A stretch of 40,401 nucleotides of DNA from Spirochaetes bacterium GWF1_51_8. GTDB lineage: Bacteria > Spirochaetota > Brevinematia > Brevinematales > GWF1-51-8. Below are positions 1 to 40,401 of the stretch, piece by piece; within the stretch, counting starts at the first letter, position 1; every line of letters begins with the position of its first letter. The translations under genes and the position numbers were made by a program. Where the stretch lies: positions 1-40,401 of the forward strand of contig MIBE01000046.1 of NCBI GenBank assembly GCA_001829415.1, written 5' to 3'. Under the pieces are notes generated by a model. That model searched no databases and had not been told where the DNA came from. It saw nothing but the letters and a program-made list of their open reading frames with translations.

Positions 1-495
1 GAATTCCATGTAGATGTTCGTATCCGATTCGTCCGTCAATCTCACCTTCGTGTCGCTCAGGGAGAACGTGTAGATCATCGGGGTGCTGTCGCCGAGGGCG
101 GTATGGTTTGTGATTCCCATATTCGTGGCTCCGGTCGAGTAGGAAGTGTTGGTTATCGTGCCTCCCGTTGCGGCCATGACGAGTTTTTTCGCGCCGCTGT
201 CAGTGTTCCACGTACCGAACACGTTGCCCGTCATGACATTCGTGGAACCGCCGCCGTAGTTCGTCATGTTAAAGACCTGGGTATAAGAACCCTGTGTGTA
301 AGTAACGACCGATCCCGAAACGTTCTTGCTCACATAGGAACCCGTTCCGCCGGGATTGGAAAAGTTGGTCAACCACCATGTCCCGATAAACCTCTGAATA
401 TCGGGATCCGCGGACGGCACAACTGCGGGCGCGCATCCGGCGGCAATCACGGCGGCAAAAATCCCCGCCATCAATCCTAATAAAACTTTCTTCAT
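1..495 (-). CDS. Lipoprotein of unknown function, 3' part outside window
   Basis: The frame reads from ATG at 495 down to base 1 without a stop, so the first 165 codons are present and the C-terminus is missing. Residues 1-20 form a signal peptide with a lipobox (IAAGC), so the mature protein should be lipid-anchored. The rest (starting PDIQRFIGTWW) is rich in Gly, Thr, Asn and Ser and contains FGTWNTDSG and TKVRLTDESD. This suggests a beta-rich, lipocalin-like fold, but I do not recognise the family. A GGAGG ribosome site lies just before the ATG (504-508 region, minus strand). The gene is divergent from the kinase at 969. Confidence 0.8.
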   Translation of the reverse strand, partial: MKKVLLGLMAGIFAAVIAAGCAPAVVPSADPDIQRFIGTWWLTNFSNPGGTGSYVSKNVSGSVVTYTQGSYTQVFNMTNYGGGSTNVMTGNVFGTWNTDSGAKKLVMAATGGTITNTSYSTGATNMGITNHTALGDSTPMIYTFSLSDTKVRLTDESDTNIYMEF

Positions 496-661
496 AGCAT
501 CCTCCGCTATTTTGATTTGGTTCGACGCGGTTTTCCGCGCGAACGTAAGCATATTAACACGCTCGGTTTATTCTTTCAAACTATTTTACCTATATGCAAT
601 AAAATACTCCATAAGGAGTATGTCTATTTCATTACATATAGGGCTGTATTTTGATTAATAG

Positions 662-856
662 AGCGTATGTGTGTATCCACGTGCTCCGAAAGACAAAGGA
701 CGGCGCAAGTATTGCGGATGCGTCCCGTCGAAGGATATCGGACGATACGACACCTGCCCGCACTACTGCGTGTACAGCTACGCGAACCCGTCGAGGAAAA
801 CAGTCGTGTCAAGGATCGCTTCGCTCGACCCGGATTCGGAATCGATTTCGGGATAA
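662..856 (+). pseudogene. Remnant of a DUF1848 protein (C-terminal fragment)
   Basis: Reading from 662, directly after an in-frame stop at 659-661, gives a peptide containing KYCGCVPSKDIGRYDTCPHY followed by CVYSYANPS, and it ends in LDPDSESISG at a stop at 854-856. DUF1848 proteins typically end in a cysteine cluster of the form CGC..S.DIG.Y.TC.HGC.YCYAN, from memory. Here the GC.YCYAN part has become YCVYSYAN, so two conserved positions are altered. The several hundred upstream residues of the family are absent, and there is no good ribosome site or start. I read it as a decayed leftover rather than a working gene. Confidence 0.6.
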
Positions 857-910
857 TCTGTTAAATTTATCGCATTGATAAAAATATTGTCTCCGCGTTC
901 GAAATAATCC

Positions 911-938
911 TTGTCTTTTTCTATTCGTATGTTAATAT
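911..938 (+). promoter_or_regulatory. Probable promoter of the hybrid histidine kinase
   Basis: TTGTCT at 911-916 and TAATAT at 933-938 are separated by 16 bases, about 30 bases before the GTG start at 969. The element matches only partly, so this is a moderate call. Confidence 0.4.
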
Positions 939-968
939 TATTATGTGGACTTGCGGAGGTAATTAAGG

Positions 969-3524
969 GTGAAAATTTCCAGGTGGATTTTTATCTATCT
1001 GTTTATCCATCTTGCGCTGGTTTCCATCTTCCTCGCCCTCAATAATAAATCTTTCCATGATAATATCGGTTTCTTTATCCAGGAAAGCTCGCAGAAAAAA
1101 GAAGAGCTTTTCCACCTCATCTACTCGTTAAAAACAGAATCGATCTGGAAAATGGCTATCGATTACACCTACTGGGACGACATGGTCAAATTCGTGAAAA
1201 CCGAAAACAAGTCATGGGCGACTGCAAACCTCAGTATGATACCCGAGACTTTTTCTATCGACGCGGTATGGGTATATAATCCGGATGCTAAACCGGTCTA
1301 CTTCGACTCGGTAATCACCAATCCCGATTTTCGGGACGTTCTTCAGTTTATCAGAATCGACCCAAAAAGTATTATCTCTCATTTCGCCACAAACAGAATG
1401 CTCGAACTTTTTATCGAGCAGGGCGGACGATTCTTCCAGATATTCGGGATAACTATCCACCCGACCGCCGACGCCGGCCGTATTACCCCGCCGGCAGGGT
1501 ATTTTTTTACCGCGAAGGAATGGGATCAGGAGTATCTGCAGGAGTATAAAGACGCTCTTCAGTTCGAAATTATCGAGCTACACCCGTACCAAACTCCTCT
1601 CTCGAATAGAGGGTTTTCAGCGGACGATCCCCTTCTCACCGGATATATGCCGCTTCCGGGTAGCGGGAATCCGTTCGAAGTGATGTTCCGTTTCAACGAA
1701 GGTTCTCTCGGCGAATACCGCGACCGTCTGATAGGCCAGGAACTGCTTCTCCAGCTTTTCCTCATCATCTCGTATGTATTCATGTTCTTCTTCCTGCTGA
1801 ACAGGATCGCCGTCCCGAACCGCAGGATTTCGCTCGCGTTAAAGAACAATTCCATCCAGCCTGTGAAGGATCTGCTGAAATCGGACTCCGAGTTCGGGGA
1901 CATCAGCCGTATGATCGAAAAATTCCTGATCACTACCGACGAGCTCGAGTTGACGAACACCCAGCTTAGGCTGATCGAGGCACACCAGCGCACCATGCTC
2001 GACAATATCCCGTTCGTAGTCTGGCTGAAGGACCGGGAAAACCGGTTCATGGATGTCAATAAAGAGTTCGAGGTTTTCTATAAGCTGAAACGGAATCAGA
2101 TTCTGGGGAAAACGAACGAGGAAATCTTTCCGAAGGATGTAGGTTTACTGTATTCAAAAATCAACAATGAAATGACAAAAAAACAGAAAAAGCTGTCCGG
2201 AAGAACCTCAATCAATTTCGATGGGCGGATCATCTATATCGAATACTTCCTTTCGCCCGTTTTCGACCAAAAGGACGATTACATCGGGCTTGCCGGTATG
2301 TTCCGCGATATAACCGATCAGACTCTCAACGAAGAAGAGCGAAGTAAGCTCCAGAACCAGATCAACCAGATCAATAAGATCGACACGATCGGGAAAATGG
2401 CCGGAGGGGTCGCGCACGAATTCAGGAACTACCTGACCATCATCAAGGGGTATGCCGAACTCCTGCTCATGCGTACGGATGCCGACCCCGGCGATAGCCA
2501 ATCCCTCGAACAGATCGTCAAAGCGGCGGATAACGCCACGGTTATCACTTCCCAACTGCTGGCATTCAGCCGAAAGCAGATTATCAGGCCGCAGACGATG
2601 AACCTGAACGTAAAACTTTTCGAGCTCCAGGCGGTGATCCAGCGCCTGCTCGGCGAGAATTACCAGATCAAACTCCTTCTCGATCAGGATATCAAGGTGA
2701 TCTCCGCCGACCCCATGCAGATCGAACAAATCATCTTCAATCTCACGTTAAACTCGCGCGACGCCATGCCGCACGGCGGTGTCATCACATGGAAAACCCG
2801 CAACGCCGAGATCGGCGAAGAGTACTGCAAAACCTATACCTACGCCGTCCCGGGGAAATACACCGCCTTCTCGATCATCGATTACGGGACGGGAATGTCC
2901 GAAGAGGTACTGAAAAAAATCTTCGATCCGTTCTTTACCACAAAGGAATCGGGTAAAGGGACTGGCCTCGGGCTTTCGGTGGTGTACGGGATTGTGAAAC
3001 AGCATAACGGCTGGATCAATGTCGAAAGCGCCCCCGGCGAAGGAACCTCGTTCGAGCTCTTTTTCCCCGTGACTCACGGCGTACAGAACTCGGCGATGGC
3101 AAACGAAGAACGGGTCGCGCAGGTGTTCCGCGGTAACGGCGAAATGATCCTTTATCTCGAGGACGAGAACGGTGTCCGTAACCTTGTCGCCGACACATTG
3201 AATTCATGGAACTACCATATTATCGCATGCCCGGATATTATGACGGCGCGTGAAAAGTACGAGGAGAACCGGAAAAATATCCGCCTTTTTATCTCGGATA
3301 TCCTTCTCCCCGACGGGAACGGGATAGAGTTCGCGCAGGAGATCCAGTCCGATAATCCCGGCCTGCCGGTCATCCTGACAAGCGGGTACGCGGACGCCGC
3401 TATCCGCGCCGACCAGATCGAATCGATGAACCTCGATTTTATCCAGAAGCCGTTTACGCTCGTAGAGCTGATAAAACGAATCCGAGGTCATCTCGATCTC
3501 AGTGAAACTTCTTCCGGCGAATAG
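969..3524 (+). CDS. Hybrid sensor histidine kinase, CHASE4-PAS-HisKA-HATPase-REC
   Basis: This is a membrane-bound sensor kinase (851 aa) with a fused receiver. A GTG start at 969 follows GGAGG at 955-959. Residues 7-25 form the first membrane segment. The extracytoplasmic region contains DYTYWDDMVKFV, typical of CHASE4 sensors. A second membrane segment lies at about 258-280. A PAS domain (about 340-455) precedes the HisKA box GGVAHEFRNYL with phospho-acceptor His483. The ATPase shows LNSRDAMPHGG, DYGTGMSEE and GTGLGLSVVYGIVKQ. The receiver has acidic LEDE, phospho-acceptor Asp777 in LFISDILLPDGNG, and the conserved QKPF lysine. All catalytic residues are present. No DNA-binding response regulator lies nearby, so phosphate probably passes to an unlinked partner. 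Ligand unknown. Confidence 0.93.
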   Translation: MKISRWIFIYLFIHLALVSIFLALNNKSFHDNIGFFIQESSQKKEELFHLIYSLKTESIWKMAIDYTYWDDMVKFVKTENKSWATANLSMIPETFSIDAVWVYNPDAKPVYFDSVITNPDFRDVLQFIRIDPKSIISHFATNRMLELFIEQGGRFFQIFGITIHPTADAGRITPPAGYFFTAKEWDQEYLQEYKDALQFEIIELHPYQTPLSNRGFSADDPLLTGYMPLPGSGNPFEVMFRFNEGSLGEYRDRLIGQELLLQLFLIISYVFMFFFLLNRIAVPNRRISLALKNNSIQPVKDLLKSDSEFGDISRMIEKFLITTDELELTNTQLRLIEAHQRTMLDNIPFVVWLKDRENRFMDVNKEFEVFYKLKRNQILGKTNEEIFPKDVGLLYSKINNEMTKKQKKLSGRTSINFDGRIIYIEYFLSPVFDQKDDYIGLAGMFRDITDQTLNEEERSKLQNQINQINKIDTIGKMAGGVAHEFRNYLTIIKGYAELLLMRTDADPGDSQSLEQIVKAADNATVITSQLLAFSRKQIIRPQTMNLNVKLFELQAVIQRLLGENYQIKLLLDQDIKVISADPMQIEQIIFNLTLNSRDAMPHGGVITWKTRNAEIGEEYCKTYTYAVPGKYTAFSIIDYGTGMSEEVLKKIFDPFFTTKESGKGTGLGLSVVYGIVKQHNGWINVESAPGEGTSFELFFPVTHGVQNSAMANEERVAQVFRGNGEMILYLEDENGVRNLVADTLNSWNYHIIACPDIMTAREKYEENRKNIRLFISDILLPDGNGIEFAQEIQSDNPGLPVILTSGYADAAIRADQIESMNLDFIQKPFTLVELIKRIRGHLDLSETSSGE

Positions 3525-3752
3525 GATTTACCCCCCGGCGCGGAATAATATTTTCGCTGAAACTCCTTGTCTAAAAACCGGGTTCTTTCTATAATAAGGG
3601 TAGTTCAAAAACCTTGATATTTCGAATATTTCAAGACATAATCGATAATAAATAGCTCAATGGTCACTTCATTATGTTGATTATTTGAAGTAACAAATTA
3701 CTATCGGGTTTTCTAAAAACTTTTAAGATTTTAGAAAACCTTTGAACACATT

Positions 3753-4351
3753 CTTACTTTCTTTCTGAGCGGGCACCGCGCCTTCCGCCTGCCTTACATC
3801 TCAGAAGGAAGGCATGTCTGCTTTTGCGAAACAGAATGCAGGTGAACAGGACGATGGCGTCGGCGGACAGGGAAAGAAAGTAACAAAGAACCCCGCAAGG
3901 AACGCGGGACAAGCTACCCGCCGCGCTGATAAAGCTCAGGGGAAGAGCCGGAAAATCCGGAAAAGGCATAACTCCTTCCTTCGGTCGTCCGACCCGCCAT
4001 CCATGGCTCCTGTCGGACCTTCTCCCTTCCGTGGGAGTCGTCGGACAAATGCCTTTTCTTCGGATTTTCCGGGAGTTTTAAGCGCTTTAAAGTGCGCGGG
4101 TGAAACAGCCAACTTCAATCTACCATGTAGTTATATCTTCGGCTGTTCGAACCCCGCCGCTATGCCGTGACTTCTACCAAGCGGAACGGCCAGAAACGCC
4201 GATGTCCGAAGCGCGACTTTCAATCGCTTTTTTTGGCAGTTGAACGCGAGTTTCGGCGTTTCCCGTTTCGCGCCCCTTCTCTTTGGAACGGCATCGGGCG
4301 GGGAACCTCTTTCTTTGGTTCTTTCTTTCTGGGTTTGAAGAAAGAAAGAAC
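3753..4351 (+). repeat. Large structured non-coding repeat, copy A
   Basis: The gene-free stretch 3525-4415 is mostly one dispersed repeat, also present inverted at 6639-7090 and again at 24057-24576. The left end has the arm CTTACTTTCTTTCTG (3753-3767). Its partner arm GGAAAGAAAGTAA sits at 3871-3883 because about 100 bases are inserted in the loop. A long internal stem pairs CCGGAAAATCCGG plus AAAAGGCAT (3948-3969) with 4049-4072. A palindromic block around GCGCTTTAAAGTGCGC follows, and another stem pairs GCGGAACGG..GAAACGCCG with its complement before 4280. The right-end hairpin is GTTCTTTCTTTCTG/AAGAAAGAAAGAAC (4318-4351). Reading frames inside are not shared between copies, so I do not call a protein. 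An outer hairpin with TTCTAAAA arms flanks it at 3711-3740. Confidence 0.8.
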
Positions 4352-4415
4352 AGAGTGTTTTGCACCTTGGAGAGTATTAGAACTCCCCTATACTATAACA
4401 GAAAAGAGGGTATCT

Positions 4416-6149
4416 ATGAGAGTCTTGCGTTTCGCTCTCGCGCAGATCAACACGACAGTCGGCGATATCGACGGCAACCTGAAGAAGATGAAGGACGCCG
4501 TAGTCAGGGCGTCCGATGAGAATGCCGACGTCCTCATTTTTCCCGAATTGACTATCCCCGGCTATCCGCCGGAAGACCTGGTTTATAAAGCCCAGTTTAT
4601 CGATTCGAATATCAACGCGCTGAAAGAGCTCGCGGATTTCACATCGTCATACGATATGCTGATCTTCGCCGGGTTTATCGACCGTGAGGACGATATCTAC
4701 AATGCCGCGGCGGTGCTCCACAGGGGAAACCTTGTCGATATCTACCGCAAGATTTACCTTCCGAACTACGGCGTGTTCGACGAGAAGCGCTATTTCGCGT
4801 CGGGCTCCACCATCCCGATCTATATCTACAAGAACGTCAGGATCGGATACAATATCTGCGAAGACCTCTGGTATCCCGACGGCCCGGGGCATTACCAGGC
4901 CTCTGTGGGCGACGCCGAGGTCATCCTGAACGCGAGCGCATCGCCGTACCAGACCGGGAAGCAGGAATTCCGCGAGAAGATGTATTCCGCTCGCGCGGGA
5001 GACGAGATCGCCGTCCTGATGAACTGCAACCTGATCGGCGGGCAGGACGAGTTGGTGTTCGACGGGACATCCACCGCGTATGACGAAACCGGCAGTCTGA
5101 TCGCGCGGCTGGAACCGTTCTCCGATGACTTCCAGTGCTTCGATATCAATGTCGAGACGGTTTTCCTCAAGCGGCTGAAAGACATCCGACGCCGTGAGCG
5201 CAAGACACTCCAGACCAGCCCGTTCCCTATCAAGGAATTCCAGATCGGCGGAAAACAGCTTCCGTCCGCCGCGATAGAGAAGCCGCCGTTCGTGAACGAG
5301 CTCGCCGACGAGACAAGCTCGATCTACCGGGCACTCGTGCTCGGGACACGCGACTATATGAACAAGAACGGGTTCAAGGACGCGCTGATCGCGGTATCGG
5401 GCGGGATCGATTCCGCACTCGTAGCCGCAATCGCCGCCGAGGCTATCGGCCCGGAGCGTGTGCACGGTATCTACCTGCCGTCGCGCTTTTCAGCGTCTAT
5501 CAGCGGCGAGGACGCGCACCTGCTCGCGAAGAACCTCGGGATCGATATGCACGAACTCGCCATCCAGCCCCTTTTCGAGGACTACCTGAAAACCCTCGAG
5601 GCGCCGTTCCAGGGGAAACCGTTCGATACCACAGAAGAAAACCTCCAGTCGCGTATCAGGGGCAATATCATCATGGCGCTTTCCAATAAATTCAACTGGC
5701 TTGTCCTGACGACGGGCAATAAAAGCGAGATGAGCACGGGCTATGCCACCCTCTATGGCGACATGGCGGGCGGCTTCGCGGTTATCAAGGATGTACTGAA
5801 AACGGTGGTGTACAGGCTCGCCGACTATATCAACTGCGAGAACGAGGTCATCCCGAGGCGGATTATCGACCGTCCGCCCTCGGCGGAACTCCGGCCCGAC
5901 CAGAAGGACACTGACTCCCTGCCGGAGTACGACATCCTCGACCGGATCATCTGCGCGTATGTGGAAGAGGACTGGTCGCTCGAAGCGATCGTGAAGGATA
6001 TCGGCGACGAGGGTTTGGTGAAGCGGGTGATGAAGCTCATCGACCGTTCGGAGTACAAACGGCGTCAGGCGCCTCCCGGAATTAAGATCACCCCGAGAGC
6101 GTTCGGGCGCGACAGGCGTATGCCGATCACGAACCGTTACCAAGCGTAG
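4416..6149 (+). CDS. nadE: Glutamine-dependent NAD+ synthetase
   Basis: It catalyses the last step of NAD biosynthesis: deamido-NAD plus ATP and glutamine-derived ammonia give NAD. At 577 aa it has the two-domain glutaminase type. The N-terminal nitrilase-like domain (about 1-270) has the triad Glu44 (FPELTIPG), Lys112 (YRKIYLPNYG) and Cys148 (YNICEDLWYPDG). The C-terminal synthetase has the ATP-binding SGGIDS loop at 328-333, and TTGNKSEMSTGYATLYGD. An open frame continues upstream to 4167, but that part lies inside repeat copy A and does not resemble the family. ATG 4416, preceded by AGAGGG, gives the canonical N-terminus MRVLRFALAQINTTVGDIDGN (start shown). The next gene starts 12 bases after the stop. 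Confidence 0.96.
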   Translation: MRVLRFALAQINTTVGDIDGNLKKMKDAVVRASDENADVLIFPELTIPGYPPEDLVYKAQFIDSNINALKELADFTSSYDMLIFAGFIDREDDIYNAAAVLHRGNLVDIYRKIYLPNYGVFDEKRYFASGSTIPIYIYKNVRIGYNICEDLWYPDGPGHYQASVGDAEVILNASASPYQTGKQEFREKMYSARAGDEIAVLMNCNLIGGQDELVFDGTSTAYDETGSLIARLEPFSDDFQCFDINVETVFLKRLKDIRRRERKTLQTSPFPIKEFQIGGKQLPSAAIEKPPFVNELADETSSIYRALVLGTRDYMNKNGFKDALIAVSGGIDSALVAAIAAEAIGPERVHGIYLPSRFSASISGEDAHLLAKNLGIDMHELAIQPLFEDYLKTLEAPFQGKPFDTTEENLQSRIRGNIIMALSNKFNWLVLTTGNKSEMSTGYATLYGDMAGGFAVIKDVLKTVVYRLADYINCENEVIPRRIIDRPPSAELRPDQKDTDSLPEYDILDRIICAYVEEDWSLEAIVKDIGDEGLVKRVMKLIDRSEYKRRQAPPGIKITPRAFGRDRRMPITNRYQA

Positions 6150-6161
6150 AAGGAATGCACG

Positions 6162-6476
6162 ATGAGTAAGAACCCGCAGGTATTCAGCGAACTCGAAATG
6201 AAGATAGGGGGCGCGATCCGCGAACGTTACACCGATACGCTGGAAGCGGAACTATCCCCGGAGCAGAAAAAGGTGCTCGACGAGTGGATGGATGTCGAAA
6301 TCCGTCACCTTCTGGCGTCATCGGTATCGATCTCGAAGCTCGAAATCCGGACGGCATCGGTCGTCCTCATGTTCGGCAAGAAGTTCGAGAAGGTCAAGGA
6401 GATACTCAGGATCATGCACGACCACGAGCTGACTGAAAATTCCGAATTGTTCGGCCGTCTGCTCGGTTTATTGTGA
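6162..6476 (+). CDS. Small hypothetical protein downstream of nadE
   Basis: This 104-residue, charged, mostly helical protein has no signal peptide or membrane segment and no cysteines. I do not recognise its family. The ATG at 6162 follows AGAAGGAA by a few bases and lies 12 bases beyond the nadE stop, so the two are very probably co-transcribed. The base composition matches nadE. The C-terminal half (KFEKVKEILRIMHDHELTEN) looks like a helical bundle. Any role in NAD metabolism would be inference from position only. Confidence 0.7.
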   Translation: MSKNPQVFSELEMKIGGAIRERYTDTLEAELSPEQKKVLDEWMDVEIRHLLASSVSISKLEIRTASVVLMFGKKFEKVKEILRIMHDHELTENSELFGRLLGLL

Positions 6477-6638
6477 GTTTTCCCCGGCAATTAAGTAATT
6501 AGTGTATGGGCGATTCCGATGAGCGAGGCTTTTGCGCGTAAAATAAAGTTTTTTGTAGAAAAATAGCGCCCAATGGTCAATTCTTTTGTTAAGGATTTAA
6601 GGGAGTTCTAAAAACTCTCCTGTGATGCAAAACCCTCA

Positions 6639-7090
6639 ATGCTTTCTTTCTGCAAACCCAGAAAGAAAGCATAAAAGAAAGAGGTTCCCCGCCAGATGCC
6701 GTTCCAAAGAAGAGAGGCGCGGAACGGGAAACGCCGAAACTCGCGGTCAATTACCTTAAAAAGCGATAAAGAGTCGCGCTTTGGACATCGGCGTTTCTGG
6801 CCGTTCCGCTTAGAAGAAGTCGCGGCATAGCGGCGGGGTCCGTACAGCCGAAGACATAACTACATCGCGGAATTGAAGTTGGCTGTTTTACCCGCGCACT
6901 CTAAAGCGCTTCTAACCACCGGAAAATCCGACCAAGGGCGCATGTCCGACGCTGTTCCTTTGTCGCTTCAAGTGGTCATCTCATGCGAGTTGCGCCCGTT
7001 TTGGATTTTCCGGCTCTTCCCCAGAGCTTTATCAGCGCGGCGGCTCTTTCTTTGCTTACTTTCTTTCTGACCGTGCAGAAAGAAAGTAAG
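6639..7090 (-). repeat. Large structured non-coding repeat, copy B (inverted)
   Basis: The interval 6477-7243 holds no gene. Its core is the same element as at 3753-4351, in opposite orientation. The end hairpins are perfect: ATGCTTTCTTTCTG (6639-6652) with CAGAAAGAAAGCAT (6659-6672), and CTTACTTTCTTTCTG (7055-7069) with CAGAAAGAAAGTAAG (7076-7090). The internal stem pairs CCGGAAAATCCGACC (from 6919) with the stretch ending at 7013. Relative to copies A and C, the first hairpin changes its outer three pairs on both arms together, so the stem is kept. The copy lacks the loop insertion of copy A and is the most compact of the three. Outer TTCTAAAAAC motifs lie at 6606 and 7106. Confidence 0.8.
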
Positions 7091-7185
7091 AGTGAATTCA
7101 TGGATTTTCTAAAAACCTTCAGGTTTTTAAAAGTGGGCGGTGCCCTTAAGCTATGACTATATTTTTAAAATATCGAGCCAAATGC

Positions 7186-7214
7186 TTGAAAATACTTATA
7201 AAAAATGCTACATT
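7186..7214 (+). promoter_or_regulatory. Promoter of the lipoprotein operon at 7244
   Basis: TTGAAA (7186-7191) and TACATT (7209-7214) are exactly 17 bases apart, about 30 bases before the ATG. The element lies just outside repeat copy B. Confidence 0.6.
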
Positions 7215-7243
7215 AAGAGAGAATAAAATATGGAGGATTATCC

Positions 7244-8539
7244 ATGAAAGAACTTAAGAAGAAAGGAACCATAATGGGTGTGTTCTTTTTATTCGCCGTG
7301 ATGGTGTTGTCATGCGGGTCGTCGGGCGCCGCGGTCCAGCCTCAGAATTACGGCGGAGGCAATTCCGGCAGTCAGCAGGTGATCGACGACGAACTGGTCT
7401 TCCAGTCCACCGGCGTAGCTCCCGAATGGAACGACGCTAAAAATATGGCTTATACGGAAATCGTGAAGAAGGCCGTGGCTTACCTCGGCTATGATGTCAA
7501 CAACGCCGATATCAAGGGCAACTTCCTCACATGGCAGAAGGCCTCTAAGTATATCAACGGCAAGTGGAAGAAATGGGTTTCTTCTTCGCGTAACGAAGCC
7601 GGCGAAATGGTTCTTCAGTTCGAAGCGCCTATTTTCGTCAAGAAGCTGAATGACGATATCAAATCGATGGGAATCGGTAAACCCGCTGTCACTCCCCAGA
7701 AAGACCCGGAGATCGCTCCTGTCAATCCCCAGAAAGACCCCGATGTTAAAGATAACGGCAATGTCACGGCTCAGGATTTCAACGACGTCGATATTTCGTC
7801 GTTGACCTTCCTCGTCACCTACAACGAAAAGCAGTTCGAAGGTTTGGATCCCGATTTCGAATCCTACGCGCAGTGGGGCGTCACGATGATCAACAAGGAA
7901 CTCGCGGCGGCTAATATCCAGGTTTTCGATGTCGAAACAATGGAACAGCTCAAGGAAGAAAAGAACCTTCTGCAGGAAGCCAATTCCGGCAGTTTGGATA
8001 TCGGCATGCTTCTCGCTAACGAAGTATTCGCGGAACTTTACGCCCAGATCACTCCCGATGTGAACTATCAGGGTAAAAAGGCTCATGTCATGCTGACCGT
8101 AAAGGTATTCGCCCGCACCACGGGTAAACTCGTCGCCACGATCGAAAAGGGCGGCTTGGAATACGAACTCAACAACAAGACCGTATCGATCAAGGCCAGT
8201 ATGAAGGACGCCGTGGCGAAAGTGATGAAGGAACTTGTTCCCGCGCTCAAGAAGTATATCGGCGGCGGACGCTTCTACTATGTCAGCATCCAGGGCCTCG
8301 CTTCATCGAAGGAAGCGATCTCTTTCTCGTCGGCGGTGAAGAAAGTCAGCGGGGTTATCAATGTCACGATGAAGTCCGGGTCGAAGTCTGCCGGAACGTT
8401 CGATTTCTATGTCCAGTTTAAGGGCAACCCTACCGACCTTCTCGAAGCGTTGTTCACCGACCTCGGCAGTCAGCCCGGGTTCGAAGATTTCGACCTTCTC
8501 GAGATGCGCGGTAACGAATTGATGTTTACATTACAATAA
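7244..8539 (+). CDS. Lipoprotein, LPP20-like N-terminal part
   Basis: This 431-residue secreted lipoprotein has the lipobox MVLSCG (Cys at about residue 25), after which a low-complexity linker begins. Residues about 45-145 (VFQSTGVAPEWNDAKN...) carry the 'APxW' signature seen in the smaller paralogues of this window and in LPP20-type domains. A Pro/Lys/Asp-rich linker with the duplicated piece NPQKDPD follows. A second domain (about 185-320; LTFLVTYNEKQFEGLDPDFE) and a C-terminal domain (about 335-431) resemble the layout of outer-membrane assembly or FlgT-like proteins, but this is only inference. GGAGG at 7231-7235 sets the start. The lipoprotein at 8575 follows after 35 bases. Confidence 0.8.
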   Translation: MKELKKKGTIMGVFFLFAVMVLSCGSSGAAVQPQNYGGGNSGSQQVIDDELVFQSTGVAPEWNDAKNMAYTEIVKKAVAYLGYDVNNADIKGNFLTWQKASKYINGKWKKWVSSSRNEAGEMVLQFEAPIFVKKLNDDIKSMGIGKPAVTPQKDPEIAPVNPQKDPDVKDNGNVTAQDFNDVDISSLTFLVTYNEKQFEGLDPDFESYAQWGVTMINKELAAANIQVFDVETMEQLKEEKNLLQEANSGSLDIGMLLANEVFAELYAQITPDVNYQGKKAHVMLTVKVFARTTGKLVATIEKGGLEYELNNKTVSIKASMKDAVAKVMKELVPALKKYIGGGRFYYVSIQGLASSKEAISFSSAVKKVSGVINVTMKSGSKSAGTFDFYVQFKGNPTDLLEALFTDLGSQPGFEDFDLLEMRGNELMFTLQ

Positions 8540-8574
8540 TAAGGATAAAAAAACTAATTTAAGGAGGGTCTTCA

Positions 8575-9216
8575 ATGAAGAAGGCTATTCTCGTACTGAG
8601 TGCATTTGTGTTCGTGTTGATGTCCTGCGGCGGACAGGCTACCCAGCCTACCCCTCAGCCCACCCCTCAGCCTACTAAGGCGGCTAAGATTGAACTGAAC
8701 ATCATCCAGCAGAGCAAGACTCCTGCTCCCGATTGGGCAACCAGCGATGAAGCATGGAGCGAAGGCGCCGAAGGCGGAAAGAAGTTCGTGTATCTTCGTG
8801 TCGAAGCTGAAGATCCCCAGAAAGAAACCGCTAAGCTCTTAGCTCAGGGTCAGAAGATCGCCCAGATGGCTGACGCGATCAAACAGCTTGCCACCCACGA
8901 GTTCGCGAAAGTGACCGAAGGTATGGCGGGCGAAGGCGCGGGTCTCGAAACCTACGTCTATGACGCAGTCGCGGCTGTTTCCAAGAATGTCGATACTTCC
9001 GGAGCTCTGGAAGCCGGCACCTATTGGGAATATGTTCAGGAAATCAAGGGCGCCGATGACAAGACCTACTATCGCTACATTATCCGCTTCAAAATCGACT
9101 ATGACAAGTTCATGGCCGCCATGAAGGGCGCATGGGGCGCACAGGTCAAGGCTATCAATCCCGAACTCAAAGAGAAGGGACAGAAGATGCTTGACGCTAT
9201 CAACGGCGCACAGTAA
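8575..9216 (+). CDS. LPP20-like lipoprotein, paralogue 1
   Basis: The 213 residues comprise a signal peptide, lipobox LMSCGG (Cys at 18), and a spacer with PQPT repeats (TPQPTPQPT). A single globular domain from about residue 45 begins QQSKTPAPDW and ends PELKEKGQKMLDAINGAQ. From QQSKTPAP onward it differs from the protein at 38080-38730 at only about ten positions, and less closely matches those at 37263 and 36591. The function is unknown; the anchor and conserved APxW start suggest a periplasmic or surface protein. AGGAGG sits 8 bases before ATG. It follows the lipoprotein at 7244 in the same operon and is closed by the strong terminator at 9234. Confidence 0.85.
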   Translation: MKKAILVLSAFVFVLMSCGGQATQPTPQPTPQPTKAAKIELNIIQQSKTPAPDWATSDEAWSEGAEGGKKFVYLRVEAEDPQKETAKLLAQGQKIAQMADAIKQLATHEFAKVTEGMAGEGAGLETYVYDAVAAVSKNVDTSGALEAGTYWEYVQEIKGADDKTYYRYIIRFKIDYDKFMAAMKGAWGAQVKAINPELKEKGQKMLDAINGAQ

Positions 9217-9233
9217 TCGAAAATTTGAACTTT

Positions 9234-9260
9234 AAGCCCCGCTTCGGCGGGGCTTTTTTT
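9234..9260 (+). terminator. Rho-independent terminator after the 8575 lipoprotein
   Basis: GCCCCGC (9236-9242), loop TTCG, GCGGGGC (9247-9253) and seven T form a textbook terminator. The same hairpin follows the near-identical gene at 38080, on the other strand. Confidence 0.95.
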
Positions 9261-9295
9261 GTCACAGCGCGGCCGCTTATCCCAAGCAAGTCTCC

Positions 9296-9358
9296 GTCAC
9301 CCTGAGCGTATGGTGAGCGCTTGTACCGAGCGAAGCCGAGGTGCAGCCGAAGGGTCAT
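9296..9358. repeat. Dispersed palindromic repeat (CACCCTGAGC...GAAGGGTCAT type)
   Basis: It starts GTCACCCTGAGC and ends GCCGAAGGGTCAT, with inverted ACCCT/AGGGT ends. This resembles short intergenic repeats common in bacterial genomes. It overlaps the stop codon (9355-9357) of the restriction gene, so the last bases of that gene come from the repeat. Confidence 0.6.
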
Positions 9359-12237
9359 TTCCCTTCCACGATTTTAATTTCTTCCTCAGTTAATCCATAC
9401 AATTCATACACCAGACGGTCGATCTGATTGTCCAGCTCTTTACATCGCCGCTCGTAATAAGATTTATCCTTGTCGGTTTTCGCATGATGCAGTTCTTTTT
9501 GCGCGGCAAGCATCTGATCGACAAGGGAAACTAGCTTATCGTGGATTTGTTTATCCGAAAAGTAATTAAAATCAATTATTCTGATCGGTAATTGACTAGT
9601 ATAGATTTTTTTAAACCTTAAAAATCCACCGCTAACATGAGCCTCTTCAAAATTTACCTTAAAGTAATATTTTAATATATTTGAATGAAGCAAACCTAAA
9701 ATATACTTAAGAGAATATTTGTTTGCAAATGTCTGAATTGAATATAGAGTATTAACAGAATAGTATGAATCTTCATCATAAACTGCTTCTGGGATTTTTG
9801 AAATATCTCTTAATAGAATTTTTGGTTCTTCAAAATATTTTGGTTCACAAATATTCCCATATTCCCCCTTTTCTTTTTTTATTAGTGTTTTATCATATCT
9901 AACATATTTTCCAGACCATGAAAAACCATATCTATGGACATCTTTCCCGAAAAGCAATTTTTTACAACTACTATCTATCTCTTCATTGACAATTAGTTTT
10001 TCCCTTACATTACCTGTATGAATAGTTTCTTTTATTGAGCAAATATCTCCAAGTTTTATTGATATAGAATCAATTTTTTCCAGCCATAGTGGCTTATCTT
10101 TAATAACAAAATTCTTGTTCCTATCGTTTTCAAAAATCTTTTGTTCCAAATCAGAATACTTGTCATTAAAATCATTTTTATCACTTATCTTCTTAAAATG
10201 GATGATATTACTACTTAAATTATTTTTAGACTTTTCTAAAATAAGGACATACGGATACGTTGAAGCATCTTTAAACACATCTATGGTTGATACATCAACT
10301 ATTTTTAAAACTCTGCATTTCATTAATATGAATTCTCTCAATTTAAATCCATAACTTGCAATTGTCCATTTATTAGATGTGATATACCCAAGCAATCCGT
10401 TATTTTTTAAGAGGTTAATTGATTTTTCATAAAAGAGTTGATAAAGATCATATTGTCCCATCGCGCTTTGATATTTCTTATTAAAATACTCTTTGATATA
10501 ATTATCAAGCTCTCTATTTCTAACATACGGCGGATTCCCAATCACGCAGTCGAAGCCGCTTGCGCTGTCGCCCCCGGATTTGAATACGGCGGGAAACGCG
10601 GTCTCGAAATCCATCGGGTTCAGCTTGCGCTCTTCTTCTCCCGAAAACAGGCTCCCGCTCAGGATATCCGTGCCGATCAGCGAATTCCCGCAGACGATGT
10701 TTCCGCTGAGGTTCGGGATAATCTTCTCGTGAAACAGCACCTGCATATCGTTGGCGGTCGCCGTAGTCTCGTCCTCGAGCATTTTGAGCGCGAGGGAAAG
10801 CTGGGTGACCTCGACGGCTTGTGTATCGATGTCCACGCCGTAAATGTTATTGAGAAGGATATTCTGTTTCTGCCTGATACTGAGCACCCACCGTCCTTCT
10901 TTCTCGTAGCACCCGTCTTTTACCGCCTTATCGGGGTTATCCCGGTAGTAGGTGTTGTGGTAATCCAGCAGGCAGTCGAACGCGCCGATGAGAAACGACC
11001 CGCTCCCGCAGGCGATATCGGCGATCCTGAGTTTGGAAATTTCCGCCGGGGTCTTTCCTTTTATCAGTTCGCCGACAGTGTTCTTCACGATGTAATCGAC
11101 GATATACTTGGGCGTATAATAAACCCCGCCCGCCTTACGGACTTCCGGCTTCTCCTCGACGGTCACCCGTTTTTCGGTGGCGTGGACGACCTTGCCGAGA
11201 AACCTTTCGTAGATCGAGCCTAAGATATGAATGGGAATAACGTTAAAATCGTAGGGAGAATTCAGATGAGAGATATCGTCGCATATCTGGGAAAAGCCCT
11301 TCAATTCCGGCCCTGAGAAATCCTGTTCATCGATGAAATGCTTTTTAAAAACGATTCCGTTGTATTTTGCGTCTAATTTGCGGCAGACTGAGATAAAGTC
11401 CTTCCAGATATTTCCGCTTCCGCCCAATTCGCTGATGTAGTTCTCCTGTTCGATCAGTTTATCTTCGAGGAACCTGATAAAAACGAGACGGTCGATAGTT
11501 CTCTGAACCGCTTCGGTCAATTCTTCGCTGTTAAGGTGAGTATCGTTTTTCTTAAACGCCCGCGCGAGGGTTTCCCTTGTGCCGTCGATAAATTCAAGGA
11601 AATCGTCGTCAATGGGTTTGATATTTTCCTTAAACAGTCCCCGCTGAACGGCTTTACCGGAAGGCTTTTTTAAATCCTTGGCGTACCGTTCGACCGAGTT
11701 ATCTAAAACCGCCTCGCGTGAAAAGAGATAGTATATCTTCGCGAAAATCTCGTTATCCGTATACTGAGAGTAATGGTAGTATTGGTGCGATCCGTTGAGG
11801 ACATAATTGATATTCGGTTTATAACGGCAATCGAGGATATGAAATTCCTCGAAGTCGGTCAGAATTGCTAAAGGCGTACCGGCGTTCCATCCGTACTTGA
11901 TAGTCTGAAAGTAGTAGTTTTTATCCTTAAGATTTTTCGCGGGCTTTTTCGCCTCGATAAAAAACATAGGGTCTTTATAATTCGGGTCTAAAAAGAAAGT
12001 ATAATCGGGACGCTTTTGATTCGATTGGGTCTTTTCAACCTTCACTTCCTGCCGGTATGGGTCTTTTTGGGTATCGTGGTTGACATCCCACCCTAAAGCG
12101 ATGAAAAATTTATTGATAAAATCGATTCTGGCTTCAGCTTCTTGGTATTCGTTTGATAAGTAATAACTTTCTTTACTCCGAAATGTTTCAACTAAGGCTT
12201 TGACGTCCTCAAAGGCTTTTTCAAAATTTGTACCCAT
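9355..12237 (-). CDS. Type IIG-like restriction endonuclease-methyltransferase fusion
   Basis: One 960-aa polypeptide should cut and methylate DNA. The N-terminal PD-(D/E)xK nuclease shows Asp78 (KRPDYTFF) and Glu95-x-Lys97 (FFIEAKKP). The N6-adenine methyltransferase has YYTPKYIVDYIV, the SAM-binding ACGSGSF from residue 409, VDIDTQAVEVTQLSLAL, and catalytic NPPY at 568-571. The C-terminal third should be the target-recognition domain, ending in a coiled-coil region (MLAAQKELHHAKTDKDK) and VYELYGLTEEEIKIVEG. The DNA for the recognition half (about 9580-10530) is visibly AT-richer than the rest, suggesting a swapped specificity domain. No separate specificity, methylase or BREX genes are adjacent. 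ATG at 12237 follows GAGTGAAAAC. Confidence 0.9.
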   Translation of the reverse strand: MGTNFEKAFEDVKALVETFRSKESYYLSNEYQEAEARIDFINKFFIALGWDVNHDTQKDPYRQEVKVEKTQSNQKRPDYTFFLDPNYKDPMFFIEAKKPAKNLKDKNYYFQTIKYGWNAGTPLAILTDFEEFHILDCRYKPNINYVLNGSHQYYHYSQYTDNEIFAKIYYLFSREAVLDNSVERYAKDLKKPSGKAVQRGLFKENIKPIDDDFLEFIDGTRETLARAFKKNDTHLNSEELTEAVQRTIDRLVFIRFLEDKLIEQENYISELGGSGNIWKDFISVCRKLDAKYNGIVFKKHFIDEQDFSGPELKGFSQICDDISHLNSPYDFNVIPIHILGSIYERFLGKVVHATEKRVTVEEKPEVRKAGGVYYTPKYIVDYIVKNTVGELIKGKTPAEISKLRIADIACGSGSFLIGAFDCLLDYHNTYYRDNPDKAVKDGCYEKEGRWVLSIRQKQNILLNNIYGVDIDTQAVEVTQLSLALKMLEDETTATANDMQVLFHEKIIPNLSGNIVCGNSLIGTDILSGSLFSGEEERKLNPMDFETAFPAVFKSGGDSASGFDCVIGNPPYVRNRELDNYIKEYFNKKYQSAMGQYDLYQLFYEKSINLLKNNGLLGYITSNKWTIASYGFKLREFILMKCRVLKIVDVSTIDVFKDASTYPYVLILEKSKNNLSSNIIHFKKISDKNDFNDKYSDLEQKIFENDRNKNFVIKDKPLWLEKIDSISIKLGDICSIKETIHTGNVREKLIVNEEIDSSCKKLLFGKDVHRYGFSWSGKYVRYDKTLIKKEKGEYGNICEPKYFEEPKILLRDISKIPEAVYDEDSYYSVNTLYSIQTFANKYSLKYILGLLHSNILKYYFKVNFEEAHVSGGFLRFKKIYTSQLPIRIIDFNYFSDKQIHDKLVSLVDQMLAAQKELHHAKTDKDKSYYERRCKELDNQIDRLVYELYGLTEEEIKIVEGK

Positions 12238-12394
12238 GTTTTCACTCCGAATCGAAAATGAGAATACATTTTAAGCTAATTGACGATAAAAATAAATATT
12301 TATAGTGCATTTGTTTTTTATATTTGCCATTTTGGCTTAAAAATGACTATTATATATGACTATTATAAATACAGGCTATTAGCAAGTAGTCAAT

Positions 12395-12423
12395 TTGATT
12401 TTTTAACAATCTGACTATATAAT
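12395..12423 (+). promoter_or_regulatory. Promoter of yidC-mnmE
   Basis: TTGATT (12395-12400) and a perfect TATAAT (12418-12423) are 17 bases apart, about 30 bases before the yidC ATG. The rest of the AT-rich divergent spacer (12238-12394) shows no gene. Confidence 0.75.
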
Positions 12424-12453
12424 GTATCCCAATTTACTATAGGAGTATATTCA

Positions 12454-14178
12454 ATGCAGAAGAATGCCGGTTATGAAAAAAGGATGCTGATCGCGTTTAT
12501 CGTATCATTCGTCCTTCTCGCGGTCACATTTCTCATTCTGCCGAAAAACGAACCCGCCCCTCAGGGAACAACCCCGGGTGCGGTTACAAATACCCTGACG
12601 TCTTCCAATATCCAGCCTGAAAACATTTCTCAGGCCGCGGCTGTTAAAAAGACCGCCGATGTGAAGATCAAGAAAGACCTGCCGATCGATATTGTCATGA
12701 TCTCGAATAAGAGCGAGCTTCAGTTGACAATCTCGACCTACGGCGCGATGCTGAAAAACGTCGCGATCAACGGCGCATGGAACCGTCACACCAACTCGGT
12801 ATCCATCATGTCGTCGAACCAGATCGGGCGCACGGGCGACCTCTACTTCGGCGATACCGCTTATATGCTTTCCGATTACGGCCGTCCGACCTACATGGTA
12901 GTCGAGAAGACTTCCAACTCGGTCACCCTCGCCGCGGAAACCTACTTCGGCAACTCGAAGATACAGATCACCCGTAAGTACACTGTAAGTTCCAACTATG
13001 TCTACACCGAAGAAATCTCGCTGAAGAATATGACTTCCGCGCCGGTTTCGTTCGATAAGAACGGGAAATCGTTCTCGATCCTGTCCAGTTACGAGTTCTT
13101 CCCGAAATCGCTCGCGAACGGCAGGAACGTCCAGAAGGCGTTCCTCTACGACGGCAAAGAGAAGAAAGAGGCGATGGTCGCCGGACTCTTCCAGCCCAAG
13201 AAGCTGATCGATATCTTCGAGCGCCCGTCATGGATCGCGATGAACGACAACTATTTCATCACGGTGATGAAGCCCGAGGTACAGGAATATACCGCGAAAT
13301 ATATGATCCTTTCAATGCCCACCGCGGATAAAGTGATCGAAGAAATGAGTATGTCGCTCGAATACCCGCCGTTCATCCTCGCGGGCGGCGAAGCGAAAAC
13401 ATTCAAGATCACCCATTACGCCGGCCCTATGAAAGAAGATATCCTTGTCAAGATAGACCGCTCGTTCGATACGTTGTTCGACTGGGGCTTGCTTTTCAAC
13501 TGGCTCATGAAGCCGATCGAGTGGCTGATCACGAACGGCCTGCACCTGTTCGCCTCGTTTATCGGCAACTACGGCGTGGTCATCATCCTTCTCGCGTTTA
13601 TCATCAAGCTCCTTCTTTCACCGTTGTCGGTCAAGGCCGCTATCTCGATCAAGAGAATGGGCCTACTCCAGCCTAAGCTGAAGAACCTCCAGGAGAAATT
13701 CAAGGACGATCCCCAGCGCCTCCAGATGAAGATGGCGGAATTGTATAAGCAGGAAAAGGTCAATCCGTTAGGCGGATGCTGGCCGATGCTTCTCCAGATC
13801 CCGGTGTTCTTCGCGCTCTTCCGTGTGCTGTCGAACTCGGTGGAACTCCGGGGCGCGGTATTCCTCTGGATCAGAGACCTGACCCAGCCGGATACTCTCT
13901 TCACGCTCAATCTGCCGATCCTCGGGGACGGGTTTAGTTTCAACCTTCTCCCGATTATCATGACCGCGATCCAGCTTTTCCAGACCAAACTGCAGAGTTC
14001 GAACAACCCGACTATGCAGCAGAGCAAACTGACGAACTATCTCCTCCCGATCATCTTCCTGTTCCTCTTTTGGAGTATGCCGTCGGGACTCGTGCTCTAC
14101 TGGACAGTCCAGAACATCTTCACGATTGGCGAGCAGTACTTGATCAACCTGGACAAAGCGGTTAAGCTCCCGCAATAG
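12454..14178 (+). CDS. yidC: Membrane protein insertase YidC
   Basis: YidC inserts and folds inner-membrane proteins, alone or with SecYEG. The 574-residue length is that of the Gram-negative form. There is an N-terminal membrane anchor (about 10-30), a large periplasmic beta-sandwich domain (about 65-335), then the conserved insertase core from about 350. The core includes NYGVVIILLAFIIKLLLSPL with the expected basic residue, the cytoplasmic helical hairpin (QPKLKNLQEKFKDDPQRLQ), NPLGGCWPMLLQIPVFFALF, and a last segment at MPSGLVLYWTVQNIFTIGEQ. TAGGAG precedes ATG 12454. mnmE starts four bases after the stop. The intervening jag gene found in many genomes is absent here. Confidence 0.96.
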   Translation: MQKNAGYEKRMLIAFIVSFVLLAVTFLILPKNEPAPQGTTPGAVTNTLTSSNIQPENISQAAAVKKTADVKIKKDLPIDIVMISNKSELQLTISTYGAMLKNVAINGAWNRHTNSVSIMSSNQIGRTGDLYFGDTAYMLSDYGRPTYMVVEKTSNSVTLAAETYFGNSKIQITRKYTVSSNYVYTEEISLKNMTSAPVSFDKNGKSFSILSSYEFFPKSLANGRNVQKAFLYDGKEKKEAMVAGLFQPKKLIDIFERPSWIAMNDNYFITVMKPEVQEYTAKYMILSMPTADKVIEEMSMSLEYPPFILAGGEAKTFKITHYAGPMKEDILVKIDRSFDTLFDWGLLFNWLMKPIEWLITNGLHLFASFIGNYGVVIILLAFIIKLLLSPLSVKAAISIKRMGLLQPKLKNLQEKFKDDPQRLQMKMAELYKQEKVNPLGGCWPMLLQIPVFFALFRVLSNSVELRGAVFLWIRDLTQPDTLFTLNLPILGDGFSFNLLPIIMTAIQLFQTKLQSSNNPTMQQSKLTNYLLPIIFLFLFWSMPSGLVLYWTVQNIFTIGEQYLINLDKAVKLPQ

Positions 14179-14182
14179 AAAG

Positions 14183-15559
14183 ATGCCGGACAGAAACGAC
14201 ACGATCGCCGCGATCGCTACTCCGTCAGGGACGGGGTCGGTCGGGGTGATCCGTGTCTCCGGCGATAAAGCCCTGGAAATCTCGGGCCTCTGCTTCTCCG
14301 GAAGCTTGGGCCCGGATACGCCGGGCAATTCCCTTCATTATGGAAAAATCATCGATCCCCGCGGCAAACATATCCTCGACGAAGCAGTCGTCTCGGTATT
14401 CCGCGCGCCCCGTTCCTACACAGCCGAAGACGTGGTCGAGTTCTCCTGCCACGGTAACCCGTACATCCTCCGCGACACCCTCGATCTGATCGTCTCGCTC
14501 GGCGCGCGTCATGCCGAACCGGGCGAATTTACCCTTCGCGCGTTCCTGAACGGGCGGATCGACCTGACCCAAGCCGAGGCCGTGAACGACTTAGTGCGCG
14601 CGCATACCGGTTACGCCAAGACCGCCGCCCTCGCGGCGTTGTCCGGACGTCTTTCCGGCAGGGTCGCGGAACTCCACTCCTCGCTCATGGACGTCCTCGC
14701 GCAGATGGAAGCGGCGGTCGATCACAGCGACCTCGATATCGAATTCCAGTCTCCCGAGACACATCTTACCTCGATTGAATCGCTGATTGGCGGACTGGAA
14801 AAACTCCTCGCCACAGCGCGGGCGGGAAAAATCCTTTCACACGGGCTCCGTACCGCGATAGTCGGCGCGCCGAACACCGGCAAGTCGAGCCTGATGAACT
14901 TGCTCCTCCGCACGGACAGGGTGATGGTTTCCGAGATCGCCGGGACTACGCGCGACACGGTCGAGGACGAGCTTAATATCGGCGGCATCCCCGTGCGCCT
15001 GATCGATACGGCTGGTATCCGCGACACGGGCGACACGCTCGAACGGATGGGGATCGAACGGAGTCTCGCCGCGCTCGAAGGCGCCGATCTGAGGATCATG
15101 GTGTTCGACGGCTCACGCGCGCTCGATAACGCCGACCGCGAGATTTTCGCGCGGGTTAAATCGGGCGACTGCATCTATGTCCTCAATAAAACCGACCTTC
15201 CGTGTGTCACGGGACGCGATGTGTTATCGGTCGAGCTCGGGATCGATACGATAGAGATTTCCGCCGCCGCCGGGACCGGACTGCGCGAGCTGGAAAACGC
15301 GGTGCGTGATTTTTACTTTTCGATGGGGGTGAACCCGGAGACCGATGCGCTGATCGCGAACTCGCGGCAGGAAAAATGCCTGCGCGATGCCTCGGATTAT
15401 CTGAAGAACGCCGCCGGGGCGATCCGAAAAGGCCTGTCCGAGGAATTCGCGGCGAGCGATCTCAGGAAAGCGCGTCATTCTATCGAGGAAATCACCGGCA
15501 AGACTTCCGCCGACGACATCCTCGACCGTATTTTCTCGAAGTTCTGTATCGGGAAATAA
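14183..15559 (+). CDS. mnmE: tRNA uridine-5-carboxymethylaminomethyl GTPase MnmE
   Basis: With MnmG it modifies U34 of certain tRNAs (cmnm5U) using GTP, methylene-tetrahydrofolate and glycine. It has 458 residues, the usual length. The N-terminal folate-binding domain starts DTIAAIATPSGTGSVGVIRV. The inserted G domain has GAPNTGKSS (228-236), the switch GTTRDTVED, DTAGIRDTGD and NKTDLP. The C-terminus is FCIGK with the catalytic cysteine. ATG 14183 lies four bases after the yidC stop, with no strong ribosome site, so translation is probably coupled to yidC. Confidence 0.96.
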   Translation: MPDRNDTIAAIATPSGTGSVGVIRVSGDKALEISGLCFSGSLGPDTPGNSLHYGKIIDPRGKHILDEAVVSVFRAPRSYTAEDVVEFSCHGNPYILRDTLDLIVSLGARHAEPGEFTLRAFLNGRIDLTQAEAVNDLVRAHTGYAKTAALAALSGRLSGRVAELHSSLMDVLAQMEAAVDHSDLDIEFQSPETHLTSIESLIGGLEKLLATARAGKILSHGLRTAIVGAPNTGKSSLMNLLLRTDRVMVSEIAGTTRDTVEDELNIGGIPVRLIDTAGIRDTGDTLERMGIERSLAALEGADLRIMVFDGSRALDNADREIFARVKSGDCIYVLNKTDLPCVTGRDVLSVELGIDTIEISAAAGTGLRELENAVRDFYFSMGVNPETDALIANSRQEKCLRDASDYLKNAAGAIRKGLSEEFAASDLRKARHSIEEITGKTSADDILDRIFSKFCIGK

Positions 15560-15623
15560 CTTTTATTAAACCCCTCTGTATTGCCCCATCGCCGGACTGT
15601 ATTCCTTTATTTTAAAACATCGC

Positions 15624-15652
15624 TTGACATGCAGCGCTGAAACACATAGAAT
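15624..15652 (+). promoter_or_regulatory. Promoter of the small membrane protein at 15688
   Basis: A consensus TTGACA (15624-15629), a 17-base spacer and TAGAAT (15647-15652) lie about 35 bases before the ATG. Confidence 0.75.
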
Positions 15653-15687
15653 AATAGCCTGAAATAAAATTTTTCGGAGGCCGGGCG

Positions 15688-16110
15688 ATGATTTGGAATA
15701 TTCTATTGTGGGGATTTGTCATCGGGATTATTCATTTCGTGATCGTGGGCGTTCTATACGGGAATCCGTTTATCGGGAAGATTTATAAGGACGCTCAGGA
15801 TCATCCGGGCGTAAAAAAATGGCCGAGTCAAGCATCGTATATGATAAAAATGTTCTTAGGAACTCAAATCGAAGTATATATCATGACAGCGGCATATTTT
15901 ATTATCCGGGGATTTTTCAGCGAACCTTTTTCGTTACAGACCGCGGCGATACTTGCCGCGCTTTTCTGCGGTATCAGAGTGTATCCCCGGTTTTGGAATA
16001 TGTGGATACAATCGACTTACCCAAATAAACTTCTCCTGATCGAGGCGGTCAACGGCACTATCGGTACGTTTATCATAGTATTGGGACTGTATCTGTTTCC
16101 TGTGATCTGA
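15688..16110 (+). CDS. Small integral membrane protein
   Basis: This 140-residue protein has about four hydrophobic segments: 2-24, 52-72, 82-100 and 118-138. Between the first two lies a short cytoplasmic or periplasmic loop (YKDAQDHPGVKKWPSQASY). It may belong to one of the DUF membrane families of about 140 aa, but I cannot name it with confidence. CGGAGG precedes the ATG, and it has its own promoter, so it appears to be a single-gene unit. Glf is convergent, 24 bases away. Confidence 0.75.
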   Translation: MIWNILLWGFVIGIIHFVIVGVLYGNPFIGKIYKDAQDHPGVKKWPSQASYMIKMFLGTQIEVYIMTAAYFIIRGFFSEPFSLQTAAILAALFCGIRVYPRFWNMWIQSTYPNKLLLIEAVNGTIGTFIIVLGLYLFPVI

Positions 16111-16134
16111 CGTTTTTCCCGGTAACAACGGCAA

Positions 16135-17247
16135 TCACAGTTTCTGGAACGCCGCGAGCGATGCGAGGATCGCCTGATCCATGTTGTAGTAACGGTACTG
16201 CGCGAGCCGTCCGAGGAAGATCGTGTCGTTCAGCGCGGCGGCCTCTTTCTCGTACTCACGGTACTTCGCGATCCATTCGTCGGTGAACATCGGGTAGTAC
16301 AGTTCGTCCGTACCCACCACCGCCTCGCGCGAGAACTCCTTGACCGTCGTGGTGGTCGGCGACAACTGCCCGGTCATGAGCTTGAATTCCGAAATCCGCG
16401 TGAACCCGTAATCGTTGGGATAGTTCACGGTCGCCGCTTCCTGGTAATTCTCCTTCGGGTAGTTCTCGAATACGAAATCGATCGTGCGGTACATGAGCTT
16501 CCCGAAACGGTAATCGAAGAACGCGTCCACCGGGCCGGTATAGATCAGCTTCTTCTTGTATTTAAATTCATCCTTCACCTCGAAATAGTCCGTGTTCAGC
16601 AGAAGCTTGATATTCGGGTGGTCGAGCATCCGTTCGAACATCTTCGTGTATCCCTCGACCGGCATCCCCTGATAACGGTCCTGGAAATAACGGTCGTCCC
16701 AACTGATATAGACCGGCACCCGTCCCGTGACCTCCGGGGTAAGCTCCTCGGGCTTCAAGCCCCACTGCTTCTCGGTATAGAACGCGAATATCTTCTCGTA
16801 GACATACTCCGCGAGAAACTTGAGGTCGGGATCGTTCTCGGCGCGGAGTTTCAGGATCGGCACCTTCTGCCCCATCCCGTACTTCGTCACGAGCTTCTCC
16901 TCGATCCGTTCGCCAAGCGCCTTCGGAAACAGCTCCTCGAGCGTGTTGAGGTTGAACGGGATCGGCACCTTTTTCCCCTCGATCACCCCGAGCACCCTGT
17001 GATGGTAGATATGCATTTCGCCGAAACGGGTGATGTATTCCCAGACATCCTTCGACGAGGTATGGAAAATATGCGGGCCGTACTGGTGAATCAGAATACC
17101 CGCCTTGTCGTAGCAGTCGTAACAGTTTCCCCCGAAGTGGCGCTTTTTCTCGATAATGAGCACCTTCGCTTTCTTCTCAGTCGCGAGTCGTTCCGCCATT
17201 ACCACACCGGAGAACCCAGCCCCGACAATGATATAATCGAAATCCAT
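16135..17247 (-). CDS. glf: UDP-galactopyranose mutase
   Basis: This FAD enzyme converts UDP-galactopyranose to UDP-galactofuranose for cell-surface glycans. Its 370 residues are the usual length. The N-terminal dinucleotide fold is DYIIVGAGFSGVVMAERLA with an adjacent acidic strand end (KVLIIEKKRHFGGNCYD). Substrate-site stretches GPHIFHTSS, PVYISWDDRYFQDRYQGMP and the C-terminal LGRLAQYRYYNMDQAI are characteristic. GalT lies just upstream on the same strand, so the two genes together cover galactose nucleotide supply for galactofuranose. A spacer of about 210 bases with a repeat lies between them. Confidence 0.95.
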   Translation of the reverse strand: MDFDYIIVGAGFSGVVMAERLATEKKAKVLIIEKKRHFGGNCYDCYDKAGILIHQYGPHIFHTSSKDVWEYITRFGEMHIYHHRVLGVIEGKKVPIPFNLNTLEELFPKALGERIEEKLVTKYGMGQKVPILKLRAENDPDLKFLAEYVYEKIFAFYTEKQWGLKPEELTPEVTGRVPVYISWDDRYFQDRYQGMPVEGYTKMFERMLDHPNIKLLLNTDYFEVKDEFKYKKKLIYTGPVDAFFDYRFGKLMYRTIDFVFENYPKENYQEAATVNYPNDYGFTRISEFKLMTGQLSPTTTTVKEFSREAVVGTDELYYPMFTDEWIAKYREYEKEAAALNDTIFLGRLAQYRYYNMDQAILASLAAFQKL

Positions 17248-17266
17248 TTATTTGCTCCTTATTTTT

Positions 17267-17307
17267 GTCATTGCGAACCGTGAGCGGAGCCGAACGGTGA
17301 AGCAATC
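17267..17307. repeat. GTCATTGCGA...GAAGCAATC half-repeat
   Basis: It starts GTCATTGCGA and ends GAAGCAATC, matching the left half of the palindromic repeats at 20346 and 22396. It sits between glf and galT; the rest of 17248-17459 has no gene. Confidence 0.65.
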
Positions 17308-17459
17308 CGTCGAACATCTATTTCACCAGAATATCCGTGTCAATCCGCCCGATCCGCTTGCCCCCGATTCCAGTGGAGGCATTATCCGGCACCTCGACTT
17401 CGCTCGGTGTCCATATAAATCTATACTGCATAGTGTAGATAACATATACAAACAAGAAA

Positions 17460-18464
17460 TTATATCTTCACGCTCCGAAGGTACTCCGCGTCCTGCTCGG
17501 GGATCGACGGGTTGATAAACATCCCGGTACCGAGCTCGAATCCCGCGGTACGGGTCAGTCTCGGGACGATCGTGATATACCAATGAAAGAACTCCGAGTT
17601 ACCGTAGCCGCGCGGAGCGGAACGGACGATGAAGTTGTAGTCGGGATCGTTGAGGCCGATATACAGCTTCCTGAGCGTCCCGCGAAGGACGTGCGCAAGG
17701 TCGGCGACTTCCTCGTCGGAGATCGTCCAGAAGTCGGATGAATGCTTCTTTGGGTACACCCACATATGGAACGGTGACGCGGCCGCGTAGGGAACGAACG
17801 AGACGAATCCCGGCGTCTCCATCACCACGCGCTCGTCGACCTCAAGTTCGTTATTCATCACCTTACAGAACACGCACCCGCGATGCTCCTCATGGTAACG
17901 GATCGCCTCGTTGAGACGGGTCATGACGTCGCGCGGGATCACCGGCAGCGCGATGATCTGCGAATGCGGATGCGGGATCGACGCGCCGGCTCTCGGGCCG
18001 TGGTTCCTGAACGGGATGATCGTCTCGATATAATCCATCTTCGAGAGTTCGACATAACGAGTCCGGTACGCCGCGACCACCGTCTCGACCTCCTCGACCG
18101 TCATCGTCGCGAGAGTGGTGTTGTGGCGCGGAGTCTCCACTATCACCTCGTGATGCCCGACACCGTCCATCCATCGGAAGAACCCCTCGGTGTAGACATG
18201 GATATTGTCGCCGGGCGGTTCGAGGGCCGGGTAACGGTTCGCGACGGCACGGAGCTTCCACGCGCCCTTTTCCGGCACGCGCAGGAACTCTTTTTCTTCG
18301 TGAGTGTGCGCGGTTTTGGGGCAGAACGGGCAGTTCTCGTCATGCGCGGGTAACGCCTCGGCGGTCGCGGCCTTGTGCTCCTTGAGCTGTTCCGGACGCT
18401 TTGCGCGTTCGGTAGCGATCACGACCCATTCTTTCAGGATGATGTTCTGCCGGAATTGAGGCAT
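17460..18464 (-). CDS. galT: Galactose-1-phosphate uridylyltransferase
   Basis: A Leloir-pathway enzyme: UDP-glucose plus galactose-1-phosphate give UDP-galactose plus glucose-1-phosphate. Its 334 residues fit class I. Visible are the zinc-site pair CPFC in NCPFCPKTAH, CVFCKVM, the active-site IPHPHSQIIALP with the His-Pro-His nucleophile motif, and FHWYITIVPR near the C-terminus. The open frame extends upstream to 18605, but ATG 18464 has GGAG six bases ahead and gives the normal N-terminus MPQFRQNIILKEWVVIA. It supplies UDP-galactose for the mutase encoded downstream. Confidence 0.94.
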   Translation of the reverse strand: MPQFRQNIILKEWVVIATERAKRPEQLKEHKAATAEALPAHDENCPFCPKTAHTHEEKEFLRVPEKGAWKLRAVANRYPALEPPGDNIHVYTEGFFRWMDGVGHHEVIVETPRHNTTLATMTVEEVETVVAAYRTRYVELSKMDYIETIIPFRNHGPRAGASIPHPHSQIIALPVIPRDVMTRLNEAIRYHEEHRGCVFCKVMNNELEVDERVVMETPGFVSFVPYAAASPFHMWVYPKKHSSDFWTISDEEVADLAHVLRGTLRKLYIGLNDPDYNFIVRSAPRGYGNSEFFHWYITIVPRLTRTAGFELGTGMFINPSIPEQDAEYLRSVKI

Positions 18465-18638
18465 AGGCACTCCAAATGAGTTAAAAGTTAAAAGTAAAAA
18501 GTTACAAGCAGTATTATTATAGGAAGGGATGGAATATTTGGCAAGCGTGGTTCTGAAAAAATGCGTATCCGATCCCCATCCCACTTGAAATTTCCGGGTT
18601 CTCACGGCATACTACTATATAAAACTTATGGATGTACT

Positions 18639-20279
18639 ATGTTTCGCGTCCTGATCTTACTTGCCGTCCCGCTTATTCTGCTCGCCTGTGTGAAAGAACC
18701 CGAGGTGATCCCTCCCGCCGCGGCCCATCCGACAAACGCGGTGTGGCTTGTGATGGTCTATCTCGACGGCGACAACAACCTCGAATCGGACGCGCTCAAG
18801 GATATGAACGAGATCGAGGCGGCGGCGTGCCTCACGAACACCAATATCATCGTCGTCGTCCTGTTCGACCGGAACTACGGCTACAGCATCTCCGACGGCA
18901 ACTGGACGGGCACCCGTCTCTACCACGCCATATACCAAAACGAAACTATCGACAACAAGATCGTCTCGCTCCGGCTCTCCGGGATGGGACTTTCCGGTAC
19001 GGGCGACGATGACGAGCTCAATATGGGCGACCCCGCGACCCTCGCGGCGTTCGTAGACTGGGCGGGCACGGTGTACAACGCTCAGCACACCTTCCTGATC
19101 CTCTGGAACCACGGCGACGGGTGGATGAACGATTCGACGTTTCAGCCGCTCGGCGTGTGCTACGACGACAGCCACGGCGACGACTTTATCGGGAATAACG
19201 AGTTCTCCTACGCGCTCGAGGGGAAGGGGGTGGACGCTGTCGGCTTCGACGCGTGCCTGATGACGATGTACGAGACCGCTTACGAGCTCAAGGACTGCGC
19301 GGATACGTTGATCGCGTCAGCCGACCTCGAACCGAACGGCGGCTGGCAGTATCACGACTGGCTCGACCGTTTCGACACCTGCCTCACCGTCTCCAACCTC
19401 TGCCGCAGCCTCGTGATGTCCTACTCGAACACTTACGCTTCGTCGATCAACTACTACACGACCCTTTCCGCGATAGACCTGACTAAGATGGATGCCCTGC
19501 ACATAGAGTTCGAGGCGTTCGTACAGGACCTTTTCGCGCTCACAAACCTCTGGTACAACCCGGCTCATTCGAACTATCCTGCTCAGTTTGTCTACACGGT
19601 CACGAACCTTGTCGAACGGTACTGGGAACCGGTCGAGTACGGGTACTTCCACGCCGACCTGTACGATCTGGCGTCTAACCTGAACCTTGCGTCATCGCCC
19701 GCGCTCATGTCCGCTATCGCCGACGCGGTGATCTGCTACTATAAGCACCCGCTGGGAAATATCTACACCGGAAACCCCCGTTCGCACGGCCTCGCGCTAT
19801 ATTTCGGGTCGTACTTCCGCACCCTGAATTCCAGCTCCCTGCCGGTGCATCTCTACGACGACTACGATTATACCACCAATTCGCTTTCGGCCTTCCAGAC
19901 CAATTCGCTCTGGGACGATTACCTTTACGCGCTCTACCAGTTCCCGCATTTCACATGGACGGGCGTTGGGACGAATACGGATGTACTCGCAGACCGTGAA
20001 CGGGACTATTACCAGATATGGGTGACATCGGCGGGAACGCTGGATATCTTCTTGGACGCGCCGCCGTCATGTAACGACTACCTCTATCTCTACAAGGACG
20101 ACCTTTTCGAGACAAACCGGATCGCGTCATCGGAAAAAATGACCGCGGGAACGAACCAGTCGATTTCGAATATCGCGGTTACGCCCGGGTGGTACCTGAT
20201 CGAGGTGTGGCGGTACGACACGTCGAACCCGTCGGAGCCGTACACCCTCGTGATCGGCGGCACGGCGGGGATATACTAA
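18639..20279 (+). CDS. Clostripain-family (C11) cysteine peptidase lipoprotein
   Basis: This secreted lipoprotein peptidase has 546 residues. The signal peptide ends at lipobox LLAC (Cys about 17). The catalytic domain opens with VWLVMVYLDGDNNLE; the probable catalytic His158 is in LWNHGDGW and Cys206 in GFDACLMTMYE, the two hallmark motifs of C11 peptidases. Family members usually cut after Arg or Lys. Residues about 445-546 form a beta-rich tail (DRERDYYQIWVTSAGTLDIF...GWYLIEVWRYD) like a pre-peptidase C-terminal domain. The frame runs upstream to 18561, but only ATG 18639 gives a signal peptide. A TTGAAA at 18585 may be part of its promoter. Confidence 0.88.
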   Translation: MFRVLILLAVPLILLACVKEPEVIPPAAAHPTNAVWLVMVYLDGDNNLESDALKDMNEIEAAACLTNTNIIVVVLFDRNYGYSISDGNWTGTRLYHAIYQNETIDNKIVSLRLSGMGLSGTGDDDELNMGDPATLAAFVDWAGTVYNAQHTFLILWNHGDGWMNDSTFQPLGVCYDDSHGDDFIGNNEFSYALEGKGVDAVGFDACLMTMYETAYELKDCADTLIASADLEPNGGWQYHDWLDRFDTCLTVSNLCRSLVMSYSNTYASSINYYTTLSAIDLTKMDALHIEFEAFVQDLFALTNLWYNPAHSNYPAQFVYTVTNLVERYWEPVEYGYFHADLYDLASNLNLASSPALMSAIADAVICYYKHPLGNIYTGNPRSHGLALYFGSYFRTLNSSSLPVHLYDDYDYTTNSLSAFQTNSLWDDYLYALYQFPHFTWTGVGTNTDVLADRERDYYQIWVTSAGTLDIFLDAPPSCNDYLYLYKDDLFETNRIASSEKMTAGTNQSISNIAVTPGWYLIEVWRYDTSNPSEPYTLVIGGTAGIY

Positions 20280-20345
20280 GGACGGTTCAAAAACTCTATC
20301 TTAATATACATATGTGTTTTACAGAGTAGAAAAGAGCATGTTTAT

Positions 20346-20433
20346 GTCACTGCGAGACGCAATGCGGCGAAGCAGTCTGTGTAATTTATTATAAAATATG
20401 AAAATAGATTGCTTCGCTCACGCTCGCAATGAC
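20346..20433. repeat. Palindromic intergenic repeat (GTCATTGCGAG family)
   Basis: The left end GTCACTGCGAG and right end CTCGCAATGAC are inverted, with GAAGCAGTCT and AGATTGCTTC inside as a second inverted pair. It is the same family as 22396-22503. It lies in the 330-base gene-free gap after the C11 peptidase. That gap begins with GTTCAAAAACT and contains AGTTTTTAGAAGTGCCC at 20480-20496, the same edge motif that borders the large repeat copy C. Confidence 0.75.
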
Positions 20434-20566
20434 AAGGCAATTTCTCTAACCTTTGATAATACTCCAATTTATGAGTTTTTAGAAGTGCCCCTAAACCATA
20501 TAACATCGCCTGAGAGTTGGTTTGGTGTATGATCGGATGAAAACCGATATCGAAACCCGCCGAATC

Positions 20567-20595
20567 TTGCGAAACGGGCGCGGAAATGCTAAAAT
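20567..20595 (+). promoter_or_regulatory. Promoter of tRNA-Thr
   Basis: TTGCGA (20567-20572), 17 bases, TAAAAT (20590-20595). Initiation about 7 bases later would leave a very short leader before the tRNA. Confidence 0.6.
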
Positions 20596-20609
20596 ATTCC
20601 TTATGAAGT

Positions 20610-20682
20610 GCCACCGTAGCTCAGCTGGTAGAGCAATTGATTCGTAATCAGTAGGCCAGCGGTTCGATCCCGCTCGGTGGCT
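20610..20682 (+). tRNA. tRNA-Thr (anticodon CGU)
   Basis: A complete cloverleaf: acceptor GCCACCG with CGGTGGC, D arm GCTC/GAGC, anticodon stem ATTGA/TCAGT with loop TTCGTAA (anticodon CGT in DNA), variable AGGCC, and T arm AGCGG-TTCGATC-CCGCT. The discriminator base is T, and the CCA end is not encoded. Its last two bases overlap the stop codon of the convergent diguanylate cyclase gene. It decodes ACG. Confidence 0.97.
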
Positions 20683-22309
20683 ATTCTTTTTTATCCTCTT
20701 CTTTGACTTCCGCCGTTTTGTTCGATTGAATCGTCCGCACCTGATCCCTGCCCATCTGCTTCGCGAAGTAGAGCCCCTCGTCCGCGATCCGGATACATTC
20801 GTCCAGTTCCTTATCGCCCGTGCAGTACGATACCCCGAAACTCATCGTGACCTTGATCTTCTGGCCGTTATAACGGATATCCAATTGGCGGAGGTACTGG
20901 CGGAGGCGGTTGCAGAACTGGATCGCGCCCTTCAGTTTCGAGTCCGGCAGAAGGATGATAAACTCCTCGCCGCCCCATCTCGCGACGACATCGGTACGCC
21001 GCAGAGCCGCATACACCGCCGACGCTACCCGTCTGAGCACCTCGTCGCCCGCCGACGGCCCGAAGCTGTCGTTCATCACGCGAAGGTGGTCGATATCCGC
21101 GATCGCCATCGCGAACGGCGTTTTGTAACGTTTCGCGCGCATCAACTCGATCCGCGCCTTTTCGAGGAACGCCTTCCTGTTACAGATACCGGTGAGCGCA
21201 TCGGTCACCGCGGCCACTTCGAGTTCTTTCCGCGCGAGTTTCCTGTCATACGAATTGATCGAGAGCAGATAAGAAATATATCCTACGATACCGAACGTGA
21301 TTAAAAAGAGGCCGAAAAATACCAGCCGCAACGGCTGGAGGATGACTTGGATTCTGTCGTGGGAGACCCACGAGATCAGCTTCCAGTTCCCGGAAGCCCC
21401 CGCGAGCGGGATTGCGGCGAACGTGAAAAGGCCGCGCGGGGTGTAGAACTGCCCCTGACTGTTCGATACAACCGCCGCCCATTCCTCGGGAAAACGGGCC
21501 GTCATATTGGTCGCGCTCTTCCCAGGCAGAATATTACCCCATTCCTCATCCGGCGACGGGCCGATCATCCAGTAACCGGCGGAGTCGGTCAGGAGCAGTT
21601 TGCCGTAAGAATCCCCCGCCGATTCCTTCTCGCCGTTGAGCTTCCCGATCAGCTTCTTGACGTCGTAGTCGATTGTCAGTATCCCGGATTTCATGCCCTG
21701 CGGATTGTATAAAAGTACACCCGCGATCATCTTGGGCAGGTACGGAGACTCGACTAGCCCGGCCTCGCTCCGGATATCGACACCCGATAGAAAAATCTGT
21801 CCCTGTGTCAACTCCATGATGCCGTTAAAATAGGCTTTATCACCCTTAAACTGCAGCTGGTTCTCGGGGATGACCACCGCGCTGCCGTCGATCACCTGAA
21901 CCCGCACCTTCTCCATCCCGTCGGTACCGGTCAGCCTGATCCGCCCGTAGTAGGTTTTGACCTGCGCGAGCGCGAGGAAGCTTTTTTGGACATTCAGCTT
22001 AACTTGGGGGGTGTCGAACGACGCGGATTCGGAGAGGATGGGCAGGTATTGCAGGATTTCGAGGTCGCGCGTGAGTTCGATGATACTGTTTTCCGCCGCG
22101 CTTCCCGCCTGCTCGACCAGATGACGTTCGCTGTTCTCCATCCCGCCGATCAGGACCTGTTTCGCGCTGAAAAAGAGAGACAGGAATACGATCCCCACCC
22201 CCAGGAAAAGAGGGATAAAGTAAGGCAGGAATTCCTTGAGGATTTCGCCGGTCATACGGTGCTGCATTTTTCTCGGGAGCGCCGAGAGGCGCGGGGTTTC
22301 TTTTTCCAT
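20681..22309 (-). CDS. Membrane diguanylate cyclase with extracytoplasmic Cache-like sensor
   Basis: It synthesises the second messenger c-di-GMP from two GTP. The 542 residues contain a first membrane segment (about 30-52), an extracytoplasmic sensor of about 290 residues that looks like a double Cache domain, a second membrane segment (about 345-370), and the GGDEF domain. The catalytic signature is GGEEF at 446-450 in ARWGGEEFIILLPDS. The inhibitory I-site RxxD (RRTD) lies five residues before it, so product inhibition is likely. VTDALTGICNRKAF marks the domain start. The signal ligand is unknown. Its TAG stop overlaps the end of the tRNA-Thr gene by two bases. Confidence 0.93.
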   Translation of the reverse strand: MEKETPRLSALPRKMQHRMTGEILKEFLPYFIPLFLGVGIVFLSLFFSAKQVLIGGMENSERHLVEQAGSAAENSIIELTRDLEILQYLPILSESASFDTPQVKLNVQKSFLALAQVKTYYGRIRLTGTDGMEKVRVQVIDGSAVVIPENQLQFKGDKAYFNGIMELTQGQIFLSGVDIRSEAGLVESPYLPKMIAGVLLYNPQGMKSGILTIDYDVKKLIGKLNGEKESAGDSYGKLLLTDSAGYWMIGPSPDEEWGNILPGKSATNMTARFPEEWAAVVSNSQGQFYTPRGLFTFAAIPLAGASGNWKLISWVSHDRIQVILQPLRLVFFGLFLITFGIVGYISYLLSINSYDRKLARKELEVAAVTDALTGICNRKAFLEKARIELMRAKRYKTPFAMAIADIDHLRVMNDSFGPSAGDEVLRRVASAVYAALRRTDVVARWGGEEFIILLPDSKLKGAIQFCNRLRQYLRQLDIRYNGQKIKVTMSFGVSYCTGDKELDECIRIADEGLYFAKQMGRDQVRTIQSNKTAEVKEEDKKE

Positions 22310-22395
22310 GCATGATTATAAGGGACGCGGAGAAATTTCTCAAATCGGGCGAAAAGAAAAACGCCCCGTCAGGGGTGTGTTGACAAACTCATTTT

Positions 22396-22503
22396 GTCAT
22401 TGCGAGGCGTCATGGTGAGCTTGCCGAACCATAACCGAAGCAGTCTATTTAATTCATACTCCAGTATGTAAATAAATTGCTTCGGCCTTCGCCTCGCAAT
22501 GAC
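22396..22503. repeat. Palindromic intergenic repeat (GTCATTGCGAG family)
   Basis: GTCATTGCGAGGCGTCATGG at the left and GCCTCGCAATGAC at the right are inverted. CGAAGCAGTCTATTTAATTC pairs internally with AAATTGCTTCGG. It lies in the gap 22310-22576, which holds no gene. Confidence 0.75.
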
Positions 22504-22576
22504 AAGGCAACTTCGTCATCACCCATAGGCAGTACGGGGCGGTAGGGACTATCTCATCATAATGGGAGATTCCAGG

Positions 22577-23038
22577 TTACGAGTTCTCAGCGAGACGTTT
22601 TTTCAACGCGCCTGTATACGGAAGTGTCAGAAACAGGATGAAGAACGCGGCGTACAGAAGGACGATGATCGCGATACCCATATTCTTCCCGACTCTTTCA
22701 AGGTTGCTGATATCCTGAAGAATCGCGACGACTCCGATGATGCACCCGAAGATCGCGGAAAACACGATCAGCGACTGAAGCGTCTTGAAGAACACGATTC
22801 CCTTGCCGATCTCCTTTTTATCGAACGGCGCGGATTCGCTCGCGTACTTGAACGCGTTACCGATCTCGCGCGGGCTGAAGAACGCTAACGACAGCAGGAA
22901 GGCGAAGCCGGGCACGAGCGCAAGCGACGCGAAATCGATATAGAGGAACATCCCCTGCAGACTCCCTGTCGCGAGAAAAAATGTGCCGACAGTCAGCAGA
23001 ACGAACAGGAGCAGAAATATCCAGAATCCCTTTTTCAT
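22577..23038 (-). CDS. Small membrane protein resembling the MotA/TolQ N-terminus
   Basis: The 153 residues contain about four hydrophobic segments. The stretch YIDFASLALVPGFAFLLSLA resembles the 'D..S...V.GGT' region of MotA-type proton-channel subunits, and a charged cytoplasmic helix follows (FDKKEIGKGIVFFKTLQSL). No large cytoplasmic motor domain is present, so it is not an ordinary motA. AGGAGG precedes the ATG, and it lies 10 bases after the membrane protein at 23049, forming the third gene of the sigma-factor operon. Confidence 0.7.
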   Translation of the reverse strand: MKKGFWIFLLLFVLLTVGTFFLATGSLQGMFLYIDFASLALVPGFAFLLSLAFFSPREIGNAFKYASESAPFDKKEIGKGIVFFKTLQSLIVFSAIFGCIIGVVAILQDISNLERVGKNMGIAIIVLLYAAFFILFLTLPYTGALKKRLAENS

Positions 23039-23048
23039 AATAATCCTC

Positions 23049-23369
23049 CTACGGTTTGAAATTCTTTTCGAGAAACTTACGGGCTTCTTCGAACTTGCCC
23101 GGGATGTCGTATTTCACATAGAACTCCGATGAATACTTGGACAGCCTGGACGGGACATACAGCCCGGCGAACGCCATGATCAGGTAGACCGCGCAAACCG
23201 CGAGTCCGGCCGCACTCACGATCTGCCCGATAAACACCGGGCGCTCTCTCTTCACCGCGGGCAGTACCGGCTTGAGACGGTCGAACTTCTCCCGGAACAC
23301 CGTCCCGTCATACTCCATCCGCGCGATCTTTTCGCCGAAATAGCCCTTTATCTCTTTATCGATTTTCAT
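23049..23369 (-). CDS. Single-pass membrane protein, possible anti-sigma factor
   Basis: This 106-residue protein has a basic, soluble N-terminal half (about 1-45), one membrane segment (about 46-70) and a short outer tail. It overlaps the end of the sigma-factor gene by 14 bases, a common arrangement for ECF sigma/anti-sigma pairs, and the topology fits. No zinc-finger anti-sigma motif (HxxxCxxC) is visible, so the role is inference from position. Confidence 0.65.
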   Translation of the reverse strand: MKIDKEIKGYFGEKIARMEYDGTVFREKFDRLKPVLPAVKRERPVFIGQIVSAAGLAVCAVYLIMAFAGLYVPSRLSKYSSEFYVKYDIPGKFEEARKFLEKNFKP

Positions 23370-23946
23370 CTTTTCCCTCCAAATGACCCGCGATCTTCTT
23401 CCTGAGTTCGAAAACCTTCGATTTTATCGTACCCTCGGGAATACCGGTCACTTGCGCGATCTCGGAATATTTCATCTCCTCGTAGAAACGGAAGTAGGCG
23501 ATTTCCCTGTCGGTCTGTTTCAGCCCTTCGAGGTACGCCCCGATCCGCGCGAAAAGGTCGCCCGCGACCGCCGCGTCTTCCGGCGTAGACTTGTTATCCG
23601 GATACTCCGTAGTCTCGTCAAGAGGGCCGTGAACTACCTTCCGCTTCCGGAAATAGTCCATGCAATGGTTCCGGGCGATCGTGTAGATCCATGTGCTGAG
23701 CGCGTAGGCTGGATTAAACAGATCGAGCTTTTCGTAAACCTTCAGCATCACTTCCTGGAAAAGGTCCTCGGCCTCGGCATGCCCCGCATTCCGCCCGGTG
23801 ACCTCACGGATAAAGAAAAGCACTTTCCGGCCGTACCGCTCCCATATTTCTCCGAACAGCTTGTCCCGTCCGCCTGCCGCCGATAACCCGTAGAGTCTGA
23901 TTTTTTCGATCAATCCGCCCATCCGGCTCCCTCTTTTCATTTTCAT
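23356..23946 (-). CDS. ECF-type RNA polymerase sigma factor
   Basis: This sigma-70 family regulator has region 2 (ERYGRKVLFFIREVTGRNAG, DLFQEVMLKVYEKL, LSTWIYTIARNHCMDYFRK) and region 4 (LKQTDREIAYFRFYEEMKYS, VTGIPEGTIKSKVFELRKKI), the two domains of ECF sigma factors. The start is uncertain: GTG 23952, ATG 23946 (behind AAGGTG), ATG 23940 and ATG 23922 (behind GAGGGAG) are all possible; 23946 gives 196 aa. The gene heads an operon with a single-pass and a multi-pass membrane protein, suggesting envelope-stress signalling. Confidence 0.9.
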   Translation of the reverse strand: MKMKRGSRMGGLIEKIRLYGLSAAGGRDKLFGEIWERYGRKVLFFIREVTGRNAGHAEAEDLFQEVMLKVYEKLDLFNPAYALSTWIYTIARNHCMDYFRKRKVVHGPLDETTEYPDNKSTPEDAAVAGDLFARIGAYLEGLKQTDREIAYFRFYEEMKYSEIAQVTGIPEGTIKSKVFELRKKIAGHLEGKDENR

Positions 23947-23991
23947 GGTCACCTTGAATAAACGCCGATTCTCGGCGTCAAGGAAGTGACC
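23947..23991. promoter_or_regulatory. Long inverted repeat at the sigma-factor start
   Basis: GGTCAC (23947) pairs with GTGACC (23986-23991), CTTGA with TCAAG, and ACGCCGA with TCGGCGT around a three-base centre. In the mRNA the hairpin would cover the AAGGTG ribosome site of the sigma gene. It could be an operator, a translational hairpin, or an outer piece of the neighbouring repeat. Confidence 0.55.
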
Positions 23992-24056
23992 ATTTAGTGT
24001 CTTCTTGGATATATGGGCACTTCTAAAAACTCATAGTAGTTTATATAAAAGACAAT

Positions 24057-24576
24057 CTTCCTTTCTTTCTGACCGGCCAGAAAGAAAGGAAGTAAAGAAC
24101 CCCGCACGGAAATACGGGGCAAGCGAGCCGCCGCGCGGATAAAGCTACAAGTAGAACCGGAAAATCCGAGTCGGGCGCAACTTGCATGTAAGCTCGGTGA
24201 GAAATAAAAATAAGCTTGCGTCGGACATGCGCCCTTGGTCGGATTTCCCGGCAGCAAGTCCCGCATTCGATAGTACAAAGAAAGTAAGATATGCGGGACA
24301 AGAAGCGCTTTAAAGTGCGCGGACGAAACAGCCGAATGGGATAACTCTTTAGTAGAACTGTAGTTGGCTGTTTACCTCCGCCGCTTTGACGCGATTTTTG
24401 CTAAGCGAAACGGACAGAAACACCGTCTGTTCGAGCCTTGAATTATCTCGCATCAGTGATTTCTTTCGCGGCGAGTTACGGCGTTTCCCGTTTCGCGTCC
24501 TTGTACTTTAGAGCGTCATTCCGGCGGGAACTTCTTTCTTTCGTTCTTTCTTTCTGGGTTTGCAGAAAGAAAGAAC
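24057..24576 (+). repeat. Large structured non-coding repeat, copy C
   Basis: Third copy, same orientation as copy A, filling most of the gene-free gap 23992-24748. The left hairpin is CTTCCTTTCTTTCTG (24057-24071) with CAGAAAGAAAGGAAG (24078-24092), perfect over 15 pairs. The right hairpin is GTTCTTTCTTTCTG (24543-24556) with CAGAAAGAAAGAAC (24563-24576). Between them is the stem CCGGAAAATCCGA...TCGGGCGCA (24157-24179) with its partner ending at 24251, then GCGCTTTAAAGTGCGC, AACAGCC/GGCTGTT and AACGGACAGAAACACCG-like blocks. Edge motifs TTCTAAAAACT (24021) and AGTTTTTAGAA (near 24600) border it. Confidence 0.8.
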
Positions 24577-24680
24577 AGTGCCTTTTTGGATTTAAAGTAG
24601 TTTTTAGAAATACCCTTACTATATTATACGGGATAAAATAAAAAAAGTTGGGTTTTTCACAAAATAAACCGCCGGACGCC

Positions 24681-24709
24681 TTGACTTCTTAATAGTTGTA
24701 ATATACAAT
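24681..24709 (+). promoter_or_regulatory. Promoter with overlapping operator, hgcAB operon
   Basis: TTGACT (24681-24686), 17 bases, TACAAT (24704-24709). The -10 box overlaps a perfect palindrome, TTGTA-ATA-TACAA (24696-24708), the size and type of a MarR-family operator. Binding there would block RNA polymerase. The regulator encoded at 25165 is the obvious candidate. Confidence 0.7.
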
Positions 24710-24748
24710 AGATGTAATATGAGTATAATAATTGCGGAGGTATCATTC

Positions 24749-25138
24749 ATGCTAAGTAAAATTCTCTCAATTATCGGCGGATTTCTTACGGCGGGGTGGG
24801 GTATTACTCATCTGATTCCCACAGGAAACGTCGTCAAAGGTTTTGGGGGAATTTCAATCGATAATTCGCGGATTATTTTAATGGAATGGATAAATGAAGG
24901 ATTTACATTAATCTTCATCGGGTTAACTGTTATTTTAATCGCGCTTATTGAAAAAAAGCCGGCCGCCGCGAAAAAGATCGTTTATATCCTCTCTACCGCA
25001 ATGCTTATTGCTATGGCCGTGCTTTCAATATTTACCGGGTTTCAGAATGATTTTTTGCCTTACAAGCTATGTCCGGTTATTTTCACCGTATCGGCGGGTT
25101 TAATCTTCCAGGGTGTTTTTACAGAATCCAAATCCTGA
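24749..25138 (+). CDS. Small four-segment membrane protein, first gene of the hgc operon
   Basis: The 129-residue hydrophobic protein has segments at about 5-25, 47-67, 75-95 and 105-123. Motifs include GWGITHLIPTGNVVKGFGGI and LMEWINEGFTLIFIG. I do not recognise the family with certainty. ATG 24749 follows GCGGAGG by nine bases; the frame starts earlier at 24719, before the ribosome site, so that is rejected. The marR gene begins 26 bases after the stop. A membrane role linked to metal handling is possible but is only inferred from the operon. Confidence 0.7.
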   Translation: MLSKILSIIGGFLTAGWGITHLIPTGNVVKGFGGISIDNSRIILMEWINEGFTLIFIGLTVILIALIEKKPAAAKKIVYILSTAMLIAMAVLSIFTGFQNDFLPYKLCPVIFTVSAGLIFQGVFTESKS

Positions 25139-25164
25139 ATAAATATAATAAAAAGGTGTATAAC

Positions 25165-25632
25165 ATGGATCATAATGACTACGGCGAACTAAGAAAAACG
25201 CTAAGGATTTTGGAGCGTGAAATCGAGAAGGTTATTGAAGATCAAAGCGGATGCTGCGGGGTGAGTTTCGCCCAGTGTCATACGTTATTGGAGATAGAAG
25301 AAATTGGGGAAGTTTCTATTAAGGCGCTCTCGGAGCGTCTTGAATTAGATAACAGCACATTAAGCCGCACTATCGATAAAATGGTAAAAGACGGTCTAAT
25401 TCACCGGACTGAAAATCCATCCGACCGTCGATATCTTATGCTTTCGCTTACCGACAACGGGAAAAAAACCGCGAATTCGATCGGATTGATGTGTAATGGG
25501 TATTATCGGGAACTTTTTGAGAATATTCCCGTTGAAAAACACAATCAAATCATAGATAGTATCGGGATTCTCGCATCCTCGATGAAAAAGATGCGGAAAA
25601 AGTCTTCAAATTCTAAGAATTGCTGTAAATAA
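25165..25632 (+). CDS. MarR-family regulator with cysteine pairs, probable hgc operon regulator
   Basis: This 155-residue winged-helix regulator has its DNA-binding domain at VSIKALSERLELDNSTLSRT, then DKMVKDGLIHR and the wing NPSDRRYLMLSLTDNG. Cys30, Cys31 and Cys38 (SGCCGVSFAQCH) precede the helix-turn-helix, and the protein ends NCCK (Cys153, Cys154). Such clusters could bind a thiophilic metal or metalloid. From memory, MarR proteins with this CCG...QCH pattern occur near arsenic-related genes; I cannot check that here. ATG 25165 gives a normal MarR N-terminus, though the frame starts earlier. hgcA follows after 18 bases. The palindrome on the upstream promoter is its likely target. Confidence 0.87.
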   Translation: MDHNDYGELRKTLRILEREIEKVIEDQSGCCGVSFAQCHTLLEIEEIGEVSIKALSERLELDNSTLSRTIDKMVKDGLIHRTENPSDRRYLMLSLTDNGKKTANSIGLMCNGYYRELFENIPVEKHNQIIDSIGILASSMKKMRKKSSNSKNCCK

Positions 25633-25650
25633 ACTAAAGCGAGGTTTATT

Positions 25651-26682
25651 ATGGGATGCGGATGTAATAGCCCGGAGTGGATTGTCGGGATGCACAATAT
25701 CGGACTACGGAACATTCCACGTGTCTCGGGAAAACTTTCTTTCCGCGACCGTTTGGGCGCATTAAGGATGCGTCTTGGGATCGGACGGATGAAGTATTCC
25801 GTGCCGCCGGGTCTGTATACTATCGGGACGCCCGATGAAAACTCCGATGTTTTCGTCACCGCGAACTACAAGCTGAGTTTCGATAAACTCCGTGAGAGCC
25901 TCGACGGCATCTCCGCGTGGATCCTCGTTCTGGATACGAAGGGCATCAACGTCTGGTGCGCCGCCGGAAAGGGGACGTTCGGCACCGACGAGCTGACCGG
26001 CAGAATCCTTCGGACAGGCCTCGCGAAGATAGTCATGCATCGTAAGCTGATTCTTCCCCAGCTCGGCGCGGTGGGAGTTTCGGCGTATCAAGTCACCAAG
26101 GCCGCGGGATTTAAGATCGCCTACGGGCCGGTGCTCGCGAGGGATATCCCGGGCTATATCGCGAACGGTTACGAGAAGACGCCTGAGATGCGTGAAGTAA
26201 AATTCGGGTTTATCGACCGTCTGATCCTCACGCCGATAGAACTGAAAGCCGCGCTCATCCCCCTTTTGATCGGGTTGGCGGTTTATCTTACAGTCGCGTC
26301 CCTGCGCTCCGGGGTGTTCAAAGCCGAGTTCCTGATCGGGTTCCTGCCGTTCCTCGGCGCTCTTATTACCGGCGCGGTGTTAGTCCCCGTGTTACTGCCG
26401 TTCATTCCGGGCAAGGCGTTCTCGCTGAAAGGCTCGATCGCGGGACTTTTGTGGGCGGGGGCTTCGATTTGGATATTCAGGCCGGACTTCTGGACATCGC
26501 TGATCTACTTCCTGACTATCCCCGCGATTTCCGCGTTCCTCGCGATGAACTTCACCGGCGCGAGTACGTTCACCACCCTTTCCGGGGTCAAACTGGAAGT
26601 GCGGATCGTCACGCCGTTCGCGGCCGTCCTCTGCGCCGCCAGCCTCGCGCTCGGCATTTTACAGACTGTCAACGTCATCTAA
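25651..26682 (+). CDS. hgcA: Mercury methylation corrinoid protein HgcA
   Basis: HgcA carries a methyl group on a corrinoid and transfers it to Hg(II), producing methylmercury with HgcB. The 343 residues match the family length. The cap-helix signature is N100-V-W-C-A-A-G-K107; Cys103 is the residue expected to ligate cobalt. The corrinoid domain spans about 45-185 (IPPG-like VPPGLYTIGTPDENSDVFVT to AYGPVLARDIPGYI). About five membrane segments follow (197-218, 224-252, 260-276, 283-300, 318-343), the domain that separates HgcA from CdhD/AcsC-type corrinoid proteins. Unusual are two N-terminal cysteines (MGCGCNSPEW). The ribosome site of hgcB overlaps its stop. Confidence 0.95.
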   Translation: MGCGCNSPEWIVGMHNIGLRNIPRVSGKLSFRDRLGALRMRLGIGRMKYSVPPGLYTIGTPDENSDVFVTANYKLSFDKLRESLDGISAWILVLDTKGINVWCAAGKGTFGTDELTGRILRTGLAKIVMHRKLILPQLGAVGVSAYQVTKAAGFKIAYGPVLARDIPGYIANGYEKTPEMREVKFGFIDRLILTPIELKAALIPLLIGLAVYLTVASLRSGVFKAEFLIGFLPFLGALITGAVLVPVLLPFIPGKAFSLKGSIAGLLWAGASIWIFRPDFWTSLIYFLTIPAISAFLAMNFTGASTFTTLSGVKLEVRIVTPFAAVLCAASLALGILQTVNVI

Positions 26683-26693
26683 GGAGAAACCCG

Positions 26694-27083
26694 ATGAAAT
26701 TCACCTACCTGAAAAACGGCGAAAGCCTCGCGCTATCCGCGAATAGCTGTACCGGCTGCGGAACCTGTGTCGAGGTCTGCCCTCACGAGGTATTCGATAT
26801 CCGCGAGAAAAAAGCCGTAATCGTCAACCGGAATTACTGCATGGAATGCGGGGCTTGCGCTCTCAACTGTCCGGCAGGAGCGCTCGAGGTAAAAAGCGGA
26901 GTGGGATGCGCCGCCGCCGTGCTGAGCGGTCTCCTCAAGGGGAAAGAAGCCTCATGCGGCGGAGACGGGGATTCATCCTGCGGGTGCGACTCACAGGATG
27001 TGAGAAGTCCCGTGCTGACAGGACGTCAAGGAGCGGGACGATCCTCACAGGATGTGAGAAGCTCTTCCGGCGGGTGCTGTTGA
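26694..27083 (+). CDS. hgcB: Mercury methylation ferredoxin HgcB, with an insertion
   Basis: HgcB is a two-[4Fe-4S] ferredoxin that reduces the HgcA corrinoid and helps deliver Hg(II). The first cluster is C19-x2-C22-x2-C25-x3-C29-P, the second C49-M-E-C52-G-A-C55-x3-C59-P, the HgcB signature. Cys72 (GVGCAAAVL) matches the conserved extra cysteine, and the C-terminus GGCC has the vicinal pair (128, 129). At 129 residues it is longer than the roughly 95 of typical family members. The extra length is a cysteine-bearing linker (EASCGGDGDSSCGCD) plus an SQDVRS-type insertion at about 100-123 made of DNA palindromes. ATG 26694 follows AAGGAG directly at the hgcA stop. Confidence 0.94.
   Translation: MKFTYLKNGESLALSANSCTGCGTCVEVCPHEVFDIREKKAVIVNRNYCMECGACALNCPAGALEVKSGVGCAAAVLSGLLKGKEASCGGDGDSSCGCDSQDVRSPVLTGRQGAGRSSQDVRSSSGGCC
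26990..27058 (+). repeat. Palindromic insertion within hgcB
   Basis: Two identical hairpins CTCACAGGATGTGAG (26990-27004 and 27044-27058) flank a third with arms GTCCCG (27007-27012) and CGGGAC (27034-27039) and an inner TGAC/GTCA. The 17-base block TCACAGGATGTGAGAAG is repeated 54 bases apart. The insertion keeps the frame and encodes SQDVRSPVLTGRQGAGRSSQ and the following DVRS. Confidence 0.85.
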
Positions 27084-27136
27084 TTCCCTGAATTTTTCGT
27101 GCCTGTCAAACTTTTTCCCTATTATCGAACTCAAAT

Positions 27137-27165
27137 TTGAAAAATATGACGTTTGTCTCTATAAT
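27137..27165 (+). promoter_or_regulatory. Promoter of ahcY
   Basis: TTGAAA (27137-27142), 17 bases and a perfect TATAAT (27160-27165), about 40 bases before the ahcY start. It shows that ahcY can be transcribed apart from hgcAB. Confidence 0.75.
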
Positions 27166-27205
27166 ATTAGGCTTTATTATTATGAATAGGCGGCAGGAGA
27201 GAAAC

Positions 27206-28606
27206 ATGGATTACAAAGTAAAAGATATCGAACTGGCGGAATGGGGCAGAAAGGAAATCGAGATCGCGGAAAAAGAAATGCCGGGCTTAATGTCGGTACG
27301 TGAAAAGTACGGTAAGCTGAAACCGCTCAAGGGAGTGCGTATTTCCGGATCGCTCCACATGACGATCCAGACCGCGGTCCTCATAGAGACGTTAGCCGAA
27401 CTCGGCGCGGATATCCGTTGGTGCAGCTGTAATATATTCTCGACACAGGATCATGCCGCGGCCGCTATCGCGAAACGCGGTATCCCGGTGTTCGCGTGGA
27501 AGGGCGAATCCCTCGAAGAATACTGGTGGTGCACACGTCAGGCGCTCAACTTCCCCGGCGGTAAGGGCCCGGAGCTGGTTGTCGACGACGGCGGAGACAT
27601 CACCCTCCTCATCCATTGGGGATACAAGGCCGAAAAAGATCCGAGTTCCATCAAACGGACTCCCGGCAGTAAAGAAGAAGGGATTATCCTTCAATTGATC
27701 GAAACGATGCTGAAAGAAGAACCGAATAAATGGACGGCCACGGTGAAGGACTGGAAAGGTGTTTCCGAAGAAACCACCACCGGCGTCCACCGTCTGTATC
27801 AGATGATGGAAAAGGGCGAATTGCTCGTACCGGCAATCAACGTCAACGACTCGGTGACCAAGTCCAAGTTCGACAATCTTTACGGGTGCCGCGAGTCGCT
27901 GGTCGACGGGATTAAGCGCGCGACCGATGTGATGATCGCGGGTAAGGTCGCGGTTGTCTGCGGATACGGCGATGTGGGTAAGGGTTCCGCCAAGTCGCTC
28001 CGCGGGCTGGGCGCACGTGTCATCGTGACCGAAATCGACCCCATCTGCGCGCTTCAGGCCGCGATGGAAGGCTACGAGGTCACGACTATCGAAGACACTC
28101 TCGGCGAAGGCGATATCTATGTCACTACCACCGGGAACTGCGAAGTCATCACGATCGACCATATGAAGAAGATGAAAGATCAGGCGATCGTCTGCAATAT
28201 CGGACATTTCGATAACGAGATTCAGGTCACACAGCTCGAAGACTTCCCCGGTATCAAGAAGCTCAATATCAAGCCCCAGGTCGACAAGTACACATTCCCC
28301 GACGGGCATGCGATTTTCCTGCTCGCGGAAGGCCGTCTCGTGAACCTCGGATGCGCCACCGGCCATCCCTCGTTCGTCATGTCGAACTCGTTCACGAACC
28401 AGACCCTCGCACAGCTCGACCTCTGGAAGAACAAGGACACCTATAAGCCCAACGTTTACCGCCTGTCGAAACAGCTCGACGAGGAAGTCGCGAGACTCCA
28501 TCTCGAGAAAATCGGCGTGAAGCTGACCAAGCTCAGCAAGAAGCAGGCCGACTATATCGGCGTTTCGCCCGACGGACCGTACAAGCCGGAGCATTATAGA
28601 TACTAA
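27206..28606 (+). CDS. ahcY: S-adenosylhomocysteine hydrolase (adenosylhomocysteinase)
   Basis: This NAD-dependent enzyme splits S-adenosylhomocysteine into adenosine and homocysteine, recycling the by-product of SAM methylations. It has 466 residues. Motifs are [16 protein letters not shown], the NAD-binding [35 protein letters not shown] and the C-terminal [11 protein letters not shown] that completes the partner subunit's cofactor site. The open frame starts at 27137, but ATG 27206 behind CAGGAGAGAAAC gives a normal N-terminus. It sits 122 bases after hgcB on the same strand; a link to mercury methylation is suggestive only. Confidence 0.96.
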
Positions 28607-28621
28607 AGCACCTTTTTTAAT

Positions 28622-29104
28622 ATGGAAAGTGTGTATATAGAAACCACAATACCGAGCTATTTGATCTCGAAATCGAACAGGGACATCGTAATACTTGGAC
28701 ACCAGATGATAACTCAAGAATGGTGGAATGAAAACCGTTTTGATTATCATCTATTTTCTTCTGAAATTGTGCTGGATGAAATAAAAAACGGTAATCCGGA
28801 AAATGCGCAAGAACGTTTTAATATCATGAAATCCATTCCATTATTGAGGTTTCATCCTGATATAAAATCACTCTTTTTCGAATACCAAAAACTATTTCAC
28901 TTTTCAGAGAAACAAAATGTTGATTTTTTACATATTTCTTATGCTGTCTATTATCAGATGGATTTTTTACTTACATGGAATTGTAAACACCTCGCTAATG
29001 CTCAAATACAGTCCCGTTTAAAAGCGTACAATAAAATTTTGGGATATAATACACCAATCATTTGTACCCCTGAAGAACTTATTGAACCAACATGGGAGGT
29101 CTAA
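28622..29104 (+). CDS. PIN-domain protein, probable toxin component
   Basis: The 160 residues begin MESVYIETTIPSYL, the first acidic strand of PIN-domain nucleases. Further conserved acids are seen in SEIVLDEI and NVDFLHISYA, followed by TWNCKHLANA. This fits the VapC-like subgroup of about 160 aa. It would cleave RNA when free of its partner. The gene is visibly AT-richer than ahcY and the propeller gene on either side, suggesting transfer. The ribosome site is weak. The partner gene starts one base after its stop. Confidence 0.8.
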   Translation: MESVYIETTIPSYLISKSNRDIVILGHQMITQEWWNENRFDYHLFSSEIVLDEIKNGNPENAQERFNIMKSIPLLRFHPDIKSLFFEYQKLFHFSEKQNVDFLHISYAVYYQMDFLLTWNCKHLANAQIQSRLKAYNKILGYNTPIICTPEELIEPTWEV

Positions 29105-29105
29105 T

Positions 29106-29273
29106 ATGCACAGTGACCCCATCGTCGATGAAGTCCGTTCCTCACGGGAGCGAATCGCCCGGGAATGCGGTTTCGATATTGATAGAATTATCGGCAGAAT
29201 CCAAGACTCCGAAGCCGAACTCGAAACCCAAGGATGGAAATTTTCATCCCCGGAACATACCGTAATAAAATAA
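29106..29273 (+). CDS. Small partner of the PIN protein, probable antitoxin
   Basis: The 55 residues (DPIVDEVRSSRERIARECGF, then DIDRIIGRIQ) are mostly helical and charged. The gene starts at ATG 29106 just after the PIN stop, behind GGGAGG. Small proteins beginning DPIV(D/E)EVR..R are commonly found next to PIN toxins of this type, from memory. There is no obvious DNA-binding domain, so it may act by binding the toxin. The order toxin then antitoxin is the reverse of classical vapBC. Confidence 0.7.
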   Translation: MHSDPIVDEVRSSRERIARECGFDIDRIIGRIQDSEAELETQGWKFSSPEHTVIK

Positions 29274-29363
29274 TTTCTTTATATCCACCTATCATAAAAA
29301 TCCTTGCGTTTAGACGGATTTCCTTTATACTATGTTTATCGTTATTCATATCGGGAGAATGAA

Positions 29364-30758
29364 ATGCGGATGTTCCTGACGGTTTTCCTGTTTTCCGTTT
29401 CTATCCTATCTATCGTCTCCTGCGACGACGAGACGCTGACGGTCGCGTGCTACGAATGGGCTTATTCCGTGGGCGGGCCGCAGGACGACCGTTTCTACGC
29501 AATCGCACAGCTCGCCGACGGGAGCTATGTGATCGCCGGCGAGAGCTGGTCGTTCGGCAATAAGAAGGCGAAGAGCGAGCTCATCCTCCTGAACCTGAAG
29601 GTCTCCGGCAAGACCAACTGGGTAAAACTGACCGGCGGGCCCGCGTTCGAGAAGGGTATGTCCGTCACACCTCTCAAGGACGGCGGCTTCATACTCGGCG
29701 GCGACACCACCTCCTACGGCTTCGGGCATCACAACCTCTGGCTCACCCGTTTCGATTCCAATTCCCTGCCCGTCTGGCAAAATATCTACAAAGGCCAGCT
29801 CGGCGATACGATCAGCGGGGTAATCCCCCTCGCCGACGGCGGAATGGCGGTCTGCGCGACGTCCGATTCGTTCGGCGCGGGCTTGCAGGACTACTGGCTA
29901 TTCCGGCTCGACGCGAACGGGATGACGAACTGGCAGAAGACGTTCGGCGGACGCGACAGCGATATCGCGGGCGGAGCGGCGGCGGGACGCGACGGCTCGT
30001 TCGTGATCGCCGGTAACGCCCGGTCGTTCGGGAGCGGTATCTGGGTAATCAAGATCAATCCCGACGGCACTTTGCGCTGGGAGAAGTACTATTCCGGCAA
30101 GGTCACCGATAACGCCAACTGTATCGCGGCGACCAAGGACGACGGCTTTATTATCGCGGGATACACATGGTCGTTCGGCACAGGCAGGAGCGATATGCTG
30201 GTCATCAAGATAGACAAACGTGGCGAACTGGTTTGGGAGAAATGTTTCGGCGGGCCGAAGAACGATGTCGCCTATGTGGTCATCGCTACGGCCGATAACG
30301 GGTGTATCGTCGCGGGGATCACCGAGTCGTTCGGCCTCGGCAAGACCGACGTGTGGATTTTGCGGCTGAGTTCGGCGGGCGACCTCGTCTGGCAGAAAAC
30401 GTTCGGCGGCGCGGGTTACGACTATGTCCACGGCGGGTGCGCCTCGTTCGATAAAGGCTTCGCCCTCGTCGGCTCGAGCGATTCGTTCGGCGCGGGCAAG
30501 TTCGACGCATGGGTGCTTAAGCTCAATATGAACGGTGAAATCTCCAACGAGACTTCCATGTCGCCCTCGAATACCAGTCCCGTTAAAGTCGTCATGCACC
30601 TGTCGTCCGCGTATGATAACGTATCCGAGCTTCTGAAGGGGCCGAAGATCGATATCATCATCAAGGGCGATTCGTTCGCGATGATCGAGGCGACGTCGAA
30701 CATCTATACCAATATCGCGATCCCGTTCATCCCGATCAAGCTGTCGCTGACACAGTAA
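29364..30758 (+). CDS. Seven-repeat beta-propeller lipoprotein
   Basis: The 464-residue lipoprotein has lipobox SIVSCD (Cys about 19). Seven repeats of about 50 residues follow, from about 32 to 395. Each carries a version of 'DGGFIIAGxTxSFGxGxxDxWLxKLDxxGxxxWQKTFGG' spread over the unit. Seven blades is a classical propeller number, so I infer a closed seven-bladed beta-propeller on the cell surface or in the periplasm. A short beta-rich tail (SPVKVVMHLSSAYDNVSELL) follows. The function is unknown; propellers usually bind proteins or sugars. ATG 29364 follows GGGAGA. The phosphatase at 30768 begins 9 bases later, so they may be co-transcribed. Confidence 0.83.
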   Translation: MRMFLTVFLFSVSILSIVSCDDETLTVACYEWAYSVGGPQDDRFYAIAQLADGSYVIAGESWSFGNKKAKSELILLNLKVSGKTNWVKLTGGPAFEKGMSVTPLKDGGFILGGDTTSYGFGHHNLWLTRFDSNSLPVWQNIYKGQLGDTISGVIPLADGGMAVCATSDSFGAGLQDYWLFRLDANGMTNWQKTFGGRDSDIAGGAAAGRDGSFVIAGNARSFGSGIWVIKINPDGTLRWEKYYSGKVTDNANCIAATKDDGFIIAGYTWSFGTGRSDMLVIKIDKRGELVWEKCFGGPKNDVAYVVIATADNGCIVAGITESFGLGKTDVWILRLSSAGDLVWQKTFGGAGYDYVHGGCASFDKGFALVGSSDSFGAGKFDAWVLKLNMNGEISNETSMSPSNTSPVKVVMHLSSAYDNVSELLKGPKIDIIIKGDSFAMIEATSNIYTNIAIPFIPIKLSLTQ

Positions 30759-30767
30759 GAGGCTGAT

Positions 30768-31403
30768 TTGAGAATATATTTTATCCGTCACGGCGAAAGC
30801 GAGGCAAATATCCAGCGCGTCTTCTCGAACAGGGATGTGAAGCACGACCTGACCGAAAAGGGGCGAACGCAGACCGAAGAACTCGCCGTGAGGCTGAACG
30901 GGATCAGTTTCGCTGGATTTTACACAAGCCCGGTCTACCGCGCGTTAAGAACGGCGGAAATCCTCAGGAACAGGCTCAATCTGCCGGAACCGTGTATCGA
31001 CGAAGGACTCCGCGAGTTCGATGTCGGTATCTTCGAGGGGCGCTCAGACGAGCAAAGCTGGATGGAGCATAAGACTCTTTGGGAAGACTGGCTTGTCCGG
31101 GGCGAATATGAAAAACGGCATCCCGAAGGGGAGAACCATTACGATATCCGTGAACGTTTCGGGAAGTGGCTGGACGCGGCCGCCGGGGAGTTCGGCAAAC
31201 GGGATGTCAACATCCTCGCGGTTACCCATGGGGCGCTCATGATGTGCGCCCTCCCGTTCGCGCTGAAGAACCTGACACCCGGATTTACTTTTAATCACTT
31301 GCTCTCCAATACGGCGATAGTGACCGCCGAGGAAAGAGAGGATGGTTTCTATTGCATGCAGTGGGATACGTTAAAGATAGAAACTGACGGGAGCGTGGTT
31401 TGA
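30768..31403 (+). CDS. Histidine phosphatase (phosphoglycerate mutase-like), copy 1
   Basis: The 211 residues start MRIYFIRHGESEAN, the RHG catalytic motif of the histidine phosphatase superfamily. FYTSPVYRALRTAEIL, a conserved acidic stretch (LREFDVGIFEG) and the second catalytic histidine in VTHGALM follow. The substrate cannot be told from sequence; members dephosphorylate sugars, cobamide intermediates or proteins. The start codon is TTG, behind AAGAGG. It overlaps copy 2 by four bases. Confidence 0.88.
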   Translation: MRIYFIRHGESEANIQRVFSNRDVKHDLTEKGRTQTEELAVRLNGISFAGFYTSPVYRALRTAEILRNRLNLPEPCIDEGLREFDVGIFEGRSDEQSWMEHKTLWEDWLVRGEYEKRHPEGENHYDIRERFGKWLDAAAGEFGKRDVNILAVTHGALMMCALPFALKNLTPGFTFNHLLSNTAIVTAEEREDGFYCMQWDTLKIETDGSVV

Positions 31404-32020
31404 AGTTCTATTTTATCCGTCACGGCGAAAGCGAGGCCAACGCGCTAAATTTACTTTCAAATTATATCACCTCCCCATACGGTTTGACCGATACCGGGCG
31501 GGGTCAGGCGGAAAACGCCGCTGAAAAAATCCGCGGGATCGCATTCGATGGTTTTTACACAAGCCCCCTCCCGCGCGCGATTGAAACCTCCGAGATCATC
31601 AGGACGATTAACGGGCTTCCCGTCTACCGGATAGACCGACGTCTTGCCGAATACGGTGTGGGCGAACTTGAAGATAAAGGCGATTCGGAGAGCTGGGCGC
31701 GCAACGAAGCGCTTTGGCGCGACTGGTTTACGCATGGGCAGACGGAAAGCCGTGTTCCGGGCGGGGAAAGCCTGGATGACATAATCGCCCGTATCAGAGA
31801 ATGGCTTGATGCAGTGAAAGCGGAATACGTTGACCCGGCCGCAAATATTCTCGCTGTTACCCACGGCGGTGTGATGAACGCGGCATTACCGTTCATCTTG
31901 GAGAACATCACGGGTGAGTTTTCGCACCGTTATCATATCAGGAACGGATCGCTCGTCGTCGCGGAAACATCCCCGGACGGCCTGCGCTGTAAGGTCTGGA
32001 ATAATGAGAAAATTGAATAA
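31400..32020 (+). CDS. Histidine phosphatase (phosphoglycerate mutase-like), copy 2
   Basis: The 206-residue paralogue of the preceding gene begins MKFYFIRHGESEANALN. It has FYTSPLPRAIETSEII, LAEYGVGELEDKG and VTHGGVMNAALPF. It also starts with TTG, which overlaps the upstream TGA (31401-31403), so the pair is translationally coupled. The two proteins align over their whole length but have diverged clearly, pointing to an old tandem duplication. panC starts 12 bases after the stop. Confidence 0.88.
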   Translation: MKFYFIRHGESEANALNLLSNYITSPYGLTDTGRGQAENAAEKIRGIAFDGFYTSPLPRAIETSEIIRTINGLPVYRIDRRLAEYGVGELEDKGDSESWARNEALWRDWFTHGQTESRVPGGESLDDIIARIREWLDAVKAEYVDPAANILAVTHGGVMNAALPFILENITGEFSHRYHIRNGSLVVAETSPDGLRCKVWNNEKIE

Positions 32021-32032
32021 CCGGAGGCCATT

Positions 32033-32881
32033 ATGCAAGTCGTCGAAACAATCCGTGAGATCCGCGAAATCTCGCGTAATATCTGCCTTTCCGGCAAAAA
32101 ACTCGGTTTTGTCCCGACAATGGGCGCGCTCCATGAGGGGCATATCAGCCTTGTAAAAAACTCCCGCGCGGAGAACGATTTCACGGCGGTCAGCATTTTC
32201 GTCAACCCGACGCAGTTCGCGCCGAACGAGGACTACGCCCAGTATCCGCGCACGTTCGATAACGATAAATCCCTGCTCGAGCAGGCTGGATGCGATTACC
32301 TGTTTTTCCCGTCGCCCGAGGAGATGTACGGACAGGCCGGCACACTGACATGGGTCACGGTCGATCTCCTGCCGAACCACCTCTGCGGCATCTCGCGCCC
32401 GAACCATTTCCGCGGCGTGACGACGGTAGTGGCTAAATTTCTCAATATCGTCCAGCCCGCGCGCGCCTACTTCGGACAAAAGGATTACCAGCAGACCGTG
32501 ATTATCCGCAGGATGGCCGCCGACCTGAATTTCACCTCCGAGATCCGCGTGATGCCGATAGTCCGTGAGACGGACGGCCTCGCGATGAGTTCGAGGAACC
32601 GTTACCTCACCCCCGCCGAACGGAAGAACTCGCTCGTGCTTGTCGAAACGCTCGATTACGGCGAAAAGCTGATCGCCGGCGGTGAAACGGACGCCCCGGC
32701 AATTGTCGGGAAGATGAAGAAGCTGATCGCGGAAAAGGTCCCGTCGGCGAAGATCGACTACGTGTCGGTCGTGCACCCGGAGACGCTGGAAGAACTGGGC
32801 GTCATCGACGGCAAATGCGTGATCGCGTTAGCAGTGTATATCGGTACGACAAGACTGATCGATAATGCGATAGTGGGATGA
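32033..32881 (+). CDS. panC: Pantothenate synthetase
   Basis: It joins pantoate and beta-alanine using ATP, the last step of pantothenate (vitamin B5) and hence coenzyme A synthesis. It has 282 residues, the family length. Motifs are FVPTMGALHEGHISLV (nucleotide-binding HxGH), FVNPTQFAPNEDYAQYPR, FRGVTTVVAKFLN, FGQKDYQQTVII, and MSSRNRYLT (KMSKS-like loop). CCGGAGG precedes ATG 32033. No panB or panD lies in the window. It ends a probable operon with the two histidine phosphatases. Confidence 0.96.
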   Translation: MQVVETIREIREISRNICLSGKKLGFVPTMGALHEGHISLVKNSRAENDFTAVSIFVNPTQFAPNEDYAQYPRTFDNDKSLLEQAGCDYLFFPSPEEMYGQAGTLTWVTVDLLPNHLCGISRPNHFRGVTTVVAKFLNIVQPARAYFGQKDYQQTVIIRRMAADLNFTSEIRVMPIVRETDGLAMSSRNRYLTPAERKNSLVLVETLDYGEKLIAGGETDAPAIVGKMKKLIAEKVPSAKIDYVSVVHPETLEELGVIDGKCVIALAVYIGTTRLIDNAIVG

Positions 32882-33115
32882 GATTTTAAAAGGAACGCTT
32901 TTAGAAACTGAATCTAGTGTTTTTAATCTCTTCTTGTTTTTTATATAATTCATTTGTCATGGTTTCTCTTGGATTTATCTTTGCGGTCATTCCCTAAAAT
33001 TCTTCAAAACACCCGAAAAAAGCTCTCTTCAATATAGGGTTTTTGTCTCCTCTCTGCGTTCTCCGCGTGAAATTCTTTTTTCCAAAAAAGTTTGCTGAGA
33101 AATATTCCTCGGCAA

Positions 33116-33151
33116 TACTTCGACTACGCTCAGTGCAAGGCTCGGGATGAC
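33116..33151. repeat. Intergenic repeat (CTTCGACTACGCTCAGTG type)
   Basis: It contains CTTCGACTACGCTCAGTG and GGATGAC, a short dispersed repeat type common in many bacterial genomes. The surrounding gap 32882-33165 also contains CTCTGCGTTCTCCGCGTGAA, another familiar intergenic piece, and no gene. Confidence 0.5.
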
Positions 33152-33165
33152 GTTCCTTAAAAACC

Positions 33166-33789
33166 CTACCCTCTTCTCTCCGCCTCGACAAGCATCTCCT
33201 GTAAAATATCGCGGTAGCCCTGGATGACGACGGTTTCGCCCGCGATCTGTTCGAACTCGCCGATCTCGTCCCGATCGACCATCCCCGGGACGACCGTGGT
33301 GCGGAAGGTGTGCGGAAGTCCGGATGTGCGGATGACGGCGATCGATCTCTCGATCCGTGTCAGGTCGAGGCCGGACAGCCCGGCTGTGGGCGCGTATTTC
33401 TGGAAAGTGTTTTTGATATCCATCGCGATATAGTCGATCACTCCGCGCCGGATGTACATCTGGAGTATCTCCGGCTCGTAGCCGTTAGTGTCGAGTTTGA
33501 CCTTGAGGCCGCGTTGTTTCAGCTTCTCGAAGAACGGCACGAGCTTGATGCCGTGAAGGGTAGGCTCGCCGCCGGTCACGCAGACTCCGCCGATCCGACC
33601 CGCGCGCGAGTCGAGGTATTCGAGGATTTCGCTCTCCTCGATATCCGGCGCTTCCCGGACACTCCCCGGATCGACAAGTCCCCAGTTGTGACACCACGGA
33701 CAGCGGAAATTACAGCCGCCCGTAAATACAGTCGCGGCGATTACACCCGGAAAGTCGATTAATGTGACTTTCTGGAGTCCTTTAAACAT
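33166..33789 (-). CDS. nrdG: Anaerobic ribonucleotide reductase activating enzyme (radical SAM)
   Basis: This radical-SAM enzyme generates the glycyl radical on the class III reductase. The 207 residues start MFKGLQKVTLIDFPGVIAAT. The iron-sulphur motif is CNFRCPWC (Cx3Cx2C) in TGGCNFRCPWCHNWG, followed by the SAM-binding VCVTGGEPTLHG. It resembles the NrdG2/pyruvate-formate-lyase-activase-like form of about 200-230 aa. It lies downstream of nrdD and the separate glycyl-radical ORF on the same strand, so substrate and activase are encoded together. Confidence 0.92.
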   Translation of the reverse strand: MFKGLQKVTLIDFPGVIAATVFTGGCNFRCPWCHNWGLVDPGSVREAPDIEESEILEYLDSRAGRIGGVCVTGGEPTLHGIKLVPFFEKLKQRGLKVKLDTNGYEPEILQMYIRRGVIDYIAMDIKNTFQKYAPTAGLSGLDLTRIERSIAVIRTSGLPHTFRTTVVPGMVDRDEIGEFEQIAGETVVIQGYRDILQEMLVEAERRG

Positions 33790-33911
33790 AGGATTGTTCC
33801 TGAATGAGTTTTACGATATGATGGAAAGCGGGTATGCCTTCCCGGAACCGCCCGCGCAAAGAATTCACCTTGCTCATTAGAGGGTGACGAGACTCCGCGC
33901 CGAAACCGAAG

Positions 33912-34079
33912 TTAGGACACTAAAGCCATCACCTTCGGGGACAGTTTTCCTTCGTAGGTATTCCGGTCGCCGTACTCCTGCTTTTTGCCCTCGTTCCAGT
34001 TCTGTACGGGACGGTAATAACCCACGATGCGCGAATAGACCTCGGTCGGCATCACCAAACGCCCTTTGCTGGTATCCAT
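33912..34079 (-). CDS. Separate glycyl-radical tail of the class III reductase
   Basis: This 55-residue ORF starts at ATG 34079 behind a strong AGGAGG. The peptide contains EVYSRIVGYYRPVQNWNEGK, the C-terminal motif of NrdD proteins. Gly20 in RIVGYY corresponds to the radical-bearing glycine. The neighbouring NrdD ends before this motif, so the radical residue appears to be supplied by this protein. It lies 42 bases after the nrdD stop and in the same frame: a UAG followed by 14 sense codons separates the two. Either it is a stand-alone subunit, comparable in idea to the GrcA/YfiD spare part of pyruvate formate-lyase, or UAG is read through. The ribosome site favours the first. Confidence 0.85.
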   Translation of the reverse strand: MDTSKGRLVMPTEVYSRIVGYYRPVQNWNEGKKQEYGDRNTYEGKLSPKVMALVS

Positions 34080-34121
34080 AAATCCCCTCCTGAGAGACTG
34101 ATATCCGAAAATAGACTGTTT

Positions 34122-36227
34122 CTAATACGTATCGATATACTTACCGTATTTTTTCAGGTCGTCTTCCGTATGAGGATACGGGCATGTCCAGTGTTCGCCC
34201 GCAATATAGCCGTGCACGGGGCAGACCGAGAATGTCGGGGTGATCGAAAAATAGGGAAGGTGATAGTTGCTCGCGATCGTTTTCACGATATTCGCGATCA
34301 TCTCCGGATTTTCGACACGTTCCCCGAGAAAGACATGAACAACCGTCCCGCCGGTAAACTTCGACTGCATCCCGTCCTGATGATCCAAGAGCTCGAATAT
34401 ATCATCGGTATCATTTACGGGAAGATGAACGGAATTTGTATAATACGGGACTTCGTCGGTGCCCGAGGACAGGACGTCGGGATAACGCTTCCTATCGGCC
34501 TTAGCCAAACGGTAGCTCGCGCCTTCGGCGGGCGACGCCTCGAGGTTGTAAAGGTTGCCGGTCTCTTCCTTAAACTCTTCCAGCACTCCGATCATGAAAT
34601 CGAGCACCTTTTCACCGAACTGGCGCCCTTCTTTCTGGCGGTACGGGACATGCTTCATGTTCATCACCGCTTCGTTCATCCCGATCAGCCCGATCGTCGC
34701 GAAATGGTTCGTCCAATAGTTGCCGCTCTTCTTCTTGATATCGCCGAGGTAAATCCGGCTGTATGGGTAAAGCCCCCTGTCGGTCAGGTCTTCGACCACT
34801 TTACGTTTTATTTCGAGGGAAGTCTTCGCGATCTGCATCTGCGCGCGGAGTATCTCGAAGAAGTGATCCTCGCTCTCGGCCTGGTACGCGATACGCGGCA
34901 GGTTGATCGTGACGACGCCGATCGATCCGGTCATCGGGTTGGCGGCGAAAATCCCGCCCCTGCGGACGCCGCTTTCCGGTTTCGCGATATCGATGATCGA
35001 TTTTTTATTGAGCTGGTTCCTAACCTCGCGGTTGTCGAGACGCAGACGGCAGCACATACTGCGCGCGTCCTCTTCGCTCATGTCGGAATTGATGAAGTTG
35101 CTGAAATAGGGCGTTCCGTACTTCGCGGTCATTTCCCAGATCGGTGTGAAGGCCGGGTTGTTCCAATCGAACTTTTTCGTGATATTGTAGGTCGGGATCG
35201 GGAAGGTGAACGGACGGTTACTGCCGTCACCCTGGAGCATTACTTCCGCGAACGCCCGGTTGATCATTTCCATCTCGGCCTGATAATCGCCGTAAACCTC
35301 GTCCTTCATCTCGCCGCCGATAATAACGGCCTTATCTTTCAGGTAGCTCGGCACGACGAGGTCGAACGTCAGGTTCGTGAACGGGGTCTGGAAGCCGGTG
35401 CGGGTCGGGACGTTCAGGTTGAAGATAAATTCCTGCATCGCCTGCTTCACTTCCTCGTAGGACATTTTGTCCTTCCGTACGAACGGAGCAATCAATGTAT
35501 CGAAGTTCGCGAACGCCTGAGCGCCCGCGGCTTCGCCTTGAAGGGTGTAGAAAAAGTTGACGATCTGACCGAGAAGCGCGCGGAAATGCTTCGCGGGCTT
35601 GCTCTCGATCTTGCCGGGAACTCCGCCGAACCCCTGCATCAGGAGCTGTTCGAGGTCCCATCCGACACAGTACGCGGAAAGCGATCCGAGGTCGTGGATA
35701 TGCATCGCGCCGCTCCGGTGAGCTTCGCCGATCTCGGGCGTGTATATTTTCGAGAGCCAGTAGTTCGCTGTGATACTCGACGAGATATGCGAGTTCAGCC
35801 CCTGGAGCGAATAGCTCATGTTGCTGTTCTCGTTGATACGCCAGTCGCGGAGATTGACATAGTCCTCGACAATGTTCATGCTCTCGGAAAGAGTCTTGCT
35901 GATATTGCGGGTTTCCGCGCGTTTCGCGCGGTAAAGAATGTAGCTCTTGGCGGCCATCCGGAAACCCATATTCATCAGGGTCTCTTCGACCTGGTCCTGA
36001 ATATGCTCGATCTCCACGACCTTCGCGGCAAGCTTACTGACAACAATCGCGGTGATATCCCACGCCTGGTTGTAGTTGCCTTCGCCGCACGCCTCGAACG
36101 CCTTATTGATTGCGGTTGCGATTTTCGCGGGATCGAACTCTACTACCCGTCCGTCCCGCTTTTTCACAAATGCGACCTGGTCCTGTAAACGCTTGGAACG
36201 GACTAAGTCTTTTACTAAGTCCTCCAT
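34122..36227 (-). CDS. nrdD: Anaerobic (class III) ribonucleoside-triphosphate reductase, lacking the glycyl-radical segment
   Basis: It reduces ribonucleoside triphosphates to deoxyribonucleotides without oxygen. The 701 residues begin with an ATP-cone (VKKRDGRVVEFDPAKIATAI, about 20-105), the allosteric domain. The catalytic barrel includes MHIHDLGSLSAYCVGWDLEQ, NVPTRTGFQTPFTNLTFD and SMCCRLRLDN. The C-terminus has the metal-site part SVCPVHGYIAGEHWTCPYPH but stops 15 residues later (KKYGKYIDTY) without the RxxGY radical loop, which is in the next ORF. The open frame extends upstream to 36368; ATG 36227 behind GGGAGGGG is preferred. Confidence 0.93.
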   Translation of the reverse strand: MEDLVKDLVRSKRLQDQVAFVKKRDGRVVEFDPAKIATAINKAFEACGEGNYNQAWDITAIVVSKLAAKVVEIEHIQDQVEETLMNMGFRMAAKSYILYRAKRAETRNISKTLSESMNIVEDYVNLRDWRINENSNMSYSLQGLNSHISSSITANYWLSKIYTPEIGEAHRSGAMHIHDLGSLSAYCVGWDLEQLLMQGFGGVPGKIESKPAKHFRALLGQIVNFFYTLQGEAAGAQAFANFDTLIAPFVRKDKMSYEEVKQAMQEFIFNLNVPTRTGFQTPFTNLTFDLVVPSYLKDKAVIIGGEMKDEVYGDYQAEMEMINRAFAEVMLQGDGSNRPFTFPIPTYNITKKFDWNNPAFTPIWEMTAKYGTPYFSNFINSDMSEEDARSMCCRLRLDNREVRNQLNKKSIIDIAKPESGVRRGGIFAANPMTGSIGVVTINLPRIAYQAESEDHFFEILRAQMQIAKTSLEIKRKVVEDLTDRGLYPYSRIYLGDIKKKSGNYWTNHFATIGLIGMNEAVMNMKHVPYRQKEGRQFGEKVLDFMIGVLEEFKEETGNLYNLEASPAEGASYRLAKADRKRYPDVLSSGTDEVPYYTNSVHLPVNDTDDIFELLDHQDGMQSKFTGGTVVHVFLGERVENPEMIANIVKTIASNYHLPYFSITPTFSVCPVHGYIAGEHWTCPYPHTEDDLKKYGKYIDTY

Positions 36228-36278
36228 ATTCCCCTCCCGAAACTGCAAACGAGCCGGCCGCATTATTAAGATAGGAAT

Positions 36279-36307
36279 ATTATAATTAGCATGGAAAAAA
36301 AAGCCAA
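36279..36307 (-). promoter_or_regulatory. Promoter of the nrdD operon
   Basis: On the minus strand TTGGCT (36307-36302), 17 bases and a perfect TATAAT (36284-36279) stand about 50 bases before the nrdD start. I see no clear NrdR box. The remainder of 36308-36541 is AT-rich and shows no gene. Confidence 0.65.
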
Positions 36308-36541
36308 GTCTTTTTTTGAATTTCGCGGTTATTTTTTCCAGACACGATGTGATATAAATTATTATCAAGTAACGCGAATAATCAGCGATAGAAATAATTT
36401 AACATAAACTCACATATTATCTGTTTATTACTACAATGTGCGAAACACTCTTTTTTGTGCCCTTTTGTGCGGTAATGTCCGCTCGTGCCCTGTGTCCGGC
36501 GGATTTTATGTCCTGTCTCCCTATGAAAAAACAGCGTGCGT

Positions 36542-36570
36542 AAAAAAACGGGAAGCGCACCGCTTCCCGT
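36542..36570 (-). terminator. Terminator after the secreted protein at 36591
   Basis: On the minus strand ACGGGAAGCG, a three-base loop, CGCTTCCCGT, then a run of T (36548-36542). It is a strong rho-independent terminator. Confidence 0.93.
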
Positions 36571-36590
36571 TATCTATCCCGCAAATCCGG

Positions 36591-37157
36591 CTATTTGCCT
36601 TCCAGTTTCTTCAGGATATCTTCAGCCTTTTTCTTCAATTCCGGATCCATCGAGTCAAGTTCTTTTGACCACGCGTCAATCATGCTCTTCCTGAGGTCTT
36701 TATAATCGATTGAACTGAGCACATAGTATGAATAGTACTTCTTCTTGCTCTGCGCGTCCTGTACAAGCTCCCAATACGTATCCACTTTTTTCATCCCGGA
36801 TATGTCGATATTCTTCGATACGGCCGACATCGTGCTCTTGATGTACGGTTCGAACTTCCCGTCGACCACTTTCAACGAGATTTCGAACTCGTAATGCACG
36901 ATGCTTTTTATATGTTGCGCGAGTATCCCTATCGATTCCGCCTTGGCCACCATTTCAGCATTTTTCACTGTATCCGCGGTACCGCCGGCTTTAAAATAGA
37001 CGGTCACCACTTTTTTATTCGTGACCATCGTCCACTGGTTGGTCTCGGCCACCCATTTCGGGACGGTGTCCGCGGACGAGGTAAGCACGACTTCGTCGGC
37101 ATATAACGCTGCGCCCATCGTCAGCATGAACATGAGAGAAATTACAATTTTCATCAT
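36591..37157 (-). CDS. Secreted LPP20-like protein, divergent paralogue without lipobox
   Basis: The 188 residues have a cleavable signal peptide ending ALYA before DEVV. There is no lipobox cysteine, so it should be soluble in the periplasm. The mature part is a distant relative of the lipoproteins at 8575, 37263 and 38080. Shared features are a VPKW start, AVSKNIDISG, TYWELVQ, YYSYYVL, IDY, DAW and a C-terminal DPELKKKAEDILKKL. Two adjacent ATGs (37157 and 37154) follow TAGGAG; I use the first. The frame continues upstream to 37214 without a ribosome site. Confidence 0.82.
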   Translation of the reverse strand: MMKIVISLMFMLTMGAALYADEVVLTSSADTVPKWVAETNQWTMVTNKKVVTVYFKAGGTADTVKNAEMVAKAESIGILAQHIKSIVHYEFEISLKVVDGKFEPYIKSTMSAVSKNIDISGMKKVDTYWELVQDAQSKKKYYSYYVLSSIDYKDLRKSMIDAWSKELDSMDPELKKKAEDILKKLEGK

Positions 37158-37172
37158 TTTACTCCTACTAAA

Positions 37173-37240
37173 AAAAGGGAACCTTTCAAAGTTCGTTTTT
37201 ATAGGATAATCCACATCCTCGAACCTATCCGGGTTCCCGA
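37173..37240 (-). terminator. Terminator or attenuator between 37263 and 36591
   Basis: On the minus strand GGGAACC near 37240 pairs with GGTTCCC at about 37186-37180, with inner GTTCG/CGAAC and GGATAGG/CCTAT pairings, followed by a run of T at 37179-37173. It closes the 37263 gene and could attenuate reading into 36591. Confidence 0.6.
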
Positions 37241-37262
37241 AATTATTACACTAATGAAACTT

Positions 37263-37949
37263 TTACTTTACTTCGTCCTGAGCGGTCAATTCGGGCTCCG
37301 CATTGTTGATAGCGTCAGTCATCTGCTGGCCTTTGTCCTTGAGCTCGGGATTGACTTCTTTTACCTTATTGACCTGTTCGTTCCAAGCGTCCTGCATCGC
37401 TTTCTTGAATGCATTGTAGTCGATTTTAAAGCGGAGAACGTAGCGATAGAAGGTCTTTTCTTCGCTGCCCTTGATCTCTTGTACATATTCCCAGTATTCG
37501 CCGGCATTGAGAGCGCCGCCGGTCTTGACATTCTTGGAAACAGCGGCTACTGCGTCAAACACGTAGGTTTCGAGACCCGCGCCTTCGCCGGCCATCCCTT
37601 CGGTCACTTTCGCGAACTCGTGGGTGGCAAGCTGTTTGATCGCATCGGCCATCTGGGCGATCTTCTGGCCGTCAGCCAAAAGCTTAGCGGTATCTTTGTT
37701 GGGGTCTTCGGCTTCGACACGGAGATACACCCACACCTTTCCGCCTTCCGAACCTTCCTGCCACATTGTATCGCTCGCGGCCCAATCCGGAGTAGGAGTC
37801 TTGCTCTGCTTAATCACGACTCTTTCGATCTTCGGAGCCTTAGGTCCGTCGGGCTCGACAGGCTGTACTACCGCAGGGGCGCCCCCGCCGCAGGAAATTA
37901 AACTCACTAAAAACATCGCCGACATTGTAAGACCAAGTGTTCTCTTCAT
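37263..37949 (-). CDS. LPP20-like lipoprotein, paralogue 2
   Basis: The 228-residue lipoprotein has lipobox SLISCGGG (Cys about 20), a short Pro/Val spacer, then the same domain as at 8575: KQSKTPTPDWAASD, VYLRVEAEDPNKDTAKLLAD, and the shared run IAQMADAIKQLATHEFAKVT. AVSKNVKTGGALNAGEYWEYVQEIK follows. It is less similar to the 8575 and 38080 copies than those are to each other and carries a C-terminal extension (EPELTAQDEVK). AGGAGG lies six bases before ATG. It has its own promoter and terminator. Confidence 0.87.
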   Translation of the reverse strand: MKRTLGLTMSAMFLVSLISCGGGAPAVVQPVEPDGPKAPKIERVVIKQSKTPTPDWAASDTMWQEGSEGGKVWVYLRVEAEDPNKDTAKLLADGQKIAQMADAIKQLATHEFAKVTEGMAGEGAGLETYVFDAVAAVSKNVKTGGALNAGEYWEYVQEIKGSEEKTFYRYVLRFKIDYNAFKKAMQDAWNEQVNKVKEVNPELKDKGQQMTDAINNAEPELTAQDEVK

Positions 37950-37994
37950 TTCATTCCTCCTATGAATAGGTTATTATTTTCATTTATCAACTTT

Positions 37995-38023
37995 AGTGTA
38001 TCATTATTGAATAATAAATTCAA
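37995..38023 (-). promoter_or_regulatory. Promoter of the lipoprotein at 37263
   Basis: On the minus strand TTGAAT (38023-38018), 17 bases, TACACT (38000-37995). The arrangement repeats before the 38080 gene. Confidence 0.65.
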
Positions 38024-38037
38024 GTAAAATTCGATAC

Positions 38038-38061
38038 AAAAAAGCCCCGCCGAAGCGGGGC
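38038..38061 (-). terminator. Terminator after the lipoprotein at 38080
   Basis: On the minus strand GCCCCGC, TTCG, GCGGGGC and six T. The hairpin is identical in sequence to the one at 9234-9260 behind the closest paralogue. Confidence 0.95.
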
Positions 38062-38079
38062 CGAGATAAGCATTCGAAT

Positions 38080-38730
38080 TTACTGTGCGTTGTTGATAGC
38101 GTTGAGCATGTTCTGTCCCTTCTCTTTGAGCTCGGGATTGAGAGCCTTGACCTGCTGGCCCCATGCATTCTTCATCGCGGCCATGAACTTATCATAGTCG
38201 ATTTTGAAGCGGATGATGTAGCGATAGTAGGTCTTATCCTGAGCGCCCTTGATCTCCTGGATATATTCCCAGTAGGTGCCGGCTTCCAGAGCTCCGGAAG
38301 TATCGACATTCTTGGAAACAGCGGCTACTGCGTCATAAACGTAGGTTTCGAGACCCGCGCCTTCGCCGGCCATACCTTCGGTCACTTTCGCGAACTCGTG
38401 GGTGGCAAGCTGTTTGATCGCATCAGCCATCTGGGCGATCTTCTGACCCTGAGCTAAGAGCTTAGCGGTTTCTTTCTGGGGATCTTCAGCTTCGACACGA
38501 AGATACACAAACTTCTTTCCGCCTTCGGCGCCTTCGCTCCAAGCTTCATCGCTGCTGGCCCATTCGGGAGCAGGAGTCTTACTCTGCTGGATCACATAGA
38601 ATTCGATCTTGTCGGCTTTCTTGGGGGTATCCGGCACTACGGTCGTACCGCCGGTATTTCCGCCACCGCCGCAAGACATCATCATTCCTACTAACACAAA
38701 CATACCTAAAACGAGAATAGACTTTTTCAT
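38080..38730 (-). CDS. LPP20-like lipoprotein, paralogue 3
   Basis: The 216-residue lipoprotein has lipobox GMMMSCGGGG (Cys about 20). After a short variable spacer it is almost identical to the 8575 protein from QQSKTPAPEW to the C-terminal NAQ, while signal peptides and linkers differ. This shows recent duplication or gene conversion of the mature domain over about 29 kb. AGGAGG sits eight bases before the ATG. Function unknown. Confidence 0.88.
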   Translation of the reverse strand: MKKSILVLGMFVLVGMMMSCGGGGNTGGTTVVPDTPKKADKIEFYVIQQSKTPAPEWASSDEAWSEGAEGGKKFVYLRVEAEDPQKETAKLLAQGQKIAQMADAIKQLATHEFAKVTEGMAGEGAGLETYVYDAVAAVSKNVDTSGALEAGTYWEYIQEIKGAQDKTYYRYIIRFKIDYDKFMAAMKNAWGQQVKALNPELKEKGQNMLNAINNAQ

Positions 38731-38771
38731 CCGAAATTCCTCCTAAAAAAATTACTCGAATGCTCAATCTC

Positions 38772-38800
38772 AGTTTATCATTGCGTTCATTAAAATTCAA
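38772..38800 (-). promoter_or_regulatory. Promoter of the lipoprotein at 38080
   Basis: On the minus strand TTGAAT (38800-38795), 17 bases, TAAACT (38777-38772), the same design as the promoter at 37995. Confidence 0.65.
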
Positions 38801-38946
38801 GAAAATGAGGGAGATTATTATTAATATCCCTCTATTTTACAGAAATCGTTTTCTCCTTTAAAATATAGCCTCTCTTTTCCGTGTGATACCCGTGAAAGGG
38901 AGTTCGGAAGGCCGGGAACCGGATTGCCCGTTTGTTCGGAGGTAAT

Positions 38947-39309
38947 ATGGTCATCCAGATAATCGGATTTGTCGCGCTCGGTTTGGGTGCGGGAGTATTG
39001 AGCGGAATGCTCGGGGTCGGCGGCGCGGTTTTCGTGATCCCGGCGCTCGTGATGTTCTACGGCTTCGATCAGCGCCTTGCACAGGGGACTACGCTCATGA
39101 TGATGGTGCCGCCCATCGGCCTTTTGGCCGCGCTCGAGTATAACCGTGAGGGGTTCGTCGACCTGCGCGCCGCGCTTATCATGGCGGCCTTCTTTTTCGT
39201 CGGCGGGTATATCGGCTCCAAGTTCGCCCTGAAGATCGACCCGTTAACCCTCAGGCGCGTTTTCGCGGTGTTCCTTGTCATGATCGCGGTAAGAATGTGG
39301 TTTAAATAG
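38947..39309 (+). CDS. TauE/SafE-like membrane protein (half-size)
   Basis: The 120 residues contain about four membrane segments and the family's hallmark GLGAGVLSGMLGVGGAVFVIPAL, then DQRLAQGTTLMMMVPP and GGYIGSKFALKIDPLTLRRV. Members export sulphite or organosulphonates, or are of unknown substrate. Full-length members have two such halves (about 240-260 aa), so this is a single-repeat form that probably pairs with itself. ATG 38947 follows CGGAGG; the frame begins earlier at 38932, before the ribosome site. murA starts 23 bases after the stop. Confidence 0.85.
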   Translation: MVIQIIGFVALGLGAGVLSGMLGVGGAVFVIPALVMFYGFDQRLAQGTTLMMMVPPIGLLAALEYNREGFVDLRAALIMAAFFFVGGYIGSKFALKIDPLTLRRVFAVFLVMIAVRMWFK

Positions 39310-39332
39310 ATAAAACAAATTGAGAGGAAATA

Positions 39333-40401
39333 ATGCATAAGTATTTGATTCAGGGCGGAAACCGTCTGAGCGGTGAAGTCAGGATCAGCGGGTCGAAGAA
39401 CGCCTCGCTTCCTATTCTCGCGGCGACTATTCTCACAGGCGAAGACGTCGTCCTTCACAATATCCCCGATCTCGCGGATATCCGGATGATGCTCCTTCTC
39501 CTCGACAAGCTCGGCAAGAAGACCGAATGGATCGGGAAGAACACGGTGAAGATCACCGAAATCGACAACACACCCTACGAGGCTCCCTACGATATAGTCC
39601 GAAAGATGCGCGCGTCCATCGCGGTGATGGGGCCGTTACTCGCGCGGCGGGGGCAGGCGAAGATATCCTTCCCCGGCGGATGCGCAATCGGCCCGCGTCC
39701 GATCGATATCCATATCCGCGGGATGGAAGAGCTCGGCACCGAAATGCTGGTCCAGCACGGGTATATCTGGGCGCAGGCGAAGGAACTGACCGGTAAACGG
39801 ATGAACCTGCTCGGCACTCACGGCCCCAGCGTCCTCGCGACCGAAAACGTCATGATGGCGGCGGCGCTCGCCAAGGGTATTACAGTTATAGAAGGAGCGG
39901 CGGCGGAACCGGAAGTCGAAGCGCTCGGCGAGTTCCTGAACAGGATGGGTGCGAAGGTGAAAGGGCTCGGCACCACCTCGATCGAGATCGAGGGCGTCGA
40001 ACGGCTGAACGGCGCCGAGTTCACGGTCATTCCCGACCGGATCGAGGCAGGGACGTTTATCGCGGCCGCGGGTGTCACCGGAAGCAGAATTCATATCAAA
40101 GATCTCGATATCCACCATCTCGATTACCCGATCGAGAAGTTTTCCGAGGCCGGGATGGAGTTCGAACTCCTTTCGGAGACCGAGATGATCGCGATAGGCG
40201 GGCCGTCGAAACCCGTCCAGATCGAAACAAAGCCCTATCCGTTCTTCCCGACCGATCTCCAGGCTCAGATCATGGCGATGGCCTCGCTCTGCGACGGGAT
40301 CAGCGTAATCAAGGAAAACATCTTCCCCGACCGTTTCACCCATGCCGCGGAAATGAACCGTCTCGGCGCGGATATCCAGGTCGACGGCATGACCGCCGTC
40401 A
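39333..40401 (+). CDS. murA: UDP-N-acetylglucosamine 1-carboxyvinyltransferase, 3' end outside window
   Basis: This is the first committed step of peptidoglycan synthesis: enolpyruvyl transfer from PEP to UDP-GlcNAc. ATG 39333 follows GAGAGG. The frame is open to the window edge, giving 356 codons of about 420. Seen are ISGSKNASLPILAATILTGE with the catalytic Lys, the PEP-binding Cys117 in FPGGCAIGPRPID, and NVMMAAALAKG. The cysteine form is the one sensitive to fosfomycin. The missing part is the last 60 or so residues. Confidence 0.96.
   Translation, partial: MHKYLIQGGNRLSGEVRISGSKNASLPILAATILTGEDVVLHNIPDLADIRMMLLLLDKLGKKTEWIGKNTVKITEIDNTPYEAPYDIVRKMRASIAVMGPLLARRGQAKISFPGGCAIGPRPIDIHIRGMEELGTEMLVQHGYIWAQAKELTGKRMNLLGTHGPSVLATENVMMAAALAKGITVIEGAAAEPEVEALGEFLNRMGAKVKGLGTTSIEIEGVERLNGAEFTVIPDRIEAGTFIAAAGVTGSRIHIKDLDIHHLDYPIEKFSEAGMEFELLSETEMIAIGGPSKPVQIETKPYPFFPTDLQAQIMAMASLCDGISVIKENIFPDRFTHAAEMNRLGADIQVDGMTAV

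What the first reader, a model, noticed from the sequence alone, without database searches (positions are those of the whole stretch)
24681..27083. A complete, apparently metal-regulated hgcAB mercury-methylation operon
HgcA has the cap-helix motif NVWCAAGK with Cys103 plus a five-segment membrane domain; HgcB has both 4Fe-4S motifs including CMECGAC and a C-terminal cysteine pair. Together these are diagnostic (established knowledge of the family). They are the last two genes of a tight unit with a small membrane protein and a MarR regulator bearing CC and C-terminal CC cysteines. The unit has a consensus promoter whose -10 box lies inside a perfect palindrome. If the MarR protein senses Hg, As or another thiophilic species, methylation would be inducible here.
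Basis: partly seen in the sequence, partly recalled or inferred. Interest (0 to 1): 0.93.

Follow-up and report, generated by a model that had tools for sequence, protein, structure and literature searches.

The report
Mercury-methylation genes under arsenic-type switch
A spirochaete-group bacterium carries the complete mercury-methylation gene pair hgcAB behind a cysteine-rich MarR-type regulator, and relatives of that regulator sit beside the arsenic-methylation gene arsM in other bacteria with the same DNA motif upstream, so arsenic or a similar thiol-loving metal is predicted to switch methylmercury production on.

Summary
Window 25651-26682 is HgcA (NCBIfam NF040863, 415.6 bits, cut-off 275) and 26694-27083 is HgcB (NF040864, 113.3, cut-off 99). 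Both follow a small membrane protein and a MarR regulator. The promoter TTGACT-N17-TACAAT (24681-24709) has its -10 box in the inverted repeat TTGTA-ATA-TACAA (24696-24708).

Comparison went further. The MarR belongs to a subfamily with Cys30-Cys31, Gln37-Cys38 and usually a C-terminal Cys pair. Three phylum searches at E <= 1e-25 gave 92 places: 29 beside hgcA, 43 beside arsM (arsenite methyltransferase), 20 elsewhere, 8 of these with ArsP-, ArsA- or ArsN1-type neighbours. The motif TTGYANNNTRCAA is exact upstream of 22 of 39 hgcA-linked and 30 of 43 arsM-linked regulators, against 0 of 79 hgcA loci without this MarR.

Best reading: hgcAB here is under an arsenic-type MarR repressor that binds over the -10 box and is likely released when trivalent arsenic (or Hg) binds its cysteines. 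Binding, repression and inducer are untested. ArsR control of hgcAB is reported; this MarR subfamily's cysteine motif, operator and sharing with arsM I did not find in print (open-licence searches only).

The parts
24681..24709 (+). sigma-70-like promoter TTGACT-N17-TACAAT of the S-marR-hgcA-hgcB unit
   Evidence: 10 of 12 consensus matches; the same hexamers and spacing directly before marR in sister genome G002; also in G001
24696..24708 (+). predicted operator TTGTA-ATA-TACAA, overlapping the -10 box
   Evidence: only match in the window with up to 1 mismatch (at least one such match in 36 of 100 shuffles, so the lone site means little); conserved upstream of this MarR subfamily in other genomes
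24749..25138 (+). S: 129-aa hydrophobic (predicted membrane) protein of unknown function, first gene of the unit here
   Evidence: not found in G001, G002 or G008
25165..25632 (+). MarR-family regulator, 155 aa, Cys30-Cys31, Gln37-Cys38-His39, Cys153-Cys154
   Evidence: PF01047 58.1 bits against 24.6; subfamily profile A1; AlphaFold2 model mean pLDDT 88.8
25651..26682 (+). hgcA, mercury-methylation corrinoid protein, 343 aa
   Evidence: NF040863 415.6 bits against cut-off 275; NVWCAAGK with Cys103
26694..27083 (+). hgcB, ferredoxin with two 4Fe-4S motifs, 129 aa, with a repeat-bearing C-terminal tail that keeps the final CC
   Evidence: NF040864 113.3 bits against cut-off 99
27137..27165 (+). 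separate promoter-like sequence TTGAAA-N17-TATAAT ahead of the next gene (ahcY); suggests that ahcY is not part of the unit
   Evidence: 11 of 12 consensus matches

Best explanation
Window 24681-27083 is a complete hgcAB mercury-methylation operon that is predicted to be repressed by its own MarR-type regulator, which would bind an operator over the -10 box and likely let go when trivalent arsenic (or another thiophilic metal such as Hg(II)) binds its conserved cysteines. Shown by sequence and calls: hgcA and hgcB pass their curated family cut-offs; the gene order, promoter and inverted repeat are there; the same MarR subfamily sits beside hgcA or arsM in several phyla with the same upstream motif. 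Inferred: that MarR binds this motif, that binding represses (the site overlaps the -10 box), that S, marR, hgcA and hgcB are one transcript, and that the signal is arsenic-like. In this model As(III) or methylarsenite entering the cell loads the Cys30/31/38 and C-terminal Cys thiols, MarR leaves the promoter, and HgcAB rises, so Hg methylation becomes part of an arsenic or thiophilic-metal response.
For: (1) Families. (2) Linkage in the window's phylum: of 296 Spirochaetota genomes, 39 have hgcA over the cut-off; the regulator profile finds 17 places at E <= 1e-25, 15 directly upstream of hgcA, 1 upstream of arsM, 1 other; 11 of those 15 were not training rows of the profile. (3) Other phyla: 60 places in 56 of 398 genomes of the phylum of Acetivibrio mesophilus (7 hgcA, 35 arsM, 18 other) and 15 places in 15 of 297 genomes of the phylum of an Aminicenantes genome (7 hgcA, 7 arsM, 1 other). 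41 of 43 arsM neighbours match the NCBIfam arsenite methyltransferase model at E <= 1e-40. (4) Motif: exact TTGYANNNTRCAA in 22 of 39 hgcA-linked, 30 of 43 arsM-linked, 14 of 23 other loci and 0 of 79 hgcA loci without this MarR; dinucleotide shuffles 0.2-0.4%. Exact strict TTGTANNNTACAA, first seen in hgcA loci: 16 of 39, 12 of 43, 6 of 23, 0 of 79. (5) Sister genome G002 keeps promoter hexamers, spacing and operator arms directly before marR. (6) Cysteines: Cys30 in 38 of 39 hgcA-linked, 41 of 43 arsM-linked and 4 of 14 lower-scoring MarRs; Cys38 in 34 of 39 and 35 of 43. (7) Of the 18 'other' places, 8 have an arsenic-type neighbour: five PF03773 permeases, one ArsA/GET3-family ATPase, one ArsN1a acetyltransferase over its cut-off and one below it. 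(8) Reported by others: an ArsR-like protein controls hgcAB, with arsenic-induced changes, in Pseudodesulfovibrio mercurii ND132 (as told in passages of PMC10349881).
Against: No binding, transcript or methylation data were available for this genome. The ligand is inferred from neighbours only: arsM-type neighbours suggest arsenic but do not exclude Hg, Sb or thiol stress. The profile was built from 17 hgcA-linked rows, so the Spirochaetota score gap partly reflects training. CC in the last 30 residues is missing in 12 of 39 hgcA-linked rows and Cys31 in 6 of 39. The motif is not exact in 17 of 39 hgcA-linked loci, and the degenerate form was fixed after both sets had been seen. No ArsM homologue was found in the window's own genome at E <= 1e-15 (one query, genome 93.5% complete). 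24 of the 39 hgcA-bearing Spirochaetota genomes do not have this regulator beside hgcA, so it is one of several solutions. Ten of the 18 'other' places, and the PF03773 permeases' substrates, are not tied to arsenic by any test here (their NCBIfam matches, SaoE and SO_0444 Cu/Zn efflux, are all below cut-off). One of 14 lower-scoring MarRs also has an ArsM-like neighbour over 100 bits.
Confidence: 0.62

Rival explanations
1. Same MarR-operator switch, but the physiological signal is Hg(II) (or Hg-thiol complexes), so the operon is a true mercury-inducible methylation system and the arsM-linked members are a separately tuned branch.
For: The window's MarR lies in a starred set of 4 hgcA-linked rows and a larger starred set of 32 rows of which 27 are hgcA-linked, so ligand tuning by lineage is possible; two- and three-thiol sites can bind Hg(II) (general knowledge).
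Against: The core cysteines and the motif are the same in hgcA- and arsM-linked members, the two labels need at least 8 changes on the tree, and 8 of the 18 other neighbours are arsenic-type.
Confidence: 0.17
2. The MarR is a general thiol or redox sensor (reactive sulfur, electrophile or disulfide stress) that happens to control metal-methylating enzymes.
For: MarR proteins that sense by cysteine oxidation are known (OhrR type; general knowledge); in the model Cys30-Cys31 end the first helix and Cys38 lies in the second, so a disulfide could form (distances not measured). One Spirochaetota member lies beside a C_GCAxxG_C_C family protein.
Against: 72 of the 92 placed members neighbour hgcA or arsM, and 8 more neighbour arsenic-type genes.
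Confidence: 0.13
3. The neighbourhood is coincidental or historical: MarR only autoregulates itself (and S) and hgcAB is transcribed independently or constitutively.
For: 24 of 39 hgcA-bearing Spirochaetota genomes lack this MarR beside hgcA; two promoter-like sites of 9 of 12 matches (25517, 25532) lie inside marR ahead of hgcA; no transcript data.
Against: Gaps of 11-26 bp within the unit; the order recurs in several phyla; the promoter at 24681 scores higher (10 of 12).
Confidence: 0.08

Closest known systems
ArsR-like control of hgcAB (Pseudodesulfovibrio mercurii ND132; Gionfriddo et al. 2023 as told in passages of PMC10349881 and PMC12953829; the paper itself was not held)
   Same: A winged-helix regulator encoded upstream of hgcAB, with arsenic as the reported inducer
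   Different: There the regulator is ArsR-like (PF01022 as told in PMC10349881); here it is MarR family with its own cysteine pattern and motif, and its subfamily also sits at arsM. In one fetched locus, Acetivibrio mesophilus (L148), both a MarR of this subfamily and a small ArsR-like protein lie before hgcA (ArsR by eye, not scanned)
[quoted passage not shown]
   Same: MarR-family gene upstream of hgcA
   Different: The passages read give no cysteine motif, operator, phylum-wide survey or arsM link; whether those proteins belong to this subfamily was not tested here
The 'putative transcriptional regulator' immediately upstream of hgcAB in 112 genomes (PMC7438021, passages read)
   Same: A recurrent regulator immediately before hgcAB across phyla
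   Different: Its family is not stated in the passages read; it may be ArsR-like or overlap this one, not tested
arsM operon with ArsR, arsM-acr3-MPPE-arsR1 of Paraclostridium bifermentans EML (PMC11653729, passages read)
   Same: Arsenic methylation under a metal(loid)-responsive repressor
   Different: ArsR there; in the 43 arsM loci the adjacent regulator is the MarR subfamily described here
MarR-family proteins with solved structures (best profile matches 3s2w and 4xrf)
   Same: Sequence similarity over the winged-helix domain
   Different: In the two alignments shown these chains do not carry the CC...QC cysteines

Membership tests
HgcA (mercury-methylation corrinoid protein) | Curated HgcA model above cut-off | tested here: met
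   NF040863 415.6 bits, cut-off 275
HgcA (mercury-methylation corrinoid protein) | Cap-helix motif N(V/I)WCAAGK with the Co-liganding Cys (motif recalled) | tested here: met
   NVWCAAGK, Cys103
HgcA (mercury-methylation corrinoid protein) | C-terminal membrane domain of about five segments (recalled) | tested here: inconclusive
   overlapping hydrophobic segments between residues 191 and 343; a simple hydropathy scan does not separate them
HgcA (mercury-methylation corrinoid protein) | Placement in an HgcA tree outside CdhD/AcsC | not tested
   no HgcA tree was built; only model scores
HgcA (mercury-methylation corrinoid protein) | Methylmercury formation | not testable with these tools
   needs assay of the organism or an enrichment
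HgcB | Curated HgcB model above cut-off, two 4Fe-4S motifs, C-terminal Cys pair | tested here: met
   NF040864 113.3 bits, cut-off 99; motifs and CC128-129
MarR family | PF01047 above gathering score; predicted MarR helix and wing order | tested here: met
   58.1 bits against 24.6; model with H3-31, H35-47, H52-59, H63-75, E79-83, E91-95, H97-119, H123-149 (no fold search was run)
hgcA/arsM-linked MarR subfamily (defined here) | Cys30, Gln37, Cys38, C-terminal CC, hgcA or arsM adjacent, TTGYANNNTRCAA motif upstream | tested here: met
   the window row has all of them, with the motif before S rather than directly before marR
ArsR-controlled hgcAB | ArsR-family regulator (PF01022) beside hgcAB | tested here: not met
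   the regulator upstream of hgcA is MarR (PF01047); no PF01022 match for it at E <= 0.001
Arsenic- or mercury-responsive repressor | Binds As(III) or Hg(II) and leaves DNA | not testable with these tools
   inferred from cysteines and neighbours only

The most novel reading that the evidence does not exclude
One family of cysteine-rich MarR sensors, using one operator (TTGYA-N3-TRCAA over the -10 box), switches two unrelated metal(loid)-methylation chemistries, SAM-dependent arsenic methylation (ArsM) and corrinoid-dependent mercury methylation (HgcAB), and has been swapped between them repeatedly; mercury methylation in these bacteria is a branch of the arsenic response and arsenic induces methylmercury formation.
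Probability: 0.5. Interest if true: 0.87.

Novelty: new variant of a known kind. Interest (0 to 1): 0.7.

Why it matters
What hgcAB is for, and what turns it on, are open questions. A second, independent arsenic-type regulator family wired to hgcAB by a definable operator would make 'mercury methylation belongs to an arsenic or thiophilic-metal response' directly testable, give a sequence signature for predicting inducible methylators in metagenomes, and imply that arsenic co-contamination may change methylmercury output.

Tried and rejected
S as a conserved partner of HgcAB: rejected. It was found in 3 of 296 Spirochaetota genomes; the fetched loci of the other two show no hgcA by eye, and it is absent between the same promoter and marR in G002. 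It belongs to a metagenome-wide family (156 proteins at E <= 1e-5; 51-67% identity in the listed rows other than its own), and a relative follows hgcB in one Bacillota locus (L012), so a loose link is not excluded.

A regulon in the window's own genome: TTGTAWNWTACAA occurs at one other place, C70:149353, before a sugar-ABC binding-protein-like gene (by eye) with a TTGACT-N16-TACAAT arrangement; the reversed control pattern also hits once, so this is not beyond chance.

ahcY as part of the operon: it follows hgcB in G001 and G002 too but has its own promoter-like sequence.

ArsM in the own genome: none at E <= 1e-15 with one query taken from G110.

Literature: searches (open-licence PMC only). 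I read passages of nine papers: PMC7438021, PMC10349881, PMC11653729, PMC8060452, PMC12953829, PMC7862947, PMC8649762, PMC11308531, PMC6514844. Only PMC10349881 has a MarR gene beside hgcA; none has one beside arsM (in PMC8649762 'MarR' stands only in the reference list; in PMC7862947, PMC11308531 and PMC6514844 the 'marr' hits are place or author names or 'marrow'). The other listed papers were not opened, and subscription papers are mostly not held.

HgcA tree and a fold search: not run.

Rows dropped or changed: L116 (upstream truncated) from the motif count; L131 (G001, MarR broken by Ns) from the tree. Of 106 hgcA loci (80 plus 26; a few are the same locus twice, e.g. L024/L096), 24 have this MarR; of the other 82, 8 had under 500 bp upstream and 8 no upstream reading frame, leaving 66; the 79 control loci are those of the 82 with 200 bp upstream. 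In one search the window's region before S was used, and G001's region was picked by its -35 string; without these two changes both score near chance. The degenerate motif was fixed after seeing both sets. Best strict match of 8 of 10 or better occurs in 36 of 39 hgcA-linked and 36 of 43 arsM-linked loci, but also in 18% and 12% of mononucleotide shuffles. 16 of the 39 hgcA-linked rows were training rows of the protein profile; of the other 23, 11 have the exact degenerate motif.
Full report
What is there. The window lies in a 3.54-Mb, 93.5% complete genome (G000:C46). A genome of the same order, G008, holds a 4858-base contig that matches L010, a record named Brevinematales bacterium, and the MarR of genus-mate G002 appears as a Brevinematales protein in one source (contig length 22726 in both). 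Along the plus strand: promoter TTGACT-N17-TACAAT (24681-24709), inverted repeat TTGTA-ATA-TACAA (24696-24708), S (24749-25138, hydrophobic, 129 aa), MarR (25165-25632), hgcA (25651-26682), hgcB (26694-27083), then ahcY with its own promoter-like site. HgcA and HgcB pass their NCBIfam cut-offs; one hgcA match was found in this genome.

The regulator recurs beside hgcA. In 296 Spirochaetota genomes hgcA passes its cut-off in 39. The subfamily profile A1 (17 hgcA-linked rows) finds 17 places at E <= 1e-25 (100 bits or more): 15 directly upstream of hgcA (11 not training rows), 1 before arsM, 1 other. Of 14 lower-scoring Spirochaetota MarRs whose loci were fetched, none has hgcA in its locus, one has an ArsM-like neighbour at 138.5 bits and two have weak ones at 45-47 bits.

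The same subfamily sits beside arsM. In the phylum of Acetivibrio mesophilus, 56 of 398 genomes hold 60 places (E <= 1e-25): 7 beside hgcA, 35 beside arsM, 18 other. In the phylum of an Aminicenantes genome, 15 of 297 genomes hold 15 places: 7 hgcA, 7 arsM, 1 other. Over the three phyla: 29 hgcA, 43 arsM, 20 other of 92. Of the 43 arsM neighbours, 41 match NF008823 (arsenite methyltransferase) at E <= 1e-40; the five scanned singly all pass its cut-off. Of the 18 'other' places, five neighbour a PF03773 (ArsP_1) permease (their NCBIfam matches are efflux families below cut-off), one an ArsA/GET3-family ATPase, one an ArsN1a acetyltransferase over its cut-off and one below it; ten were not tied to arsenic. 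A search of the genomes of 50 of the 80 loci gave 17 places of 98 bits or more, three of them not adjacent to hgcA: one 6.5 kb from hgcA among molybdenum-cofactor-like genes (by eye), one with a divergent ArsN1a-like gene below its cut-off, one with no clear link.

The motif. Upstream of marR in hgcA-linked loci from several phyla TTGTA-N3-TACAA recurs, in some followed about 16 bp later by a second, weaker copy and often near a TTGAC-type -35 (by eye). Exact strict motif: 16 of 39 hgcA-linked, 12 of 43 arsM-linked, 6 of 23 other, 0 of 79 hgcA loci without this MarR. With TTGYANNNTRCAA: 22 of 39, 30 of 43, 14 of 23 and 0 of 79, dinucleotide-shuffle rate 0.2-0.4%; at 9 of 10 or better 32, 35, 18 and 3. 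Of 66 loci with the exact degenerate motif, 26 have a sigma-70-like promoter whose -10 box overlaps it and 39 one whose -35 to -10 span overlaps it (no shuffled control was run for this). In sister genome G002 the -35 and -10 hexamers, the 17-bp spacing and the operator arms are identical; the centre is TAT instead of ATA and two other spacer bases differ; they stand directly before marR without S. So in the window S lies between a conserved promoter and marR.

The cysteines. Cys30 is kept in 38 of 39 hgcA-linked, 41 of 43 arsM-linked, 16 of 23 other and 4 of 14 lower-scoring MarRs; Cys31 in 33, 35 and 15 of the first three sets; Cys38 in 34, 35 and 14; CC in the last 30 residues in 27, 38, 16 and 3 of the four sets. 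In the AlphaFold2 model (mean pLDDT 88.8) Cys30-Cys31 end the first helix, Cys38 lies in the second, and Cys153-Cys154 lie in a low-confidence tail; distances were not measured.

History. On a quick tree of 118 rows (148 columns; 44 of 115 inner branches open) the hgcA and arsM labels need at least 8 changes between them; the window's MarR lies in a starred set of 4 hgcA-linked rows. This suggests that the regulator has been passed between the two targets more than once; direction is not shown.

How it likely works. The motif overlaps the -10 box here, which fits repression; the gene order fits autoregulation. The association with arsM and other arsenic-type genes makes As(III) or methylarsenite the likeliest signal, in line with the ArsR-like, arsenic-linked control of hgcAB reported for ND132 (passages of PMC10349881). 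Of 66 upstream genes scanned from hgcA loci without this MarR, 32 match the ArsR family (PF01022) at E <= 0.001, 4 match MarR weakly (best 3.4e-5) and 3 MazE, so ArsR-type and MarR-type regulators both stand at hgcAB. All functional steps are inferred.

What is known and new. [quoted passage not shown] I found nothing on the cysteine motif, the operator or the sharing with arsM in searches and the passages of nine papers; most listed papers were not opened.

Noticed in passing
window 26992-27061: The 3' end of hgcB holds two copies of a 16-mer that also occurs exactly on two other contigs of the genome (and with one mismatch on two more); the HgcB tail is about 30 aa longer than in G001 and G002 but stays in frame and keeps the final CC. 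A dispersed repeat seems to have landed in a Cys-rich tail.
   Followed up: partly
window 27206-28606: S-adenosylhomocysteine hydrolase (ahcY) directly follows hgcB, also in G001 and G002, with its own promoter-like site in the window.
   Followed up: partly
L148 (Acetivibrio mesophilus) 1495-3426: A MarR of this subfamily, then a small ArsR-like protein (by eye), then hgcA: possible double control.
   Followed up: no
L090 (G041) 2-2797: hgcA follows a CusA-like pump piece and a small Cys-rich YHS-like protein (by eye), with no MarR of this subfamily in the locus.
   Followed up: no
L176 (Ruminiclostridium hungatei) 3441-8641: A MarR of this subfamily stands before a run of molybdenum-cofactor-like genes (by eye) about 6.5 kb from hgcA; its upstream motif match is poor (6 of 10).
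   Followed up: partly
L012 (Bacillota) 7285-7653: A relative of the window's S protein (40%) starts at the end of hgcB in a locus with an ArsR-like gene (by eye) before hgcA: a second S-hgcAB association.
   Followed up: partly
G000:C70:149353-149365 (L259): The only other TTGTAWNWTACAA in the genome, with a promoter-like arrangement before a sugar-ABC binding-protein-like gene; the control pattern also hits once, so it may be chance.
   Followed up: partly
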